A DNA stretch of 64,000 nt, taken from Acutalibacter sp. 1XD8-36. Its GTDB lineage: Bacteria > Bacillota > Clostridia > Oscillospirales > Acutalibacteraceae. Every line of letters starts with the position of its first letter. Position 1 is the first letter of the stretch. The stretch is from contig NZ_QZDU01000009.1 in the NCBI RefSeq assembly GCF_009917525.1, forward strand, positions 62,001 to 126,000, read 5' to 3'. This document shows, in pieces, positions 1 through 64,000 of this stretch. Below the pieces are notes generated by a model. That model searched no databases. It was not told the origin of the DNA and was given only the letters and a program-made list of their open reading frames with translations. The position numbers and the translations under genes were made by a program.

Positions 1-2300
1 TAGCTGCCCTGGTGTACACATCCCTTTTCGGTGTGTACGGCCAGAACGGCGACTTCAAGGTCACCTACCTGAAAGGGGCGGGGGATATACGCTGGGGCAT
101 TGACATACGCGGCGGCGTGGAGGCCACCTTCAGCCCTGCGGGGGGGATAACCGCCACCAGCAGCGAGCTGGAGAGTGCCAAGCAGATAATCGAGACCAGA
201 ATGGTATCACAGAATATTACGGACTATGAGCTGTATACCGACGAGGCTAATAACCGCATAATCGTGCGTTTCCCCTGGAAGTCGGACGAGGCGGATTTTG
301 ACCCGGAGAAGGCAATAAACGAGCTGTCCGCAACCGCCATGCTCACGTTCAGAGAGGGCATGGAGTACGAGACCATGGAGTATGGCGAGGGCGGCAGGGA
401 GATTTACAAGACCCCCAAGGGCACTACAGCCGATACCATCATACTTGAGGGCGCGGACGTTGTCACCGCCCAGCCCGGCGTGCAGCAGGACCAGGAGACC
501 GGCGCGGCCCAGTACGTGGTCCAGCTGGAGCTGAGCGAGGAGGGCAAGGAGAAGTTCTCCGAGGCCACCGGAAGGCTGATAGGGTCGGTCATATCCATCT
601 GGATGGACGATGTGATGATTTCCTATCCCAATGTCCAGTCCCAGATAACCGACGGCAACGCAGTTATCTCCGGCACCTTCACCAGCGAGGAGGCCACCAC
701 CCTGGCCGCCCAGATACAGGCGGGCGCGCTGCCCTTTGCGCTGGAGACCTCAAACTTCAACTCCCTGGCCCCAACCCTTGGCAGCCAGGCGCTTTCAGCC
801 ATGCTCATGGCGGGGGTTATAGCCTTTATTGTGATAGCCGTGCTGATGATAGTGTGCTTCAGGCTCCCAGGCGTTGTGGCCGTTATCAGCCTGGCGGGGC
901 AGATGGGCATATGCTTTGCGGCAGTGTCCGGCTTCTTCCCCAATATGAATTCCTTTACAATGACCCTGCCCGGTATTGCCGGCCTTATCCTCTCCATCGG
1001 TATCGGCGTTGACGCGAATGTTATCACCGCCAGCCGCGTGCGCGAGGAGCTGAACAACGGCAAGACCCTGGACGGTGCCCTAAAGAACGGCTTCCAGAGC
1101 AGCTTCTGGGCCATCTTCGACGGCAATATCACCACTGCCATAGTTGCTATTATGCTGATGATGGTCTTCGGCCCCAGCAATATCCTCTCAATGATATTCG
1201 GGCAGTCCACCACAGGCTCCATCTTCTCCTTCGGCTTCACGCTGCTGGTGGGCATTATTGCCAACTTCATCATGGGCGTGTTTGCAACCAGGCTCATGAC
1301 CCTGTCCCTTGCCGCCTTCAAGCCCTTTAGGAACCACTGGCTATTCGGCGCTTCCAGGGAAGGCCGGGAGGCCAGGACAAGGAGCTTTAAGTTCTTCAGC
1401 AGCCGCAAGACCTATTACACCATCTCCGCAGTTGTCATTGTGGTAGGGCTTATCGCAAGTCTTGTAATGGGCCCGAAGCTGGATATCCAGTTTGCCGGCG
1501 GCGCTATGATACGCTATACCGTTGAGGGCACGGGATATGACAGCGAGTCCATTGCCAGCACTATCTCCGGCGAGATGGGCCTTGACAGCTCCGTGTCTAT
1601 CAATAAGGATATAACCTCAGGCCAGGACAGTGTGACCGTCTCCTTCGCCGGGAACAAGAGCCTGACCCCCGACCAGCAGTCCCAGGTTGCCGAGGTCCTC
1701 AGCAGCGCCTTCGACGAGGCTACCTTCACCCTGCTGGAGTCCAACTCTGTTGACGCCACAATGGGCGCCAAGTTCTTCCAGAAGTGTATGGTATGCTTTG
1801 TGCTGACCGCAATACTGCTGCTGGTGTATATCGCCCTGCGCTTTAAGAAGATTGGCGGCCTGTCCGCAGGCCTTACCGCTATAGTGGCGCTGCTCCACGA
1901 CGTAATCATCGCATTCTGTGTGTTCGTGATATTCGGTATGCCCATCAACGATATCTTTATCGCGGTGGTGCTGACGCTGCTGGGCTATTCGCTGAACAGC
2001 ACAATTGTTATCTACGACCGGGTGCGTGAGAATAAGCGCAAGCTTGGGCCCCGCGCCGAGTTTGTGAACACAATGAACCTGAGCCTGAACCAGACCCTGG
2101 GCCGCACGGTGCTCACCTCCCTTACCACCTTCCTTGCGCTGGTGGTGGTGCTGGCGGTGGCGGGCATCTTCTCCATCAGCACGGTGGTGTCCTTCTCACT
2201 GCCGATGATGGTGGGCGTTGTAGCCGGGTGCTTCTCCTCACAGTTCATTGCCCCCAACCTCTTTGCCGCCTGGCAGGTGCGCAAGGCTGAGAGCAGGTAA
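1..2300 (+). CDS. secDF: Protein translocase SecDF fusion (5' end outside window)
   Basis: This is the accessory subunit of the Sec translocon, which uses the proton gradient to help pull secreted proteins across the membrane. The reading frame is open to the left edge, so the first residues are missing. The SecD half shows the DIRGGVEATF motif about 30 residues in, a large extracytoplasmic domain, then a membrane block with SIGIGVDANVI. The SecF half begins near residue 460 and carries GYSLNSTIVIYDRVREN in its membrane block. Both halves lie in one frame of at least 762 residues, the fused form common in Bacillota. A strong terminator follows the stop, so secDF ends its transcript. Confidence 0.96.
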   Translation, partial: AALVYTSLFGVYGQNGDFKVTYLKGAGDIRWGIDIRGGVEATFSPAGGITATSSELESAKQIIETRMVSQNITDYELYTDEANNRIIVRFPWKSDEADFDPEKAINELSATAMLTFREGMEYETMEYGEGGREIYKTPKGTTADTIILEGADVVTAQPGVQQDQETGAAQYVVQLELSEEGKEKFSEATGRLIGSVISIWMDDVMISYPNVQSQITDGNAVISGTFTSEEATTLAAQIQAGALPFALETSNFNSLAPTLGSQALSAMLMAGVIAFIVIAVLMIVCFRLPGVVAVISLAGQMGICFAAVSGFFPNMNSFTMTLPGIAGLILSIGIGVDANVITASRVREELNNGKTLDGALKNGFQSSFWAIFDGNITTAIVAIMLMMVFGPSNILSMIFGQSTTGSIFSFGFTLLVGIIANFIMGVFATRLMTLSLAAFKPFRNHWLFGASREGREARTRSFKFFSSRKTYYTISAVVIVVGLIASLVMGPKLDIQFAGGAMIRYTVEGTGYDSESIASTISGEMGLDSSVSINKDITSGQDSVTVSFAGNKSLTPDQQSQVAEVLSSAFDEATFTLLESNSVDATMGAKFFQKCMVCFVLTAILLLVYIALRFKKIGGLSAGLTAIVALLHDVIIAFCVFVIFGMPINDIFIAVVLTLLGYSLNSTIVIYDRVRENKRKLGPRAEFVNTMNLSLNQTLGRTVLTSLTTFLALVVVLAVAGIFSISTVVSFSLPMMVGVVAGCFSSQFIAPNLFAAWQVRKAESR

Positions 2301-2325
2301 AGCAAAAAAATCCATAACAAAAATT

Positions 2326-2357
2326 GCCGCCGGAGTCAAAAGCTCCGGCGGCTTTTT
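2326..2357 (+). terminator. Rho-independent terminator of secDF
   Basis: A perfect 10-bp stem (gccgccggag / ctccggcggc) with a 7-nt loop is followed by five T, 25 nt after the secDF stop. Confidence 0.9.
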
Positions 2358-2495
2358 GCTGTATAAATCCTTCGGCGGGGGCGAAAAATATGACAGAGCC
2401 TGAAATAGTCAACGCGGTTTAAAAACCGGCATTTACCGGCTTTTAAGTGCGTTTGCTATGACTATAATTCCGGCTTATGAAAGGAGGAGGGAAGC

Positions 2496-2729
2496 ATGAA
2501 CATTATCGACAGGATAGCCCTGGCGCTGACGGTTATCGGCGGCGTGAACTGGGGCCTGGTGGGTGTGTTCCGGTTTGACCTGGTGGCCTGGATATGCGGC
2601 GGGCCTGAGTCGGTTATTTCCAGAATCATCTATACGGTGGTCGGAATCTCTGCCCTTTGGTGTATCGCGCTGCTGTTCAGAGACTGGGACGACGAGAAGG
2701 ACATGAGCGTGGCCCATAGCGCACGGTAA
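2496..2729 (+). CDS. DUF378 (YuzA-like) small membrane protein
   Basis: This 77-residue protein has two predicted membrane helices and the family signature near its N-terminus (ALTVIGGVNWGLVGVF). DUF378 proteins have no assigned biochemical role. The ATG follows an AAAGGAGGAGGG ribosome binding site. A TATAAT at 2463-2468 with only a weak -35 lies just upstream, so it is probably transcribed alone. The C-terminal tail is short and charged (RDWDDEKD). The family call is confident; the function is unknown. Confidence 0.85.
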   Translation: MNIIDRIALALTVIGGVNWGLVGVFRFDLVAWICGGPESVISRIIYTVVGISALWCIALLFRDWDDEKDMSVAHSAR

Positions 2730-2733
2730 CAAA

Positions 2734-2757
2734 AAGGCCGGCATAAAAGCTGGCCTT
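2734..2757 (-). terminator. Hairpin between convergent genes, probably terminating the minus-strand hydrolase
   Basis: The stem AAGGCCGGC/GCTGGCCTT (one mismatch) is preceded on the plus strand by a run of A, which is a T tract for minus-strand transcripts. It lies about 70 nt past the hydrolase stop and just after the DUF378 stop, and could serve both. Confidence 0.6.
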
Positions 2758-2828
2758 ACATAAAATCCAGGAGCTCCGGGGCAGCGGTTCTCAGCCGTCC
2801 CAGGGGAGGGAAAGGGCAGAGCTCTCTG

Positions 2829-3746
2829 TCATAACCTGCCCTCCAGCCACTCAAGCACATCTCCGTAAACCTCTTCCCTGCCAATCTCATTGAGCACCTC
2901 ATGCCTCATACCGGGATAGAGCTTCAGCTGCACACTATGCACCCCGGCGGCCTGGAGCCAGTCGGCAACCTGCCGCGGCCCGGCTCCGTAGCTCCCCACA
3001 GGGTCCTGGTTCCCGGCAATAAGGAAAACAGGCAGCTCTTTAGGCACCTTCCGGGCCCAGTCGGGGGAGCTAATCTCACCAAGGCCGATAAACAAATCAC
3101 GGTAGCCCGCGGCGGTAAAGGGGAAATTGCTCAGGGGGTCGGCCTCGAAGACCCTGCACACCTCGTCGTCCCTAGACAGCCAGGCCGAACTGTTCACAGG
3201 GTTTTCAATCCGCTTATTATACCCGGCGCTGGAGAGCCTGCTGATACGGCGGCCGGTGGAGCGGGGGCCCAGGAGCTTTATCTGGGCTGAGGCGATGGCC
3301 TTGCCCAAGGGCACCCCGGGATTTTTGCCCATGGTGCCGCAGATAATACACCCGGCAAGGCGCTGGCCGTAGCGGGTGATAAAGGAGCGGGTGAGGAAGG
3401 AGCCCATGCTGTGGCCCAGCATGAAGACCGGCAGGCCGGGGTGCCGCTCAACGGCCTGGTCCATCAGGGCGCAGAGGTCCTTTACAACACACTCCCAGCC
3501 GTCATTATCAGCGAAGTGCCCCTTTATCTGGGCCGACCGTCCGTGGCCCGCATGGTCGTTCATATAGACCGCAAAGCCCTTTTCAGCCAGGAACCGGGCG
3601 AAATGACTGTAGCGCCCGCTATGCTCAGCCATGCCGTGGGCTATGACTATGACCGCCCTGGGCCGGGAGCTCTCCTCAACCCAGCTTCGGGAGAAAATCT
3701 GTCCCCAGCCGCTGGAAGCAGGGCGAAACCATTCCTTTATTTCCAT
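2829..3746 (-). CDS. Alpha/beta hydrolase, lysophospholipase/monoacylglycerol lipase type
   Basis: This 305-residue serine hydrolase of the Hydrolase_4 family probably cleaves lysophospholipids or monoacylglycerols. It shows the oxyanion segment IAHGMAEHSGRY near the N-terminus, the nucleophile elbow LGHSMGS and a late histidine (PGMRHEVLNE). The frame extends 28 codons further upstream, but ATG at 3746 has the sequence AAAGGAGGGTCTAAAT before it and starts the conserved part, so I chose it. It lies 70 nt downstream of the acetyltransferase gene on the same strand. The intervening DNA contains loose repeats of TTAGAATAA. No signal peptide is seen, so it is probably cytoplasmic. The exact substrate is not known. 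Confidence 0.88.
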   Translation of the reverse strand: MEIKEWFRPASSGWGQIFSRSWVEESSRPRAVIVIAHGMAEHSGRYSHFARFLAEKGFAVYMNDHAGHGRSAQIKGHFADNDGWECVVKDLCALMDQAVERHPGLPVFMLGHSMGSFLTRSFITRYGQRLAGCIICGTMGKNPGVPLGKAIASAQIKLLGPRSTGRRISRLSSAGYNKRIENPVNSSAWLSRDDEVCRVFEADPLSNFPFTAAGYRDLFIGLGEISSPDWARKVPKELPVFLIAGNQDPVGSYGAGPRQVADWLQAAGVHSVQLKLYPGMRHEVLNEIGREEVYGDVLEWLEGRL

Positions 3747-3816
3747 ATTTAGACCCTCCTTTGGAATGAGTTTATTTAGATTAAGTGGGCTTATAATAAA
3801 CTTAGAATAAGTCGAT

Positions 3817-5022
3817 TTAGAATAAATCAAGGACCTGGCAGGGCTTGCGGTAGAACACCTGCTCCAGGGGAGCGCCCGAATCAGACAGGGCTATACCGGG
3901 GCTCAGCTCAATGCTGCGGGATTCCCTGGCGCCCCCGAGAAGGACCGCAAGGTCCCCGGCGTCCATGGTGATTTGGGGGGCCGAGGAGGTGCGCTCCACC
4001 CTGTTGTCCCTGCCCGGGGCAAAGCTAAGGGCAAAGGTGTCGTTATTCTCGGGCAGAATGCCGTCGGTGACCCTTATTACCAGTTCACCCTCTCCCCTGC
4101 ATTTGCAGAGCTTTAAGAGGGTCTCCGCATTTACCGCCCTTGCCATGCCGTTGAGCACCGGGATGTACTCCATGGAGGAGAGCTCCGGCAGCAGCGCCGT
4201 CAGGTCCATATGCCCGGGCACAGAGAACTCTATGGACTCAAAGTTGGCAATGAAGGAGCTGTACACAAAGCTCAAAAGACCTATAAGGCCCCTTGCGTCT
4301 GTAAACAGCAGGGCGTTGGGCAGGCCGAAGTTGGGGTAGCAGATAAGGCTGCTGCCCACCCGGCTGCACACCATAAAGGCCCCGGCCTCGCCCATGTCAT
4401 CCTGCCAGAGGAATATCCAGCGCTTTGAGGCCAGGGGCTTATCACCCTCCAGGTCCTTGTCGAACACCTCCCGTAGGCAGGAGAAGTTTGTGTCCTCAAA
4501 AACTTTGTTATATAGGCGGGACAATGGCGATAAGTCGTCCCCGGGGAAGAGCTGGGCCACAGAGCCCCCAAACTTTGGCAGGCGCTTCAGGTCGGGGAGC
4601 TTCACCTTCCAGCGCAGCCACTGGGAGGCGGGGGCAAAGCCAAACTGCCGGTAATAGGAGGTGCTGAAGGGGTACAGGTGAGAGAGGGCATAGCCCTTAT
4701 CATACATCTCCCGCAGGGCCAGCTCCATGCAGGCCCGTATAGCCCCGCCCCGGCGCTGGGCAGGCAGGGTGGCGACCCCGCCCACGCCGCCCATTTTCAG
4801 TATATGGCCGTCAAAGCGCACCTGCTTATTGTTTATGACGATGGAGGCCGCCAGGGGCCCCTCCGGGGTTATGGACGCCCCGTACAGGTCCTCCTTGGGG
4901 TCCTCCTTATCGGACGCGGATTTCTCCAGCTCCTTCTCCTGCTCGAAGACCCCCTCAAAGGCCACAGCCATGGCACGGCGGGCCTGCCAGTATTCGGCAG
5001 GATTTAATTTCCTTGCAAACAT
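3817..5022 (-). CDS. Eis-type GNAT N-acetyltransferase with SCP2-like C-terminal domain
   Basis: The 401-residue protein has the three-part plan of the Eis family: an N-terminal GNAT domain with the acetyl-CoA loop GGVATLPAQRRGGAIRA, a second GNAT-like fold, and an SCP2-like C-terminal region. It ends in an aromatic C-terminus (DLF), which matters because the C-terminal carboxylate acts as catalytic base in Eis. Family members acetylate amines, including aminoglycosides in mycobacteria, but the substrate here is unknown. The ATG follows AAAGGAGACATAAT. It is the first gene of a probable two-gene unit with the downstream hydrolase. Confidence 0.86.
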   Translation of the reverse strand: MFARKLNPAEYWQARRAMAVAFEGVFEQEKELEKSASDKEDPKEDLYGASITPEGPLAASIVINNKQVRFDGHILKMGGVGGVATLPAQRRGGAIRACMELALREMYDKGYALSHLYPFSTSYYRQFGFAPASQWLRWKVKLPDLKRLPKFGGSVAQLFPGDDLSPLSRLYNKVFEDTNFSCLREVFDKDLEGDKPLASKRWIFLWQDDMGEAGAFMVCSRVGSSLICYPNFGLPNALLFTDARGLIGLLSFVYSSFIANFESIEFSVPGHMDLTALLPELSSMEYIPVLNGMARAVNAETLLKLCKCRGEGELVIRVTDGILPENNDTFALSFAPGRDNRVERTSSAPQITMDAGDLAVLLGGARESRSIELSPGIALSDSGAPLEQVFYRKPCQVLDLF

Positions 5023-5056
5023 ATTATGTCTCCTTTGCGGTATTATTTACAGAAAT

Positions 5057-6151
5057 TTACACATTAAAGCGGAACAGCACGATATCCCCGTCCCCCATAA
5101 CATACTCCTTGCCCTCTGAACGCACAAGACCCTTTTCCTTGGCGGCTGCCATGCTGCCGCACTCCATCAGCTCCTCGAAGCCTATTACCTCGGCACGGAT
5201 AAAGCCACGCTCAAAGTCGGTGTGAATCTTCCCCGCCGCCTGGGGAGCCTTTGTGCCCTTTGTGATGGTCCAGGCCCGGCACTCGTCCTTGCCCGCGGTG
5301 AGGAAGGAAATCAGCCCCAAAAGGGAGTAGCAGGCGGTTATCAGCCGGTCCAGGCCGGACTCTGAAAGGCCCATATCCGAGAGGAAAAGCTCCTTCTCCT
5401 CGGGCTCAAGGCCGGATATCTCCGCCTCTATCTGGGCGCAGATGGGCAGCACAGCCGCGTGCTCCCGCTCGGCGGCGGACTGGACGGCGCTGAAGAAGGG
5501 GTTTTGCTCCACGCCATTTTTAAAGTCCTCCTCGCTGAGATTGGCCGCGAAGATTATGGGCTTATTCGTGAGCAGCGATACAGAGCCCAGCAGCTCGGCC
5601 TCCTCACTGTCGCACTCAACGCTCCGGGCGGACTGCCCGCCCTCCAGGGCCTCCCGCACCCGCAGGAAGAAGTCGAGCTCAGCCTGGTACTTCTTGTCGG
5701 CCTTGAGAAGCTTCCTGGTCTTGTCAATGCGCCGGTCCAGCACCTCTATATCGGAGAGTATCAGCTCAAGGTCGATGGTCTCTATGTCCCGGAGAGGGTC
5801 TATACTCCCCTCCACGTGGACTATGTCCCCGTCTTCAAAGCAGCGCACCACATGCACCACCGCGTCAACCTCCCGGATATTGGAGAGGAACTTGTTCCCA
5901 AGGCCCTCTCCCTTTGAGGCCCCCCGCACAAGCCCGGCTATGTCCACAAACTCTATGGTGGCGGGGGTGAACTTATTGGGCTGATACATCTCGTTAAGCT
6001 TATCCAGGCGCTTGTCGGGGACGGCGACCATGCCCACGTTGGGCTCGATGGTGCAGAAGGGATAGTTTGCGGACTGGGCCCCGGCGTTTGTAATGGCGTT
6101 GAACAGTGTGCTCTTGCCCACGTTCGGTAGGCCTACGATACCTAATTTCAT
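5057..6151 (-). CDS. ychF: Redox-regulated ATPase YchF
   Basis: YchF (human OLA1) is a universally conserved TRAFAC P-loop protein that binds ATP and associates with ribosomes. The 364 residues match the usual length. G1 is GLPNVGKST near residue 6, followed by NYPFCTIEPN and the G3 motif DIAGLVRG. The usual NKxD is replaced by NLSEED (NxxE), the change that marks ATP rather than GTP preference. A TGS domain ends the protein (MGDGDIVLFRFNV). The gene is 34 nt upstream of the acetyltransferase gene and may be cotranscribed with it. Confidence 0.95.
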   Translation of the reverse strand: MKLGIVGLPNVGKSTLFNAITNAGAQSANYPFCTIEPNVGMVAVPDKRLDKLNEMYQPNKFTPATIEFVDIAGLVRGASKGEGLGNKFLSNIREVDAVVHVVRCFEDGDIVHVEGSIDPLRDIETIDLELILSDIEVLDRRIDKTRKLLKADKKYQAELDFFLRVREALEGGQSARSVECDSEEAELLGSVSLLTNKPIIFAANLSEEDFKNGVEQNPFFSAVQSAAEREHAAVLPICAQIEAEISGLEPEEKELFLSDMGLSESGLDRLITACYSLLGLISFLTAGKDECRAWTITKGTKAPQAAGKIHTDFERGFIRAEVIGFEELMECGSMAAAKEKGLVRSEGKEYVMGDGDIVLFRFNV

Positions 6152-6283
6152 TTATACTCACGGCTCCTTATATTTTTAAAATCCCCAATATATAAAAATT
6201 ATCTATAAAACATATGGGTAATGCACAGATACCCCTAGCTTTTCTCACAAAACCATGGTAAGCTATATAGGCCGGGAAAGCCT

Positions 6284-6646
6284 TCACTCCCCCAGTATCT
6301 CCCGCTGCTTATACTTGGGCAGTCCCCCCAGCACCAGCCCGTAGGACTTGTCCAGCATACTTTTGAGCACGTCGTCGGGCACGGCCCCGTCGGGGTTTAC
6401 GGAGTTCCAGTGGACCTTATTGGAGTAGTACCCGGGTATTACGTCCTCATACTGCTGGCGGTAGCTCTCGCCCTCCATGGGCTCCAGCTTCAGGTTGATA
6501 TAATAGGGCTTATCGTTCTCGTCCAGGCAGACGGCGGCGAACATCTTCCCGCCGATATTATAGCGCACCCAGTTCCAGCTCTCCTGCAGGTCCTTGGTAA
6601 CCCCGGGCTTTCCCAGCAGGTATTCGTCTATCCATCCATACCGCAT
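6284..6646 (-). CDS. MmcQ/YjbR family protein (CyaY-like fold)
   Basis: This 120-residue single-domain protein has family hallmarks: a tryptophan-rich start (SWNWVRYNIGGKMFA), the KLEPMEGESYR region and a VHWNSV motif before a helical end. Members adopt a frataxin-like fold and are often annotated as DNA-binding, but the role is not established. ATG at 6646 has GGGAG eight bases upstream; the frame also offers an upstream TTG at 6661, which I consider less likely. It has its own promoter at 6675-6704. Confidence 0.82.
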   Translation of the reverse strand: MRYGWIDEYLLGKPGVTKDLQESWNWVRYNIGGKMFAAVCLDENDKPYYINLKLEPMEGESYRQQYEDVIPGYYSNKVHWNSVNPDGAVPDDVLKSMLDKSYGLVLGGLPKYKQREILGE

Positions 6647-6674
6647 ACAGCACACTCCCAATAGTTTTTGTATG

Positions 6675-6704
6675 ATTATATCAGGAAACAGCGGGGGCTG
6701 TCAA
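6675..6704 (-). promoter_or_regulatory. SigA-type promoter of the YjbR-family gene
   Basis: On the minus strand TTGACA and TATAAT are separated by 18 bp, about 30 nt upstream of the gene start. Confidence 0.75.
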
Positions 6705-6745
6705 GGCGGTAGCGGCAGTATTACATATGAAAGAAGGTAACTTAA

Positions 6746-9472
6746 ATGAAACTGTCCCATCTTCGCACAAACCATGTAAAAACGCCCCTGGGCCTTGCCA
6801 TGGCCCGCCCGGTATTCACCTGGACTGCCTATGATACCCCGGACAAAAAGCAGGCCGCCGCCCAGGTAAAGCTGAGCCTTGAGGGGGAGACCGTCTTCGA
6901 CAGCGGCAGGCAGGAGGGTATCTCCTCCCTGGGCTTCGAGGCCCCGGTAGAGCTTCTGCCAAGGAAAAGGTATGACTGGACAGTTACCGTCTGGGGGGAT
7001 GGCGGGGACACAGCCACCGCGGGCTCGTACTTTGAGACCGGCAAGCAGGACGAGCCCTTTCAGGCAAGCTGGATAGCGGCAGGCCTTGAGGATAAGGAGC
7101 GCCAGGCCCTGCTGGCCAAGGACATCAGGCTCTCGGGCAGGGTAAAGAGCGCCCGGGCCTACGCCTGCGGCCTTGGGATATACGAGCTGTGGATAAACGG
7201 ACAGAAGGCCGGGGACGAGTACCTTCTGCCGGGCTACCACTGCTATGACTTTGCGTTGGAGTACCAGACCTTCGACGTGACGTACCTGCTCCGGGAGGGG
7301 GAGAACACCCTGGGCCTGGCCCTGGGCCCGGGCTGGTATAAGGGGGACATGATATTCGACCGCTACCACGACCTGTACGGCGACACCATGCACGCCATCT
7401 GTGAGCTGCGGGTCACATATGAGGACGGCTCCGAGGAGGTGTTCGGCACGGACGACAGCTTCAGGGCCTATAAATCCCCTGTCACCTTCAGCAATATCTA
7501 CGACGGCGAGCACTTCGACGCAAACCTGACGGTTCCGGGGTGGAGCGAGCCCGGGTGCAAGGCAGAGGCCCTCGGGACAGTTATAGTGGAGGAGAAGACC
7601 CCCCTGGTCCCAAGGCGGGGGCCGAAGATTGTAAAGAAGCAGGAGTTCGCCCCTGTGGAGATTATACATACCAAAAAGGGCGAGACGGTTCTGGATTTCG
7701 GCCAGAATATGACCGGCTGGGTGGAGTTTAACACAGAGGCCCCAAAGGGGGCTGTTGTGAAGCTCAGCTACGGCGAGGTCATGCAGGACGGCTGCTTCTA
7801 CAGGGACAACCTGCGCACGGCAAAGGCAGAGTATATCTACACCTCCGACGGTGAAAAGCGCCGGGTGCGGCCCCACTTCACCTTCTACGGCTTCAGGTAT
7901 GTGAAGGTGGAGGGGGTTGAGAGGGTGCGCCCCGGGGACTTCACCGCCTGCCATATCCGCTCGGACATTGAGCAGACCGGCAGTATCAGGACGGATAACC
8001 CAAGGGTAAACCAGCTGTTCCACAACGCCCTGTGGGGCCAGTTTGACAACTTCCTGGACCTGCCCACAGACTGCCCCCAGCGGGACGAGCGCCTGGGCTG
8101 GACAGGGGACGCGGCTATAATCAGCTCCACCGCCTGCAAAAACATCTATATGCCCGCCTTCTTCCACCACTTCATAGAGAACGTGCGCATGGAGCAGGAG
8201 TACCACGGCGGGGCCGTGCCCTTCTATGTGCCGGCCCCAAAAAAGGCCAAGCCCGGCTCTACCGGCATAGACCTGGACCCCGGGGACTTTATGTCCATCC
8301 CCGAGGGGGATATGGCCGCCTTTGAGGCCGCCATAGACAAGTACCCGGAGCTTCGGGCCGCCGTGGACGCCCTGCCGGAGAGCGAGCGCATGGACTTTGC
8401 TGTAAAGGTGATAACGGAGAACTTCAGCTTTGAGCACGGCAACAAAAACGGCGTGGCTATCTGGAGCGACGTTGCCACCATGATGCCCTGGGCGGTGTAT
8501 GAGAACTACGGCGACCTGAACCTGCTGCTAGCCGAGTACCCGGTGATGAAGACCTGGGTGGAGCGCATAAGGAAGGACGACATGGCCGACGGCGGCAGGG
8601 GCCTTTGGCTTAGAGGACACCAGCTGGGTGACTGGCTTGCTCTCGACAAGCCCGACCCCAAAGACTCGGAGAACCCCTTCGGGGCCACCGATTTACAGTA
8701 TACGGCAAGCTGCTTCTACTGCTATTCCGCCGAACTCACCATGAGGGCCGCGGGGGCGCTGGGCTATACTGAGGACGAGGAGGAGTACAGGGCCCTCTCC
8801 GAGAAGATAAGGGCGGCGGTGACGGCGGAATATTTTAACCCGGACGGCAGCTTTAAAATCGAGGGCACCCAGACCGCCTGCGTGCTGAGCCTGTTCTTCG
8901 GCATTTACCCCGAGGGCAAGAAAGAGGCGGTGCTGGGCCAGCTGAAGGCAAGGCTCGAGGCCAAAAACTGGCACCTGGACACCGGCTTCTGCGGCACGCC
9001 CTTTTTGTGCAGGGCGCTCTCCGACAGCGGGGCAAATGATATCGCCTACACCCTCCTGCTCAACGACGACTATCCCAGCTGGCTCTATGAGGTGAAGCTG
9101 GGGGCGACCACGGTTTGGGAGCGCTGGAACTCCCTGCTGCCCGACGGCACCATAAGCGGCACAGGCATGAACAGCCTGAACCACTACGCCTACGGCTCCA
9201 TCGTGGACTGGATGTACAGGAACATGGCGGGGCTCTGCCCCGGCGAGGATGGTCCCGGCTATAAGAGGGCCACGATTCGCCCCATGCCGGACCCGAGGGT
9301 GCGCAGCGTGGACATGGAGCTGGACACGGCCTCCGGGCTCTACAGGGTCTGCTGGCGGTATGACGGTGATAAGCTGAGCTACCATGTGACTGTTCCCTTT
9401 GACTGTACTGCCGATATCATCCTGCCGGACGGGCGCAGGGAGAAGGTTGGAGCAGGGAGCTATGAGTTTTGA
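6746..9472 (+). CDS. GH78 alpha-L-rhamnosidase
   Basis: This 908-residue enzyme should release terminal alpha-L-rhamnose from plant glycosides or polysaccharides. No signal peptide is seen, so it probably acts on imported, small substrates. The order is an N-terminal beta-sandwich domain, a second sandwich (about residues 120-270), a concanavalin-like domain, the (alpha/alpha)6 barrel from about residue 395, and a C-terminal sandwich. The family core motif DLPTDCPQRDERLGWTGDA lies near residue 440 and TTVWERWNS near residue 787; both contribute acidic active-site residues in GH78. No transporter or rhamnose catabolic gene lies nearby, so it stands alone. A strong terminator follows. Confidence 0.94.
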   Translation: MKLSHLRTNHVKTPLGLAMARPVFTWTAYDTPDKKQAAAQVKLSLEGETVFDSGRQEGISSLGFEAPVELLPRKRYDWTVTVWGDGGDTATAGSYFETGKQDEPFQASWIAAGLEDKERQALLAKDIRLSGRVKSARAYACGLGIYELWINGQKAGDEYLLPGYHCYDFALEYQTFDVTYLLREGENTLGLALGPGWYKGDMIFDRYHDLYGDTMHAICELRVTYEDGSEEVFGTDDSFRAYKSPVTFSNIYDGEHFDANLTVPGWSEPGCKAEALGTVIVEEKTPLVPRRGPKIVKKQEFAPVEIIHTKKGETVLDFGQNMTGWVEFNTEAPKGAVVKLSYGEVMQDGCFYRDNLRTAKAEYIYTSDGEKRRVRPHFTFYGFRYVKVEGVERVRPGDFTACHIRSDIEQTGSIRTDNPRVNQLFHNALWGQFDNFLDLPTDCPQRDERLGWTGDAAIISSTACKNIYMPAFFHHFIENVRMEQEYHGGAVPFYVPAPKKAKPGSTGIDLDPGDFMSIPEGDMAAFEAAIDKYPELRAAVDALPESERMDFAVKVITENFSFEHGNKNGVAIWSDVATMMPWAVYENYGDLNLLLAEYPVMKTWVERIRKDDMADGGRGLWLRGHQLGDWLALDKPDPKDSENPFGATDLQYTASCFYCYSAELTMRAAGALGYTEDEEEYRALSEKIRAAVTAEYFNPDGSFKIEGTQTACVLSLFFGIYPEGKKEAVLGQLKARLEAKNWHLDTGFCGTPFLCRALSDSGANDIAYTLLLNDDYPSWLYEVKLGATTVWERWNSLLPDGTISGTGMNSLNHYAYGSIVDWMYRNMAGLCPGEDGPGYKRATIRPMPDPRVRSVDMELDTASGLYRVCWRYDGDKLSYHVTVPFDCTADIILPDGRREKVGAGSYEF

Positions 9473-9503
9473 GGGGAATAAATAATTATATTTAATATTA
9501 TAT

Positions 9504-9560
9504 AAAAGCAAGTGCGGGTGAGGCCTATAGGATGGTCCTGCCCGCACCTGCTTTTCTTTT
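9504..9560 (+). terminator. Terminator downstream of the rhamnosidase
   Basis: A long inverted repeat pairs AAAAGCAAGTGCGGG with CCCGCACCTGCTTTT (one bulge) and is followed by CTTTT. It isolates the rhamnosidase from the sporulation operon. Confidence 0.8.
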
Positions 9561-9628
9561 TAATATCTTTTACAAGATAATATTATCAAGCATAAATATA
9601 TTTTATAAATATAACACCTGTCCCGTTT

Positions 9629-9662
9629 CCGACAGATTCAGCACTCCCCGGGGCGCTATAAT
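9629..9662 (+). promoter_or_regulatory. Candidate spoIIG-type promoter with Spo0A-box-like site
   Basis: TATAAT at 9657-9662 lacks a -35 at the normal distance, but CCGACA at 9629-9634 lies exactly 22 bp upstream. The opposite strand there reads TGTCGGA, one mismatch from the Spo0A box TGTCGAA. In Bacillus subtilis the spoIIG promoter is known for a 22-bp spacer with Spo0A bound over its -35. The match is by eye; the predicted untranslated leader is only about 13 nt. Confidence 0.6.
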
Positions 9663-9681
9663 ATGTCCGGGAGGTGAGCCC

Positions 9682-10473
9682 ATGACCGTCTACGCCGATG
9701 TGCTGGTGATAGTCAATCTCTATGTAGACTATATCCTGCTGAGCCTGGTGAAGGGCTTCCTGCGCCTCTCGCCCCCGGGGTACAGGCTGGTGCTGGGGGC
9801 CCTGGCGGGAGGGGCGCTGTCGCTAGTGGGGCTGCTGCCCCTGCCGGGGTGGGCCGGGCCAGTGGCGTCGGGGGCCTCAGCGCTGCTGACGGCCCTTGCA
9901 GCCTTCGCGCCCCTGGGGAGGAAGCTTATGCTCAGGTGCTGGCTAAGCCTGTGGGGAGCCTCATTCCTGCTGGCGGGGGCGGTACTGTTCGTGCTGCAGT
10001 TTGTGCCTGCAGGGCATATGGCTGTGGTGGGCAGTGCTGTGTACTTCGACTTGTCGCTGCCTGTGCTGTTCTTCACCACCTGCGGGGCCTATACAGTATT
10101 TAAGCTGGCTGAAAAGCTCCTGCCCGCCGGACAGTCCGCGCCCCTGGTGCGGCTCACCGTGACAAACAGGGGGGAGTCAAGGGAGCTCTGGGCCAAGGCC
10201 GACACAGGCTGCGAGCTTAGGGAGCCCTTCTCCGGCCTGCCGGTGATAGTCTCGGAGCGGGGGGCCCTCTCGGGGCTGGCCCCTGAGGAAGGCGGGCCCA
10301 TGCGCCTTGTCCCCTTCGGAAGCCTTGGGGGGGAGGGCCTGCTGTATGCCTTCAGGCCCGACAGCGTAACGGGCCCCGGCAATGCAAAACTCAGCTGCTA
10401 CATAGCCCTGACGGATTTAAAGCTCTCCTCCGGGCAGTACGCCGCCCTGTACAACCCTGACATGTTCCAATAA
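9682..10473 (+). CDS. spoIIGA: Sigma-E processing peptidase SpoIIGA
   Basis: SpoIIGA is the septal-membrane aspartic protease that removes the pro-sequence of sigma-E in the mother cell. The 263 residues contain an N-terminal block of about five membrane helices, beginning [17 protein letters not shown], and a soluble protease half with the catalytic motif DTGCEL near residue 172 followed by [14 protein letters not shown] at 9682 follows GGGAGGTGAGCC; the open frame extends upstream through the terminator, which argues against earlier starts. It sits 19 nt upstream of its substrate gene sigE, the standard arrangement. Confidence 0.95.
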
Positions 10474-10492
10474 TCCCAAGGAGGTAATACCC

Positions 10493-11200
10493 ATGCTTAT
10501 ACAGCTAATCTCACGCGTTAAAAATGCCATAGTAAAGCTTCTGGGCCCGGAGCCCTGCCACTATATAAACGGCCCGGACACCCTGCCGCCCCCTCTCACA
10601 AAGGAGCAGGAGCAGAAGGTGATGGAGGATATTAAAAACGATGTGCCCGGGGCAAGGGAGCCCCTTATCACCCATAACCTGCGCCTGGTGGTGTACATAG
10701 CAAGGAAGTTCGAGAGCCCCGGGGCGGGGGTGGAGGACCTTATCTCCATAGGGACCATCGGGCTGATAAAGGCGGTGAACACCTTTAGGCCCGAGAAGAA
10801 TATAAAGCTCGCCACATATGCCTCAAGGTGCATTGAAAACGAGATACTAATGCACCTGAGGAAGAGCTCACAGCTGAGGAACGAGGTGTCCATCGACGAC
10901 CCGCTGAATGTGGACTGGGACGGCAACGAGCTCCTGCTCTCGGACCTTCTGGGCAGCGACCCGGACGCGGTCACAGAGGACATAGAGCTGGAGGCCGAGC
11001 GGGATATGCTTCTCTCGGCTGTGAGCAGGCTCTCCCCCAGGGAGAAGACCATCATGCAGCTGAGATTCGGCCTTGGGGCCGGGAAGGAGCACACCCAAAA
11101 GGAGGTGGCGGACCAGCTGGGCATATCCCAGTCCTATATCTCCCGCCTTGAAAAAAGGATAATAGGAAGGCTCAGAAAGGACCTGGAGAAGGCGGGATAG
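10493..11200 (+). CDS. sigE: RNA polymerase sporulation sigma factor SigE (pro-form)
   Basis: This 235-residue sigma-70 family factor drives early mother-cell gene expression. An amphipathic N-terminal pro-sequence of about 27 residues ends near CHYINGP, just before [11 protein letters not shown], where SpoIIGA is expected to cut. Region 2 ([25 protein letters not shown]) and region 4 with its helix-turn-helix ([22 protein letters not shown]) are intact. AAGGAGG precedes the ATG. It is cotranscribed with spoIIGA. sigG often follows in related genomes but is absent here. Confidence 0.97.
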
Positions 11201-11203
11201 GAA

Positions 11204-11235
11204 CGCCCCCGGAAGGTATATTTTGCCGGAGGGCG
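11204..11235 (+). terminator. Possible terminator after sigE
   Basis: CGCCCCCGG and CCGGAGGGCG can pair around a 13-nt loop just after the sigE stop. The following T tract is weak, so the call is tentative. Confidence 0.4.
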
Positions 11236-11244
11236 AGGTTTAAC

Positions 11245-11272
11245 TTGCATTTTGCCGCAGAAATGGTATAAT
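11245..11272 (+). promoter_or_regulatory. Promoter of the nfnAB operon
   Basis: TTGCAT and TATAAT are separated by 16 bp, about 27 nt before nfnA. Confidence 0.7.
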
Positions 11273-11298
11273 AGAACAGGCAAATTTGCATAAGGGTT

Positions 11299-12168
11299 GT
11301 GATAGACTTGTATAAGATAGTAAAAAAGCGGGAGCTTAACCCCACGGTCACCCTGATGGAGGTAGAGGCCCCGGCAGTGGCGGGGAAGGCCCAGCCCGGG
11401 CAGTTCATCATCCTGAGGGTGGACGCCGGGGGGGAGCGCATACCCCTGACTATAGCGGACTTTGACAGAGAGAGGGGCACGGTCAGCATTATCTTCCAGA
11501 TAGTGGGGGCCACCACCGAGAAGCTGAACCACAGGCAGGAGGGGGATTATATCCAGGACTTTGTGGGCCCCCTGGGCGTGCCAACCCATACCGAGGGCCT
11601 GAAGAAGGCGGCGGTGGTGGGCGGCGGGGTAGGCTGTGCCATAGCCTATCCGGTTGCAAAGAAGCTTTATGAGCAGGGGTGCGAGGTGCACTCCATAGTG
11701 GGCTTCAGGAGCCGGGAGCTGGTGATACTGGAGAGGGAGTTTGAAGCTGTGAGCAGCAGGCTCTGCAGGATGAGCGACGACGGCTCCTTCGGTGAAAAGG
11801 GCCTTGTGACCGACGCCTTGAGGGGGCTTATTGAGAGCGGTGAGAAATATGACCGGGTGATAGCCATAGGGCCCCTTGTCATGATGAAGTTTGTGTGTAA
11901 GCTCACAAAGGAGTTTGACATACCCACCACCGTCAGCATGAACCCCATTATGATAGACGGCACGGGCATGTGCGGCGGGTGCAGGCTCAGCCTTATAAGG
12001 GACGGCAGGCGGGTGACAAAGTTCGCCTGTGTTGACGGCCCGGACTTCGACGGCTTTGAGGTGGACTTTGACGAGGCCATGGCCAGGGGCTCCATGTACA
12101 GGGACTTTGAGCGCCACGCCCATGAGGAGACGTGCAATCTGTTCAAGGGGGTAGAAAACCATGCCTAA
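11299..12168 (+). CDS. nfnA: NADH-dependent reduced ferredoxin:NADP+ oxidoreductase, subunit A
   Basis: This is the small flavin subunit of the electron-bifurcating NfnAB transhydrogenase, which couples NADH and reduced ferredoxin to make NADPH. The 289 residues hold an FAD domain (GERIPLTIADFDRERG), a nucleotide-binding motif (VVGGGVGCAIAYPVAK) and cysteines for a [2Fe-2S] cluster (GTGMCGGCR and FACVDGP). The start is uncertain: GTG at 11299 lies only 2 nt from the AAGGG, while in-frame TTG at 11308 is better spaced and gives the usual family N-terminus LYKIVKK. The gene overlaps nfnB by 8 bp. Confidence 0.93.
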   Translation: MIDLYKIVKKRELNPTVTLMEVEAPAVAGKAQPGQFIILRVDAGGERIPLTIADFDRERGTVSIIFQIVGATTEKLNHRQEGDYIQDFVGPLGVPTHTEGLKKAAVVGGGVGCAIAYPVAKKLYEQGCEVHSIVGFRSRELVILEREFEAVSSRLCRMSDDGSFGEKGLVTDALRGLIESGEKYDRVIAIGPLVMMKFVCKLTKEFDIPTTVSMNPIMIDGTGMCGGCRLSLIRDGRRVTKFACVDGPDFDGFEVDFDEAMARGSMYRDFERHAHEETCNLFKGVENHA

Positions 12169-13555
12169 TATGTCGTTAAAGAAGAATGAAATGCCCTCCC
12201 AGGAGCCGCAGGTGCGCAGCAGGAACTTTGAGGAGGTCGCCCTGGGGTACACTGAGGAGCAGGCCATAGACGAGGCCAGGCGCTGCCTGAACTGCAAGAA
12301 TAAGCCATGCGTGGGCGGGTGCCCGGTGAACATCATGATACCGGAGTTTATTGCTAAGATGGCTGAGGGGGACTTTGAGGGGGCCTATCAGGTTATCGCC
12401 AAGAGCAGCGCCCTGCCCGCGGTCTGCGGGCGGGTCTGCCCCCAGGAGAGCCAGTGTGAAAAATACTGTGTAAGAGGGATAAAGGGGGAGCCGGTGGGTA
12501 TCGGCAGGCTGGAGCGGTTTGCCGCCGACTGGCACAATGAGCACGTTTCAGAGGCCCCTATAAGGCCCGGGAGCAACGGCCATAAAATAGCGGTGATAGG
12601 CTCGGGCCCCTCGGGGCTCACCTGCGCCGGGGACCTGGCGCGCCTTGGCTATGAGGTGACGGTTTTCGAGGCCCTGCATACCCCCGGAGGCGTGCTTGTA
12701 TACGGCATACCGGAGTTCCGCCTGCCTAAGGCTATCGTGCAGAAGGAGATAGAGGGCCTGAAAGCCATGGGCGTGAGGATTGAGACAAACATGGTCATAG
12801 GCCGGTCCCTCTCCATAGACGAGCTCTTTGGGGAGGGTTTTGAGGCGGTGTTCATCGGCTCGGGGGCAGGCCTGCCGAGATTTATGAACATACCCGGGGA
12901 GAACCTTAAAGGGGTGTACTCGGCAAACGAGTTTTTAACCAGGGTAAACCTGATGAAGGCCTACCTTCCCGGCTCGGACACGCCTATCCAGCGGGGAAAG
13001 AGGGTGGCTGTGGTAGGCGGCGGCAACGTGGCTATGGACGCCGCCCGCTGCGCGAAACGCCTGGGGGCCGAGGAGGTGTACATTGTGTACCGGCGCTCTG
13101 AGGCGGAGCTGCCCGCCCGGGCCGAGGAGGTGGAGCACGCTAAGGAGGAGGGCATTGTCTTCAGGCTGCTCAATAATCCTAAGGAGATTCTGGGGGACGG
13201 GACCGGCAGTGTCCGGGGCATGGAGTGCCTTGAGATGGAGCTGGGCGAGCCGGACGCCTCGGGCCGCAGAAGGCCTGTGGAGAAGGCAGGAAGCGAGTTT
13301 GTGCTGGACGTGGACTGCGTTATAATGGCAATCGGCACCAGCCCCAACCCCCTGATAAAGTCCACCACAGAGGGCCTTGAGACCCAGAGCTGGGGGGGCA
13401 TTATAGTCAACGAGGAGACAGGCCTCACCAGCAGGCCCGGTGTGTACGCCGGAGGTGACGCGGTGACAGGCGCGGCTACGGTGATTTTAGCCATGGGCGC
13501 GGGCAAGGCCGCGGCTAAGGCCATCCACCGGCAGCTAAGCGGGGAGGAAGCATGA
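12161..13555 (+). CDS. nfnB: NfnB, large subunit (glutamate synthase GltD-like)
   Basis: The large subunit of NfnAB binds two [4Fe-4S] clusters and the bifurcating FAD; homologues are often labelled glutamate synthase (NADPH). The 464 residues start with the cysteine clusters CLNCKNKPCVGGCPV and CGRVCPQESQCEKYC, then an FAD motif (VIGSGPSGLTCAGDLA) and an NAD(P) motif (VVGGGNVAMDAARCAKRLGA). The end carries a typical flavoprotein GGDAVTGAATVI segment. The pairing with nfnA, with overlapping ends, supports NfnB over a glutamate synthase beta subunit, since no GltB-type large subunit is present here. Confidence 0.94.
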   Translation: MPNMSLKKNEMPSQEPQVRSRNFEEVALGYTEEQAIDEARRCLNCKNKPCVGGCPVNIMIPEFIAKMAEGDFEGAYQVIAKSSALPAVCGRVCPQESQCEKYCVRGIKGEPVGIGRLERFAADWHNEHVSEAPIRPGSNGHKIAVIGSGPSGLTCAGDLARLGYEVTVFEALHTPGGVLVYGIPEFRLPKAIVQKEIEGLKAMGVRIETNMVIGRSLSIDELFGEGFEAVFIGSGAGLPRFMNIPGENLKGVYSANEFLTRVNLMKAYLPGSDTPIQRGKRVAVVGGGNVAMDAARCAKRLGAEEVYIVYRRSEAELPARAEEVEHAKEEGIVFRLLNNPKEILGDGTGSVRGMECLEMELGEPDASGRRRPVEKAGSEFVLDVDCVIMAIGTSPNPLIKSTTEGLETQSWGGIIVNEETGLTSRPGVYAGGDAVTGAATVILAMGAGKAAAKAIHRQLSGEEA

Positions 13556-14040
13556 TTGAGCTGGCCCTTGAAAAGCCCGGGCTTTTTGGCAGCGTATACA
13601 GGCGCACTGCCGCCAGGGGCGTCATCCTGGGGCAGGGCGGGCTTTTGATGATACATACCTGCCGGGGGGACTACAAATTCCCCGGCGGCGGAGTAGAGCC
13701 CGGGGAGAGCCTGGAGTCCGCCCTGCGGCGGGAGCTTTTGGAGGAGACCGGGCGGGAGCTCATAGGGGAGCCGAAGCAGGTCGCCGTGGCCCGGGAGCGC
13801 CGGAAGGGGCAGACCGCCGGTATACTTGAGATGGACTCCCACTATTTCCTCTGCCGTGTAGGCGAGAGCGCTGCGCCGCTGAAGCTGGAGGGCTACGAGG
13901 CCGAGGAGGATTTTACGCCGGTATGGGTGAGCCCCGGAAAGGCCCTTGCCGCAAACAGGGCCCTTGACCTGGAGGCACAGCCCTGGCTGGAGCGGGAGGT
14001 AATGGTGCTGGAGGCGCTTATGGAAAACGGGCTGGTATAG
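13552..14040 (+). CDS. Nudix hydrolase
   Basis: The 162-residue protein hydrolyses a nucleoside diphosphate linked to another moiety; the exact substrate is unknown. A full Nudix box is visible: GGGVEPGESLESALRRELLEETG, given in parts as GGVEPGE, the RRE and LLEETG. Its start overlaps the nfnB stop as ATGA, so it is translationally coupled and in the same operon. A housecleaning or NAD(P)-linked role would fit the neighbours, but that is inference only. Confidence 0.88.
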   Translation: MIELALEKPGLFGSVYRRTAARGVILGQGGLLMIHTCRGDYKFPGGGVEPGESLESALRRELLEETGRELIGEPKQVAVARERRKGQTAGILEMDSHYFLCRVGESAAPLKLEGYEAEEDFTPVWVSPGKALAANRALDLEAQPWLEREVMVLEALMENGLV

Positions 14041-14051
14041 GGGAGGAGACT

Positions 14052-14795
14052 ATGACGTTACAGGAATTTTTCAGGGAGAATCCCCGGGTGGCCCTGGGCT
14101 TTTCCGGCGGGGCGGACTCGGCGTACCTGCTGTGGGAGGCCGTGAATAACGGGGCCCAGGTGAGGCCCTACTATGTAAACTCGCAGTTCCAGCCGGAATT
14201 TGAGCTCAGGGACGCCAGGCGGCTCTGTGAGGAGCTCTCGGTGGAGCTGGCGGTGATACCGCTGGATGTGCTCGGCAGCCCCAAGGTCCGGGAAAATCCC
14301 CCTGACCGCTGCTACCACTGCAAGCGGGCCATCTTCGGGGCCCTCCGGGAGAGGGCCCTCTCCGAGGGCTTCCCGGTGCTCATAGACGGCACGAACGCCT
14401 CCGACGACGCGGGGGACAGGCCGGGAATGCGGGCCCTGGGCGAGCTTTCGGTGCGCTCCCCCCTCCGGGAGTGCGGCATAAGCAAGGAGGAGGTCCGGGA
14501 GCGGTCCAGGGCCGCGGGGCTGTTCACCTGGGACAAGCCTGCCTATGCCTGCCTTGCCACCAGGGTGCCCGGCGGCGAGCCGCTGGAGGCGGGGCTGCTG
14601 GAGAGGATAGAGCAGGCCGAGGACTGCCTTTTCTCCCTGGGCTTTACGGATTTTCGCGTGAGGGTCTTCGGCGGCGGGGCCAGGCTGCAGGTGCCGGAGG
14701 GCCAGCTTGCCCGAGCGGTAGAGAGGCGGCGGGAGATACTGGCCGGGCTTGAGGGGCTGTTCCCGGCGGTTATGCTGGACCTAAGGGAAAGATAA
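14052..14795 (+). CDS. larE: LarE-type ATP-dependent sulfur transferase, three-cysteine form
   Basis: LarE supplies sulfur to the pincer precursor of the nickel-pincer nucleotide cofactor of lactate racemase and relatives. The 247 residues begin with the PP-loop ATP-pyrophosphatase motif LGFSGGADSAYL. DRCYHCK (Cys87, Cys90) and ACLATR (Cys167) are visible. One-cysteine LarE enzymes sacrifice the cysteine sulfur; a Thermotoga LarE with three cysteines binds an iron-sulfur cluster instead, and this pattern resembles that class. No larA, larB or larC is in the window. GGGGAGGAGACT precedes the ATG, 11 nt after the Nudix gene. Confidence 0.88.
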   Translation: MTLQEFFRENPRVALGFSGGADSAYLLWEAVNNGAQVRPYYVNSQFQPEFELRDARRLCEELSVELAVIPLDVLGSPKVRENPPDRCYHCKRAIFGALRERALSEGFPVLIDGTNASDDAGDRPGMRALGELSVRSPLRECGISKEEVRERSRAAGLFTWDKPAYACLATRVPGGEPLEAGLLERIEQAEDCLFSLGFTDFRVRVFGGGARLQVPEGQLARAVERRREILAGLEGLFPAVMLDLRER

Positions 14796-14802
14796 GATTT
14801 AC

Positions 14803-14831
14803 TTGACGGGCAGGGGCAAACCTGCTAAGAT
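14803..14831 (+). promoter_or_regulatory. Promoter of the 47-residue orphan gene
   Basis: TTGACG and TAAGAT are separated by exactly 17 bp, with the gene's RBS 20 nt downstream. Confidence 0.75.
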
Positions 14832-14861
14832 ATAGATAGAATATAAAAAGGTGGCAGCTTT

Positions 14862-15005
14862 ATGTTTACGGAAAACGAACGCAGGGATGTGCGCAAGGCG
14901 ATGGCCTTTGACCTTATGCAAATTTTCAGGGCAGAGCCGGGCAAGACCTACACCCTGGAGGAAATCGAAAAGCTGCTTGTGGCCTACGTTCAGGGCAACG
15001 ACTGA
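14862..15005 (+). CDS. Small protein of 47 residues, unknown function
   Basis: The predicted protein starts MFTENERRDVRKAMAFDLMQ and ends EEIEKLLVAYVQGND. It is acidic, predicted mostly helical and without membrane segments or cysteines. Support for a real gene: a 17-bp-spaced promoter at 14803-14831, the RBS AAAAGGTGG nine bases before ATG, and a perfect hairpin terminator beginning 7 nt after the stop. I do not recognise the family. The segment KTYTLEEIEKLL resembles the way short winged-helix or helicase-loader fragments look, but that is not enough for a call. Confidence 0.68.
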   Translation: MFTENERRDVRKAMAFDLMQIFRAEPGKTYTLEEIEKLLVAYVQGND

Positions 15006-15011
15006 TATAGT

Positions 15012-15040
15012 AAAAGGGATGGCGTTAAGCCATCCCTTTT
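15012..15040. terminator. Bidirectional terminator shared by the small gene and the histidine kinase
   Basis: AAAAGGGATGGC and GCCATCCCTTTT form a perfect 12-bp stem with a 5-nt loop. On the minus strand the last codons and stop of the histidine kinase lie inside the stem. Confidence 0.88.
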
Positions 15041-16704
15041 ATTGTCTCCCCGCCGACTAAGGGGAACTGTACAGTTGCCACAAACAAATCACCGTCTGTG
15101 CGCACAAAGAACCTGCCCCCACAGGCCTCTGTAAAGCTCTTTGCTATGCTGAGCCCGAGGCCGCTGCCCTCGGTGGTGCGGTTCTGGTCGCCCCTGACAA
15201 AGCGGGCGGTAAGGTCCTCGCCCTTCATGGTTATCTCTGTCTTGGAGACGTTGCGTATGCTGGCGCTGGCAAGGCCGGACTGGGCTACGAGGCTCACATA
15301 TACCCTTGAGCCCTCAAGGGAATACTGGGTGCAGTTGCGTATCAGGTTCTGGAACACCCTGTAGAGCCGCTGGCCGTCTGCGTGGACCAGCATGGGGGTA
15401 TCCGGGATATCCACCCTGAACTGGAGCTTTGAGTGCTCTATGACCTCCTCCATCTCCACGAAGGTCTGCTTTAGGAGCCGCCCTATGTCAAGGTCGTCAA
15501 GATTCAGGCTGATATTGCCTGTGGCGGCCTTGGAGACCTCAAAGACGTCCTGGACTATGACGCTCAGCCGCTGGGTCTTCTGGGAGAGTATGTCCACGTA
15601 GTCCTTTGCCGCCGGGGAGAGCTCCTCCTTCTTCAAAAGCTCCACATAGCTTATCACAGAGGTCAGTGGGGTCTTGATGTCGTGGGAGACGTTGGTGATA
15701 AGCTCTATCTTGGTGCGGTCCGCCTTGGTCCCCTCCTCAACGGCCTTCTGCACGCCTGTGCGTATCATGTTCAGCTGCATGGCGCAGTCGTAGAGGTTTG
15801 AGGTGGGGGGCACATGGTTTACGGCGTCCAGGTTCCCGCCGTACATCTCGGTTATCTGGTCCATCAGAAGGTTCCAGTCCCGCAGGTCCCGCTTTAGGGA
15901 GAGGATGTACCACCACACGGCGCCTATCACCCCCACCACGGACACAAAGGGCACCGTCAGGGCCAGCTTGTCCCTGTGGGGCGGGGGCAGGAGGTTTATA
16001 AGTATGCCGTAGCCGAAAAGGCCGAAGGCTATCAGGGCCGCGCACACGCCTATGACGCTGTAGGCCCGCCTAAGGGCCCGCTGCTGGAAGGTGGTCATCT
16101 TGTGGAAGTCGTTGATTCTCAGGAGCACGGAATGTATGATATTATGCCCGAAGAACCTTCTGTTGCGCCCCACGTCAAGGCAGAGGAAGTATAGGAGCAG
16201 CACACCCAGCACCCCGGCGGTGAAGATGAGGGGGGTGCTGCTGTTGCCCATAAGACTTAGCAGGAACACAAGGAAGCAGGCGATTATAATGAGCTTTGCC
16301 TCCATCCAGACCCACCCGAGCCACCGGGCCACTATGGCCTCGAAGGCCCGACGGTCCTGCCTGAAGGCAAAGACCAGTATAAGCGCTGTCAGCATTACGG
16401 CGACGGCGCTCACGATTTTGACCCCGTATTCATAGACAAGCTCCGGGGCCTGTATCTCCACATAGCCGCCGTCCGGGGTCTCCTCCAGGTGCCGGGGCAC
16501 GCTCCCGGCGAACTCATGGACGCTGTCTGTGGCGTACTCTGTCATGCCGGGGCTCACCAGCACCATCACCGCGAACACCAGCAGCAGGCTCACCGCACAG
16601 AGGATAAACAGCAGGCAGAGCCAGGATATCAGCCCCTTAAAGGTATTGGTGGGCCTGCTGCGGAGGAGCTCCCCCGGGTCAATGCTTCTCGAATTTGTAA
16701 CCAA
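15025..16704 (-). CDS. Membrane sensor histidine kinase, VanS-like
   Basis: This sensor pairs with the response regulator just upstream. It has an N-terminal part with about six membrane helices and one extracytoplasmic loop (about residues 54-92), then a dimerisation domain with the phosphoacceptor box NVSHDIKTPLTSV near residue 340, an N box (QNLIRNCTQYS) and a G box (GSGLGLSIAKSF). No ATG is available; TTG at 16704, overlapping the regulator by 26 bp with GAAGGTGG upstream, is the best start. The signal is unknown; the neighbouring deacetylase suggests cell-envelope sensing, as inference. Confidence 0.92.
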   Translation of the reverse strand: MVTNSRSIDPGELLRSRPTNTFKGLISWLCLLFILCAVSLLLVFAVMVLVSPGMTEYATDSVHEFAGSVPRHLEETPDGGYVEIQAPELVYEYGVKIVSAVAVMLTALILVFAFRQDRRAFEAIVARWLGWVWMEAKLIIIACFLVFLLSLMGNSSTPLIFTAGVLGVLLLYFLCLDVGRNRRFFGHNIIHSVLLRINDFHKMTTFQQRALRRAYSVIGVCAALIAFGLFGYGILINLLPPPHRDKLALTVPFVSVVGVIGAVWWYILSLKRDLRDWNLLMDQITEMYGGNLDAVNHVPPTSNLYDCAMQLNMIRTGVQKAVEEGTKADRTKIELITNVSHDIKTPLTSVISYVELLKKEELSPAAKDYVDILSQKTQRLSVIVQDVFEVSKAATGNISLNLDDLDIGRLLKQTFVEMEEVIEHSKLQFRVDIPDTPMLVHADGQRLYRVFQNLIRNCTQYSLEGSRVYVSLVAQSGLASASIRNVSKTEITMKGEDLTARFVRGDQNRTTEGSGLGLSIAKSFTEACGGRFFVRTDGDLFVATVQFPLVGGETIKGMA

Positions 16705-17383
16705 TGCCCCACACCACCTTCAGATATTCCGGCTCGCTGGGATTTATCTCTATCTTCTCCCTTATGCGCCGTATATGCACCATTACGGTGTTCTCTGTAG
16801 AATAGGCCGACTCGTTCCATATTTTCGAGTAAATCTCCTCGGCGGGGAATATCCTGCCGGGGTTGCGCATCAGGAGCTCCACTATCTTGGTCTCCGTGGC
16901 GGTGAGCTTGATGGGCTCGTCATCGGCGTATAGAACGTGCTCGTCCAGGTTGAACCTGAGCCGCCCGTTTATTATCACGTTCTCCCCCTGGGAGTTGATG
17001 TCCCCAAGGCTGGTATATCTTCTCAGCTGGGACTTTACCCTGGCGGCAAGCTCCATGGGGTTAAAGGGCTTTGTCACATAGTCGTCGGCGCCCATGGACA
17101 GGCCCAGTATCTTGTCGCTGTTCTCGCTTTTAGCCGAGAGGACTATAATGGGCAGGTTTTTCCCCTCCCTTATGCGCATGATGGCTGAAAGGCCGTCGAG
17201 CCTTGGCATCATCACGTCGATAATTATCAGGTGTATATTTTTTGTGGCGACCAAATCCAGGGCCTCCATGCCGTCGTAGGCCTTCAGGACCGTGTACCCC
17301 TCGCTCTCAAGGGTAAGGGCGATGGCCCTGACTATCTCCCGGTCGTCGTCCACCACCAGGATGTTTTTGCTCTCGTTGTCCAT
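16679..17383 (-). CDS. OmpR/VanR-family response regulator
   Basis: The 234-residue regulator has a receiver domain with the acidic pair (VVDDD near residue 11), the phosphoacceptor aspartate in IIIDVMMPRLDG, and the conserved lysine in VTKPFNPMEL. A winged-helix DNA-binding domain follows, with the family signature ENTVMVHIRRIREKIE. ATG at 17383 follows TTGGAGGGAGCTGC. Its stop overlaps the kinase start, so the two are coupled. The 14-bp inverted repeat at 17457-17504 in the divergent intergenic region is a candidate binding site. Confidence 0.95.
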   Translation of the reverse strand: MDNESKNILVVDDDREIVRAIALTLESEGYTVLKAYDGMEALDLVATKNIHLIIIDVMMPRLDGLSAIMRIREGKNLPIIVLSAKSENSDKILGLSMGADDYVTKPFNPMELAARVKSQLRRYTSLGDINSQGENVIINGRLRFNLDEHVLYADDEPIKLTATETKIVELLMRNPGRIFPAEEIYSKIWNESAYSTENTVMVHIRRIREKIEINPSEPEYLKVVWGIGYKFEKH

Positions 17384-17456
17384 GCAGCTCCCTCCAATTA
17401 TATATAGTCTACAGATTAAACCTTAGTTTTTTGAGTACATAATTCTTACAGAAATC

Positions 17457-17504
17457 ATACTTTCCGAAAGCAATCTGGCGAAGCCGCTTTCTTTCGGAAA
17501 GTAT
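17457..17504. repeat. Perfect 14-bp inverted repeat in the divergent intergenic region
   Basis: ATACTTTCCGAAAG (17457-17470) and CTTTCGGAAAGTAT (17491-17504) are perfect inverse copies separated by 20 bp. No T tract follows on either side, so it does not look like a terminator. Its position between the two-component operon and the deacetylase suggests an operator or an RNA leader structure. Confidence 0.8.
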
Positions 17505-17573
17505 ACATCATCTTTTCAGGTTTGGCAACATATTTTTCTTTTGGAAGGCTTTATTTTGAAAGGATGTGCTGTA

Positions 17574-18377
17574 ATGAAAAGACTGAAATTCCCCCACTGG
17601 TCAACCCTTGCGGTTATCCTTATAGCCGCCGTGCTGTTCCTGGCGGCTTTTTATACCCACAGGGAGCATGGGGCTGTGCCCACTGCCGGGGAGATAACCA
17701 ACTGGGGGCTAAGCTTCCAGAAGAAGGGGGAGCCCCCTGTAGCCAACGCCACCGGGGAGTATTTAAGCCAGTTCGACAGTGTGTACTGTATGCCCTCGGA
17801 GGGGAAGACCATCTATATCACCTTTGACGCGGGCTTTGAAAACGGCAACACGGAGGCGATACTTGAGGCGCTGAAAAAGCACGGCGTCAAGGCCACGTTT
17901 TTCCTGGTGGGCAACTACCTTGAGACAGAGCCGGAGCTGGTGCAGAGGATGGTGTCGGAGGGGCATACCGTTGGCAACCACACCTACAGCCACCCGGATA
18001 TGTCCGCCATAGGGGATAAGGAGAGCTTCCGCCAGGAGCTTCAAAGGAACGAGGAGGCCTATAAGAAGATAACAGGGGAGGATATGCCCAAGCTCTACAG
18101 GCCCCCCCAGGGGAAGTTCTGCGAGAGCAACCTGAAGATGGCGAAGGAGCTGGGGTACCGCACGGTGTTCTGGAGCCTTGCCTACGTGGACTGGTACGAA
18201 AACGACCAGCCCACCCATCAGCAGGCCTTTGACAAGCTGATACCAAGGGTGCACCCGGGGGCCGTGGTGCTCCTGCACAGCACGTCCAGAACAAACGGGG
18301 AAATCCTCGACGAGCTGCTCACAAAATGGGAGGAGCTGGGGTATCGCTTCGGGGACCTTTGGAAAGACTTGCAATAA
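17574..18377 (+). CDS. pdaA: Polysaccharide deacetylase, PdaA-like (peptidoglycan)
   Basis: PdaA-type enzymes remove the acetyl group from N-acetylmuramic acid, the step leading to muramic delta-lactam in the spore cortex. The 267 residues have an N-terminal signal anchor (about residues 9-27) and a NodB domain: TFDAGFENGNT (metal-binding aspartate), NHTYSHPD (metal histidines), RPPQGKF and a late LLHSTSRT. ATG at 17574 follows GAAAGGATGTGCTGTA; an upstream in-frame start has no RBS. The PdaA subtype is likely but other membrane-anchored deacetylases are possible. It may belong to the regulon of the divergent two-component system. Confidence 0.88.
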   Translation: MKRLKFPHWSTLAVILIAAVLFLAAFYTHREHGAVPTAGEITNWGLSFQKKGEPPVANATGEYLSQFDSVYCMPSEGKTIYITFDAGFENGNTEAILEALKKHGVKATFFLVGNYLETEPELVQRMVSEGHTVGNHTYSHPDMSAIGDKESFRQELQRNEEAYKKITGEDMPKLYRPPQGKFCESNLKMAKELGYRTVFWSLAYVDWYENDQPTHQQAFDKLIPRVHPGAVVLLHSTSRTNGEILDELLTKWEELGYRFGDLWKDLQ

Positions 18378-18397
18378 GCCCCTCTTTAGGATATAAT
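18369..18397 (+). promoter_or_regulatory. Promoter overlapping the end of the deacetylase gene
   Basis: TTGCAA and TATAAT are separated by 17 bp; the -35 lies in the last codons of the deacetylase. It should drive the next genes. Confidence 0.75.
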
Positions 18398-18447
18398 AGG
18401 GGAAACTCAGCTTGAAAAAATTCTAAAAACACAAAGGAAGTTAAAAG

Positions 18448-18942
18448 ATGGAACATATTGTAGAGGCCCTTGTGCAGCTTTTCAGCCAGACCATCCCCGC
18501 CGAGCTCACCGTGTTCGTGCTGTCCCTTATGCCCATTATAGAGCTGCGGGGAGGGATACTTGCGGCAAAGCTCCTTGACCTGCAGATGCTGCCAGCCTTC
18601 TTCATCTGCCTTGTGGGCACGCTTATACCAACGCCCTTTATACTCCTCTTTATAAACAAGATATTCGGCTGGATGCGCAATACCCGGCTTGTAAAGCTGG
18701 TGGACCGCATGGAGGAGAAGGGCCGAAGCAAGTTCGACAAGATAAACCGCTATAAGACTCTGGGGCTGATGATATTCGTGGCAATACCACTCCCCGGCAC
18801 CGGGGCCTGGACAGGGTCCCTGGCGGCGGCCCTGATGAAGATGGACTTTAAGTCCGCAATGCTCTCCGTGGCCCTGGGGACCCTTATTGCCGACGTGATT
18901 ATGTGCGTGCTCTCCTACGGCCTTTTGGGGCTGGTGCTCTGA
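18448..18942 (+). CDS. Sm_multidrug_ex family membrane protein (COG2426)
   Basis: The 164-residue integral membrane protein has the family's conserved features: LMPIIELRGGILAA near residue 30 and VAIPLPGTGAWTGSLAAAL near residue 110, both in membrane-embedded segments. The family was named for a small multidrug export protein, but its substrate is not established. ACAAAGGAAG precedes the ATG. The stop overlaps the next gene's start (TGATG), so the two are cotranscribed. Confidence 0.88.
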   Translation: MEHIVEALVQLFSQTIPAELTVFVLSLMPIIELRGGILAAKLLDLQMLPAFFICLVGTLIPTPFILLFINKIFGWMRNTRLVKLVDRMEEKGRSKFDKINRYKTLGLMIFVAIPLPGTGAWTGSLAAALMKMDFKSAMLSVALGTLIADVIMCVLSYGLLGLVL

Positions 18943-20135
18943 TGGACTGCCGCGTGGCGGTAATAGGCGCGGGGGCGGCAGGGCTCTTATGCGCCTATAA
19001 GGCGGCGGGCAGGGGCGGCGTGCTCCTGCTGGACGGCAATGAGAAGCCCGGAAGGAAGCTTTTAGCCACTGGCAACGGGCGCTGCAATATTACAAACCTC
19101 AGGCTCTCGCCTGATGACTACTGCGGCGACCCGCTGCTGGGGGACTTTCTCAGGCACTGGCCCGCCGGAAGGCTGACGGATATATTCCGGGAACTGGGCC
19201 TTCTCACCAGGGCCGACAGCGAAGGGAGGGTATACCCCAACAGCCTCCAGGCCGCGGCGGTGGCAGGGGCCCTGGCCTCGGCCTGCCATGAGGCCGGCGT
19301 AAGGGAAGAGTATAGCTTCAGGGCCGTGAAGATAGCCCGGGAGCGCCGGGGGTTTATTATCACCGGGGACAATGGCGGCACGGTCAGGGCCAAATACTGC
19401 GTGCTGGCCTGCGGGGGCCTCGCCTCGCCCGGGCACTCAAGGGGGGAGGGGTACTCCCTTGCAAAGGGCCTTGGGCACAGGGTAACGGAGCTCTCGCCCT
19501 CCCTGGTGGGCCTGAGGGTGAAGGGCAGGTTTACCCGGGCCCTGAAGGGGGTGCGCTGTAAGGCAAGGGCGTCCCTGCGGGCCGGTGGCAGAGAGCTCTG
19601 TGGGGAGAGCGGCGAAGTAATATTCGGGGACGGCTCCGTGTCGGGGATATGCGTTATGGACCTTTCGGCGCATATGCGCGGGCGAAACAATACCGTGCTG
19701 CGCCTGGACATTTTGGAGCATATGGACAGCCGGGAGCTTGAAAATTACCTTAAAAGCCTTGCCCTCGCCCACCCCATGCGCCCTGTGGAGGAGCTGTTCT
19801 CCGGGGCGCTGAACCTGCGGCTGGGGCGGGAGCTGTCGAAGCTCCTGGGCTTTGGGGGCACGCTGGGAGAGCTGGGCCCCGGGGATATAAAGAGGGCGGC
19901 GGGCATGGCGAAGGGGCTGGACCTGCCGGTGGAGGGCACGCTGGGCTGGGAACAGGCCCAGGTAACGGCAGGAGGCGTGCCCTTATGTGAGATAGACCTT
20001 GGGACTATGGAATCCAGGATATGCCCGGGGCTTTATATCTGCGGGGAGCTGCTGGACGCCGACGGGCGCTGCGGGGGCTATAACCTGCACTGGGCCTTCT
20101 GCACCGGCGCCGCTGCCGGGGAGCAGCTGGGCTGA
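18942..20135 (+). CDS. HI0933/YhiN-family flavoprotein
   Basis: This is a 397-residue NAD(P)/FAD-dependent oxidoreductase of unknown substrate. The N-terminus has the dinucleotide motif VIGAGAAGLL and the family signature GRKLLATGNGRCNITN, and the C-terminus ends with CGELLDADGRCGGYNLHWAF, the FAD-closing motif of this family. ATG at 18942 overlaps the preceding stop by one base. Members are widespread and unassigned biochemically. Confidence 0.92.
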   Translation: MDCRVAVIGAGAAGLLCAYKAAGRGGVLLLDGNEKPGRKLLATGNGRCNITNLRLSPDDYCGDPLLGDFLRHWPAGRLTDIFRELGLLTRADSEGRVYPNSLQAAAVAGALASACHEAGVREEYSFRAVKIARERRGFIITGDNGGTVRAKYCVLACGGLASPGHSRGEGYSLAKGLGHRVTELSPSLVGLRVKGRFTRALKGVRCKARASLRAGGRELCGESGEVIFGDGSVSGICVMDLSAHMRGRNNTVLRLDILEHMDSRELENYLKSLALAHPMRPVEELFSGALNLRLGRELSKLLGFGGTLGELGPGDIKRAAGMAKGLDLPVEGTLGWEQAQVTAGGVPLCEIDLGTMESRICPGLYICGELLDADGRCGGYNLHWAFCTGAAAGEQLG

Positions 20136-20159
20136 GCTTATTAAAAGGGGATGGGTAAA

Positions 20160-21749
20160 ATGCTTCACATAGCAAACCTGCACCTGGGGCTGGGCTTCAC
20201 CGGGGAGGAGCTGAGGAGGGCGGCGGCAAAAAAGCTCCGGCTGCCGGAGGGCGCCGTAATAAGGGTCGAGCTTGCTAAAAAGTCGGTGGACGCCCGGAAA
20301 AAGGACAGGGTGCATTTTGTCTGCGCTGTCCGGGCGGAGGTGGACACGGACGAGGGCAGGCTTGTCCGCAGGCTGAAGGACAGCGGGGTGCGCATTGCCG
20401 GGCCCTATGAGTTCCGGCTCCCGGCGGGGCCGAAGGCGGAGCTGCCGCCGGTGGTGGCGGGCTTCGGGCCCGGGGGGATGTTCGCGGGGCTGCTGTTGGC
20501 CCGGTGCGGGCATAGGCCCATAATAATCGAGCGGGGCCAGCCGGTAGAGGCGCGCCAAAGGGCTGTGGAGAACTTTTGGGAGAAGGGGGAGCTTGACCCG
20601 GAGAGCAACGTCCAGTTCGGCGAGGGCGGGGCCGGGGCCTTCTCCGACGGCAAGCTCACCACCGGCACCGGGGACGGGCGCATAAGGTACGTCCTGGAGG
20701 AGCTGGCTGCAGCCGGAGCGCCCGAGGAGATACTCACCGACGCAAAGCCCCATATAGGCACAGACCGGCTACCGGAGGTTGTGAAAAACATCAGGGAGAG
20801 GATAATCTCCCTGGGCGGTCAGGTGCTGTTTGAAACCCGGCTTACGGATATTATTACGGCTGGCGGCAGGGTCACAGGGGTGAAGCTGCAGTCCCGGGAG
20901 GGGGAGCGGGTGATACCCTGTGAAAAGCTCATACTGGCTGTGGGCCACAGCGCCAGGGACATCTTTGAGCTGCTCCATAAAAAGGGGCTGCCCCTCTCGG
21001 CAAAGCCTTTCTCCGTGGGGGTGCGCATAGAGCACCCGGCGGAGCTTATAGACCGGGCCCAGTACGGCTCCTTCGCGGGGCACCCGGCGCTGGGGGCGGC
21101 GGACTATAAGCTTAGCTGCCACCTGGGCAGCGGGCGGGGGGTCTATACCTTCTGTATGTGCCCCGGAGGCACGGTCACGGGCGCGGCCTCGGAGCCCGGG
21201 GGCATAGTTACAAACGGCATGAGCCCCTGGGCCCGGGACGGGGCGAACAGCAACGCGGCCCTGCTGGTGGGCGTCGGCCCCGGGGACTTCGGGTCTGAGG
21301 GGGCGCTTGCCGGGGTGGAGTACCAGCGGAGGATTGAGCGGCTGGCCTATGGATATGCCGGGGGGTACCGGGCCCCGGCCCAGCGGGTGGCGGACTTTAT
21401 GGAGAGGCGGGCGAGCACTGGCTTTGGCTCCGTGCTGCCGACCTACCGGCCCGGGGTGGCGCCGGGGGATATCTCCTGCTGCCTGCCGGAGCATATATGC
21501 GGGCCCCTAAGGGAGGCCCTGCCCATACTGGGGCGGCAGCTAAAGGGCTTTGACAGCGGCGACGCGGTGCTCACGGCGCCGGAGACCAGAAGCTCCTCCC
21601 CGGTGAGGGTGCTGCGGGGGGAGGACATGCAGTCCCCGGGGCTTCGGGGACTGTTCCCCTGCGGGGAGGGGGCCGGGTACGCGGGGGGTATCGTCTCGGC
21701 GGCGGTGGACGGGCTCAGGTGCGCCCAGGCTGCGGCAGAGGGACGTTAG
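20160..21749 (+). CDS. COG2509 FAD-dependent dehydrogenase
   Basis: This 529-residue flavoprotein of the COG2509 family has a small N-terminal domain typical of the family (HIANLHLGLGFTGEELRRA), then the FAD motif VVAGFGPGGMFAGLLLA near residue 100 and VQFGEGGAGAFSDGKL further on. The closing motif is FPCGEGAGYAGGIVSAAVDGLR. ATG at 20160 is nine bases from AAAAGGGG; another ATG at 20151 touches the RBS and is unlikely. It follows the YhiN-like gene by 24 nt, so two distinct orphan flavoproteins share an operon. No substrate is known. Confidence 0.9.
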   Translation: MLHIANLHLGLGFTGEELRRAAAKKLRLPEGAVIRVELAKKSVDARKKDRVHFVCAVRAEVDTDEGRLVRRLKDSGVRIAGPYEFRLPAGPKAELPPVVAGFGPGGMFAGLLLARCGHRPIIIERGQPVEARQRAVENFWEKGELDPESNVQFGEGGAGAFSDGKLTTGTGDGRIRYVLEELAAAGAPEEILTDAKPHIGTDRLPEVVKNIRERIISLGGQVLFETRLTDIITAGGRVTGVKLQSREGERVIPCEKLILAVGHSARDIFELLHKKGLPLSAKPFSVGVRIEHPAELIDRAQYGSFAGHPALGAADYKLSCHLGSGRGVYTFCMCPGGTVTGAASEPGGIVTNGMSPWARDGANSNAALLVGVGPGDFGSEGALAGVEYQRRIERLAYGYAGGYRAPAQRVADFMERRASTGFGSVLPTYRPGVAPGDISCCLPEHICGPLREALPILGRQLKGFDSGDAVLTAPETRSSSPVRVLRGEDMQSPGLRGLFPCGEGAGYAGGIVSAAVDGLRCAQAAAEGR

Positions 21750-21752
21750 AGC

Positions 21753-21781
21753 TTGCAAGTTCCCCTCTTCCGTGGTACAAT
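21753..21781 (+). promoter_or_regulatory. Promoter of recJ-rel
   Basis: TTGCAA and TACAAT are separated by 17 bp; the -35 starts 4 nt after the preceding stop. Confidence 0.75.
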
Positions 21782-21826
21782 ATACTTTTAAGGACAGGCG
21801 AGAACACTGGGAGTGGGGATGATACC

Positions 21827-23875
21827 GTGAACCTGAAGCTATGGGATATTCCGGCGGTGGACAAGGTGAAAACTGTGGAGCTGGCGAAGAAATGCGGCGT
21901 AGAGCCGCTTTTAGCGGCCCTTCTGCGGGCAAGGGGGATGGACACGCCTGAGAAGGTCTCGGGCTTTCTTGGCGCCGGTGAGTTTTCGGACCCATTTAAT
22001 ATGAAGGACATGGACAGGGCCTCCTCCCGCATACGCCTGGCTGTGGACAATTTTGAGCATATAGCCGTATACGGCGACTATGATATGGACGGCCTCTCCT
22101 CCACCTCAATGCTCTATACCTACCTTCAGGACAAGGGGGCGAATGTGTCGTACTATATCCCCCGGCGGGACATTGAGGGCTATGGAATGAATATGGGCGC
22201 GGTGGACACACTCTCAAAGGAGGGGGTGGACCTGATAGTCACCGTGGACAACGGCGTTGCGGCCAATAAGGAGATAGCCTACGCCAAGTCCCTGGGGATG
22301 GATGTGGTCGTCACCGACCACCACCAGCCCCAGGGCGCCCTGCCCGACGCGCCCCTTGTAAACCCCCATAGGGAGGACGATGAGAGCGGGCTCACATATC
22401 TCTGCGGGGCTGGGGTGGTACTAAAGCTCCTGATGGCCCTTGAGGGGGACATAGAGGCGGTGGCAAAGCGGTATATTGACCTGGCGGCCCTTGGCACCGT
22501 GGGGGATTCGGTGGAGCTTATAGGGGAAAACCGGCTGATAGTGAGCCGTGGCCTTGAAAGCATGGAGAAAAGGGAGCGCCCGGGGCTTGCGGCCCTGCTG
22601 GGGGAGGACCCTGTCACCTCCACAAAGCTCTCCTTCGGCGTTATACCCTGCCTGAACTCCCCGGGCAGGATAGGCACGCCGGACAGCACCGTGCGACTGC
22701 TGACCCACCAGGACCGGGAGAGCGCCAGGATTCTTGCCGAGGACATCCAGGAGGAGAACCTTGCCAGGAAGGAAATGATGGACAGGGTCATAGAGGCGGC
22801 GCAGGAGGCGCTGGAAAGCCGCCCGGAGCTCATGTATGACCGGGTGCTGGTGGTATGGGGAGAGGGCTGGCACCACGGCCTGGTGGGCCTTGTGGCGGGC
22901 AGGCTCTCGGAGCTGTACGGCAAGCCGGCGATAGTGCTGTCCGTTATAGACGGCGAGGCCCGGGGCAGCGGCAGGAGCATAGAGGGCTTCGACATATTCC
23001 GGGCGGTAACAAAGTGCGGGGACCTGCTCATACACCACGGGGGGCACCCCATGGCGGCGGGGCTGACCCTGTCCCCGGAAAACCTGGAGGAGTTCAGGCG
23101 GCGTATAAACAGGTACGCAAGGGAGGAGTCCCCCGAAATGCCCTTCCCGGTCCTGGGCCTGGACTGCACCCTGCAGGGGAGGGCCCTTGCCCTGGAAAGC
23201 TGCCGGGCCTTCGCGCCCATGGAGCCCTTCGGGGTGGGCAACCCCACCCCGGCCTTTGCGGTGATGGGGGCCACCCTGGCGGATATCAGGGGCTTTGGAA
23301 GGGGGAACCACTGCGAGCTCACCTGCAGGAGCGGCAGCGCCTCCTTTAAGTGCAAGCTCTTTAAGGTGAGGCCCGAGGAGATACCATACCCCCTGGGCTC
23401 TGCGGTTGACCTGGCGGTGAATCTGGAGGAGAACTACTATAGGGGCAGTGTAAGCCTGTCAGTCCAGGTGAGGGACATGCGCCTCAGCGGGCTGGACCGC
23501 CTGGAGTGCCTGAGGGACTACAGGACCTATGAGAAATTTAAGCGCGGTGAGCCCCTCCTCCCCCGGGAGGCGGAGCGCCTGCGCCCGGACAGGGACCGGC
23601 TGGCGGCGGTGTATACGCTGCTGCCAAGGGTCAAGGGGCCGGGGCTCGGGCTGGAGGAGCTGGTGCTGCGCCTTGAAAAGAGCGGGCTCAATATGGGTAT
23701 GCTGCTCTTCGGCCTGGAGGTGCTAAAGGAGCGGGGGCTCATAGACTATAGGGTGCGGGGAAATATGCTCGAGGCCTGGAGGCTGCCGGTGAAGGGGAGG
23801 TCGGACATCACCCTGTCCCCCCTTTTCAGGGAGCTTTCGGGGCTTGCCGAAAAAGACGGACAAGAAAAGGAGTGA
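21827..23875 (+). CDS. recJ: Single-stranded-DNA-specific exonuclease RecJ
   Basis: RecJ degrades single-stranded DNA 5' to 3' in recombination and mismatch repair. The 682 residues have the DHH motifs YGDYDMDGLSST, VTVDNGVA and VVTDHHQPQG, and the DHHA1 portion with HHGGHPMAAGLTL and PFGVGNPTP. A C-terminal extension follows the OB-like domain, as in Gram-positive RecJ. The GTG start at 21827 has GGGGA upstream; the longer open frame runs through the promoter. rel follows 6 nt after the stop. Confidence 0.95.
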   Translation: MNLKLWDIPAVDKVKTVELAKKCGVEPLLAALLRARGMDTPEKVSGFLGAGEFSDPFNMKDMDRASSRIRLAVDNFEHIAVYGDYDMDGLSSTSMLYTYLQDKGANVSYYIPRRDIEGYGMNMGAVDTLSKEGVDLIVTVDNGVAANKEIAYAKSLGMDVVVTDHHQPQGALPDAPLVNPHREDDESGLTYLCGAGVVLKLLMALEGDIEAVAKRYIDLAALGTVGDSVELIGENRLIVSRGLESMEKRERPGLAALLGEDPVTSTKLSFGVIPCLNSPGRIGTPDSTVRLLTHQDRESARILAEDIQEENLARKEMMDRVIEAAQEALESRPELMYDRVLVVWGEGWHHGLVGLVAGRLSELYGKPAIVLSVIDGEARGSGRSIEGFDIFRAVTKCGDLLIHHGGHPMAAGLTLSPENLEEFRRRINRYAREESPEMPFPVLGLDCTLQGRALALESCRAFAPMEPFGVGNPTPAFAVMGATLADIRGFGRGNHCELTCRSGSASFKCKLFKVRPEEIPYPLGSAVDLAVNLEENYYRGSVSLSVQVRDMRLSGLDRLECLRDYRTYEKFKRGEPLLPREAERLRPDRDRLAAVYTLLPRVKGPGLGLEELVLRLEKSGLNMGMLLFGLEVLKERGLIDYRVRGNMLEAWRLPVKGRSDITLSPLFRELSGLAEKDGQEKE

Positions 23876-23881
23876 GCAAAA

Positions 23882-26083
23882 GTGCCGGATGTTAGACAGA
23901 TAAGCGCCTATGAGGAGCTGCAGGCCATTGTAAAGGAGAGCGGCAAGGAATTTGACCGGGAGCTTATAGCGGACGCGTACCTTCTGGCGGACCGCAAGCA
24001 TAGGGGACAGAAGCGGAGCTCCGGGGAGCCCTATATCATACACCCCCTGTCCGTGGCGGCTATCTTAGTTGACCTGGGCATGGACACCCAGTCTGTGGTG
24101 GCGGGGCTCCTCCACGATGTGGTGGAGGACACGGACTGCACGCTGGAGGACATAACCCAGGAGTTCGGCAGGGAGGTCGCCCTGCTTATAGACGGGGTCA
24201 CAAAGCTTGATAGGATACCCTTCTCCTCAAAGGAGGAGGAGCAGGCCGAGAACCTTCGGAAAATGCTCATGGCAATGGCCCAGGATATCAGGGTGATAAT
24301 CATAAAGTTTGCGGACCGTATGCACAACCTGTCCACCCTGGAGTTCATGTCCCCCCAGAAGCAGCGGGACAAGGCCAGGGAGTGCCTGGAGGTGTACGCG
24401 CCCATAGCCCACCGACTGGGTATGCGCATGGTGAAGGAGACCATGGAGGACGTGTCCCTTATGTACCTGGACCCGGCGGCCTATAATGAGATAGACGGCC
24501 ACCTGGAGTCCCGCAGCAAGACCAGGGGCCAGTTTATAGGGGGGCTGCGCTCCCAGCTCAGGGAGCGCATAGAGCCCGCCCTGGGCCATGAGATATATAT
24601 TGAGGGCCGGGTCAAGAGCAAATACAGCATTTACCGCAAGATGTTCATAGGCGGCAAGGACTTTGAGGAGATATACGACGTCTTCGCCATGCGGGTGATA
24701 GTGGACACCATTGAGGACTGCTATAATGTATTAGGCATAGTCCACGACATGTTCACCCCCCTGCCCAACAGGTTTAAGGACTATATCTCCACCCCAAAGC
24801 CCAATATGTACCAGTCCCTGCACACCACGGTGATAACCAAGGCCGGGGTGCCCTTCGAGGTGCAGATACGCACCTGGGAAATGCACCAGACCGCCGAGTA
24901 CGGCATAGCGGCCCACTGGAAGTATAAGCTGGGCATGTCCAGAAAGCAGTCCGACAGCCGCTCCCTGGACGAGAGGCTCTCCTGGATACGCCAGATGCTT
25001 GAGAACCAGGCGGACACCGAGGACGTGACGGACCTGGTGCACTCCATTAAATCCGACCTGATACCCGAGGAGGTATTCGTGTTTACCCCCAAGGGGGACG
25101 TGATAAACCTGCCCCAGGGCTCAAGCGTTATAGACTTCGCCTATGCCATACACAGCGCCGTGGGCAACAGGATGATAGGGGCGAAGGTGGATAAGCGGAT
25201 AGTCCCTCTGGACTATAAGGTGAAGACAGGGGAGATAATAGAGGTGCTCACAAGCAAGGAGACCAGGGGCCCCAACAGGGACTGGCTCACCATGGTGCGC
25301 ACCAGCGAGGCCAGGAGCAAGATTAGGGCCTGGTTTAAAAAGGAGCGCCGGGAGGAAAATATAGTGGAGGGCAAGGCGGAGCTTGAGCGGGAGCTCAGGC
25401 GCAGCAGTATCTCCATGAGCCCGGAGCTGATGAACTATATGGTGGAGAGCGTGGGCAAGCGGCACAACTGCTCCACCGCCGACGACCTGTACGCGGCCAT
25501 AGGCTACGGCGGGGTGCAGCTCTGGAAGGTCATGCCCCGTATCCGGGAGGAATACCAGCGCATTGCAAAGTCCGGCCTGCCCCAGGAGCCCCCGGCTGTG
25601 GTAAGCGCCCCGGCAAAGGCAAAGAAGGTCTCCGGGGGCGTGCTGGTGGAGGGGATGGACAACTGCCTTACAAAGCTCTCCCGCTGCTGCAACCCCCTGC
25701 CGGGGGACGATATCATCGGCTTTATCACCAGGGGCTTCGGGGTGTCCATACACAAGCGCAGCTGCCGTAACGTCCCCCGGGACCTTACGGACTGCCCGGA
25801 GCCCGAGCGCTGGGTAAACGCCTACTGGGAGGGCGAGGTGAGGGACGACTTCAAGTCCACCCTGCACATAGTGGCCCTGGACCGGGGCGGGCTGCTGCTG
25901 GACGTGACCCAGCAGCTCAGCGCGCTGAATATCTTTATCCATACCCTCAACTGCCGCCAGGAGAAGGGCGGGCCAAACGCGGTGATATCTGCAACGGTGT
26001 CTATAAGCGGCCTGCCCCAGCTCCAGAGCATTATCGACAGGCTCTCAAGGGTCAAGGGGGTAATATCCATTGACAGGACCTGA
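23882..26083 (+). CDS. rel: Bifunctional (p)ppGpp synthetase/hydrolase Rel
   Basis: Rel makes and degrades the stringent-response alarmone. The 733 residues match the long RSH type: HD hydrolase domain (LHDVVEDTDCTLEDI, then FADRMHNL), synthetase domain (SKYSIYRKM, DVFAMRVI, YQSLHTTV), a TGS domain (EVFVFTPKGDVINLP), a zinc/helical region with CCNPLPGDDI, and a C-terminal ACT domain. Key residues of both catalytic domains appear intact, so it should be truly bifunctional. The GTG start follows AAAAGGAGTGAGCAAAA. recJ, rel and hemZ in series is a common clostridial order. Confidence 0.96.
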   Translation: MPDVRQISAYEELQAIVKESGKEFDRELIADAYLLADRKHRGQKRSSGEPYIIHPLSVAAILVDLGMDTQSVVAGLLHDVVEDTDCTLEDITQEFGREVALLIDGVTKLDRIPFSSKEEEQAENLRKMLMAMAQDIRVIIIKFADRMHNLSTLEFMSPQKQRDKARECLEVYAPIAHRLGMRMVKETMEDVSLMYLDPAAYNEIDGHLESRSKTRGQFIGGLRSQLRERIEPALGHEIYIEGRVKSKYSIYRKMFIGGKDFEEIYDVFAMRVIVDTIEDCYNVLGIVHDMFTPLPNRFKDYISTPKPNMYQSLHTTVITKAGVPFEVQIRTWEMHQTAEYGIAAHWKYKLGMSRKQSDSRSLDERLSWIRQMLENQADTEDVTDLVHSIKSDLIPEEVFVFTPKGDVINLPQGSSVIDFAYAIHSAVGNRMIGAKVDKRIVPLDYKVKTGEIIEVLTSKETRGPNRDWLTMVRTSEARSKIRAWFKKERREENIVEGKAELERELRRSSISMSPELMNYMVESVGKRHNCSTADDLYAAIGYGGVQLWKVMPRIREEYQRIAKSGLPQEPPAVVSAPAKAKKVSGGVLVEGMDNCLTKLSRCCNPLPGDDIIGFITRGFGVSIHKRSCRNVPRDLTDCPEPERWVNAYWEGEVRDDFKSTLHIVALDRGGLLLDVTQQLSALNIFIHTLNCRQEKGGPNAVISATVSISGLPQLQSIIDRLSRVKGVISIDRT

Positions 26084-26119
26084 GGGGGATAAGGGAGGAT
26101 ACAGAAAGGGGATGGGCAT

Positions 26120-27589
26120 ATGCTCCTTAAAATGACCGGACATAGCTACCGCTTCGAGTGTGAGAACCTCTGCCGGGTGTTCTTTCCATACAGCCCTGTC
26201 CGGGTGGCGGAGGGCACGGAGCCCGGCCCCGGGGAGCCCTGGGCCGAGGCCGCCATGGAGGAGGGCGGCGCGGGCTGGGCATACGCCGTTAGGGCCTCTG
26301 ACGGGGAGAGGGAGCTTTCCCGGACCTTCACGGCCCCGGAGCCGGACGAGTACCATATGACAAGGCTCCTTTTTGACACGCTGTCGGAGCTCACCGGCAT
26401 AAGGCCTGCCTGGGGAATGCTCACAGGGGTGCACCCTGTAAAGCTGCTGCGCCAGCACGTGGAGCGCCTGGGGCCCGGGGCCGGGACTGAGGACTTCAGG
26501 GAGAAGTGGCTTGTGAGCGAAGCCCGGACGGAGCTGGCGGGCCGGGTGCTGAGGGCCCAGCGCCAGGCGGTAGAGGAACTTCGCCCCGACGACTACAGCT
26601 TATATGTGGGCATACCCTTCTGCCCCACCCGATGTGCCTACTGCTCCTTTATTTCCCAGGACATGGCCCACGCAAAAAAGGCCGTGGGGCCCTATCTGGA
26701 GCTGCTGGACCTTGAGCTTGAGCGGGCGGCCAAAATCGCCGGGGAGCTGGGGCTTCGGCTCATATCGGTGTATATTGGCGGCGGCACACCCACCACCCTC
26801 AGCGCGGAGCAGCTCTCGAGGCTCTGCGGCAGGATACGCGCGACCTTCCCCATGGAGCACTGCCAGGAGTTTACCGTTGAGGCCGGGCGGCCCGACACCC
26901 TGACTATGGAGAAGCTTCTGGCCCTGAAGGGGGCCGGCGTGGGGCGAATAAGCATAAACCCCCAGACCATGTCCGACAGGGTGCTGGAGAATATAGGGCG
27001 GCGGCACACGGCCCGGGACGTTGTGGAGGGCTTCGGCCTTGCGCGCAGGGCGGGGTTTACGGATATAAACGCCGACCTGATAGTGGGCCTCCCCGGGGAC
27101 AGCCCCGAGGGCTTTGAGGAGACCCTCGAGCAGGTGCTGGGGCTGTCCCCCACGAACATCACGGTGCACTCCCTGGCTATAAAGCGCAGCGCGGAGCTTG
27201 TGACAGACGAGGGGGCGCTGAGCCTTCACAGGCGCCCTGAGGCGGCGGCGCGGATGATGGACCACGCGATAGTCAGGCTCACAAAAGCGGGCTTTGAGCC
27301 ATATTATCTTTACAGGCAGACCCGTATGGCAGGGAACCTCGAGAACACCGGCTGGGCAAGGCCGGGCAGCGCCTGCCGGTACAATATCTACACAATGGAC
27401 GAATCCGGCACGGTGATAGCCTGCGGGGCCGGGGGCGTCACCAAGCTGAAGGACCCGTACTCCCAAGACCTGAAGCGGGTTTTTAACTTTAAATACCCCT
27501 TTGAGTACATCTCCCGCCACAGGGAAATCCTAGAGAGAAAGGACGGCATAAAGGAAATCTATGAGCAATTTCGCCAGCGGCTATATTAA
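26120..27589 (+). CDS. hemZ: Oxygen-independent coproporphyrinogen dehydrogenase HemZ
   Basis: HemZ belongs to the HemN-like radical SAM family linked to haem synthesis, though several HemN-like proteins have other roles. The 489 residues have an N-terminal extension of about 160 residues typical of HemZ, then the cluster motif PFCPTRCAYCSF (CxxxCxxC), the GGGTPT motif and INPQTMSDRVL. No other haem biosynthesis gene is in the window, so a true coproporphyrinogen role is not proven. Its 3' end overlaps the next gene by 29 bp. Confidence 0.9.
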   Translation: MLLKMTGHSYRFECENLCRVFFPYSPVRVAEGTEPGPGEPWAEAAMEEGGAGWAYAVRASDGERELSRTFTAPEPDEYHMTRLLFDTLSELTGIRPAWGMLTGVHPVKLLRQHVERLGPGAGTEDFREKWLVSEARTELAGRVLRAQRQAVEELRPDDYSLYVGIPFCPTRCAYCSFISQDMAHAKKAVGPYLELLDLELERAAKIAGELGLRLISVYIGGGTPTTLSAEQLSRLCGRIRATFPMEHCQEFTVEAGRPDTLTMEKLLALKGAGVGRISINPQTMSDRVLENIGRRHTARDVVEGFGLARRAGFTDINADLIVGLPGDSPEGFEETLEQVLGLSPTNITVHSLAIKRSAELVTDEGALSLHRRPEAAARMMDHAIVRLTKAGFEPYYLYRQTRMAGNLENTGWARPGSACRYNIYTMDESGTVIACGAGGVTKLKDPYSQDLKRVFNFKYPFEYISRHREILERKDGIKEIYEQFRQRLY

Positions 27590-28520
27590 ATATATAAATC
27601 ACCTGGAGCAGATAAACGACGCGGCCCTTGCCAACCCCAAGAGGATGATAGACGAGGTGGAGGGCAGCTATAGGGAGCACCTCAGGAATATCGCCCGCAA
27701 CCTTACGGAGCAGTACACCCCCACAAGGATAGTCATGCTCTCCGGCCCCAGCTCCAGCGGCAAGACCACCACCGCCCATCTGCTCCAGGCCTACCTTGCG
27801 GAGTTCGGCGTGCGGGCATTTATAATCTCCCTGGACGATTTTTATTTGGGTCGGGATAAGACCCCCCGCCTGCCCGACGGAAGCTTCGACTATGAGTCCG
27901 TAGCCGCCCTCAACGAGGGGCGCATACGCCAGTGCCTGAGGGACGTTATCGGCTCCGGGGAGTTCACCGTGCCAAGGTACAGCTTCCAGCTGGGCCGCCC
28001 CGACGGCCCAGAGGAGGAGTATAAGCTCTCCCCGGGGGACGTGGCTATTGTAGAGGGACTCCACGCCCTGAACCCCTCCTTTACCCAGGACATCCCCGAG
28101 GAGCTCTGCATGAAGCTCTACGTCAGCGTAAAGCAGCAGATTAAGGACGCAAACGGGGAGGTCATCTCCCCCTGGGACATCAGGCTCGTGCGCAGGATAG
28201 TCCGGGACATCCAGTTCCGGGACTCCACCGCGGAGAACACCCTTTCCATGTGGCCCCAGGTGGTGGAGGGCGAGAACAGGTATATCGGCCCCTACAGGAT
28301 AAGCGCGGATTATACCGTCAACTCCATACACATCTACGAGCCCTGTGTGCTGCGCACCGTAGCGATACCCCTGCTCAGGGCCATTGCCGCCGACAGCCTC
28401 CATTATAAAAAGGCCCGGGACATAGAGTCAAGGCTCATGCGCTTTGAGCCGGTGGACCCGGGGCTTGTGCCGGAAAACTCCATGCTAAGGGAGTTTTTAG
28501 GGCGAAAAGGGCTGGAATAA
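27561..28520 (+). CDS. Uridine kinase-like nucleoside kinase
   Basis: The 319-residue protein has a P-loop kinase core: GPSSSGKTTTAHLL near residue 61, SLDDFYLGRDKTP, IVEGLHALNP and RLVRRIVRDIQFR. About 55 helical residues precede the P-loop. It resembles the kinase half of the larger TGS-like/uridine kinase fusions, without the TGS part. It overlaps hemZ, so translation is probably coupled. The phosphate acceptor is likely a nucleoside but is not determined. Confidence 0.85.
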   Translation: MSNFASGYIKYINHLEQINDAALANPKRMIDEVEGSYREHLRNIARNLTEQYTPTRIVMLSGPSSSGKTTTAHLLQAYLAEFGVRAFIISLDDFYLGRDKTPRLPDGSFDYESVAALNEGRIRQCLRDVIGSGEFTVPRYSFQLGRPDGPEEEYKLSPGDVAIVEGLHALNPSFTQDIPEELCMKLYVSVKQQIKDANGEVISPWDIRLVRRIVRDIQFRDSTAENTLSMWPQVVEGENRYIGPYRISADYTVNSIHIYEPCVLRTVAIPLLRAIAADSLHYKKARDIESRLMRFEPVDPGLVPENSMLREFLGRKGLE

Positions 28521-28586
28521 CCGCGATACCTGGTCTCTAAGTCTACTTCTTAAAGAATTTTTAATGATTTAGAAAGAAAAACCCGC

Positions 28587-28615
28587 TTTACTTTCACTCC
28601 GGGAATTGCTATAAT
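28587..28615 (+). promoter_or_regulatory. Promoter of the zinc-ribbon gene
   Basis: TTTACT and TATAAT are separated by 17 bp, 50 nt before the gene. Confidence 0.75.
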
Positions 28616-28665
28616 ATATACATCACGAGAGGCAAGACCAATCAGAATAAAAGGAGGACTTTATT

Positions 28666-29142
28666 ATGGGCATTTTAGACGATGTGGTAATCAACGCGAA
28701 ATCCGTTGCGGAAGCGGTAGGCCGCAAGGCCGGCCAGCTGGTGGATGTCTCAAAGCTGCATGTCAGCGCAGCAGAAGTCAACGCTGAAATCACCAAGCGC
28801 TATCAGACGCTGGGCCAGTATGTATATGAGAACAGCCGTGAGGCCCTGGGGGCCGACCCCGAGGCCATGGGCCAGATGGCAGAGCTGGACGAGCTGCAGA
28901 CACAGCTCTCCGTTATCAATAAGGAGCTGGGCGACAAGCAGAACAAGACCGTCTGCCCCACCTGCGGGAAGCACTGCGGCAACGCCGATACATTTTGCAG
29001 CACCTGCGGCACGAAGCTTCAGAATGAGCCCCAGGAGGAGCCCATCCCCCAGGAGGGCGGCCCCAATGACGAGGCTGCAAAGGCTGCTGCCCAGGGTCCC
29101 GCGCCCTCAGTGACCGATATCCCGCCCAGGGATTTTCCGTAA
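28666..29142 (+). CDS. Zinc-ribbon protein with helical N-terminus, unknown role
   Basis: The 158-residue protein has a helical N-terminal region of about 95 residues that looks like a coiled coil (LDELQTQLSVINKELGDKQ), then a four-cysteine zinc ribbon (CPTCGKHC and CSTCGTKL) and a disordered, proline- and glutamate-rich tail. Similar small zinc-ribbon proteins are common in Clostridia and unassigned. It has its own promoter, an AAAGGAGG RBS and a very strong terminator, so it is a single-gene unit. Codon choice looks more conservative than in its neighbours, which may point to good expression; that is an impression. Confidence 0.78.
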   Translation: MGILDDVVINAKSVAEAVGRKAGQLVDVSKLHVSAAEVNAEITKRYQTLGQYVYENSREALGADPEAMGQMAELDELQTQLSVINKELGDKQNKTVCPTCGKHCGNADTFCSTCGTKLQNEPQEEPIPQEGGPNDEAAKAAAQGPAPSVTDIPPRDFP

Positions 29143-29170
29143 GCCCTAAACAGCTTTAGGCTGAAACAGT

Positions 29171-29220
29171 AAAAGCGCCGGCCCCTCCGGGAAACCAGAG
29201 GGGCCGGCGCTTTGCGTCTT
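29171..29220 (+). terminator. Strong terminator after the zinc-ribbon gene
   Basis: AAAGCGCCGGCCCCTC and GAGGGGCCGGCGCTTT form a perfect 16-bp stem, followed by a T-rich stretch. Confidence 0.92.
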
Positions 29221-29259
29221 TATAGCTTAAGTATACTTAATATAATAGGCTATGGCACA

Positions 29260-30837
29260 TTAGAACACCCAGGCGCTGCCGCCCTCCTCGTCCTCGTCGT
29301 CGGCGGGGGCGCCGAAGTCAAACTTCAGCTTGGGCTTATACTCGGCCATCAGCCGCAGCAGCTCGTCCTGCATGTTCACCTCTGCGCGGCACTGGTCGTC
29401 AAACACCATAGTTACCATATTGCCGTCGGTGCACTTCTCCCACTGGGGCAGGCCCTGGGTGTTGGGGTCGCCGGTGCGGGCAAAGTTCACGAAGGCCCCG
29501 CACATCACCCTCTCCAGCATCTCCCAGTTCTCCTGGTGGCAGACGGGTATCATCTCCGCGTTATGGAAGAAGAAGGGGATATCCGAGCAGTGCCAGGCTG
29601 CCTTGCCGCCGTCGTAGTCGAAGACCTTGGCAAAGAGGTAGTTATAGACCGGGGCGCTGGCCTCCTTTGATTTTTTCTTAACATAGTCCACAGTTGCGGG
29701 CAGGAACATATCGTCCGCATCCACGGCAAAGGCCGGGTTTGTATGGGGGTAGGCTTTCCTGAACTCCTCCAGCACCTTCTCCCCTCCCTCGGGGCCGTAG
29801 ACCTCCTTCACCAGCTTCTCGCTGTCCTCTTCAGCCATATTCTTTATATCCCTTCCGGGCCCGAAGGCAAACTCTGCAATGACCGAGCCCACCATGGTGG
29901 GCACCTTCAGGGAGCTGGGGGTGAAGTCCTTCTCCAGGGGGTCGCAGACATAGTAGTCGTTGGGGCTGGGGGCCCAGTTTACATGCTTGCCTTGCTTATA
30001 CAGGGACTTTACAGCCCTGTTTACGGCCCAGATAAACTGGGGCACCGGCACCTTCTCAAGGCGCTCGGCCTCGCTCTCGGGTATGTTCAGCTTTCCGAGT
30101 ATTTCCAGCACCAGCTCCCTGCCGCTCACGCCGCCCATGCCCATGCCCGGGCCCATAACGCCGGACATGACTATGGCCTTGTGGAACAGGCCCTCGGCCT
30201 CGGGAATCTGCCCCAGCACGGTGACCTTTGCCCCGCCGCCGGACTGGCCGAAGATAGTCACGTTGCCGGGGTCGCCGCCAAACTCTGCGATATTGTCCCG
30301 CACCCAGCGCAGGGCCTCAACCAGGTCGGCCATGCCCACGTTTACGGAGTTCCTATACTTATCCCCGAAGGAGGACATGTCAAGGTAGCCGAAGGCGTTG
30401 AGCCTGTGGTTTACCGTTACGACCACCACATCGTCCAGCTTTGCCAGATTATAGCCGTCGTAGCAAATCTGCTCAATGCCGGAGCCAGCGGAGTAGCCGC
30501 CGCCGTGAATCCAGAACATGACCGGCTTTTTGGCTGAGGGCTCGCAGCTGCTGGTCCAGATATTCAGGTACTGGCAGTGCTCAGAGCTGGGCCAGAAGCG
30601 GTGGGGTATCATGATTTCCCCCATGGGCTGGGGCTCGGAGAGCACCGGGCAGTTCATGCCGTAGCTGCCGGCGTCCTTCACGCCCTCCCAGGGGTCCACC
30701 GGCTCGGGCATTTGGAAACGCCTGGCCTTGGCGTAGCGGATGCCGTAGAAGTGGTCCACCCCCTTAAAGCGGAAGCCCCGAAGCTTGCCCTTTGTGGTCT
30801 CAACAATGGGCGCGGTCTTGGAAAAACAGAAATCCAT
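29260..30837 (-). CDS. Type B carboxylesterase
   Basis: The 525-residue alpha/beta hydrolase belongs to the carboxylesterase/cholinesterase family. It has the oxyanion motif WIHGGGYSAGSG near residue 110, the nucleophile elbow FGQSGGGAKV near residue 200, and a late histidine region (AWHCSDIPFFFHNAEM). No signal peptide is seen, so it is probably cytoplasmic. AAGGAG precedes the ATG by ten bases. It ends face to face with the zinc-ribbon gene. The ester substrate is unknown; an acidic, aspartate-rich C-terminal tail (DDEDEEGG) is an oddity. Confidence 0.9.
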   Translation of the reverse strand: MDFCFSKTAPIVETTKGKLRGFRFKGVDHFYGIRYAKARRFQMPEPVDPWEGVKDAGSYGMNCPVLSEPQPMGEIMIPHRFWPSSEHCQYLNIWTSSCEPSAKKPVMFWIHGGGYSAGSGIEQICYDGYNLAKLDDVVVVTVNHRLNAFGYLDMSSFGDKYRNSVNVGMADLVEALRWVRDNIAEFGGDPGNVTIFGQSGGGAKVTVLGQIPEAEGLFHKAIVMSGVMGPGMGMGGVSGRELVLEILGKLNIPESEAERLEKVPVPQFIWAVNRAVKSLYKQGKHVNWAPSPNDYYVCDPLEKDFTPSSLKVPTMVGSVIAEFAFGPGRDIKNMAEEDSEKLVKEVYGPEGGEKVLEEFRKAYPHTNPAFAVDADDMFLPATVDYVKKKSKEASAPVYNYLFAKVFDYDGGKAAWHCSDIPFFFHNAEMIPVCHQENWEMLERVMCGAFVNFARTGDPNTQGLPQWEKCTDGNMVTMVFDDQCRAEVNMQDELLRLMAEYKPKLKFDFGAPADDEDEEGGSAWVF

Positions 30838-30884
30838 CTTGAGTCAACTCCTTATATTTTTGTGCAAAACTGCTTATGCTATAT

Positions 30885-30913
30885 AGTATACACCAAATCC
30901 ACCTGTTTGAAAA
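30885..30913 (-). promoter_or_regulatory. Candidate promoter of the carboxylesterase
   Basis: On the minus strand TATACT has a weak TTTTCA 17 bp upstream. Confidence 0.5.
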
Positions 30914-30937
30914 GGCCTGATTACACAAAAATCTTTT

Positions 30938-30971
30938 TTGACGTGCATTTTTAATCTCCCTATGCTATAAT
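30938..30971 (+). promoter_or_regulatory. Candidate promoter of the DUF362 gene
   Basis: TTGACG at 30938-30943 is 17 bp from TATGCT and 22 bp from a perfect TATAAT at 30966-30971. The active -10 cannot be decided by eye. Confidence 0.55.
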
Positions 30972-31006
30972 AGTCCTGGCAGAAATCTAAACAGGAGCTG
31001 ACAATC

Positions 31007-31996
31007 ATGAATAAAAAAGCAGGTACAGACGGACAGAAGTATATCCCATATGACAGGCGCACCGGCCCGGAGTCCACAGTCTACTTTACCCGGGACCTCT
31101 CCCCCCAGGGCCTGAGGAAAATCTATGAGCGGGTAAAGGGGCCCATAAGCGGAAAGACTGCCATCAAGCTGCACACCGGCGAGCCCCATGGGCCGAATAT
31201 AATCCCGGCGGCCTGGGTGAAGGAGCTTATGGAGGCCGAGCTCCCAAAGGCAACTATAATCGAGACGAACACCTATTACGACGGCGACCGCTACACCACC
31301 GAGCGCCACCGGGAGACCCTGCGGGTGAACGGCTGGTCGGACTTTACCACCGTTGACATTACAGACGAGCACGGCACCGCCATGCTGCCGGTGAAGAACG
31401 GCAAGTGGTTTGAGGAGATGAGCGTGGGCAAGTCCATTACAGAATATGAGTCCCTTGTGACCCTCACCCACTTTAAGGGCCATACCATGGGCGGCTTCGG
31501 CGGCTCAAACAAGAACATCGGCATTGGCTGCGCGGACGGCAGAGTGGGTAAGGGCATGATACACGGCAAGGACGGCGAGGCCTGGAACGTGACCGAGGAG
31601 GAGCTTATGGAGAAGATAACCGAGTCCACCAAATCGGTTATAGACTTCTTCGGGGGGCATGTGACCTATGTGAACGTGCTCAGGAACATGTCCGTCTCCT
31701 GCGACTGCGAGGGGGTGGGGGCCGCGCCTGTAGTTACCCCCAACGTGGGCATTCTGGCCTCCACCGATATCCTGGCGGCGGACCAGGCCTCTGTGGACCT
31801 GATACACGCCATGACCGAGGAGGACCATCACGACCTTATCGAGCGGATAGAGAGCCGCCATGGCTACCGCCAGCTCTCCTATATGAAGGAGCTGGGCATG
31901 GGCAACGACCGCTACGTGCTCATAGACATCGACAACGGCGACCAGGAGATAACCCCCGCCAAGGCAGTTGAGGGAGTGACCCCCTTTGAGGGCTGA
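31007..31996 (+). CDS. DUF362 domain protein without ferredoxin domain
   Basis: The 329-residue protein matches the DUF362 fold, recognisable from VTLTHFKGHTMGGFGGSNKNIGIGCADGRVGKGMIHG in the middle (motif split: HFKGHTMGGFGG and NKNIGIGCADGR). Longer DUF362 proteins carry two [4Fe-4S] ferredoxin motifs; these are absent here, as in many short members. A CDCEG cysteine pair is present near residue 230. The family's role is unknown. ACAGGAGCTGACAATC precedes the ATG, and a terminator follows directly. Confidence 0.87.
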   Translation: MNKKAGTDGQKYIPYDRRTGPESTVYFTRDLSPQGLRKIYERVKGPISGKTAIKLHTGEPHGPNIIPAAWVKELMEAELPKATIIETNTYYDGDRYTTERHRETLRVNGWSDFTTVDITDEHGTAMLPVKNGKWFEEMSVGKSITEYESLVTLTHFKGHTMGGFGGSNKNIGIGCADGRVGKGMIHGKDGEAWNVTEEELMEKITESTKSVIDFFGGHVTYVNVLRNMSVSCDCEGVGAAPVVTPNVGILASTDILAADQASVDLIHAMTEEDHHDLIERIESRHGYRQLSYMKELGMGNDRYVLIDIDNGDQEITPAKAVEGVTPFEG

Positions 31997-32036
31997 CCCT
32001 TCTGGGACGGTGCAGGCTCATTATAAATTATAGTAT

Positions 32037-32063
32037 AAAGGCCGGGCGCTCGCCCGGCTTTTG
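32037..32063. terminator. Bidirectional terminator between DUF362 and MATE genes
   Basis: GCCGGGCG and CGCCCGGC form an 8-bp stem with a 2-nt core loop, flanked by AAAG and CTTTT, and lie between two convergent genes. Confidence 0.85.
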
Positions 32064-32069
32064 TACTGC

Positions 32070-33422
32070 TCACCCTTGAACGGAGCTCTCCCTGCGGAAG
32101 GCGGCCTTCCACATGATAACCGCCAGACCGGCGCTGAGGGCGTCGGCTATGGGCTGGGCGGTGAGCAGCCCGGTAAACCCGGCTGTGAGCACGCCTATCC
32201 CCAGCACTATGAGGAACACAAGCCCCTGCCTGGAGAGGGAGAGGGCCAGCGCCGGGACCGCCTTTCCGGTGGCCTGGAAAAGGCAGGTGAAGAGCAGGAC
32301 TATACCCGCAAAGGCCGAGCCCAGCACCTGCCAGCGGAGCATGGCGGCGCCGTCGGTGGTAATGCCCGGGTCGTCCATGAACACACCCACAAGCTGGGGG
32401 GCCAGCAGGATGATAAGGGCCGCCATGAGAAGGCCGTAGCCGCTTATAAAGGCCGTGCAGAAGCGCAGGAGCCTTTTCAGCTTCTTAAAGTCCCGGCCCC
32501 CGTAGAGATAGCCGAACAGGGGGACCCCGCCGAAGGCAAGGCCGATGAGCACCATCTGGGATATCATAGCCACCTTGCCGGCAATGCCCCAGGCGGCTAT
32601 TTTGTCGTCGCCGTAGCCGCGCAGCAGCTGGTTTACCACCACCACGCATATGCTGGAGGCGATATTCGTCACCGCGGCGGTTATGCCCACGCTGAATATC
32701 TGCCTAAGCTCCCCGCCGCTCACCCGCCAGCTCCTGGGGTCCACGGAAAGGTACTGGCTTTTGCGCAGGACTATCACAAGGAAGAACAGGTCGCTTGCAA
32801 GGTTCCCTATCACCGTGGCGGCAGCCGCACCTGCCGCGCCCATATTTAATCCCTGGATAAAGATGGGGTCCAGGATTATGTTTATAACAGAGCCCCCCAC
32901 GTTCCCCAGCATTGAGAGGGCCGGGGAGCCCTCGCAGCGCAGCAGGTTGGAGTGTATAAAGGGCAGGATAATAGCTGGGGCCCCGGCCGCCAGCACCAGG
33001 TAATATTCCCGGGCGTAGGGCATTACGTCGGGGCTGGCCCCCAGCAGCCGGAGTATGGGGCCCTGAAGGGCGAGCATGGGCACGGCAAGAATAACGCCGG
33101 TGGCTATTGCCAGATAGAAGCAGAAGGAGCTCACCCGCCGGACGCTCCCAAGGTCCCTTTTGCCCATCAGCCGGGAGATAAGGGAGCTGCCCCCCTGGGC
33201 GTACACATTGCCAAAGGCCATAAGCACCGTGAACACCGGCGCGCACACGGAGACCCCCGCCACCACAAGGGTGCTGCCGGTTTGGGCGATAAAGTAGGTG
33301 TCGGCAAGGTTATACACAAGGCCTATGAGCATACTGAACACCACAGGCAGGGCCTGGGTGAAGTAGGTGCGCACCAAATGATTGGTGTCGAAAACCGGGC
33401 TTTTTTCCTTTGTCTCACTCAT
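32070..33422 (-). CDS. MATE-family efflux transporter
   Basis: The 450-residue protein has 12 predicted membrane helices and MATE-family features (FSMLIGLVYNLADTYFIA in helix 1, GGSSLISRLMGKRD in the first loop, LRCEGSPALSMLGN mid-protein). It should export drugs or metabolites by cation antiport. ATG at 33422 follows AAGGAGCCGTTATTT; the frame extends further but crosses the promoter and operator, so longer starts are rejected. It is divergent from a Crp/Fnr regulator, which probably controls it through the palindrome at 33482-33509. Confidence 0.93.
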   Translation of the reverse strand: MSETKEKSPVFDTNHLVRTYFTQALPVVFSMLIGLVYNLADTYFIAQTGSTLVVAGVSVCAPVFTVLMAFGNVYAQGGSSLISRLMGKRDLGSVRRVSSFCFYLAIATGVILAVPMLALQGPILRLLGASPDVMPYAREYYLVLAAGAPAIILPFIHSNLLRCEGSPALSMLGNVGGSVINIILDPIFIQGLNMGAAGAAAATVIGNLASDLFFLVIVLRKSQYLSVDPRSWRVSGGELRQIFSVGITAAVTNIASSICVVVVNQLLRGYGDDKIAAWGIAGKVAMISQMVLIGLAFGGVPLFGYLYGGRDFKKLKRLLRFCTAFISGYGLLMAALIILLAPQLVGVFMDDPGITTDGAAMLRWQVLGSAFAGIVLLFTCLFQATGKAVPALALSLSRQGLVFLIVLGIGVLTAGFTGLLTAQPIADALSAGLAVIMWKAAFRRESSVQG

Positions 33423-33481
33423 AAATAACGGCTCCTTCTCAGTGCTTTTTTTCGGGTTTATTTTAGCATAGCGCCTTGACT

Positions 33482-33509
33482 TTTTATTGTGACATATGGC
33501 ACAATAAAA
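33482..33509. promoter_or_regulatory. Crp-like palindromic operator between MATE and Crp/Fnr genes
   Basis: TTTTATTGTG and CACAATAAAA are perfect 10-bp inverse copies around ACATATGG. The core TGTGACATATGGCACA resembles TGTGA-N6-TCACA with one mismatch. A TTGACT lies just upstream. It sits 20 bp before the regulator's start and 60 bp before the transporter's start. Confidence 0.75.
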
Positions 33510-33528
33510 GAAAAATCCGGAGGGGGAT

Positions 33529-34155
33529 ATGGAGTATATAAGAGATAAAACGGCGCTTGAAGGGGCCTTGCAGACAGCGGGTATCCCGGCGCATTTTGAG
33601 ACAGAGGGCCTTAATTTCAGGCTGGTGAGCTTTGAAAAGGGGGAGCTGCTCTCAAGCCCGGTGCGCCCATTGAGGGACCTGCTCTTTGTATTAGAGGGCA
33701 CGGTGCAGGTCTATTTACTGCGGGAGGACGGCAGCAGCATACTAATCTCAAGGGGGCTTGGGCAGACGGTCCTTGGCACGGTGGAGTTTGCCCGCCGGGG
33801 CCTGCCCGCGCTCTTTACCGAGGCCACCTCGGACCTGCTCTGCGTGGCCCTGCCCCTGGAGGAGAACCGGGCGGCTTTGGAGGCCGACAGGGTGTTTTTA
33901 AGGTTCGTGCTGGCAAGGCTCACAGACATGGTGCTGTCATATACCCTTATAGGCCAGCCCCAGCAGACTGTTGAGGAGAAGCTGATGGTGTTCCTGCGCT
34001 ATATAAAGCCCGACCACACCCTTCACGGCATGGCAGAGGGGATGGCCCAGCTCCACTGCAGCCGAAGGCAGCTGCAAAGGGCGGTGAGGGGCCTCTGCGG
34101 GAGGGGGAAGCTTAAAAGGTCCGGCAGGGGGATATATGTGGCAAAGGGGAAATAA
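33529..34155 (+). CDS. Crp/Fnr-family transcriptional regulator
   Basis: The 208-residue protein has a cyclic-nucleotide-binding-type beta-barrel (about residues 25-110, with LLFVLEGTVQVYLLREDGSS) and a C-terminal winged helix (HCSRRQLQRAVRGLCGRGKL). The PRPP-like phosphate cassette typical of cAMP binding is not evident and the cysteines of Fnr are absent, so the effector is unknown. It lacks much of a normal HTH start, as in many clostridial members. Its position next to a palindrome and a divergent MATE gene suggests local control and autoregulation. Confidence 0.87.
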   Translation: MEYIRDKTALEGALQTAGIPAHFETEGLNFRLVSFEKGELLSSPVRPLRDLLFVLEGTVQVYLLREDGSSILISRGLGQTVLGTVEFARRGLPALFTEATSDLLCVALPLEENRAALEADRVFLRFVLARLTDMVLSYTLIGQPQQTVEEKLMVFLRYIKPDHTLHGMAEGMAQLHCSRRQLQRAVRGLCGRGKLKRSGRGIYVAKGK

Positions 34156-34170
34156 GCTTTCCCAAGGCCC

Positions 34171-34198
34171 TTGACAATCCGCCGAATTGTGCTATAAT
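34171..34198 (+). promoter_or_regulatory. Promoter of rpsF-ssb-rpsR
   Basis: TTGACA and TATAAT are separated by 16 bp, both perfect consensus. Confidence 0.85.
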
Positions 34199-34234
34199 AA
34201 TTAGGTTGTTTGAGACAGAGTTTCAAACTTCCTT

Positions 34235-34266
34235 GCCCCGGGCAAATTTATATGCAGGCCCGGGGC
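34235..34266 (+). promoter_or_regulatory. Leader hairpin of the rpsF operon, candidate S6:S18 binding site
   Basis: GCCCCGGGC and GCCCGGGGC form a perfect 9-bp stem with a 14-nt loop in the untranslated leader, 28 nt before rpsF. Many bacteria carry an rpsF leader bound by the S6:S18 complex for feedback control. The location fits; the exact motif was not verified. Confidence 0.5.
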
Positions 34267-34294
34267 CATAAGGCCAAAAGGAGGTGCAATACAA

Positions 34295-34690
34295 ATGGCA
34301 GAAGGCAAAAATCTCTACGAGACCGTTATCGTCACGTCCGCTAAGCTGGGCGAGGAGGGCAGCGCGGCTTTGGTGGAGCGCTTCAAGGCTCTTATCGCGG
34401 AGCACGGCACTGTCCAGAGTGTTGACGACTGGGGCAAGAGGCGCTTCGCCTACCCCATCGAGAAGCAGACCGAGGGCTACTACACGCTGATAAACTTTGA
34501 GAGCGGCCCCGAGTTCACAGCGGAGCTTGACCGCCGGTACCATATTACCGACGGCATCATGCGCACTCTCATTGTCAAGCGTGACCCCAGGCACTTGGCT
34601 AAGCCCCAGCAGCGGGCCCAGAAGTCCGAGGAGGCCGGCATTGACGTGGAGGCTATCGCCGTGGAGGCGGTGGAGGAGTCCGCGGAGTAA
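34295..34690 (+). CDS. rpsF: 30S ribosomal protein S6
   Basis: S6 binds S18 and sits on the platform of the small subunit. The 131 residues show the family core YETVIVTSAKLGEEG, WGKRRFAYPIEKQTEGYY and DGIMRTLIVKRD, followed by an acidic tail (VEAVEESAE). The length is larger than the minimal S6 because of that tail. AAAAGGAGG precedes the ATG. It heads the classic rpsF-ssb-rpsR operon. Confidence 0.98.
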   Translation: MAEGKNLYETVIVTSAKLGEEGSAALVERFKALIAEHGTVQSVDDWGKRRFAYPIEKQTEGYYTLINFESGPEFTAELDRRYHITDGIMRTLIVKRDPRHLAKPQQRAQKSEEAGIDVEAIAVEAVEESAE

Positions 34691-34724
34691 AGCTCGAACC
34701 TAATTTGAAAGGAGTCGTCGCAAT

Positions 34725-35228
34725 ATGCTGAATATAGCCGTTATTATGGGAAGGCTTACAGCCGCTCCGGAGCTCAGGACCACCCCAAACGGTGTGTCGG
34801 TCACCAGCTTTTCTGTGGCGGTTGACCGCTCCTATTCCTCCCGCAGCGGAGGGGAGCGCCAGACGGATTTCATCAATGTGGTGGCCTGGCGGGGTACTGC
34901 GGAGTTTATCTGCAAATATTTCCAGAAGGGCCAGATGATAGCCATAGACGGCAGTATCCAGACCCGGAACTATGAGGACAAGCAGGGCAATAAGCGCACG
35001 GCTGTTGAGGTGGTCGCCAATAACGCCAATTTCTGCGGCTCCAAGAGGGAGGCCGGAGGAGGGGACGGCGAGTTCTACGGCGGCAGCTATGGCGGGAGCT
35101 TCTCGGAGCCCAGGGGGGCCATGGAGCCCGCGGCGCCCAAGGAGCCTGCCCCGGCCTTTACCAACGGCGACAGCGACGACCTGAGCGATGTTTTTGCAGC
35201 AGACGACGTTGACGACCTGCCCTTCTGA
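34725..35228 (+). CDS. ssb: Single-stranded DNA-binding protein
   Basis: The 167-residue SSB has an N-terminal OB fold (MLNIAVIMGRLTAAPELR, NVVAWRGTAEFICKYFQKG) and a flexible glycine- and proline-rich linker. It ends DDVDDLPF, the acidic tip that recruits partner proteins such as RecJ, PriA and RecQ. It lies between rpsF and rpsR, the usual place for the housekeeping copy. Confidence 0.98.
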   Translation: MLNIAVIMGRLTAAPELRTTPNGVSVTSFSVAVDRSYSSRSGGERQTDFINVVAWRGTAEFICKYFQKGQMIAIDGSIQTRNYEDKQGNKRTAVEVVANNANFCGSKREAGGGDGEFYGGSYGGSFSEPRGAMEPAAPKEPAPAFTNGDSDDLSDVFAADDVDDLPF

Positions 35229-35275
35229 GCTGACAGGGAAGGACAGAAGAAATTGTAGAGAAGGAGGTCAATCCT

Positions 35276-35524
35276 ATGCCAGAGAGGCCCGAGAGAGAGA
35301 TACGGCGCGGGCGCAAGGGGCGCAGGAAGGTGTGCACCTTCTGCGTTGACCGCGCGGAGTTTATCGATTATAAGGATGTTGCCAAGCTGCGCCGCTTTAT
35401 TTCCGAGCGCGGCAAGATACTTCCCCGCCGTGTGACCGGCACATGTGCCCGCCACCAGAGGGAGCTGACCGTGGCAATCAAGCGCGCAAGGCATTTGGCG
35501 CTGCTGCCCTATACCAGCGACTGA
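35276..35524 (+). CDS. rpsR: 30S ribosomal protein S18
   Basis: The 82-residue protein shows the S18 signature [17 protein letters not shown] and the C-terminal [22 protein letters not shown]. The cysteines CTFC and TC are retained, so this is the zinc-capable form. AAGGAGGTCAATCCT precedes the ATG. It closes the operon. Confidence 0.98.
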
Positions 35525-35582
35525 TTTTTTAGTTAAAAGGGCCCGGGCTGGAAAGTTCCGGGCACGGCAAAGATGTATTATA

Positions 35583-35620
35583 GCAGGCGGCCTGAACTCA
35601 TGTTCCGGCTGCCTGTTTGC
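35583..35620 (+). terminator. Possible terminator of the rpsF operon
   Basis: GCAGGCGGCCTGAAC can pair with GTTCCGGCTGCCTGT (one mismatch and two G-U pairs, 4-nt loop). The following T stretch is short, so the call is moderate. The rest of 35525-35680 holds nothing else that I can name. Confidence 0.5.
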
Positions 35621-35686
35621 TATAGTAGAAGTAATTATGCTGTAAAGAATTATCCGGGCGCCATTGTCCTATCTTTGAATAATTCC

Positions 35687-35715
35687 TTGCCATTTCCGGG
35701 AGTTTACTGTATAAT
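35687..35715 (+). promoter_or_regulatory. Promoter of the glucuronate operon
   Basis: TTGCCA and TATAAT are separated by 17 bp, about 40 nt before uxuA. Confidence 0.8.
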
Positions 35716-35756
35716 ACACACAAAAGCCCATTATATGTGCAAAGGAAGGATAAATT

Positions 35757-36806
35757 ATGAAAAGCAGTTTCCGCTGGTACGGCGAGAGCGACCCGGTGAG
35801 CTTAGAGAATATCCGGCAGATACCCGGCATGCGCTCCATAGTCTCGGCAGTATACGACGTGCCACCCGGGGAGGTGTGGCCTGTTGAAAGGCTGGAGGGA
35901 ATGGCGAGGCTGTGCAGGGAGCACGGCCTTGTGTTTGACATTGTGGAGTCAATACCTGTCACTGAGGAAATAAAGCTTGGGGGCCCCGAGAGGGAGAGGC
36001 ATATAGAGAACTACTGTGAGAACATACGCCGCTGCGCCGGTGTTGGGGTCAGGTGTGTTACATATAACTTTATGCCTGTCTTCGACTGGACCCGCACCCA
36101 GCTTGACAGGAGGGCCCCGGACGGCTCAAAGAGCCTTGTGATGTACTGGGACCAGCTCAGGGACCTTGACCCGCTGACAGAGGACATACATCTCCCCGGC
36201 TGGGACTCCAGCTACACCCAGGCCCAGGTCCGGGAGCTGATAAGGGCCTACGGAGAGCTGGGGGAGGAGGGCCTGTGGGAGAATATAGCATTCTTCTTAA
36301 AGCGGGTGATACCTGTGGCAGAGGAATGCGGGGTTATAATGGCCCTGCACCCCGACGACCCGCCCTACCCCATATTCGGCCTGCCGAGGGTCGTCACCTG
36401 CGAGGAAAACCTGGACAGGTATCTCTCCATAGTGGACAGCCCCTCAAACAGCCTCTGCCTGTGCACCGGCTCCCTGGGCTGCCGGAAGGGGAACGATATA
36501 CCATATCTTGTGCGCAAGTATTCGGCCCTCAACCGTATCGGCTTCATGCACCTGCGCAATGTGAGGATACTGGAGGACGGAAGCTTTGAGGAGAGCGGCC
36601 ACTGGACCGGGGAGGGGTCCCTTGACATGAACGCCATAGTTAAGGCCCTGGTGGACACTGGATTTGAGGGCTGGTTCCGGCCCGACCACGGCAGGGATAT
36701 CTGGGGCGAGGGCGGCAGGCCGGGCTACGGGCTGTTTGACCGGGCCCTGGGCACGGCCTATATTAACGGGCTCATAGAGGCCAACGGCGGCAGACTGGAG
36801 GGATAA
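35757..36806 (+). CDS. uxuA: D-mannonate dehydratase
   Basis: UxuA dehydrates D-mannonate to 2-keto-3-deoxygluconate, the last specific step of glucuronate use. The 349 residues match the family length. Motifs include SSFRWYGESDPV at the start, TYNFMPVFDWTRT, MALHPDDPPYPIFGLPRV (metal-binding histidine) and FRPDHGRDIWGE at the end. GCAAAGGAAGGATAAATT precedes the ATG. It is the first gene of uxuA-uxaC-uxuB, all spaced by under 20 nt. Confidence 0.97.
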   Translation: MKSSFRWYGESDPVSLENIRQIPGMRSIVSAVYDVPPGEVWPVERLEGMARLCREHGLVFDIVESIPVTEEIKLGGPERERHIENYCENIRRCAGVGVRCVTYNFMPVFDWTRTQLDRRAPDGSKSLVMYWDQLRDLDPLTEDIHLPGWDSSYTQAQVRELIRAYGELGEEGLWENIAFFLKRVIPVAEECGVIMALHPDDPPYPIFGLPRVVTCEENLDRYLSIVDSPSNSLCLCTGSLGCRKGNDIPYLVRKYSALNRIGFMHLRNVRILEDGSFEESGHWTGEGSLDMNAIVKALVDTGFEGWFRPDHGRDIWGEGGRPGYGLFDRALGTAYINGLIEANGGRLEG

Positions 36807-36808
36807 GC

Positions 36809-38203
36809 ATGGAAAAATTTATGGACAGGGACTTTCTTCTGAGCACTAAAACCGCCCGGGAGCTGTTCCACGGCACTGCAGAGGGTATGCCCATAATCGA
36901 CTACCACTGCCACCTCTCCCCAAGGGAGATAGCAGAGGACAGGAAGTTTACATCTATAACAGAGGTCTGGCTGGGCGGGGACCACTATAAGTGGCGGCTC
37001 ATGCGGGCGGCGGGCGTTACAGAGGAGCTGGTTACCGGCAGCGCCCCGGACAGGGAGAAGTTCAGGGCCTTTGCCCGGGTAATGCCCCAGCTTATAGGCA
37101 GCCCTGTGTACCACTGGAGCCATCTTGAATTACAGAGGGGCTTTGGCATATACGAGCCCCTCACCCCAGGCACAGCCGACAGTATCTATACCAGGGCCAA
37201 TCAGGTCCTGAGGAGGACCTCGGCCAGGGGGCTTATGCGGCAGTTTAACGTGCGGGCCGTGTGCACCACAGACGACCCCGCCGGCGAGCTCTGCTGGCAT
37301 GAGCAGATAGCGGGGGACCCGGACATGGAGATAAGGGTGCTGCCTGCATTCAGGCCGGACAACGCCGTGAATATTGAAAAGCCCGGCTTCGGGGAGTACA
37401 TAAAAAAGCTTGGCCTGCGGGTGGGGCGGGTGCTCCAGACCGCCCAGGACGTGGCCTCGGCCCTTACGGAGCGCATAGAGGACTTCGCCCGGGCGGGGTG
37501 CCTGTGCGCCGACCACGGCCTCGACTCCATGATGTACGCCCCGCCGGAGCCCGCCGCCGCAAACGCCGCCTTCGGGGCGGCTATGGCAGGGGCCCCAATA
37601 GACCCGGCCCAGGCCGACGCCTACCGCACCCTGCTGCTTCTGGCCTGCGCGAAAAAGTACGTGGAGCTGGGCTGGGTAATGCAGATACATTTCGGGGCCC
37701 TTAGGGACGTGAACAAGCCCATGCTGAGGAGCCTGGGCCGGGACGTGGGCGGCGACGCCATAAACAGCAGCTCTGGGGCAGAGAGGCTGGGCCTGCTTTT
37801 AAACGCCATTGAGGAGGGCCCGGGCCTGCCGAAGCTGATACTATACTCCCTGAACCCCAACGACAATGCCGCCATAGCCTCCATAATGGGCACCTTCCAG
37901 GGGGGAGGCGTGCCGGGGAAGCTGCAGCTTGGAAGCGCCTGGTGGTTCAACGACAGCCGCCCGGGGATGAGGGCCCAGCTTACGGAGCTTGCCGCCAACG
38001 GCGTATTTGGGCAGTTTGTGGGAATGCTCACCGACTCGAGGTCCTTTTTAAGCTACCCCCGGCACGAGTATTTCCGGCGGGTGCTCTGCGAGCTCATAGG
38101 CGAATGGGTGGAGAGCGGGCAGTACCCGGACGACAGGCCCGGCCTTGAGAAGCTTGTCTCGGACCTGAGCTATAACAACACCAGGAATTATTTTGGCTTT
38201 TAA
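36809..38203 (+). CDS. uxaC: Glucuronate/galacturonate isomerase
   Basis: UxaC interconverts D-glucuronate and D-fructuronate. The 464 residues show PIIDYHCHLSPREIAED (the metal-binding HCH) near residue 30, VCTTDDPAGEL, VMQIHFGALRD and the late WWFNDSRPGM. It starts 3 nt after uxuA, with GGAGGGATAAGC as RBS. Together with uxuB and uxuA it covers glucuronate to ketodeoxygluconate. The kinase and aldolase that would complete the route are not in the window. Confidence 0.97.
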   Translation: MEKFMDRDFLLSTKTARELFHGTAEGMPIIDYHCHLSPREIAEDRKFTSITEVWLGGDHYKWRLMRAAGVTEELVTGSAPDREKFRAFARVMPQLIGSPVYHWSHLELQRGFGIYEPLTPGTADSIYTRANQVLRRTSARGLMRQFNVRAVCTTDDPAGELCWHEQIAGDPDMEIRVLPAFRPDNAVNIEKPGFGEYIKKLGLRVGRVLQTAQDVASALTERIEDFARAGCLCADHGLDSMMYAPPEPAAANAAFGAAMAGAPIDPAQADAYRTLLLLACAKKYVELGWVMQIHFGALRDVNKPMLRSLGRDVGGDAINSSSGAERLGLLLNAIEEGPGLPKLILYSLNPNDNAAIASIMGTFQGGGVPGKLQLGSAWWFNDSRPGMRAQLTELAANGVFGQFVGMLTDSRSFLSYPRHEYFRRVLCELIGEWVESGQYPDDRPGLEKLVSDLSYNNTRNYFGF

Positions 38204-38217
38204 GGAGTGGTATAAAT

Positions 38218-39060
38218 ATGAAGCTGCCGTATAATGTGGACTTCACCGGCAAGGTGGTGGTGGTCACCGGGGCCGGGGGCGTGCTCTGCGGGGACATGGC
38301 AAGGGCCTTTGCAGAGGCCGGGGCGAAGGTCGCGGCCCTGGACATTAACTTTGAGGCCGTGGAGAGGCTGGCCCTTGAGTGCCATGCCGGGGGCTGGGAG
38401 TGCCTTGCGTATAAGGCGGACGTGCTGGACAAGGAGAGCCTTGAGCGTGTGCACGAGAGGGTGCTGGGGGACCTGGGCCCCTGCGATATCCTTATAAACG
38501 GCGCGGGGGGCAATAACCCCCGGGCCACCACTGATAACGAGTACCAGCATGAGGCAAAGGAGGGGCAGAAGACCTTTTTCGATTTGGAGGCCGGAGGGGT
38601 GGACCTGGTGTTCAGGCTCAACTTCCAGGGGACCCTGCTGCCCACCCAGGTGTTTGCCAGGGATATGGCTGAGAAAAGGGCGGGGTGCGTGCTGAATATC
38701 TCCTCCATGAACGCCTATACCCCCCTTACGAAGATACCCGCCTACTCCGGGGCGAAGGCCGCCGTGAGCAACTTCACCCAGTGGCTGGCGGTGCACTTTG
38801 CAGGGACCGGCATACGCTGCAACGCCATAGCCCCGGGCTTCTTAGTATCGGACCAGAACCGGGCGCTGCTCTTTAACCCGGACGGCACCCCCACGGCCCG
38901 GTCGGGTAAAATACTGGCGGGCACGCCTATGGGCCGGTTTGTGGACAGCTCCGAGCTTCTGGGAGGGGTGTTCTTCCTCTGCGACGACAGGGCCGCCAGC
39001 GCCATCACCGGGGTGGTGCTGCCTATAGACGGCGGGTTCTCTGCATACTCGGGGGTATAA
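38218..39060 (+). CDS. uxuB: SDR-family D-mannonate oxidoreductase (fructuronate reductase)
   Basis: This 280-residue short-chain dehydrogenase should reduce D-fructuronate to D-mannonate, the step between UxaC and UxuA. It shows the Rossmann motif VTGAGGVLCGDMARAF, the NINGAGGNN-like segment (LINGAGGNNPRA), the catalytic YSGAKAAVSNF and the C-terminal FLCDDRAASAITGVVLPIDGGFSAYSGV region. Bacillus has an SDR enzyme of this type (YjmF) in the same context, unlike the long-chain UxuB of E. coli. The assignment rests on the operon. Confidence 0.92.
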   Translation: MKLPYNVDFTGKVVVVTGAGGVLCGDMARAFAEAGAKVAALDINFEAVERLALECHAGGWECLAYKADVLDKESLERVHERVLGDLGPCDILINGAGGNNPRATTDNEYQHEAKEGQKTFFDLEAGGVDLVFRLNFQGTLLPTQVFARDMAEKRAGCVLNISSMNAYTPLTKIPAYSGAKAAVSNFTQWLAVHFAGTGIRCNAIAPGFLVSDQNRALLFNPDGTPTARSGKILAGTPMGRFVDSSELLGGVFFLCDDRAASAITGVVLPIDGGFSAYSGV

Positions 39061-39066
39061 AAGATT

Positions 39067-39093
39067 AAGGGGATTGCTTTAAGCAATCCCTTT
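39067..39093. terminator. Terminator between uxuB and the MerR-family gene
   Basis: AAGGGGATTGC and GCAATCCCTTT form an 11-bp stem (one G-T pair) with a 5-nt loop, between convergent genes. Confidence 0.75.
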
Positions 39094-39097
39094 AGCT

Positions 39098-39829
39098 TTA
39101 CTCCAGCCCTGTGGCGGCGGCGATGGCCCTTGCCGCGAACTCAGCGGTGCCGGGCCCACCGGCCCTGTCGATATTCTCGGTGAACTCCCCGCCCCCCGAA
39201 TACATCTTCCCAAGGCCCATCAGCACCTTGTCCGAGCAGGCGTAGAAGTTTTCGGTGATAAACCCCTGCAGCTCCCTTGCAAGGGCAACGGCCTCGGGGG
39301 AATCGGGGGAGGTCCCCTTCATCTCCCCGAACCGGGCGAATATGCCCATTATCCGGGCCTCCATTGCCCTGTCCCGCTCGGGGGTCCAGTCCTTTGACTT
39401 CTCCAGGAACTCCCGGTACTCCGGGGTATTGGAATAGAGCTCCCTGGCCTCTTTTGCGTACCGGTCTATCTTGCCGGTGTCAAACGCCTTAAAGTCCATA
39501 TACTTCACTCCTAACAGTTTTATTCCCTTTGCAAAGAGTATCAGGTTCTCAAGGTGCTCCTTTTTAAGCTCCAAAAGGGCTATCTGCTGCTCCAGGGCCC
39601 TGTTCCTGTCAAAGTCAGGGCTCTCCAGAATGGCCTTTATCTCCCGAAGGGGGAACTCCAGCTCCCGGAAGAACAGTATATGCTGCAGGCGCTCAAGGGC
39701 CGTCTCGTCATAGAGCCTGTAGCCCGCCTCAGAGACGGCGGTGGGCTTTAAAAGCCCGATGGAGTCATAGTGCCGGAGGGCGCGGGCGGTCACCCCGGAT
39801 ATTTCACTGAGCCGGTGCACGGTCCACAT
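39098..39829 (-). CDS. MerR-family regulator with TipAS effector domain
   Basis: The 243-residue protein joins a MerR winged helix (VHRLSEISGVTARALRHYDSIGLL) and dimer coil to a TipAS-like domain from about residue 115, ending with FYACSDKVLMGLGKMYSGG. TipAS domains bind bulky ligands such as thiopeptides or other drugs in characterised members. ATG at 39829 has GGAG nine bases upstream. Its own promoter has the 19-bp spacer typical of MerR control, and no transporter or resistance gene is adjacent, so its main target may be itself. Confidence 0.93.
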   Translation of the reverse strand: MWTVHRLSEISGVTARALRHYDSIGLLKPTAVSEAGYRLYDETALERLQHILFFRELEFPLREIKAILESPDFDRNRALEQQIALLELKKEHLENLILFAKGIKLLGVKYMDFKAFDTGKIDRYAKEARELYSNTPEYREFLEKSKDWTPERDRAMEARIMGIFARFGEMKGTSPDSPEAVALARELQGFITENFYACSDKVLMGLGKMYSGGGEFTENIDRAGGPGTAEFAARAIAAATGLE

Positions 39830-39860
39830 TTTCCATCTCTCCTTTGAAGGGTATGGCAAT

Positions 39861-39891
39861 AGTATAGACTATTACACAGGGGAAAGGTCAA
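39861..39891 (-). promoter_or_regulatory. MerR-type promoter with 19-bp spacer
   Basis: On the minus strand TTGACC and TATACT are separated by exactly 19 bp, the over-long spacing that MerR-family activators correct. It lies 32 nt before the MerR gene, suggesting positive autoregulation. Confidence 0.8.
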
Positions 39892-39941
39892 GAGGGAATT
39901 TTAAATTTTTAGCATATTCTTCGGGACAGTTCAATCGCCGG

Positions 39942-39970
39942 TTGAAAAATTAACCTTCACGTGGTACAAT
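39942..39970 (+). promoter_or_regulatory. Promoter of the lactonase gene
   Basis: TTGAAA and TACAAT are separated by 17 bp, 29 nt before the start. Confidence 0.75.
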
Positions 39971-39999
39971 AGATGAAAATTTGAGAGCGGGGGGAAAGT

Positions 40000-41010
40000 A
40001 TGGAGAGCTACCAGCTATGGGCCGGGACCTATACATGGGGGGAGAGCCGGGAGGGCATATTCCGGCTGGGCTTTGACGGCAGGGAGCTGCAGGTGCTGGA
40101 GAGCTGGGGGGGCCTTAGGGACCCCTCCTATCTGCAGCCGGTGGGCGGCAAGGTGTTCGCCGTGGAGGAGCGCAGGGAGGGCGGGGCCATTATAGAGCTC
40201 ATGCCCGGGCGGCGGGAGTACAGGCGCTGGGAGATACCCGGCAGCGGGTACTGCCATATTACGGCAAGGGGGGATTTCCTCTATGCCTCGGGGTACTCCG
40301 GCGGGTGCCTCACAGGGTTTGACCTTAAAAAGGAGAGGGTATGCGAGTATTTTGAGCATGAGGGCTCCGGGCCGGACAGAGAGCGGCAGGAGCGGGCCCA
40401 TATCCATTCGTCCCAGCCAACCCCCGACGGCGGGGGGCTCTTTATAGCCGACCTTGGGCTTGACAGGCTGTTCCAATACAGGATAGGCCCGGACGGCAGG
40501 CTTGCGCCCCACAATATACAGCCCTTTATACAGACCGGGCCGGGCCAGGGGCCAAGGCATTTTGCGTACCATCCCGGGGGAGGGCTTTTGTATTTAGCCA
40601 CGGAGATGGGGCAGACCCTTAGAAGCTACAGGTATGACGCCGGGGACTCCACCCTGGAGCTCCTGAGTGAGTACCCCCTATATGACGGCGCGCCGGTTAA
40701 AGAGGACACCGCCGCGGATGTGCAGCTCAGCCCGGAGGGCGGGTTCGTCTATGCCTCGGTGCGGGGGCTGGACAGGATTTTCTGCTATAGGGTTATGGGG
40801 GACTTGCTGGAGGCTGTGGGGAGCTACCCCTGCGGCGGGGAGTGCCCCAGGAGCATTGATATCAGCCCCGACGGAAAGTATTTGGCGGCGGCGAACCAGG
40901 AATCCGGCGGGGTTGTAGTCTTTAACAGGGACCAGGGGTCCGGGGAGCTAAGGGGAATTGCCGGAAGGCTCGAGATAGCCGGGGCCGTCTGTATAAAGTG
41001 GGCCCGGTGA
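40000..41010 (+). CDS. Lactonase-family beta-propeller protein (6-phosphogluconolactonase type)
   Basis: The 336-residue protein is a seven-bladed propeller of the lactonase (YbhE/Pgl) family. Repeated blade ends are visible (GDFLYASGY, GGLFIADLGLDR, GGLLYLATEMGQT, GGFVYASVRGLDR, GKYLAAANQESGG) and the active-site segment ERAHIHSSQPTPDG matches the family. Characterised members hydrolyse 6-phosphogluconolactone, but no glucose-6-phosphate dehydrogenase is nearby, so the substrate is not certain. It is a single gene with its own promoter. Confidence 0.86.
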   Translation: MESYQLWAGTYTWGESREGIFRLGFDGRELQVLESWGGLRDPSYLQPVGGKVFAVEERREGGAIIELMPGRREYRRWEIPGSGYCHITARGDFLYASGYSGGCLTGFDLKKERVCEYFEHEGSGPDRERQERAHIHSSQPTPDGGGLFIADLGLDRLFQYRIGPDGRLAPHNIQPFIQTGPGQGPRHFAYHPGGGLLYLATEMGQTLRSYRYDAGDSTLELLSEYPLYDGAPVKEDTAADVQLSPEGGFVYASVRGLDRIFCYRVMGDLLEAVGSYPCGGECPRSIDISPDGKYLAAANQESGGVVVFNRDQGSGELRGIAGRLEIAGAVCIKWAR

Positions 41011-41057
41011 AAGCCATAGGCCTTTTTCAGGCTTTTTTAGGAAAAGACAAAAAAGCC

Positions 41058-41086
41058 TTGAATAACCCGCCTGCTTGGTGTATAAT
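41058..41086 (+). promoter_or_regulatory. Promoter of ssrA
   Basis: TTGAAT and TATAAT are separated by 17 bp; transcription would start about 15-20 nt before the mature tmRNA end. Confidence 0.8.
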
Positions 41087-41107
41087 ACTAGTGTATCACC
41101 CTCCCAT

Positions 41108-41458
41108 GGGGATGTAAAGGTTTCGACGGGGGAGGGAAACCCTGGTAAGCGGGCAGCGGGGCCGGACCGCTTTAAAACCGGCAAACCTTAAAATTAAACG
41201 ACAACGACTTTGTTGCTGTTGCTGCTTAAATAAGCAGCCGTTCTTACCTGGAGCACCGCGGCCGGGATAAGAGCGTCGATTAGCGGTGAACGTGAGCGAG
41301 GGGGCCGCCTTCGACCTCGCCATGACCCCGAGGGCTACCGATGTCCGGAGCGTGCTTTTGCGCGCCGGGCGGGGGGAATCCCAAAGCAAAAGCTACGCCC
41401 GTAGAAAGCCCCGGCGACACTCTTTCGGACGCGGGTTCGATTCCCGCCATCTCCACCA
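41108..41458 (+). ncRNA. ssrA: Transfer-messenger RNA (tmRNA)
   Basis: tmRNA rescues stalled ribosomes with SmpB and tags the nascent peptide for proteolysis. The 5' end GGGGATG pairs with CATCTCC next to the encoded ACCA tail; the T-arm GGGTTCGATTCCC and the 5' TTTCGACGG segment are canonical. The tag frame reads NDNDFVAVAA followed by TAA (41197-41229), so the tag should be alanine plus NDNDFVAVAA; the exact resume codon is not certain. It is 351 nt long, a normal one-piece tmRNA. Its promoter and terminator flank it. Confidence 0.96.
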
Positions 41459-41484
41459 GCAGCCAGCGTGACGCTGGACCCAAT

Positions 41485-41521
41485 TCGCGCACCTACCCTC
41501 TCAGGTGCGCGAGTTTTTTTG
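41485..41521 (+). terminator. Terminator of ssrA
   Basis: TCGCGCACCT and AGGTGCGCGA form a perfect 10-bp stem followed by GTTTTTTTT. A second hairpin (CCAGCGT/ACGCTGG) lies directly after the CCA end. Confidence 0.92.
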
Positions 41522-41592
41522 CCCGCGAATAAACATCATCTCTTACCCACAATCCCCCCTCCCACATCCCAAGGGAGGGCCTTTTTCTATTT

Positions 41593-42420
41593 CTATCCCG
41601 CGCCCAGAATCCCCTTCATCCGCTCCATATTCTCCCGCCCGGCCCGCTCGCGCATTGAGTCCGTGCCGCAGAACACCGGCACGCATACCTCCAGCACCCT
41701 GTCGAAAATCCGGGCCTGGTGCTGGGTCTGGGGGGAGTGGAGCTGCTCCGGGGTCAGGTTGGTGGTGATAATCATGGGCCTCTTGCTCTCGTAGCGGGTG
41801 TTCACCACCTGGAAGGTGGTCTCGTTTGCGGTGGCGGTGTCCCGCTCGGTGCCCAGGTCGTCCAGCACCAGCAGGCCGCAGGCGGAGAGCTTATCGAGGA
41901 ACTCCCGCCGCTCCTCCAGGGAGGCGCCGTTGATTCTCGGCAGGGAGGTCACCCGGGTGCTTACCCCCTGCTCCTCTGCAAATCCGGCGATACAGGCGGC
42001 GGCGAAGGTCTTCCCGCTGCCCACGCCACCCCAGAGCAGCAGCCCCAGGTTCCCGGCCTCCCCCCGGCAGAGGCTCTCGGCGTAGCGCCTGCACCTTTTT
42101 ATAACCTCCGTCTCAAGGGCCCCCTCAAAGCGGAAGTCCCTAAGCAGCAGGTTTGGTATGTTCTCCCGGCGGCGCTTCTGCCGCTGGCGGGCCAGGTTCT
42201 CCTGCTCCATAGCTTCTCTTTCCTCCTGCCTGCGCCTGCTCTCGCACCTACAGAGGCACCATATCACCCGCCCCGGGTCCCCGGGTATCCCCCGGCGCTG
42301 CTTCGGGGTATGGCATTTGCCGCAGTACACAAGGCCACCGGGGCCCTGATAGTCCCCCTCCTCCCTTTGGCCCCGGCACTTGTCCCCAAGGCCCGCTATC
42401 AGCTTTTCATACCCTGTCAT
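41593..42420 (-). CDS. DnaC/IstB-like AAA+ ATPase with N-terminal zinc finger
   Basis: This 275-residue protein is probably the helicase loader of a phage-type replication module. An N-terminal cysteine set (YCGKCHTP and WCLCRCES) suggests a zinc finger, as in DnaI/DnaC-type loaders. The AAA+ core has Walker A WGGVGSGKTFAAACIA, Walker B LLVLDDLGTE and sensor 1 IITTNLTPEQL. ATG at 42420 overlaps the stop of the preceding gene as ATGA and has GGGAG upstream. Such pairs occur in Clostridia prophages and integrative elements. Confidence 0.88.
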   Translation of the reverse strand: MTGYEKLIAGLGDKCRGQREEGDYQGPGGLVYCGKCHTPKQRRGIPGDPGRVIWCLCRCESRRRQEEREAMEQENLARQRQKRRRENIPNLLLRDFRFEGALETEVIKRCRRYAESLCRGEAGNLGLLLWGGVGSGKTFAAACIAGFAEEQGVSTRVTSLPRINGASLEERREFLDKLSACGLLVLDDLGTERDTATANETTFQVVNTRYESKRPMIITTNLTPEQLHSPQTQHQARIFDRVLEVCVPVFCGTDSMRERAGRENMERMKGILGAG

Positions 42421-43175
42421 AAGCTCCACTCCCTGTTGGTATTTTTATAGTCGGGTATAGGGTCCTTCATCTTGCCCTGGGCCCGGCTCCGGCCCTTCAG
42501 CCTGTCGAACACAATGCCCTTGTACCCGCTGGACATGCTCAGCTGTATCACCCCGATAACGGCGCTGTCCCCGTACTCCCCGGCGGCGTTCTTAATCTGG
42601 GTAACTAGGGACTTGAGCCCTGTGGGCCTATAGCCCTCCCGGCGCTCCCGCTTATAGCTCAGCCACTCTCCAAAGGCCTCCTGAAGCCCAGCCCCAAAGC
42701 CCGCGCCCTCAAAGTCCACAGGAGGGGCTGTATCCCCCCTGGGGGATTTAGGGGGGATACTGTCTTTTTCTTGGTCTTCTTCTAAGGTCTTTATATGTCT
42801 CGCGGTTGTACTATCGGAAACACTAGCGGATTTACTAGCGCTTATACTAGCGGAAACACTAGCATTTCCCAAGGGTTTCCAGGAAAGGGCATAGCGGTTG
42901 GGGGCCCCTTTTTTGCCCTTTTCATACAGTAAAAGCCCCGCTGTTACCAGCTTGTCCCGAGCCCGTATCACGGTGGTTTCAGCCTGACCATCCAGCATCA
43001 TCCTCAGCCTCAGGTTATCTACTTGCACGGTTTCCGGCCATCCAGCTCTATTGAAGACATTCAGCAGCCTGAAGTACATCAACTGTGAGTTTACTGGCAG
43101 AGCGTTGCTTTCGAGCCATAGGTTAAATTGATTCAGATAGTCCAGGTAACTGGGCTTTTCGCCTCCCTTTGGCAA
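42417..43175 (-). CDS. Phage-like replication initiator (replisome organiser type)
   Basis: The protein of 252 residues has an N-terminal winged-helix region (SYLDYLNQFNLWLESNALP, then LNVFNRAGWPE) and a C-terminal region AFGEWLSYKRERREGYRP with GYKGIVFDRL that I associate with prophage replication proteins. A TTG start at 43175 with GGGAGGTGA upstream is chosen because the longer frame begins inside the promoter TTGACA-TATAAT. The linker encodes a tetrapeptide repeat (ASVS, ASIS, ASKS, ASVS). It is translationally coupled to the DnaC-like gene, and faces an XRE regulator. Confidence 0.8.
   Translation of the reverse strand: MPKGGEKPSYLDYLNQFNLWLESNALPVNSQLMYFRLLNVFNRAGWPETVQVDNLRLRMMLDGQAETTVIRARDKLVTAGLLLYEKGKKGAPNRYALSWKPLGNASVSASISASKSASVSDSTTARHIKTLEEDQEKDSIPPKSPRGDTAPPVDFEGAGFGAGLQEAFGEWLSYKRERREGYRPTGLKSLVTQIKNAAGEYGDSAVIGVIQLSMSSGYKGIVFDRLKGRSRAQGKMKDPIPDYKNTNREWSL
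42810..42869. repeat. Five tandem 12-bp repeats inside the replication initiator gene
   Basis: Units start at 42810, 42822, 42834, 42846 and 42858 and vary around ACTAGCGGAAAC; the first and fourth differ by one base. They are AT-richer than their surroundings. Replication origins of several phages lie as iterons within the initiator gene, so these are origin candidates. Confidence 0.8.
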
Positions 43176-43224
43176 CGGCCTCACCTCCCGGCCCTTATTG
43201 GGAAACTTATGTTCTACTATTTTT

Positions 43225-43253
43225 ATTATATCAGAAAGTTTTGTTTCTGTCAA
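43225..43253 (-). promoter_or_regulatory. Consensus promoter of the replication genes
   Basis: On the minus strand TTGACA and TATAAT are separated by 17 bp, both perfect. Confidence 0.85.
43232..43249. promoter_or_regulatory. Candidate operator for the XRE regulator
   Basis: CAGAAAGTTTTGTTTCTG is a perfect inverted repeat (CAGAAA-N6-TTTCTG) filling the spacer of the replication promoter. A further CAGAAA at 43269-43274 sits next to the -35 of the opposing promoter. This placement would allow one repressor to control both. Confidence 0.65.
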
Positions 43254-43280
43254 GGCATTTGGAGGGGACAGAAATTTTTC

Positions 43281-43309
43281 TTGCTGTACACAGCCTTTTA
43301 TGGTATTCT
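43281..43309 (+). promoter_or_regulatory. Promoter of the XRE regulator
   Basis: TTGCTG and TATTCT are separated by 17 bp, 29 nt before the gene. Confidence 0.65.
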
Positions 43310-43337
43310 ATTATATATAAAAGAAGGTGACAGGCTT

Positions 43338-43970
43338 ATGACAGTTGGGGAGCGGATACGTGCGGCGCGCAGGGCAAGGGGCCTTACCCAGAAGGCCCTG
43401 GGGGAGGCCTGCGGCATTGCCGAGCCCACCATCCGGCGGTACGAGCTGGGGAAGCTGAACCCCAAGTACGGCACCCTGGGGAAGATAGCCGCCGCGCTTG
43501 ATACCTCCGCCTCGGAGCTGATGGGGATAGGCGTAATGCCACCGGAGCTTTTGGAGAAAAGATACCGGGAGCGGGAGCGGCTTGCAAGTGAGCTGGGGCT
43601 ACAAATATCCCCCGGGCCAGGGGCTACCCTTCACGAGCTCATCAAAAAGGGCCTGCCGGACAGCGAGCTCGACTTCCTGGGGGACGTTGAGGCCCTCTCG
43701 GCAGTGCAGAAATGCTTCCGGGAGCTGGGCTTCAGCGAAATGCACCCGGCCTCAGGAGAGACAGAGGAGGACACCGTGGCGCTCTTTAACTCTCGGACAG
43801 GGCAGGTTTTTATTGTAGGCTATGACAGGTATATAGACGCCCTGGAGGCAGTGCTGCACAGCTCCAAGGAGGAGCTGTCAAGGCTGCTGGAGGGCGCAGA
43901 GGAGTCCCTGAGCTATAGGGATGCCAGGGGCCGGGGGTATGAGGATGTGCTGGGCGCGGCGGGGGACTGA
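43338..43970 (+). CDS. XRE-family transcriptional regulator
   Basis: The 210-residue protein begins with a Cro/CI-type helix-turn-helix (RIRAARRARGLTQKALGEACGIAEPTIRRYELGKLNP). The C-terminal 140 residues are not recognised; they contain a charged helix (RYRERERLASELG) and no LexA-like protease motif. ATG at 43338 follows AAGAAGGTGA. It is divergent from the replication pair and probably represses it through CAGAAA-N6-TTTCTG. This is the layout of a phage or integrative-element control region. Confidence 0.88.
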   Translation: MTVGERIRAARRARGLTQKALGEACGIAEPTIRRYELGKLNPKYGTLGKIAAALDTSASELMGIGVMPPELLEKRYRERERLASELGLQISPGPGATLHELIKKGLPDSELDFLGDVEALSAVQKCFRELGFSEMHPASGETEEDTVALFNSRTGQVFIVGYDRYIDALEAVLHSSKEELSRLLEGAEESLSYRDARGRGYEDVLGAAGD

Positions 43971-44031
43971 CGCGGGATTGATTAGGGATTGACGGTTTCG
44001 GTAAAAAATAAAAGTATAAGGAGCGCACATC

Positions 44032-44592
44032 ATGAACAACGAAGAAAAGATTATAGGTATGCTGGGTCAGGTCGTAGACCGTCTGGATAAGGTGGACGGG
44101 AGGCTGGATAGGATGGAGGCCTCTCAAGCCCAAATGCAGGGTCAGATAGGCACCATACAGGGCCGTTTGGACAAGATGGATGACCGTCTGGACAAGGTGG
44201 AGGCCTCTCAAGCCCAAATGCAGGGCCAAATGGACACTATGCAGGGCCAGATAGGCACCATACAGGGCCGTCTGGACAAGGTGGAGGCCTCTCAAGCCCA
44301 AATGCAGGGCCAAATAGGCACCATGCAGGGCCAAATAGGCACCATACAGGACCAAATGGGCACCATGCAACAGCAGCTCAACGCCGTGCAGGAGACCTCT
44401 ACCCGGATTGCCCTCACTCAGGAGAATGTCATACTCCCCAGAATACAGCTATTGCTTGAGGGCCATGTGGGGCTGGCGGAAACCCGGGCCACCAATGACC
44501 GGGTCGCCGCCCTGGAGGAGGAGATGGCTATTGTCAAGCCTGTAACGGAGAGGCTCTCGGTGGAGGTTGCGAAGCTGAAGGCGGCGAAATAG
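44032..44592 (+). CDS. Coiled-coil protein with heptad repeats, unknown function
   Basis: The 186-residue protein is nearly all coiled coil. Heptads such as MQGQIGT and GRLDKVE recur from residue 15 to 120, and the underlying DNA shows an 84-bp period (44121, 44205, 44289) with 21-bp sub-repeats. The C-terminal 65 residues are helical and different (LPRIQLLLEGHVGLAETRATNDRV). No membrane segment or signal is seen. ATAAGGAGCGCACATC precedes the ATG, 61 nt after the XRE gene. A trimeric or dimeric rod is likely; the function is not. Confidence 0.75.
   Translation: MNNEEKIIGMLGQVVDRLDKVDGRLDRMEASQAQMQGQIGTIQGRLDKMDDRLDKVEASQAQMQGQMDTMQGQIGTIQGRLDKVEASQAQMQGQIGTMQGQIGTIQDQMGTMQQQLNAVQETSTRIALTQENVILPRIQLLLEGHVGLAETRATNDRVAALEEEMAIVKPVTERLSVEVAKLKAAK
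44121..44372 (+). repeat. 84-bp tandem repeat with 21-bp sub-repeats
   Basis: CTCTCAAGCCCAAATGCAGG recurs at 44121, 44205 and 44289, exactly 84 bp apart; inside, ATGCAGGGCCAAATAGGCACC-like units of 21 bp repeat. Each 84-bp unit encodes four heptads. Slippage could change copy number without breaking the frame. Confidence 0.8.
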
Positions 44593-44731
44593 CCGCCGTC
44601 CCCGCCGGGGTTCTTGCGGGAGTGCAGACTCCTTAAAGGGAGATCCCTATTTTCCCGCGGGGCTTGTGTCCATATATAGGCTATGACTTATAAAATAGTA
44701 TGCTGATAATTTAATTTCAGGAGGTGCCATT

Positions 44732-45754
44732 GTGCGGCAGGAAATAAAGTTCCCGAACCAATATAACCAGTGCTCGACAGTTTGCGAAAAAACTGTATGC
44801 GATCTGTCCGATAAGTGTGTATTTGGGATTAACAGGATTAACCCGGGCGCGAGAGAGTTGAGGCTGGATTTTAATCAGTGCAATCTGCATTGCCGCCTGT
44901 GCTGGTCGAATAATAACGATTTAAGCAGGCCCTTTTCGGTGGATGAAGTTTTTGAGAGCCTTATGATATGTATGGCTGCAAATTATAAATACATATATGA
45001 GACGGTTAAGCCGAGGAAGCCTGACCTCTTTAAGATCCAGAGCTTACAGATAATAGGCGGGGAGCCTTTTATAAGCCCAGAGAGGTTAGATTTCATTTTT
45101 GAATTTATCAATAGATTAGATAATTTATTTGCCGAGGACTTTGAATACTGCAGGTCCTGTCTGAGGCTGGATTCAAAAAATAGATTTAAGGTCAAGATAT
45201 TTACAAACGGGGTCACAATCGGGAACGGCGAAATAGATTTAGCCAAAATAGAGGAGCTAGGCCGGTTTAATAACATCAGAATTGACCTGCTGGTGTCGGT
45301 AAAGGGGCTTTATGAGGAGGCCTTCTGCGCTTTACAAAGTGACGCCGGCTGCGGCGGGGAATATTTTGAGCATCAGGTTGCGTGCCTGGAAAAGCTGGCT
45401 GACGCCACCAGGCGCAATCTTTATGTACATGCGGTTCTTGGGTTTTACCATAGTAAAAATTTTAATATCAGGGCCCCGCATATAGATGCAAAGGACATGT
45501 TTAAATTTGATGAAACCCCCTTGTCGGTGAGGCTGTACAGTGCTTTAGAAAAGTATAAAGGCAAAAGAGACAAAGGGTTCTTTGTTGAACCCATTCACGC
45601 TTTGGGGAAGAAAGAGGAAGATAAAGAAAAGTTTTATAATAAAAACAGCCTGTACCTGGAGAGATCAGACCTGATTGAGCCTGACCTTAAAAGCAATTCA
45701 AAAACAAATTACGAGAAAACTAAGCTGAAATTCCTGCTCGATAAAGGTAAATAA
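44732..45754 (+). CDS. Cysteine-rich radical SAM protein, unassigned family
   Basis: The 340-residue protein has a radical SAM cluster motif CNLHCRLCW (CxxxCxxC) near residue 50, a GGEP motif in IIGGEPFIS, and extra cysteines before it (QCSTVC, VC, KC) and after it (YCRSC, and C-rich GCGGEY). The extra cysteines could bind one or more auxiliary iron-sulfur clusters. The GTG start has AGGAGGTG six bases upstream. Its base composition is clearly AT-richer than the neighbours and its lysine/asparagine-rich tail differs, which points to recent transfer. I do not recognise the substrate. No small precursor peptide gene was found beside it. Confidence 0.75.
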   Translation: MRQEIKFPNQYNQCSTVCEKTVCDLSDKCVFGINRINPGARELRLDFNQCNLHCRLCWSNNNDLSRPFSVDEVFESLMICMAANYKYIYETVKPRKPDLFKIQSLQIIGGEPFISPERLDFIFEFINRLDNLFAEDFEYCRSCLRLDSKNRFKVKIFTNGVTIGNGEIDLAKIEELGRFNNIRIDLLVSVKGLYEEAFCALQSDAGCGGEYFEHQVACLEKLADATRRNLYVHAVLGFYHSKNFNIRAPHIDAKDMFKFDETPLSVRLYSALEKYKGKRDKGFFVEPIHALGKKEEDKEKFYNKNSLYLERSDLIEPDLKSNSKTNYEKTKLKFLLDKGK

Positions 45755-45790
45755 ACTCTATATAAATATATAAATTATACAAAAAATTAT

Positions 45791-45825
45791 AAAAAAACCG
45801 CCCAAACCCAAAGGTTCAGACGGTT
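45791..45825 (-). terminator. Terminator of the tRNA-Val transcript
   Basis: On the minus strand AACCGTCTGAACC pairs with GGTTTGGGCGGTT (with wobble pairs) and is followed by seven T. Confidence 0.8.
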
Positions 45826-45851
45826 CCCGGCCCTACAGTCCATAAAGCCAA

Positions 45852-45928
45852 TGGTGGGGATAACAGGACTCGAACCTGTGACCTCCTACGTGTGAAGCAG
45901 GCGCTCTAACCAGCTGAGCTATACCCCC
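45852..45928 (-). tRNA. tRNA-Val (anticodon CAC)
   Basis: The acceptor GGGGGTA pairs with TATCCCC and is followed by ACCA encoded in the DNA. The D-arm (TAGCTCAGCTGGTTAGAGC), an anticodon loop TTCACAC with anticodon CAC, and a T-arm GGTTCGAGTCC are all present. It decodes GUG. The gene is 77 nt with CCA. It borders the accessory region on the right. Confidence 0.96.
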
Positions 45929-46008
45929 ACGGCTCTACTATTATATCAGGTAACCGCCAAAAAGTCAACACCTTTTTGCAAAGACCGGGAGCTTTTTCTC
46001 CCATGCCC

Positions 46009-48201
46009 TCAGAAGGCGCGCAGGCTTATATCGCCGCCGGGGGATATGTCGGCATAGGTCACAGACTGGCCGGTTACCAGGGCGAAGTCCGAGTATACGC
46101 TATAGGCGGCCTCCCCGGGGGAGGTGCCCTCGCCACATATGAACAGGGTGAGGCCGGTATCTATGCGGGGCATGGGGGAGCCGGTTATGAGCAGGCTGCA
46201 GGACTCGCTCAGTGTGCCGTCCTCTGAGAGGATTAGCTTTTTGCCGTTGGCCCATATGCGGAGGGTGTCCCCGGCGTACTGCACCCAGGCGCCCGGAAGG
46301 GCCTGGTAGGTGCCGTCCGGGGGCAGCTCCCTGAGGGTAACGCCGGGATAGCGCAGGTCCTTCCCGGCGGGGCCGCTGAGCCAGAGGGTGTTTGGGGTAT
46401 AGTTTTCCAGCAGGTCCCGGGCCATGGATTTTGAGCTGTAGCCCCCGCCGGTGACAAGGATGCTCTCAAGGCTCCGGACATTTTCCCGGGTTATAATCTG
46501 CCGGGCAAGGCCGCTGTTAAAGGTGCCCATGCTCAAAACCGCGGCGCGCCTGCCCTGTATCAGCACAAGGCAGGTGGACTCACCGTCGCCGGACACCGCC
46601 AGGGTGATTCTGCCCTGCCTGTGCCCGGCCTCATATATGGGGACAAATACTGCCAGGGCCAGCAGGAGCACAATAATACAGGTCCGGAAATAAAGGCGCT
46701 TTAAAAGGCAGAGGGCCAGGGCCGTAAGCAGCAGCATAAGCGAGAGCCCCGCCGCCGGGTTCGTAAGGCTCAGGTATATCCCCGGTATGCCTGCCAGCAG
46801 GCGGGAGAGCTTCAGCACCAGCCTGCACAAGAGGCCGCATAGCAGCGCAAGGGGCTGTACAAGGGGGCCATAAGGGGAGATTATGGAGAGCACCAATAAT
46901 GGCAGGGCCGAGTACAGCGCCGCGGAGAACAGGGGCAGGAGCAGCAGGTTACAGAGGAGGGAGAGAAGGGGCAGGCCCCGGAACAGGGCTGTCTGCACCG
47001 GCAGGGTGAACACTGCGGCTGAGACTGAGGCAGAGGCCGTGCCCGCCGCCCAGCGAAGCACCGGGCCCCAGCACACAGGGCAGAGCCTGTCCGCCAGGGG
47101 CCGGGACAGGAGGACGATACCGGCGGTGGCCAGCGCCGAGAGCGTAAAGCCCACGCTGCCCCCGGAGAAGGGGTCAAAAAGGCAGATGGCAGCCACCGAG
47201 AAGCCCAGGGAGTTTAAGGCCTCAGGCATCTGGCGGGATATCTGCCCCAGGGAGCAGACCGTGAACATTATAAAGCTCCGCAGGGCCGATAGTGGGAAGC
47301 CGGTGAGGGTGAGATAGGCGGCTAAAATAAGCACCGCTGATACCGTACCCAGGCGGCGGGGGAGGGGCGTCAGGTCCAGGAACATCCTGAGGAACGTGCC
47401 CACCATAGTCATGTGCATGCCCGATACGGAGAGCATATGTGAGCTGCCTGTGAGCCAGAAATCTGTCCGAATGCTTTCAGGGAGCCGCCAGCGCTGTCCC
47501 AGGAGGGCCGCCTGCAGAAAGCCCGCCTCCTCACCGGGAAGGGAGCGGTCCAGCAGCCGGGCGCAGTACCGGCGCAGGGCGGGCAGTGCCCGGCCCAGGG
47601 GCATGGAATCCTGGGAGCGCACATAACTGTAATCTTCGTAACCTAAAGGATACGCCCCCAGCACGCTGCCCTCTGCCAGCCGTGAGGAGCTGGGGGAGAA
47701 CAGGCCGCCGGAGGCGAAGGAGTAAAACTGTAGGTCTAAGAGCACCCGGTCCATGGGCTCGCAGCTTAGGGCCTCGGAGCAGGTGAGGCTCACCTGGAAG
47801 GGCGCGACGGCCCTGCCGTTGATTTCAAGAATCCTTACCGGGTAGTAGAGCTTTCCGTGCCGCTGGGCCGGATAATCCAGCGGCTCCATAAGCACCTCCG
47901 CGGCAAGCCGGTCCAGGCTAAGGGCCGGGGCTACCTTTACGGCGTACTTATAGAAGTACAGGGCCAGGAACAGCCCCGCCGACATCAGCAGGAGGGAGCA
48001 GTGGAACAGGATGAACCGTGCGGCCCGCCGCCTGCCCCTGTCACCTATATGCCCGCACAGTATACCGGCCATAAGCGCCCCAAAAGCAAGGCCCCCGAGG
48101 GCCAGGGACAGAGTCCCGGCCACACCGGGGGCCAGCAAAGGCGCGGATATTGCCGCGGCAAATACAGCCGCGCCTATCCATGCAAAGGGCAGATATGACA
48201 T
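46009..48201 (-). CDS. comEC: ComEC/Rec2 DNA-uptake channel with degenerate C-terminal domain
   Basis: ComEC is the membrane channel that takes single-stranded DNA into the cytoplasm. The 730 residues contain an N-terminal OB-like DUF4131 part, the competence membrane domain (GSSHMLSVSGMHMTM near residue 255) and a C-terminal metallo-beta-lactamase-like domain. The usual metal motif HxHxDH is missing: VTGGGYSSKSMARDLL stands in its place, and VSGDGES replaces the VGQGDS-type motif. So the nuclease part looks inactive while the channel looks intact. It starts at the base after the preceding stop; no good RBS is seen, so it is coupled. Confidence 0.9.
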   Translation of the reverse strand: MSYLPFAWIGAAVFAAAISAPLLAPGVAGTLSLALGGLAFGALMAGILCGHIGDRGRRRAARFILFHCSLLLMSAGLFLALYFYKYAVKVAPALSLDRLAAEVLMEPLDYPAQRHGKLYYPVRILEINGRAVAPFQVSLTCSEALSCEPMDRVLLDLQFYSFASGGLFSPSSSRLAEGSVLGAYPLGYEDYSYVRSQDSMPLGRALPALRRYCARLLDRSLPGEEAGFLQAALLGQRWRLPESIRTDFWLTGSSHMLSVSGMHMTMVGTFLRMFLDLTPLPRRLGTVSAVLILAAYLTLTGFPLSALRSFIMFTVCSLGQISRQMPEALNSLGFSVAAICLFDPFSGGSVGFTLSALATAGIVLLSRPLADRLCPVCWGPVLRWAAGTASASVSAAVFTLPVQTALFRGLPLLSLLCNLLLLPLFSAALYSALPLLVLSIISPYGPLVQPLALLCGLLCRLVLKLSRLLAGIPGIYLSLTNPAAGLSLMLLLTALALCLLKRLYFRTCIIVLLLALAVFVPIYEAGHRQGRITLAVSGDGESTCLVLIQGRRAAVLSMGTFNSGLARQIITRENVRSLESILVTGGGYSSKSMARDLLENYTPNTLWLSGPAGKDLRYPGVTLRELPPDGTYQALPGAWVQYAGDTLRIWANGKKLILSEDGTLSESCSLLITGSPMPRIDTGLTLFICGEGTSPGEAAYSVYSDFALVTGQSVTYADISPGGDISLRAF

Positions 48202-48738
48202 TTATTTGAAGAAAAGCGGCAGGGGCTCCAGATAGATTATGTCCTCCCGGTCCCTGGCGTCCCCCTCGGCAAGCACGCAGGCCCTGCCCACCACCTGTCC
48301 GCCGATGGAGTGCAGCAGCTCCTCTATGGCGGCAAGGGACTCCCCGGTGGAGATAACGTCGTCCACTATGAGTATGCGCTTGCCCCGAAGGCTCTCGCAG
48401 TCGGCCTTTGAAAGGTAGAGCTTCTGCACATGGTCGGTGGTGATGGACTTCACCTCCACGTGTATTGGGTCCTCCATATAGGCCTTGATACCCTTGCGGG
48501 CCACAACATAGCTCCTGCAGCCAATGCGTGCCATCTCATAGGCAAGGGGTATGCCCTTGCTCTCAGCTGTGACAATAACATCGTGCTCGGGGCACTTCTC
48601 CATAAGCGCCCGGGCCGAGGCCTCCGTCACCTCCACATCGCCGAACATGACAAACCCTGCTATGTCCATATGCTCGTTTATAGGGCAGATGGGAAGCTCC
48701 CGGGGGCACCCGGCAATGGTCATTTTATATACGCTCAC
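48202..48738 (-). CDS. Adenine/xanthine phosphoribosyltransferase-like protein
   Basis: The 178-residue type I phosphoribosyltransferase has the PRPP motif ILIVDDVISTGESLAAI and the upstream DVIVTAESKGIPLAYEMAR loop. It resembles the APRT-like proteins found as orphans in Clostridia; the base is not clear. The start is uncertain: GTG at 48738 lies 11 nt after GGAAGGG, while GTG at 48747 is almost touching it. comEC follows directly. Confidence 0.82.
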   Translation of the reverse strand: MSVYKMTIAGCPRELPICPINEHMDIAGFVMFGDVEVTEASARALMEKCPEHDVIVTAESKGIPLAYEMARIGCRSYVVARKGIKAYMEDPIHVEVKSITTDHVQKLYLSKADCESLRGKRILIVDDVISTGESLAAIEELLHSIGGQVVGRACVLAEGDARDREDIIYLEPLPLFFK

Positions 48739-48903
48739 TGGAAACACATCCCTTCCTGGCTATGGAAAAATTATACCATAAAAGCAGCGCGAGTGCAACA
48801 GGATTTTTCATTCACAGAGAATTTTTCCGGCAGATATAGCTACCGGCTATATATTTTGGCGGCTCAACACTCAGAAAAAGGGGTAAGTGAGCCGAAAAAT
48901 GAA

Positions 48904-48938
48904 AGGGGCCGGGGAAGTTGCCCTCTTCCCCGGCCCTG
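48904..48938 (-). terminator. Terminator downstream of the HIT gene
   Basis: GGGCCGGGGAAG and CTTCCCCGGCCC form a 12-bp perfect stem; on the minus strand CCCTTTCATTTTT follows. The rest of 48748-49016 contains minor hairpins (CCTCG/CGAGG at 48960-48975) and no gene that I can support. Confidence 0.75.
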
Positions 48939-49016
48939 CTTTCGACGAGCTTAGTATGAACCTCGAATTCACGAGGTAATTATAGCATACTTTTTTAAAA
49001 ATATCAAGAGCCTCTT

Positions 49017-49364
49017 TTACTCCCCCGCATAAGGGGGCCACCCCATCTTCTTCCCGCCAAGCAGGTGGAAGTGCAGGTGCTGTACGCTCTGCATCCCGTC
49101 CTCGCCGCAGTTATTGACTATGCGGAAGCCCTTCTCAAGGCCCAGCTCAACTGAGAGCTTTGCGGCTACCTCAAATATATGGGCGATAACGGCGCTGTTT
49201 TCAGTGGTGATGTCGGCTGCCGAGGGGATATGCTCCTTCGGTATTATCAGCACATGGGTGGGGGCCTGGGGGTCCAGGTCCCTGAAGGCCAGCACGGTGC
49301 CGTCCTCGTATACCTTCGTGCTGGGTATCTCCCCGGCGGCTATCTTACAGAATATGCAGTCCAT
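49017..49364 (-). CDS. HIT-family (HinT-like) nucleotide hydrolase
   Basis: The 115-residue protein has the histidine triad QHLHFHLLGG near its end and the N-terminal DCIFCKIAAGEIPSTKVYED. HinT-type enzymes hydrolyse AMP-linked phosphoramidates, including aminoacyl adenylates, which makes the position behind alaS plausible. CIFCK could bind zinc. The RBS AGGAGGATGAGCT lies in the last codons of alaS, so the two are cotranscribed. Confidence 0.95.
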   Translation of the reverse strand: MDCIFCKIAAGEIPSTKVYEDGTVLAFRDLDPQAPTHVLIIPKEHIPSAADITTENSAVIAHIFEVAAKLSVELGLEKGFRIVNNCGEDGMQSVQHLHFHLLGGKKMGWPPYAGE

Positions 49365-49367
49365 AGC

Positions 49368-52001
49368 TCATCCTCCTATCTGCTCACGGACAAGGCCCGG
49401 CACTGCCGCCAGCGCCTCGTCCAGCTTTGTCTGGTCCTTTGCCCCCGCCATTGCAAAGTCCGGCTTGCCGCCGCCGTTGCCGCCGGTGAGCTGGGCCACG
49501 GACTTTACCAGGAGCCCGGCCTTCAGGCCCTTCTCCTGGGCGGGCTTATTGCAGGCCGCGGCTAAGGTGGCCTTGCCCCCGCTTACCCCGGCGAACACCG
49601 CCGCCACAGGCTCATTGGCCTCCTTTGCCTTGTCACAGAGGGCCCTCAAAGCGTCCGGCCCGGTGCCGGAGAGGAGGGCGAAGACCACCTTTATCCCCTC
49701 CACGTCCTGGGCGTCCCGGAACACACCCTCCAGGTTCATGGAGGCTATCCTGGCGTTGAGGCTCTCTATCTGCCTGTCCTTCTCCTTGAGCTCAGCCATC
49801 ACCTGCCTGGCGCGCCCGGGGAGCTCTGCCGGGTTCATCACCTTCATAAGCCTTGAGGCCTCGTTCATGGCGTCTATGGCCTTAGTGAGCTCAGCCAGCA
49901 CGTTCCTGCCGGTGACGGCCTCAATACGGCGCACCCCCGCGGCGACTGAGGACTCGGAGACTATCTTGAAGAGCCCCAGCTTTGCGGTATTGTCCATATG
50001 GGTGCCGCCGCAGAGCTCCATTGAGAAGCCGTCGGTGACGGAGACCACCCTTACCACGTCCCCGTACTTCTCCCCGAACAGGGCCATTGCCCCCAGCTTC
50101 CTGGCCTCCTCAATGGGCATTTCCCTGGTCTCCACGGGCACGGCCTTCAGCACCTCAAGGTTTACAAGGCGCTCCACCTTTGTGAGCTCCTCGGGGGTCA
50201 CGGCTGAGAAGTGGGTGAAGTCAAAGCGCACCCTGTCGCCGTTTACCAGCTGTCCCGCCTGCTCCACGTGCTCCCCAAGGACCTTTCTTAAGGCCGCCTG
50301 TAAAAGGTGGGCGGCGGTGTGGTTGCGCATTATGTCGGCCCTCAGCCCCGGGTCTATCACGGCGCTGACGCTGTCCCCAACATTCAGGGTCCCCTCGCCC
50401 ACCACAGCCCTGTGGAGGAAGACCCCCTCGTGCCGGGTCACGTCCACCACGTCCACGGTGACGCCCTCGGCCTCAAGGGTGCCCGCGTCCGCGGCCTGCC
50501 CGCCGCTCTCCCCGTAGAAGGGGGTGCGGTCCAGCACCACCGACACCTCGGCGCCGCTCCCGGCGCTCTCCACCCGACTGCCGTTCTCGATTATAGCCAG
50601 CACCTTCGCGGTAGAGGTGAGCTCCCTATACCCCAGAAACTCCGTCTGGGGCAGGCCGGACACAGCGCCGCCCTCGCCCTTCCAGGCGTCGGCCCCGGCG
50701 TCCTTCCTGGCGGAGCGGGCGCGCTCCTTCTGCTGGCGCATAAGCTCCAGGAAGCGGGCCTCGTCCACCTCCATGCCCCGCTCGGCAAGTATCTCCTTTG
50801 TCAGGTCCAGGGGGAAGCCGAAGGTGTCGTTGAGGGTGAAGGCGCTCTCCCCGGAGAATACCTTCGAGTCCGCCTTGTCTATAAACTCGCTGAGCATTGC
50901 CATGCCCTGGTCGATGGTGCGGTTGAAGCTCTCCTCCTCGTGGGCAATCACCTTCTTAATGGTGCCCTGCTTCTCCCGAAGCTCGGGATAGGCCCCGCCG
51001 TTCTCCTGCACCACGGTGTCGACGAGCTCACAGAGGAAGGCCCCCCGGGCCCCCAGGAGCCGCCCGTGCCTTGCGGCCCGGCGAAGGAGCCTTCTGAGCA
51101 CATAGCCCCGGCCCTCGTTAGAGGGCAGCACGCCGTCGCCTATCATAAACACGGTGGAACGGATATGGTCGGTGATTATCCGCAGGGAGATGTCCGTCTT
51201 CTTGTCCGCGCCATACTCTACACCGGTGAGCTCGCTTATCTTCCTCATGATGTTCTGAATGGTGTCCACCAAAAACAGGTTGTCCACCCCCTGCATAACG
51301 CAGGCCAGGCGCTCCATACCCAGGCCGGTGTCTATATTCTCCCGGCCAAGGGGTGTGTAGTTGCCCTTGCCGTCGTTGTTGAACTGGGTGAACACCAGGT
51401 TCCACACCTCCACGTACCTGTCGCACTCGCAGCCCACGTCGCAGTCGGGTTTGCCGCAGCTGTGCTCGGGGCCCCGGTCAAAGTATATCTCTGAGCAGGG
51501 GCCGCAGGGGCCGCTGCCGTGCTCCCAGAAGTTGTCCTCCTTGCCCATGCGGCGCATATGGCTCTCAGGCACGCCCACATCCTTGGTCCAGATATCCCAG
51601 GCGACGTCGTCCTCCTGGTATACGGTAACAAAGAGCTTTTCCTCGGGTATCTCCAGTACCTTGGTAAAGAACTCCCAGGCCCAGGGAATGGCCTCTTTCT
51701 TGAAGTAGTCGTTAAAGCTGAAGTTCCCCAGCATCTCGAAGAAGGTGCCGTGCCGGTCGTCGATGCCCACGCTTTCTATGTCCGGGGTGCGTATGCACTT
51801 CTGGCAGGTGGTCACCCGCAGCCTGGGCGGGGTGGACTCGCCGGTGAAGAACTTCTTCATGGGCGCCATGCCGGAGTTTATCAGCAGAAGGCTGTTGTCC
51901 CCCTGGGGTATCAGGGAGAAGCTGGGGAGCCTTAGATGCCCCTTTGACTCAAAGAAGCGAAGATAGCTCTCTCTGAGCTCGTTCAGTCCTGTCCATTTCA
52001 T
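49368..52001 (-). CDS. alaS: Alanyl-tRNA synthetase
   Basis: AlaRS charges tRNA-Ala and, in this organism, tmRNA as well. The 877 residues are the full bacterial length. The class II core starts KWTGLNELRESYLRFFESKGH; the motif FFEMLGNFSFNDYFKKEAI is typical. The editing domain has HTAAHLLQAALRKVLGEHV and CGGTHMDN (zinc ligands). The C-terminal DHHA1-like domain contains GGNGGGKPDFAMAGAKD. ATG at 52001 follows TAAGGAGAGATAAAT, and a T-box leader lies upstream. Confidence 0.98.
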   Translation of the reverse strand: MKWTGLNELRESYLRFFESKGHLRLPSFSLIPQGDNSLLLINSGMAPMKKFFTGESTPPRLRVTTCQKCIRTPDIESVGIDDRHGTFFEMLGNFSFNDYFKKEAIPWAWEFFTKVLEIPEEKLFVTVYQEDDVAWDIWTKDVGVPESHMRRMGKEDNFWEHGSGPCGPCSEIYFDRGPEHSCGKPDCDVGCECDRYVEVWNLVFTQFNNDGKGNYTPLGRENIDTGLGMERLACVMQGVDNLFLVDTIQNIMRKISELTGVEYGADKKTDISLRIITDHIRSTVFMIGDGVLPSNEGRGYVLRRLLRRAARHGRLLGARGAFLCELVDTVVQENGGAYPELREKQGTIKKVIAHEEESFNRTIDQGMAMLSEFIDKADSKVFSGESAFTLNDTFGFPLDLTKEILAERGMEVDEARFLELMRQQKERARSARKDAGADAWKGEGGAVSGLPQTEFLGYRELTSTAKVLAIIENGSRVESAGSGAEVSVVLDRTPFYGESGGQAADAGTLEAEGVTVDVVDVTRHEGVFLHRAVVGEGTLNVGDSVSAVIDPGLRADIMRNHTAAHLLQAALRKVLGEHVEQAGQLVNGDRVRFDFTHFSAVTPEELTKVERLVNLEVLKAVPVETREMPIEEARKLGAMALFGEKYGDVVRVVSVTDGFSMELCGGTHMDNTAKLGLFKIVSESSVAAGVRRIEAVTGRNVLAELTKAIDAMNEASRLMKVMNPAELPGRARQVMAELKEKDRQIESLNARIASMNLEGVFRDAQDVEGIKVVFALLSGTGPDALRALCDKAKEANEPVAAVFAGVSGGKATLAAACNKPAQEKGLKAGLLVKSVAQLTGGNGGGKPDFAMAGAKDQTKLDEALAAVPGLVREQIGG

Positions 52002-52030
52002 ATTTATCTCTCCTTAATAATAATTTGCAT

Positions 52031-52315
52031 AAAAATAAAAGCAGGCCTATCCGAAACCCATATGGGACGGATAAGCCCGCGGTACCACCCAAATTGTGCC
52101 GACTTAGCCGCCAGGCTAACGTCGTCACCAGCTCAAGTCCCGCTAACGCCGGGGATACGCCGCTGCTCCTCGCAGCGGAACGCCGGGGCCATAGGTAACC
52201 TGGCCCCCCTGAAGTTGGCCCGCTCCCCTGCCCCTGACGGCTCGCACCACCCGCCGCCTCTCTTTGAAGGTGTCTCGGGGAACGTCTGCTCCACGCTGTT
52301 ATTCTTATTCTGCTG
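52031..52315 (-). promoter_or_regulatory. T-box leader of alaS
   Basis: The conserved T-box GGGTGGTACCGCG lies at 52078-52090 (minus), upstream of a terminator stem (52044-52053 with 52068-52077, inner CCCATATGGG) and a U-rich run at 52031-52042. Conserved stem I sequences such as AGAGAGGCGGCGGGTGGTG are present. By position it should sense uncharged tRNA-Ala; the specifier was not assigned. Confidence 0.93.
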
Positions 52316-52321
52316 GGCTAC

Positions 52322-52350
52322 AGTATAACCTATTCCGGGAGGTTTGTCAA
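52322..52350 (-). promoter_or_regulatory. Promoter of the alaS T-box leader
   Basis: On the minus strand TTGACA and TATACT are separated by 17 bp, placing transcription start near 52315. Confidence 0.85.
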
Positions 52351-52400
52351 CTGTTTAACTAATAGTTATAGTTAATATAATAATATTCACGGCAAAGTGA

Positions 52401-52430
52401 AACCCCCGGAGAATGCAGTCTTCGGGGGTT
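52401..52430. terminator. Terminator hairpin downstream of the penicillin-binding protein gene
   Basis: AACCCCCG and CGGGGGTT pair around 14 nt and are followed on the plus strand by TTCC. It lies between the PBP stop and the alaS promoter. The remaining 52431-52529 shows nothing else. Confidence 0.6.
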
Positions 52431-52529
52431 TTCCTTGGGTGCTTGCATGAAAAACATAATCACAGCAATAGTATAGCACACTTAGAGGAGAATTGCAAGG
52501 CCATCCCGCGGGAAAATTCGGAAACGCGG

Positions 52530-54146
52530 CTATTCCCCCATCAGCCCCTCGCCGATTTTCTTAAACACCTCCCCGGCGCTGCCGCTGTCCGCCGCGCCCT
52601 CCCTGAGCACGGTGATACAGTACCTGGGCCCGGAGCTGTCGCCGACGAAGCCGCAGTACCAGAAGTTCAGAAGCTCATGCCCGTCCTCATATACGCCGGT
52701 CTGGGCGGTGCCGGTCTTTATGCCGCTTACACAGTTATCGGGGGCGGCTTTTGTGCCGGTGCCGTCCTTGGCGGCGGCTGTCAGGTACTGCTGCAAAAGC
52801 TTCGCGGTGCGGGAGCTCATTGCGGTCCGGGACACCTGGGAGACAGGGCTTGCCTCTGTGAGCTTCCTGTCCCCGCTGACCGTGCCCGCTATGAGCTTTG
52901 GGGAGCGGTACTCCCCGCCGGAGGCTATGGCGTTTATTACCCCGCACATCTGCAGGGGCGTAACCGTCAGGTCCCCCTGGCCGAAGGAGAAGTTTGCCAG
53001 GGCCCGGAAGTTCTGCAGGCCGGTTATATCCGGCAGGCTGCCCTCTGAGCTGAACAGCCCCCTGCCGAACTCCTGGCCCTCTCCCAGGCCCAGGTCATAG
53101 GCCATGCTCAGCACAGGCTGTCCCCCCAGGGCCCGGGCGGTGCTGATAAAATAGCCGTTGCAGGACTTTGATATGGCCCCCTGCAAATCTATCCTGCCGT
53201 GGGGCAGGCCGTCGTAGCAGTGGAACATTAGCCCCCCGGCGTTTATGGAGCCGGTGCAGTCAAAGGTCCTCAGCACGGAGCCCTCCTCCAGGGCCGCGGC
53301 GGCAGTCACAAGCTTAAAGACGGAGCCGGGGGCATAGGCGCTGAAGGCCCGGTTGAGCAGGGGGGAGGCGGGGTCCCTTGCGGCCTCGTCTATTTTGTCC
53401 TGCCGGAACCCCGGCAGGCTCACAAGGGCGCGTATCTCGCAGTTTGGCACCTCTGTGACCACCACTGCGCCCTTCCCCAGGCCCTCTGAGGCCTGCTCGC
53501 ACAAAAGCTGTATATCCCGGTCTATAGTGACGGCCACGCCCCCGGCGGTGTATTCCAGGCTGTTTTCGGTAAGGCGCTCGGCCCCGGCGATGGCCCTGCC
53601 CAGGGCGTCCACCTGGTAGTACACGGTGAGCTGCCCGCTGTAAAGGGACAAGGCGTCGTCCATACAGAGCTCCACCCCCGAGGCCCCCCGGCCCATTCCG
53701 TCCAGGTACCCTATTACATGGGGGCAGAGCTGGCTCTCCGAGTACCTTTTGGGCACGGGGAAGCAGTCTATGCACTGGTGCTCTATGGGCTTTTCCAGCT
53801 CCAGGGTGAAGGGCTTGCCGTCCTCAAGGGCCAGGGCCAGGCGGTCCCGGATACGCCCGTAGGTGGCGGTCTCAATGGCCCCTATAGACTCTATGGTGGG
53901 GGCAACGGCGGCGGCCCACCGGCTGGTGGTGCCGGTGAGGGGGCGCAGGCGGCAGTCGTAGATGGTCCCCCGGGAGCCTGCAACGTCCAGGCGGTAGAGG
54001 CTCTGCCTGCCTGCCGCCGCAACATACTCAGCCTTTCCTGACACATGGGCAATGGTGTGCCCCCCGAAGGCCAGCAGCATTATAAGGGCCAGCAGGGTGA
54101 GATAGGCCCGAAGCCTTATGGGGGAGCGGTCTTTCCTTTTTTTCAC
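52530..54146 (-). CDS. Class B penicillin-binding protein (peptidoglycan transpeptidase)
   Basis: The 538-residue membrane-anchored transpeptidase cross-links cell-wall peptides. It has one N-terminal membrane helix, a short pedestal domain (from ASRGTIYD to YYQVDALGR), and a transpeptidase domain with the catalytic SVFK (APGSVFKLV near residue 273), the SCN triad (SKSCNGYF) and KTG (IKTGTAQT). It is shorter than SpoVD/FtsI and lacks PASTA domains; PbpA/SpoVD-like sporulation or elongation roles are both possible. The GTG start follows GAGGTGATACC. It is a single-gene unit. Confidence 0.92.
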   Translation of the reverse strand: MKKRKDRSPIRLRAYLTLLALIMLLAFGGHTIAHVSGKAEYVAAAGRQSLYRLDVAGSRGTIYDCRLRPLTGTTSRWAAAVAPTIESIGAIETATYGRIRDRLALALEDGKPFTLELEKPIEHQCIDCFPVPKRYSESQLCPHVIGYLDGMGRGASGVELCMDDALSLYSGQLTVYYQVDALGRAIAGAERLTENSLEYTAGGVAVTIDRDIQLLCEQASEGLGKGAVVVTEVPNCEIRALVSLPGFRQDKIDEAARDPASPLLNRAFSAYAPGSVFKLVTAAAALEEGSVLRTFDCTGSINAGGLMFHCYDGLPHGRIDLQGAISKSCNGYFISTARALGGQPVLSMAYDLGLGEGQEFGRGLFSSEGSLPDITGLQNFRALANFSFGQGDLTVTPLQMCGVINAIASGGEYRSPKLIAGTVSGDRKLTEASPVSQVSRTAMSSRTAKLLQQYLTAAAKDGTGTKAAPDNCVSGIKTGTAQTGVYEDGHELLNFWYCGFVGDSSGPRYCITVLREGAADSGSAGEVFKKIGEGLMGE

Positions 54147-54246
54147 GGTATCACCTCGGGGTCAGTATATGTAAAAATCCCCCGGGAATACGTATTTTCC
54201 GGGGATTTTGTGGAAGCTTATACCGAAGGAAAGGGGGTAAAAGGGT

Positions 54247-54606
54247 ATGGACAAAAAGTGGAGGTACTCTATAACCGGGGGCCTTGCAGGGCTTGCAAAC
54301 GGGCTGTTCGGCTCGGGGGGAGGGCTCTTTCTCGTGCCCATGCTCACCCGCTGGACGGATATGCCCGAGCGCAAGGCCTTCGCCACGTCCGTGGGGGTGG
54401 TGCTGCCCCTGTCGGTGATATCCGCGGGGGTGTACTTCTTAAACGGCGCTGTGGACCTCTCCCTAGGGTGGCCCTATATTATAGGCGGGGCAATAGGCGG
54501 GCTGCTCTCCGGCAGGGTGTTTAAAAAGGTGCCGGTGAAGTGGCTGAGAAGGGGCTTCGGGGCGCTGATGGTATACTGCGGGGCAAAGGCGGTGCTGGGG
54601 CTGTGA
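54247..54606 (+). CDS. TSUP (TauE/SafE) transporter, N-terminal half
   Basis: The 119-residue protein has four predicted membrane segments and the TSUP repeat motif ANGLFGSGGGLFLVPML near residue 17. TSUP proteins export or take up organosulfur anions and similar. Full-length members carry two such repeats in about 250 residues; here each repeat is a separate gene. AAAGGGGGTAAAAGGGT precedes the ATG. The stop overlaps the next gene by 4 bp (GTGA). Confidence 0.88.
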   Translation: MDKKWRYSITGGLAGLANGLFGSGGGLFLVPMLTRWTDMPERKAFATSVGVVLPLSVISAGVYFLNGAVDLSLGWPYIIGGAIGGLLSGRVFKKVPVKWLRRGFGALMVYCGAKAVLGL

Positions 54607-54974
54607 GCATAGCTATAGGCGTGATTATAGGGGCCCTTACAGGGGTGCTCTCGGGCTTCGGCGTGGGGGGCGGCACGCTCCTGCTGTTGTGGATGACGGC
54701 AGTGCAGGGGATGGGGCAGGCCCAGGCGGGCGGGGTAAACCTGCTGTACTTTATCGCCTGCGCCCTCCCTGCCAGCATTGGGCACATAAAAAACGGCCTC
54801 ATTGAGAAGAAGGCCGTTTTCTGGTGCGTGATTCTGGGGGCTCCGGCCTGTATAGCCGGGGCATTTTTGGCGGCGGGGATGGACACGGAGCTCCTTAAAA
54901 GGCTCTTTGGCGGGTTCATCCTGGCTATAGGCCTAAGGGAGCTCTTTTATAGTAAAAAACCTCAGCCCCGGTAG
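54603..54974 (+). CDS. TSUP (TauE/SafE) transporter, C-terminal half
   Basis: The 123-residue protein carries the second TSUP repeat (TGVLSGFGVGGGTLLLLWMTA) and four predicted membrane segments, followed by NLLYFIACALPASIGHIKNG. It starts at GTG 54603, overlapping the first half by 4 bp in another frame. The overlap with no repair of frame suggests a genuine two-gene transporter rather than a frameshift. Its last codons overlap the convergent DUF308 gene by 13 bp. Confidence 0.86.
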   Translation: MSIAIGVIIGALTGVLSGFGVGGGTLLLLWMTAVQGMGQAQAGGVNLLYFIACALPASIGHIKNGLIEKKAVFWCVILGAPACIAGAFLAAGMDTELLKRLFGGFILAIGLRELFYSKKPQPR

Positions 54975-55492
54975 AGCCGGTCGGCAAGGATGGTGCTCAC
55001 AAGGGTGGACAGGCCGTCGAACACAAAGCCCACCCCCACGAACCGTATAAGCGCCTCCAGCGTCCCGAAGGGGTTTAGCACCATCACCGCCCCGAACACC
55101 GAGAGGACCAGAGCGGAGATAAAGGGCCCCCACCATTTTTCAAAGCCCAGGGCCTTCATGTCCAGGGCCCGCTTTATGGCGGACACGCTGTCCACCAGGA
55201 TATAAATTCCCAGCGCCGCCGGGATTATGGACACGATAAACCTTGGGGACACCAGCAGAAATGCCCCAAGGGCTACCAGGGCCGCGCCGATAAAAAGCTC
55301 AAAGCGCCGCCCGTACTCCATGCCGGACCTCCTGTAGGCCATTATCCTGGAAATGCCGTACCAGAGGGTTACGGCCCCGATGAGAAAGCAGGCCCAGCGG
55401 ATGGCCTTGCCCGGGGCGGCTATGAGCACCAGGCCCAGCAGGGTGTACAGCACGGAGGTGGAGATAAAGCTGTTGCGGATACCTTTTAACAT
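54962..55492 (-). CDS. DUF308 (HdeD-like) membrane protein
   Basis: The 176-residue protein has six predicted membrane helices in the three-hairpin plan of the HdeD family (YTLLGLVLIAAPGKAIRWACF, GAALVALGAFLLVSP, LVLSVFGAVMVLNPF). HdeD in E. coli is tied to acid resistance; the molecular role is not known. Its stop overlaps the TSUP gene tail-to-tail. Confidence 0.85.
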   Translation of the reverse strand: MLKGIRNSFISTSVLYTLLGLVLIAAPGKAIRWACFLIGAVTLWYGISRIMAYRRSGMEYGRRFELFIGAALVALGAFLLVSPRFIVSIIPAALGIYILVDSVSAIKRALDMKALGFEKWWGPFISALVLSVFGAVMVLNPFGTLEALIRFVGVGFVFDGLSTLVSTILADRLYRG

Positions 55493-55570
55493 AAGACCAC
55501 TCCTTCAGACTTCTACTCTAATAATAATTCCAAAGCTGTAAAAAAACCCTTTGTTTCTATTAAGGATTTC

Positions 55571-56128
55571 TTACAGCTCCAGCCCCCGCATCATGATATA
55601 CTCGTTGTGAAGGCTGCCGTCCTTGAAACGGTACGCGTCCGGGCGCACGCCAACTATCCTGAAGCCCATCTTCTCATAGAGGGCCCGGGCCCTTGCGTTC
55701 CCCTCTACAAACTCAAGCTCCAGCTGGGTCACATCCTCCCAGCCCCTTGCTATCTCTGTCATCTCCCGGAACATAGCCGTGCCTATCCCCTGGCCCCAGA
55801 ACTCCTTTAAAAGGGCGATGGCGATGAAGGAGCGGTGGCGCACCTTCATCATGGGGTTGCGGTGGACACTGCAATTTCCGGCTATTTTGCCGTCAACCTC
55901 GCACACCAGCACGGCGGCGTTTTCGTCGGAGTTATTGTCCTCTATCCACTTGGCCTCGCCCTCGGGGGTGTATTTTGCGCACTCCTCGGGGTAGCGCATT
56001 ATAAAGTCAGACTCCCCCGCCGAGCGCACAAGGTAGTCTAATAGGCCGGGGATATCCCCCTCCCGGGGGTTTCTAAGGACAGCCCTTCTGCCGTCCTTCA
56101 GCGTAAAGCTTACCTCTCTTGTAAGCAT
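55571..56128 (-). CDS. GNAT-family N-acetyltransferase
   Basis: The 185-residue protein is a standard GNAT with the acetyl-CoA motif LLKEFWGQGIGTAMFREM and the late ARALYEKMGFRIVGVR. It starts at the last base of the upstream fusion gene (TAATG), so it is cotranslated with it and shares its T-box leader. The substrate is unknown; an amino acid derivative or acyl-amine would fit, as inference. Confidence 0.9.
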   Translation of the reverse strand: MLTREVSFTLKDGRRAVLRNPREGDIPGLLDYLVRSAGESDFIMRYPEECAKYTPEGEAKWIEDNNSDENAAVLVCEVDGKIAGNCSVHRNPMMKVRHRSFIAIALLKEFWGQGIGTAMFREMTEIARGWEDVTQLELEFVEGNARARALYEKMGFRIVGVRPDAYRFKDGSLHNEYIMMRGLEL

Positions 56129-58425
56129 TATTTGTCCTCCTCCCTTATCTGCACCCGGCGTATTTTCCCGCTGATGGTCTTCGGCAGGTCCTCCCTAAAC
56201 TCCACTATCCGGGGGTACTTATAGGGTGCGGTGTGCTTCTTCACATAGGTCTGTATCTCCTTCTTGAGCCCGTCAGTGCCCTCCGTGCCCCTTGTCAGCA
56301 CTATGGTGGCCTTTACTACCTGGCCCCGGATGGGGTCGGGCGCGGCGGTGACGGCGCACTCCAATACATAGGGCAGCTCCATTATCACGCTCTCTATCTC
56401 AAAGGGCCCGATACGGTAGCCAGAGGACTTTATAACGTCGTCGGTGCGGCCCACGTACCAGAAGTAGCCGTCCTCGTCCCGCCAGGCGGTGTCCCCGGTG
56501 TGGTACATGCCGTGGTGCCAGGACTCATTGGTCTGCTCCTCGTTTTGGTAGTAGCCGAGGAACAGGCCGCAGGGGGCCTTTTTGTCCGTGCGCACAACTA
56601 TCTCCCCGGTCTCCCCCACAGGGGCCGTGGTGCCGTCCGGGAGCACGATGTCCACGTCGTAGAGGGGGCTGGGCACGCCCATGGAGCCCACCCTCGGGAT
56701 GGTGCCCACCGGGTTATATATAACGCAGGTGGTCTCCGTCTGGCCGTAGCCCTCCATGAGCATAAGGCCGGTGGCCCGCTTCCACTGCTCGTATACCTCG
56801 GGGTTTAGCGCCTCCCCCGCGGTGGTGGAGTACTCAATGCCGGAGAGGTCGTACTTACTGAGGTCCTCCTTTATGAAGAACCTGTACATGGTGGGCGGGG
56901 CACAGAAGGTGGTTATCTTATATTTTGCAAACATGGGCAGGATGTCGTGTGCGTCGAACTTGTCAAAGTCATAGGTGAAGATTGCCGCCTCGCACATCCA
57001 CTGACCGTAGTATTTCCCCCACATGGCCTTGCCCCAGCCGGTGTCGGAGATGGTGAAGTGCAGGCCGTCGGGGTTCACGTTGTGCCAGTACCTTGCGGTT
57101 ATATAGTGCCCCAGGGCGTATTTATAGCTGTGCACGGCTATTTTGGGATAGCCCGTGGTCCCCGAGGTGAAGTACATGAGCATGGGGTCGCTGCCCGAGG
57201 GGGAGTCGGGCCTTCTGTCGTACACATCTGAGAAGGCCCCCACTTCTTTATCAAAGTCGTGCCAACCTAAACGGTTCTCCCCCACCATTATCCTGACCTC
57301 CACCTGGGGGCAGCCGGCGGCGGCCCGGTCGGCCTCGTCGGCGGTCTCTCCGTCTGAGGTGCAGAGTATGGCCTTTACCCCCGCGGCCCTGAAGCGGTAG
57401 TCGAAGTCGTGCTCCGTCAAAAGGTGGGTGGCGGGGATTATCACCGCGCCCAGCTTGTGCAGGGCTGTTATCACGTACCAGAACTGGTAGTGGCGCTTCA
57501 ATACCACCAGCACCCGGTCCCCTCTCTTTATGCCCAGGCTCTCGAAATAGTTTGCCGCCTGATTCGAGAGCCTGCTGATATCCGAGAAGGTGAAGCGGCG
57601 CTCCTGCTTTTCATGGTCCAGGTGGAGCATGGCAAGGCGCTGGGGCTCCCTTCTGGCTATCTCGTCCACCACGTCGAAGGCAAAGTTGAAGTTCTCCTCG
57701 TTCTTGAACTCTATGCCCCCCAGAATGCCGTTTTCGTCAAGGGTGGTGGTGATAAAGGGGTCTATAACGCTCTCCCTGTGCTTCCGGGCCAGCCTGCGGT
57801 CTATAAGGGTCTGGAAGCGGTCGGCCTCGGGTGGCATATCCTCGCTCCCCTTCATCACCATGGCGTATAGCTGGCAGTCCTCCCCGCCGGTGGCAATCAT
57901 GCCGTGGGGGGTGCCGGAGTTGTAGTAGATGGAGTCCCCCTCGTTTAAGACCTCGATATGGCTGCCTATCTGGGCCTTCATGGAGCCCTTCACAACTATG
58001 TCGAACTCCTGGCCCGCGTGGCTTGCAAGCTTTATGGCAACGTGCTGCTCGGCCTCACTGTATGGCATGGTGACAAAGAAGGGCTCGGCGGTCTTGTTCT
58101 TAAAGAGCGGGGCAAGGTTCAGGTATTTGAAGCCGTGGCGGCGGGTGATGGGCAGGCCGTCCCCGTGGCGCACGATGGTGTAGCTGGAGAGGGTGGGGCT
58201 TACCCCCCGTATCAAATCGGTGGGGTCCACGCCGAAGCGCTTGGCGCATTTATAGATGAAGGTGAAGCTGAAATCCTGCTCCCCCTCCTCACAGCGGGTG
58301 TACTCCTCAGGGCTCACGCCTGTGCAGCGGGCCATCTCCTCCTGGGAGAGGCCGGCTATCTCCCTCATGGTGCGTATGCGCAGGGCGGCCTCCTTCAGCT
58401 GGGCTTTCAAATCTGTTTTTTCCAT
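56128..58425 (-). CDS. Fusion of XRE helix-turn-helix, cupin and acyl-CoA synthetase
   Basis: The 765-residue protein has three parts. Residues about 1-70 form an XRE-type helix-turn-helix (IRTMREIAGLSQEEMARCTGVSPEEYTRCEEG, split here as IRTMREIAGLSQEEM and CTGVSPEEYTRCEEG). Residues about 90-200 form a cupin (AGQEFDIVVKGSMKAQIG, GDSIYYNSGTPHGMIA). From about 220 on there is an ANL adenylating enzyme with P-loop MYFTSGTTGYPKIAVHS, EGYGQTETT, YHTGDTAW and the catalytic lysine in KTISGKIRR. It resembles medium-chain or aryl acyl-CoA synthetases. ATG at 58425 follows AGGGGGATTCCCA. It is under a T-box leader and drives a GNAT gene. Confidence 0.9.
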   Translation of the reverse strand: MEKTDLKAQLKEAALRIRTMREIAGLSQEEMARCTGVSPEEYTRCEEGEQDFSFTFIYKCAKRFGVDPTDLIRGVSPTLSSYTIVRHGDGLPITRRHGFKYLNLAPLFKNKTAEPFFVTMPYSEAEQHVAIKLASHAGQEFDIVVKGSMKAQIGSHIEVLNEGDSIYYNSGTPHGMIATGGEDCQLYAMVMKGSEDMPPEADRFQTLIDRRLARKHRESVIDPFITTTLDENGILGGIEFKNEENFNFAFDVVDEIARREPQRLAMLHLDHEKQERRFTFSDISRLSNQAANYFESLGIKRGDRVLVVLKRHYQFWYVITALHKLGAVIIPATHLLTEHDFDYRFRAAGVKAILCTSDGETADEADRAAAGCPQVEVRIMVGENRLGWHDFDKEVGAFSDVYDRRPDSPSGSDPMLMYFTSGTTGYPKIAVHSYKYALGHYITARYWHNVNPDGLHFTISDTGWGKAMWGKYYGQWMCEAAIFTYDFDKFDAHDILPMFAKYKITTFCAPPTMYRFFIKEDLSKYDLSGIEYSTTAGEALNPEVYEQWKRATGLMLMEGYGQTETTCVIYNPVGTIPRVGSMGVPSPLYDVDIVLPDGTTAPVGETGEIVVRTDKKAPCGLFLGYYQNEEQTNESWHHGMYHTGDTAWRDEDGYFWYVGRTDDVIKSSGYRIGPFEIESVIMELPYVLECAVTAAPDPIRGQVVKATIVLTRGTEGTDGLKKEIQTYVKKHTAPYKYPRIVEFREDLPKTISGKIRRVQIREEDK

Positions 58426-58483
58426 TGGGAATCCCCCTAGTTAAGTAATTGGTGTATATTCTATTTTGCACATTCTTTGGGAT

Positions 58484-58796
58484 AAAAAAACCGTCCCATA
58501 GGAATAAACCTATGAGACGGATATGCTCCGCGGTACCACTCATATTGCGAAACTTACCTTTAGGTAAAGTCTTCGCCACTCTTCAAAATGTCAGGCTCCA
58601 TCAAGCCCCTGCTCTAACGCGGCGTACACGGAAGGCGTCTACTACCATAAGCTTATGGATTCGGGCCCCCGGCTCGGAAGGGATAAGCGCTTCGGGGGCG
58701 TCACGCCGGCTTGCAGCAGCCGCCGGCTCTCTGTGGAGACGGACCCCGGGCTATCTTCGTCATGGCCTTTAAGAATATGCGGTTTTAAAGTAAATT
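58484..58796 (-). promoter_or_regulatory. T-box leader of the XRE-cupin-acyl-CoA synthetase operon
   Basis: The T-box GAGTGGTACCGCGG is at 58528-58541 (minus), followed by a 12-bp terminator stem CCGTCTCATAGG/CCTATGGGACGG (58491-58520) and seven U. Upstream lie stem I type sequences including AGAGAGCCGGCGGCTGCTGC. The specifier region is GAAGCGCTTATCCC at 58680-58693; I cannot fix the codon from sequence alone. The leader has its own promoter. Confidence 0.88.
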
Positions 58797-58802
58797 TTAA
58801 CT

Positions 58803-58831
58803 ATTATACCCCAGTTTAAAGGGAATGTCAA
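58803..58831 (-). promoter_or_regulatory. Promoter of the second T-box leader
   Basis: On the minus strand TTGACA and TATAAT, both perfect, are separated by 17 bp. It starts a few bases after the rsgA stop. Confidence 0.85.
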
Positions 58832-58837
58832 TATGCT

Positions 58838-59887
58838 TCAGGGAAAAATTTCCCTTTTCTGCCTGCGCTCCTGCCGCCGGGACTTTCCAAGGGCCCGGCT
58901 GGGCTGGCCGAACTTCCGGCGGGCGCGGCCGCTCTTTACGCTGCGCTCGGACTCCCCCTCAAGCTGCATATAGCTCTCCAGGCGCGCCGGGTCCAGCTCC
59001 CCCCTCTCTATGGCGGCCCTGACGGCGCAGCCGGGCTCGCTCTCGTGCTTACAGTCGGAGAAGCGGCATTTCCCCAGGAACTTTTCAACGTCCGGGAAGG
59101 CGGTGGAGAGGCCCTCGCCCGCGTCCCACATGCCAAGCTCCCTCATGCCGGGGGTGTCTATCACCAGCACGCCGCTTTTAAGGAGCAGGAGCTGCCGGTG
59201 GGTGGTGGTGTGCCGCCCGGCGGAGTCATACTCCCTAATGCCCCCCACGGACATTATCTCCTCTCCCGAGACGGCGTTTATAAGGCTGGACTTGCCCACC
59301 CCCGAGCTGCCCAGGAAGGCGGCTGTGATTCCCGGCCTGAGATAGGGCGCAAGCTGGTCCATGCCCTCCCCGGTTTTGGAGCTCAGGGCGAATACCGGGG
59401 CCTCCCCGGAGATACTCCGGGCGGCTTTGAGCATTTCGCCGTGGTCCCCGGGAAGGTCCGCCTTTGTAAGGAGCACTATGGGGGAGGCCCCGCTGTTCCA
59501 TCCAAGGGTGAGGTAGCGCTCCAGGCGCTTGAGGTTAAAATTCTCGTTCAGGGACTGTACGGCGAAGACCAGGTCCATATTTGCCGCCACAGCCTGCTCG
59601 GTGCCGTGCCAGCCGTCCAGCCGGGAAAAGAAGCTTTTGCGGGGGAGCGTGCGCACTATCTGCCAGTCGCCGGGGGCGGGCAGGGCCAGCACATAGTCCC
59701 CGGCTGTGGGGAACTCCTGGCCCCCATCGTAGATGTACTCCTTTGTTTTGAGAACGGCGTGCTTTTGGCCCTCGGGCGTAATAAGCTGCCAGCGGCCCTT
59801 AAATACCGCCGTGACCCTGGCGGGCAGGGCCGGGCCCTCCTTTGGGATTAGGTCTTCGGGAAAGCCGTAGGTTTTTATATCTGTCAT
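58838..59887 (-). CDS. rsgA: Ribosome small-subunit-dependent GTPase A
   Basis: RsgA is a circularly permuted GTPase that tests and matures the 30S subunit. In order: an OB fold (about residues 20-90), the G4 motif LLTKADLPG, then G1 FLGSSGVGKSSLINAV, G3 IDTPGMRELG, and the zinc site CRFSDCKHESEPGC. The C-terminal basic tail (RRQERRQKR) is expected to bind rRNA. The 349 residues are slightly long because of this tail. CAGGAGGTAAGAG precedes the ATG. An unassigned RNA leader with a terminator lies upstream. Confidence 0.96.
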   Translation of the reverse strand: MTDIKTYGFPEDLIPKEGPALPARVTAVFKGRWQLITPEGQKHAVLKTKEYIYDGGQEFPTAGDYVLALPAPGDWQIVRTLPRKSFFSRLDGWHGTEQAVAANMDLVFAVQSLNENFNLKRLERYLTLGWNSGASPIVLLTKADLPGDHGEMLKAARSISGEAPVFALSSKTGEGMDQLAPYLRPGITAAFLGSSGVGKSSLINAVSGEEIMSVGGIREYDSAGRHTTTHRQLLLLKSGVLVIDTPGMRELGMWDAGEGLSTAFPDVEKFLGKCRFSDCKHESEPGCAVRAAIERGELDPARLESYMQLEGESERSVKSGRARRKFGQPSRALGKSRRQERRQKREIFP

Positions 59888-59960
59888 CTCTTACCTCCTG
59901 ATAAAATGGGCTTGTGTATGGGCTTGCGTTAAAAATCCACATAAAACATCTCTCCTTTCA

Positions 59961-60101
59961 AAATAAAAGACCGGCCCCCAAAAACAGGAGACCGGTCCTA
60001 CCGTTTTTTACTTTACTCGAAAGCATGGCAAGCGGCGGGTGCTCTGTCTGTTGGGTAAGTATATGGATACATGTCCGCTCACCGCCTTTCTTGCTTTCTT
60101 A
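59961..60101 (-). promoter_or_regulatory. Structured leader RNA with attenuator upstream of rsgA
   Basis: On the transcript GCAAG pairs with CTTGC and GGCGGTG with CACCCGCC (one bulge), nested within GAAAGCA/TGCTTTC-type outer pairing (60019-60098). The enclosed loop contains CATGTATCCATATACTTACCC. Next comes a terminator: GACCGG/CCGGTC with a U-rich tail (59961-59997), 74 nt before rsgA. I do not match it to a known riboswitch class. A 48-codon open frame starts between terminator and rsgA, overlapping it. Confidence 0.6.
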
Positions 60102-60107
60102 TCAGTT

Positions 60108-60136
60108 ATATTAGCATATATAAGCCCTTATGTCAA
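60108..60136 (-). promoter_or_regulatory. Promoter of the rsgA leader
   Basis: On the minus strand TTGACA and TAATAT are separated by 17 bp, placing the start about 215 nt before rsgA. Confidence 0.75.
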
Positions 60137-60153
60137 GTGTGTCAGGGAAAAAC

Positions 60154-60636
60154 TTACATGCACACCTCGTCCCGGCGTACTGTCCCCAGATATACCGGGC
60201 CCTCTGCCGAAAGTATCTCCCTTATCCGCCCCCGAAGCTGCAGGGGCACTATGGGCAGGCTTTCCGCCTCCTCCGGCGTGACCCACAGGCTGCCGGTCTG
60301 CTGGAAGTCTGTCTCAGTTTTCTCCCCCACGGCATGGGATGTAACCCGCGCCAGGAAGATGTGCAGGGTGCGGTGGCAGTATTCCGGGTATCTCCGGCGC
60401 ATGTCCGGGTCGGTGAATATCTCCTCGCACAGGGCCGCGAACCGCACCGGCTCCACTATGAGGCCGGTCTCCTCCAAAACCTCCCGGATTACCGCCTCCT
60501 CCATGGCCTCGTACACATGCTGCCCGCCCCCGGGCAGGTCGAAGTATTCCTCGCCGGAGCCCGTTTTACAGCGGTTGAGAAGGAGCCTGCCGTCTTTCAG
60601 TATAAGGGCCTTCGCGGAGTTTCTAATATTCGCCAT
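60154..60636 (-). CDS. Nudix hydrolase
   Basis: The 160-residue protein carries the Nudix box GGGQHVYEAMEEAVIREVLEETG (key parts GGQHVYEAMEEA and REVLEETG). It resembles the NUDIX proteins annotated as dinucleotide or ADP-ribose hydrolases, but the substrate is unknown. Its RBS lies in the last codons of the upstream membrane-protein gene, 10 nt apart, so they form one operon. The rsgA promoter begins just downstream. Confidence 0.9.
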   Translation of the reverse strand: MANIRNSAKALILKDGRLLLNRCKTGSGEEYFDLPGGGQHVYEAMEEAVIREVLEETGLIVEPVRFAALCEEIFTDPDMRRRYPEYCHRTLHIFLARVTSHAVGEKTETDFQQTGSLWVTPEEAESLPIVPLQLRGRIREILSAEGPVYLGTVRRDEVCM

Positions 60637-60646
60637 ACGCGCCCCC

Positions 60647-61285
60647 TCACGCCTCCTTCTTTTTCTTCGCCTTCATTATGAGCAGCCGCACAAGGCCCAC
60701 TGCGAATATCACCGCTCCCGCGCCTGTGCCCAGGAAGATATACTTATAGTGCTCCCAATATATGGTGTCCCAGATAAGCTTCTGGGCGGCGTCCTTGTGC
60801 TCGTCGCAGTATGCGGCATAGAATTTGTCGTAGCTCTTTGTGACCGGGGTATCGTACTCCTTCCACTCCTTCTTGGTCTCAACCTTTATCTTGTCCCCCT
60901 CGGGCACCAGGTAGGTGTTCTCCTCCCGCCTTACGCTCTTTTCGGAGCTCTGGTATGTATGGGAGCGGGCGCCGGGGAAGTTGGGGTTATAGGGTATGGT
61001 CATGTCGTTCCAGGGTATAAAGTCGAACTTCCAGGAGGATTCGTTAGTGCAGTTCTCGTAGTCACAGTCCCTTGTAATGCTCGTTGATACCGCCTTCACC
61101 GACCGCTCCATCCAGTCGTCGAAGTAATTCATGTCCATGAACAAAAAGGGTAAGGAGATGAGAAGCAGGAAGCCGCCCACCATCAGGAACATGATGGGAT
61201 GGAAAAGACAGCCTAAACAGCATGTCTTTTTAGAAGAAGTTCCGCCGTCCTCTTTCTGGGGGCTGGGGGCTTCGGGCTGATTCAT
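60647..61285 (-). CDS. Two-helix membrane protein, unknown
   Basis: The 212-residue protein has a cytoplasmic cysteine cluster (KKTCCLGCLFHP), a membrane helix (about residues 33-50), an extracytoplasmic domain of about 120 residues with two more cysteines (CDYENC), and a second helix (about 184-204) with a lysine-rich end. I do not recognise the family. CCLGC could be acylated or bind a metal; CDYENC may form a disulfide outside. AAAGGAGCGCGACTGTT precedes the ATG. It is cotranscribed with the Nudix gene. Confidence 0.7.
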   Translation of the reverse strand: MNQPEAPSPQKEDGGTSSKKTCCLGCLFHPIMFLMVGGFLLLISLPFLFMDMNYFDDWMERSVKAVSTSITRDCDYENCTNESSWKFDFIPWNDMTIPYNPNFPGARSHTYQSSEKSVRREENTYLVPEGDKIKVETKKEWKEYDTPVTKSYDKFYAAYCDEHKDAAQKLIWDTIYWEHYKYIFLGTGAGAVIFAVGLVRLLIMKAKKKKEA

Positions 61286-61359
61286 AACAGTCGCGCTCCT
61301 TTCTGCTTGATATTTTATATATTTTTTAAAAATATAAATAATATAAATATTAAATATTG

Positions 61360-62391
61360 CTAGGCTTTTTCAGCTATGCTGAAAATCAAATTTCTCGTGT
61401 CCCCCCACCCAAGGCACGGGTCCGTAATGGACTTGCCGTATGTGCGCTCCCCTTCAATGGGCTGGCAGCCCTCCTCAAGGTAGCTCTCTATCATCACGCC
61501 CTTCACAAGCCCCCGGAGCTCCGGGCTGTGGCCGCGGCTGTGGAGCACCTCGCTGACTATGCGTATCTGCTCCTTATACTTCTTGTTGGAGTTGGAGTGG
61601 TTCACGTCCACTATCACCCCGGGGTTTTGAAGGTCCCGCTCGCCGTAGAGCTCATAGAGGCGCATAAGGTCCTCAAAGTGGTAGTTTGGCACGCAGGTGC
61701 CGTATTTGTCAACGCCGCCCCTTAATATTGCATGGGCCAGGGGGTTGCCGGAGGTCTCCGCGTCCCAGCCCCTGTAGAGGAAATTATGGGCGCTCTGGGC
61801 GGCTTGGATGGAGTTGAGCATAACGGAGAGGTCGCCGCTGGTGGGGTTCTTCATGCCCACCGGGATGTCCATGCCGCTGGCGGTGAGCCTGTGCTGCTGG
61901 TTCTCCACCGAGCGTGCGCCAACGGCCTCGTAGCTCAGCACATCGTCAAGATAGCTCCTGTTCTCAGGGTACAGCATTTCGTCCGCGGCGGTGAGGCCGG
62001 TCTCCTCCATGACCCTGATGTGCATACGGCGTATGGCTATTATCCCCTCCAGCAGGTCAGGGGCCTTGTCCGGGGAGGGCTGGTGGAGCATGCCCTTATA
62101 GCCCTGCCCGGTGGTGCGGGGCTTATTTGTGTATACCCTGGGTATAATAAGCAGCCTGTCCTTCACGGCCTCGTTTACCTCCGCAAGCCTGTGGACGTAC
62201 TCCAAAAGGGCGTCCTGGCTGTCGGCGGAGCAGGGGCCCACTATCACTATGAACTTGTCGGACCTGCCCTCAAATACCTCCCTTATCTCCCGGTCCCTCA
62301 AGGCCTTGCGCGCCAAGAGCTCCGGGGAGATTGGGTACTGGGCCTTCAAATCATTGGGCAGGGGGAGCTGGCGGTTTAGCTGCATGGACAT
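61360..62391 (-). CDS. aroF: 3-deoxy-7-phosphoheptulonate synthase, AroG/AroF type
   Basis: DAHP synthase condenses phosphoenolpyruvate with erythrose 4-phosphate, the first step of aromatic amino acid synthesis. This type I-alpha enzyme of about 343 residues shows VIVGPCSADSQDALLEY, YTNKPRTTGQGYKGML, GMKNPTSGDL and VDVNHSNSNKKY. The start is uncertain: ATG at 62391 with a weak AGAAAG is chosen over GTG at 62400 and ATG at 62385. Feedback specificity (Phe, Tyr or Trp) cannot be read reliably. It lies 77 nt after purL. Confidence 0.94.
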   Translation of the reverse strand: MSMQLNRQLPLPNDLKAQYPISPELLARKALRDREIREVFEGRSDKFIVIVGPCSADSQDALLEYVHRLAEVNEAVKDRLLIIPRVYTNKPRTTGQGYKGMLHQPSPDKAPDLLEGIIAIRRMHIRVMEETGLTAADEMLYPENRSYLDDVLSYEAVGARSVENQQHRLTASGMDIPVGMKNPTSGDLSVMLNSIQAAQSAHNFLYRGWDAETSGNPLAHAILRGGVDKYGTCVPNYHFEDLMRLYELYGERDLQNPGVIVDVNHSNSNKKYKEQIRIVSEVLHSRGHSPELRGLVKGVMIESYLEEGCQPIEGERTYGKSITDPCLGWGDTRNLIFSIAEKA

Positions 62392-62467
62392 TGGTATCAC
62401 GCTTTCTGTATAAAAATCTTTATAAAAATCAGTTAATCAAGCTTTTACATATTTTTTAATAATGTTA

Positions 62468-64000
62468 TTACGCAAAATACTCCACCCCGGACCTGAACAG
62501 CTTCTGGTCCTTATGCCCGGGCACATTCTTAAAGAGCCCGGGGGTCCAGCGCTCGTTATGGCCCATCTTGCCGAGGATACGCCCGTCGGGGCTGGTTATG
62601 CCCTCTATGCCGCAGACGGAGCCGTTGGGGTTCCAGAGGATATCCCCGCTCACAGCGCCCTCGGGGTCCACGTACTGGGTAGCTATCTGCCCGCCCTCTA
62701 TCAGGGACCTCAGGGCCTCGTCACTGGCTACGAACCGGCCCTCGCCGTGGGAGATGGCGATGGTGTGCACGTCCCCGGCGCTGGTGCCCCTGAGCCATGG
62801 GGACTTGACGCTGGTGACCCTGGTGTATACAAGCCTTGAAGCGTGGCGGCCCAGGGAGTTGAAGGTGAGGGTGGGGGCGCTGGCGCTGGGCTCGGTAATG
62901 CGTCCGTAGGGCAGGAGGCCCAGCTTTATAAGGGCCTGGAAGCCGTTGCATATGCCCAGCATAAGGCCGTCCCTATTCTCCAGCATATCCATAACGGCCT
63001 GTGCTATTCTTGGGTTCCTGAAGGTGGTGGCGATGAACTTGCCGGAGCCCTCTGGCTCGTCGCCGCCGGAGAAGCCGCCGGGTATCATGATTATCTGGCT
63101 CTCCCTTATGGCCTGCTCCATCTCCCTTAAGGTATCCTCAATATGGGCGGGGGTCAGGTTGCGCACCACCAGTACATTTGCCTCGGCCCCGGCCCGCTCA
63201 AAGGCGCGGGCGGAGTCCACCTCGCTGTTGGTGCCGGGGAAGGCGGGGATAAACACCCTGGGCCTCGGGACCTTTATAACAGGGGAGGACTTGCCCCGCT
63301 GTGTATAGAGGGGGGTGTCGGCGGGCATGGGGGCCGGGGGGGCAAAGCTGGGGAATACCTTCTCGAGGGTGCCGGACCAGGCGGACACCAGCTCCTCCAT
63401 GGGCACCTTTTCCCCGTCTATATGCACATTCTCCCCGCCGGTGGTGTGGCCCAAAAGTATGCCGCCCAAAAATTCCGCCTCGGGGGAGAGGGCGGCGACT
63501 ATAGCGCCCTGCATGGGGGCGTAAAGGGTCTCGGGGGAGAGGCCGGGCTGGAACTTGAAGCCAAGCTTATTGCCCAGACACATGCGCATGGCGGCGGCGG
63601 CAGCGCCACCCTCCCGCACCACTGAGGCGGCGGTTATCTCCCCGCAGTCCATGGCGGCTAAAATACGGCGGTAGAGCTCCTTGAGCTTCACCCAGTGGGG
63701 CATGCCGCTGTCAGTCTGGGGTATTGGTATCAGGACCAGCTTTGTCCCCGGGTGCTTCACGCAGGCGGAGAGGGTGCGGCTGGCCTTTGTCATTGACAGG
63801 GCGAAGCTCACAAGGGTGGGGGGCACGTCCAGGTCCTCAAAGGAGCCGGACATGCTGTCCTTGCCGCCTATGGCCGGGAGCCCCATGCCAAGCTGGGCGG
63901 AGAGTGCGCCTAAAAGGGCCGCGGCGGGCTGGCCCCAGCGGGAGGGCACGTCGTGGAGCCGGGGGAAATACTCCTGGAAGGTGAGCCGGGCCTTTAATGG
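62468..64000 (-). CDS. purL: Phosphoribosylformylglycinamidine synthase, C-terminal part (5' end outside window)
   Basis: PurL uses glutamine and ATP to make FGAM in purine synthesis. The visible 510 residues are the C-terminal part of a large, single-chain enzyme: the second ATP-binding synthetase half (GGKDSMSGSFEDLDVPPTLVSFA) and the glutamine amidotransferase domain with GICNGFQALIKLG (catalytic Cys) and HGEGRF (His/Glu). The frame remains open to the right edge with typical upstream sequence (LTFQEYFPRLHDVP), so the start lies outside. This is the large bacterial-type PurL, not the split PurSQL. Confidence 0.96.
   Translation of the reverse strand, partial: PLKARLTFQEYFPRLHDVPSRWGQPAAALLGALSAQLGMGLPAIGGKDSMSGSFEDLDVPPTLVSFALSMTKASRTLSACVKHPGTKLVLIPIPQTDSGMPHWVKLKELYRRILAAMDCGEITAASVVREGGAAAAAMRMCLGNKLGFKFQPGLSPETLYAPMQGAIVAALSPEAEFLGGILLGHTTGGENVHIDGEKVPMEELVSAWSGTLEKVFPSFAPPAPMPADTPLYTQRGKSSPVIKVPRPRVFIPAFPGTNSEVDSARAFERAGAEANVLVVRNLTPAHIEDTLREMEQAIRESQIIMIPGGFSGGDEPEGSGKFIATTFRNPRIAQAVMDMLENRDGLMLGICNGFQALIKLGLLPYGRITEPSASAPTLTFNSLGRHASRLVYTRVTSVKSPWLRGTSAGDVHTIAISHGEGRFVASDEALRSLIEGGQIATQYVDPEGAVSGDILWNPNGSVCGIEGITSPDGRILGKMGHNERWTPGLFKNVPGHKDQKLFRSGVEYFA

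Follow-up and report, generated by a model that had tools for sequence, protein, structure and literature searches.

A T-box leader with an isoleucine codon precedes a putative 2-methylbutyrate-CoA ligase in Acutalibacter and suggests a route to isoleucine by reductive carboxylation

The best solved relative of the ligase described here is PDB entry 3etc, which we take to be MacsMa, the medium-chain acyl-CoA synthetase of Methanosarcina acetivorans. MacsMa prefers 2-methylbutyrate, an isoleucine-derived acid, is able to adenylate propionate and contains a tryptophan, Trp259, that is critical for substrate binding (PMC10455477, in excerpt). MbcS of Staphylococcus aureus (NCBIfam NF047394) activates 2-methylbutyrate and isobutyrate and supplies the acyl-CoA to FabH, feeding lipid synthesis (PMC10026030, in excerpt). 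In the rumen, carboxylation converts 2-methylbutyrate to isoleucine, isobutyrate to valine and isovalerate to leucine (excerpts of PMC2812497 and PMC7356843, citing Allison and co-workers). Feeding and labelling experiments showed decades ago that rumen anaerobes use branched acids to make amino acids, and the route as described in those excerpts names no dedicated ligase regulated by an amino acid. The locus analysed here would draw on the same precursors, and we propose for it a gene with specific RNA control. Its leader resembles the T-boxes of Rfam family RF00230 in Stem I, the specifier loop, Stem II/III, the UGGN antiterminator and the terminator; it differs from them in that it appears to control an acyl-CoA synthetase. 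Among T-box papers, the main texts of PMC2494555, PMC7778990 and PMC12452182 contain no occurrence of 'CoA', and that of PMC7583486 none of 'acyl-CoA' or 'AMP-binding'. Among the open-licence papers listed by our full-text searches, none describes T-box regulation of such a ligase or pathway in its title or at the beginning of its abstract.

Throughout, the window is the whole stretch of 64,000 nucleotides of Acutalibacter sp. 1XD8-36 that was analysed. The features of the locus are as follows.

58803 to 58831, reverse strand: sigma-70-type promoter, TTGACA-17-TATAAT, with 12 of 12 consensus matches
58510 to 58772, reverse strand: T-box leader from Stem I to the antiterminator (RF00230, model positions 1-219 of 219)
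58682 to 58684, reverse strand: specifier codon AUC, isoleucine (from the Rfam alignment, the ileS leader of the same genome and the leaders of the genus)
58528 to 58541, reverse strand: T-box sequence GAGUGGUACCGCGG (RF00230 alignment and motif search)
58484 to 58520, reverse strand: intrinsic terminator with a 12-bp stem (58520-58491) and seven U (58490-58484)
56128 to 58425, reverse strand: fusion of 765 amino acids, with XRE helix-turn-helix, cupin_2 and AMP-binding acyl-CoA synthetase with its C-terminal domain (Pfam)
55571 to 56128, reverse strand: GNAT acetyltransferase, overlapping the 3' end of the fusion; accessory (Pfam and ORF list)
54962 to 55492, reverse strand: DUF308 protein, next on the strand; accessory (Pfam)

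We propose, with a probability of roughly 0.8, that the fusion is a ligase under isoleucine T-box control which, upon starvation, activates 2-methylbutyrate for reductive carboxylation to isoleucine. By pairing with the specifier AUC and with UGGU in the bulge, uncharged tRNA-Ile would allow the antiterminator to form and the fusion to be transcribed. From 2-methylbutyrate, which is an end product of fermentation in other microbes, the ligase domain would then make 2-methylbutyryl-CoA. A 2-oxoacid:ferredoxin oxidoreductase (VOR) running in the carboxylating direction would yield 3-methyl-2-oxopentanoate, from which a branched-chain aminotransferase would make isoleucine. In other species, a paralogue behind a valine T-box (GUA) would take isobutyrate to valine by the same route. 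We infer the working of the T-box in vivo, the ligase substrate, the carbon flow and the direction of the VOR from the features below, which are read from the sequences.

RF00230 aligned with the leader over its full model length, with a score of 82.9 bits (E 1.5e-18 in a scan of 501 bases). The default scan of the whole window at the curated cut-off lists no T-box because this score falls short of the Rfam gathering score of 93. The shortfall is a calibration matter. RF00230 detects eight T-boxes in the genome (E up to 0.001) at 44.8 to 91.4 bits; none of the eight reaches 93, and the leader of the fusion ranks third best. The other seven are found upstream of leuS, a small GNAT gene with tyrS, leuA, ileS, alaS, a trpB-like gene and thrS, names that come from reading the ORF translations and not from an HMM search. 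When ten loci of relatives were scanned at the curated cut-off, two contained passing T-boxes, three in total (99.3, 96.0 and 95.7 bits), and the remaining eight had none above it. Within the window, GAGTGGTACCGCGG at 58541-58528 is the sole match to the T-box motif without a mismatch. At three mismatches there are eight matches against 6.8 expected by chance, so the motif alone is insufficient and we relied on the covariance model in rejecting a chance motif. The UGGN antiterminator and a competing terminator with a U run are both present. The fold of the leader has a z-score of -2.36, and 2 of 100 shuffles were as low. Through its UGGU, the T-box would be able to pair with the ACCA terminus of tRNAs that have A73, as is expected for Ile and Val. 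By eye, a promoter-like pair can be found at the same place in many aligned relatives. Judged by its covariance alignment, the leader is a genuine T-box. The preliminary description had placed a complete T-box, a consensus promoter and a seven-U terminator ahead of the fusion, and this holds: the covariance model accepts the leader, though below the curated cut-off, and fixes the specifier codon.

The window contains a second T-box (52060-52302, reverse strand, 56.0 bits), which is of the ordinary aminoacyl-tRNA synthetase type and lies ahead of alaS (49368-52001, reverse strand). An inverted repeat at 59965-60005, noticed by eye, is located in the gap upstream of rsgA.

The aligned specifier, AUC, sits in the specifier loop and is conserved among orthologues. 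The leader of the fusion reads AUC.C.CUUCC.GAG, and the covariance alignment puts its AUC in the same model columns as that of the genome's own ileS leader (AUC.C.CUCCC.AAG). Several T-boxes of the genome obey a positional rule in which a single base separates the codon from five bases belonging to the lower specifier stem, with GAG next. The rule yields the right amino acid at leuS (CUG), leuA (CUG) and tyrS (UAC), and no clear codon at the alaS, trpB-like and thrS T-boxes. With the surroundings fixed and the codon left free, 111 distinct leaders from the loci gathered (L001-L008 left out) gave AUC 97 times, GUA 13 times and GUC once. Over these leaders the codon positions hold 1.45 to 2.0 bits of information, the six preceding bases 0.2 to 0.9. 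AUC is readable in 25 of the 26 T-box leaders from the same genus, the 26th (L022) being cut by a contig end. Isoleucine and leucine had both been considered for the specifier on the basis of the sequence alone. The isoleucine codon stands, and a leucine codon (CUU or UUA in GAAGCGCUUAUCCC) is rejected, because AUC is constant among orthologues and the bases preceding it are variable, and because the genome's own ileS leader also carries AUC.C. The codons of L015, L016, L028, L143 (second gene), L147, L151 and L182 were read by eye from the sequence or from listed candidates.

The unit of T-box and fusion is widespread. A first search gave some match in 57 of 60 genomes, the present one included. 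Recurrence of the leader before orthologous fusions, on which the preliminary description had made its claim depend, was found within the genus: 26 of 27 loci compared (G023 and G025 left out) carry the T-box motif. The exception, L034, has kept the promoter and terminator and has lost the middle of the leader (by eye). The leaders of L022 and L028 have an apparent inserted repeat-like stretch ahead of the antiterminator, also by eye. In the first retrieval (loci L009-L058 and L139-L198), with identical ligase sequences entered a single time, there were 103 XRE-bearing ligase genes: 74 with AUC, among them L177 with its variant antiterminator, 16 with GUA, one with an unreadable T-box and 12 with no T-box seen, including L192, which cannot be judged because its sequence starts at the end of a contig. 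Seven more ligases had no detected XRE part and no readable T-box. Among the genes without it were those of family f38, whose five examined loci all lack the T-box. Genome G243 does have a T-box, with a variant antiterminator. The second retrieval comprised 80 named contigs, the best 80 of at least 589 confirmed matches and partly from the same species as the first. Its 101 fusion genes divided into 65 with AUC, 25 with GUA, four with a T-box whose codon was read as neither of these (one of them GUC, at L249), four cut and three with none; the script behind these numbers chose AUC or GUA among several candidates and hence carries some bias, the open-codon pattern serving as control. A ruminant host is named in 41 of the 80 titles (our count, for the best 80 of at least 589 matches). 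Nearest to the window among the matches listed are Neglectibacter timonensis, one Acutalibacter sp. and an uncultured member of the Oscillospiraceae.

The ligase domain (residues 215-764) matches 3etc from end to end with 639 bits. The match covers the fusion from residue 215 onward only, so 3etc is without the XRE-cupin part. In our reading of the alignment, the pocket residue Trp259 of MacsMa corresponds to W464, which is invariant in 25 of 25 aligned fusions, and the following residue is glycine in both proteins (G465 in the fusion). With end-to-end homology, AMP-binding domains and the acyl-pocket tryptophan all present, the domain groups with the MacsMa-like enzymes. The best NCBIfam model is that of MbcS, at 430.6 bits against a cut-off of 850, and the fusion is therefore not filed as MbcS. 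The helix-turn-helix and cupin domains pass their Pfam cut-offs and have residues invariant across relatives, which speaks for a reading in which the XRE-cupin part is the main target of the T-box, the fusion being a starvation-induced transcription regulator with the ligase domain as its sensor. We regard this as very improbable, since most of the invariant columns belong to the ligase part and XRE-cupin and ligase are separate genes in L053 and L054, so that the ligase function is kept apart. In the preferred reading, a ligase under isoleucine control, our guess would be that the XRE-cupin part adds a second, acid-responsive control.

The locus had also been described as an XRE-cupin-AMP-binding/GNAT operon. 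The GNAT gene does overlap the end of the fusion here, but it is not a core part: it was found downstream in just 11 of 27 genus loci (each with at most 1.5 kb of downstream sequence, one with none) and in none of the three loci compared from other families. The DUF308 gene was seen in 4 of the 27 genus loci.

Other neighbours are found in relatives. At L048, from the same family, an Ile T-box, the fusion, a P-loop gene, vorB, vorA, vorC and a branched-chain aminotransferase gene follow one another on one strand. The same VorBAC/aminotransferase set accompanies a tandem pair in L039 and L040, one fusion behind an Ile T-box and one behind a Val T-box; vorB of L039 is split into two overlapping parts. 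In L041, VorB and the aminotransferase score above the NCBIfam cut-offs; VorA and VorC are below theirs in L039/L041 and in the Acutalibacter genome. Among the loci of the second retrieval (best 80 of at least 589 matches), VorB is present in 27 of 80 and the aminotransferase in 14 of 80. The Acutalibacter genome encodes VorB (546.5 bits, cut-off 399) and IlvE (415 bits, cut-off 250) at loci separate from the fusion; the A, C and ferredoxin-like subunits of its VOR are beneath the cut-offs, and its VOR locus has no T-box motif. In five VOR loci examined from the genus, VOR is not adjacent to the fusion and has no T-box motif; a VorB match occurs in 29 of 29 genus genomes. Ligase, VOR and aminotransferase are found together, in one operon in relatives and at separate loci in the present genome.

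The operon shared in some relatives with VorBAC and a branched-chain aminotransferase argues that the unit of T-box and fusion is an amino-acid synthesis gene, and the fusion is best read as a gene of isoleucine synthesis. The earlier view that the T-box stands in front of a synthetase 'instead of an amino acid gene' is thus probably wrong. The suggestion of an operon that responds when one amino acid is short and that acts on an acid derived from an amino acid is consistent with the comparative evidence. Because a T-box turns its genes on under starvation, synthesis is a better fit than degradation. Alternatively, the ligase might activate 2-methylbutyrate for branched (anteiso) membrane lipids, the T-box merely reporting a shortage of isoleucine, the usual source of the primer. 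This is how S. aureus MbcS is used, which feeds FabH (PMC10026030, in excerpt) and whose NCBIfam model is the closest to the fusion. We think it unlikely, given that the fusion unit adjoins VorBAC and the aminotransferase in several relatives and that genomes without ilvC would otherwise rely wholly on imported isoleucine.

A separate paralogue (ligase 50-54% identical; L055, L058, L094-L099), partly split into XRE-cupin and ligase genes, has no T-box motif ahead of it and adjoins VOR in L058, L094 and L095.

Returning to the proposed activation of 2-methylbutyrate for isoleucine, the codon of the leader and a residue of the acyl pocket vary together. When 72 ligase domains of the AUC type were compared with 14 of the GUA type, the column that separated them best was the residue after the pocket tryptophan (G465), which is Gly in 71 of 72 AUC-type and Ala in 14 of 14 GUA-type domains. 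Over all labelled rows of the first retrieval, Gly occurs in 73 of 74 with AUC (L016, the exception, has Ala) and Ala in 16 of 16 with GUA. XRE-bearing rows without a codon label have Gly in seven cases, Ala in one (L179, a fusion without a T-box), another residue in two and were unread in three. The second retrieval (best 80 of at least 589 matches) gave 82 pairs of codon and residue, with Gly in 57 of 57 for AUC, Ala in 24 of 24 for GUA and Ala in the single GUC case; its ten unlabelled rows have Gly in nine and Ala in one. Isobutyrate, as the smaller acid, would be expected to call for a larger residue than 2-methylbutyrate. The valine label changes four times on a tree of 88 rows, in which the second gene of L143 is labelled 'none' (the tree preceded the reading of its codon by eye), and three times on a tree of 35 rows. 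A single origin of the valine type is absent from 200 bootstrap trees, yet the AU test is borderline (p 0.055) and does not firmly reject it. The codon switches should therefore not be counted as a large number of independent events.

The fusion also tends to occur where the classical pathway is missing. In a class sample of 293 genomes, ilvC is present in 16 of 56 genomes with the fusion and in 155 of 237 others (odds ratio 0.21, p 8e-7 by Fisher's test, which ignores shared ancestry); it is absent from 40 of 56 and 82 of 237, respectively. For ilvD the counts are 17 of 56 and 154 of 237. A full-length fusion was taken to be a match from near residue 1 to the end with at least 55% identity, in our reading, leaving out split or more distant relatives. 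By our tally, 6 of 21 families with the fusion include genomes that carry ilvC; in family f38 all eight fusion genomes do. Within the genus, ilvC, ilvD and ilvA are over the cut-offs in 8 of 29 genomes and none of the three is in the other 21, of which ten are at least 95% complete and eleven under 95%, and many of which retain an ilvD-like gene below the cut-off. All 29 have a match to the fusion, partial in three.

The genome of Acutalibacter sp. 1XD8-36 is one of the eight, with ilvA, ilvC and ilvD, so the carboxylation route would here be a salvage option or an extra. The presence of ilvC and ilvD also lends some weight to a route in which the ligase activates propionate, an acid that MacsMa can adenylate (PMC10455477, in excerpt), for carboxylation to 2-oxobutyrate and on to isoleucine through ilvB/C/D. 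Conversion of propionate to 2-oxobutyrate is possible in this genome. As the general function of the ligase, we consider it quite unlikely: ilvC is missing from 40 of the 56 fusion genomes of the class sample, where the route could not finish, and the valine paralogue, with one methyl added beside the pocket tryptophan, fits a choice between C5 and C4 branched acids.

With 2-methylbutyrate as the preferred substrate, the locus offers candidate genes and genetic control for a route known mainly from rumen biochemistry, and the specifier codon is a built-in statement of the product of those genes. It also leads to a single-residue hypothesis for the choice between C5 and C4 acids and allows one to predict which gut species rely on branched acids made by others. 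It further shows how the specifier codon of a T-box can serve in annotating acyl-CoA ligases, a superfamily in which substrates are difficult to infer from sequence. On balance, we favour a broader view, in which many gut and rumen Clostridia would make branched-chain amino acids from the branched acids of other microbes by dedicated ligases, each under a T-box of its product: Ile (AUC), Val (GUA) and probably Leu (CUC) and Phe (UUC). The Ile or Val codon and the residue beside the pocket would change in step (Gly with AUC, Ala with GUA), and the riboswitch would thus read out the substrate of the enzyme. Many of these species would have lost the classical ilv pathway and would depend on cross-feeding.

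Two further types of T-box unit were observed. A leucine T-box precedes a LeuA-like gene in L039-L041, L049, L143, L154, L155, L159, L160, L169, L171, L175, L218, L222, L235, L254, L271, L272 and L275; CUC was seen in 19 of 20 examined and was the sole candidate codon in 11. Often a TIM-barrel/AMP-binding fusion of some 830 amino acids comes after the LeuA-like gene, and the unit may be the leucine counterpart of the fusion system. In L043, L154, L164, L170 and L232, a PaaK-like ligase lies behind a T-box with UUC (phenylalanine) in five of five cases, in a search aimed at UUC. The ligase of L043 scores 531.6 bits against phenylacetate-CoA ligase (cut-off 646), and the codon suggests synthesis of phenylalanine from phenylacetate.
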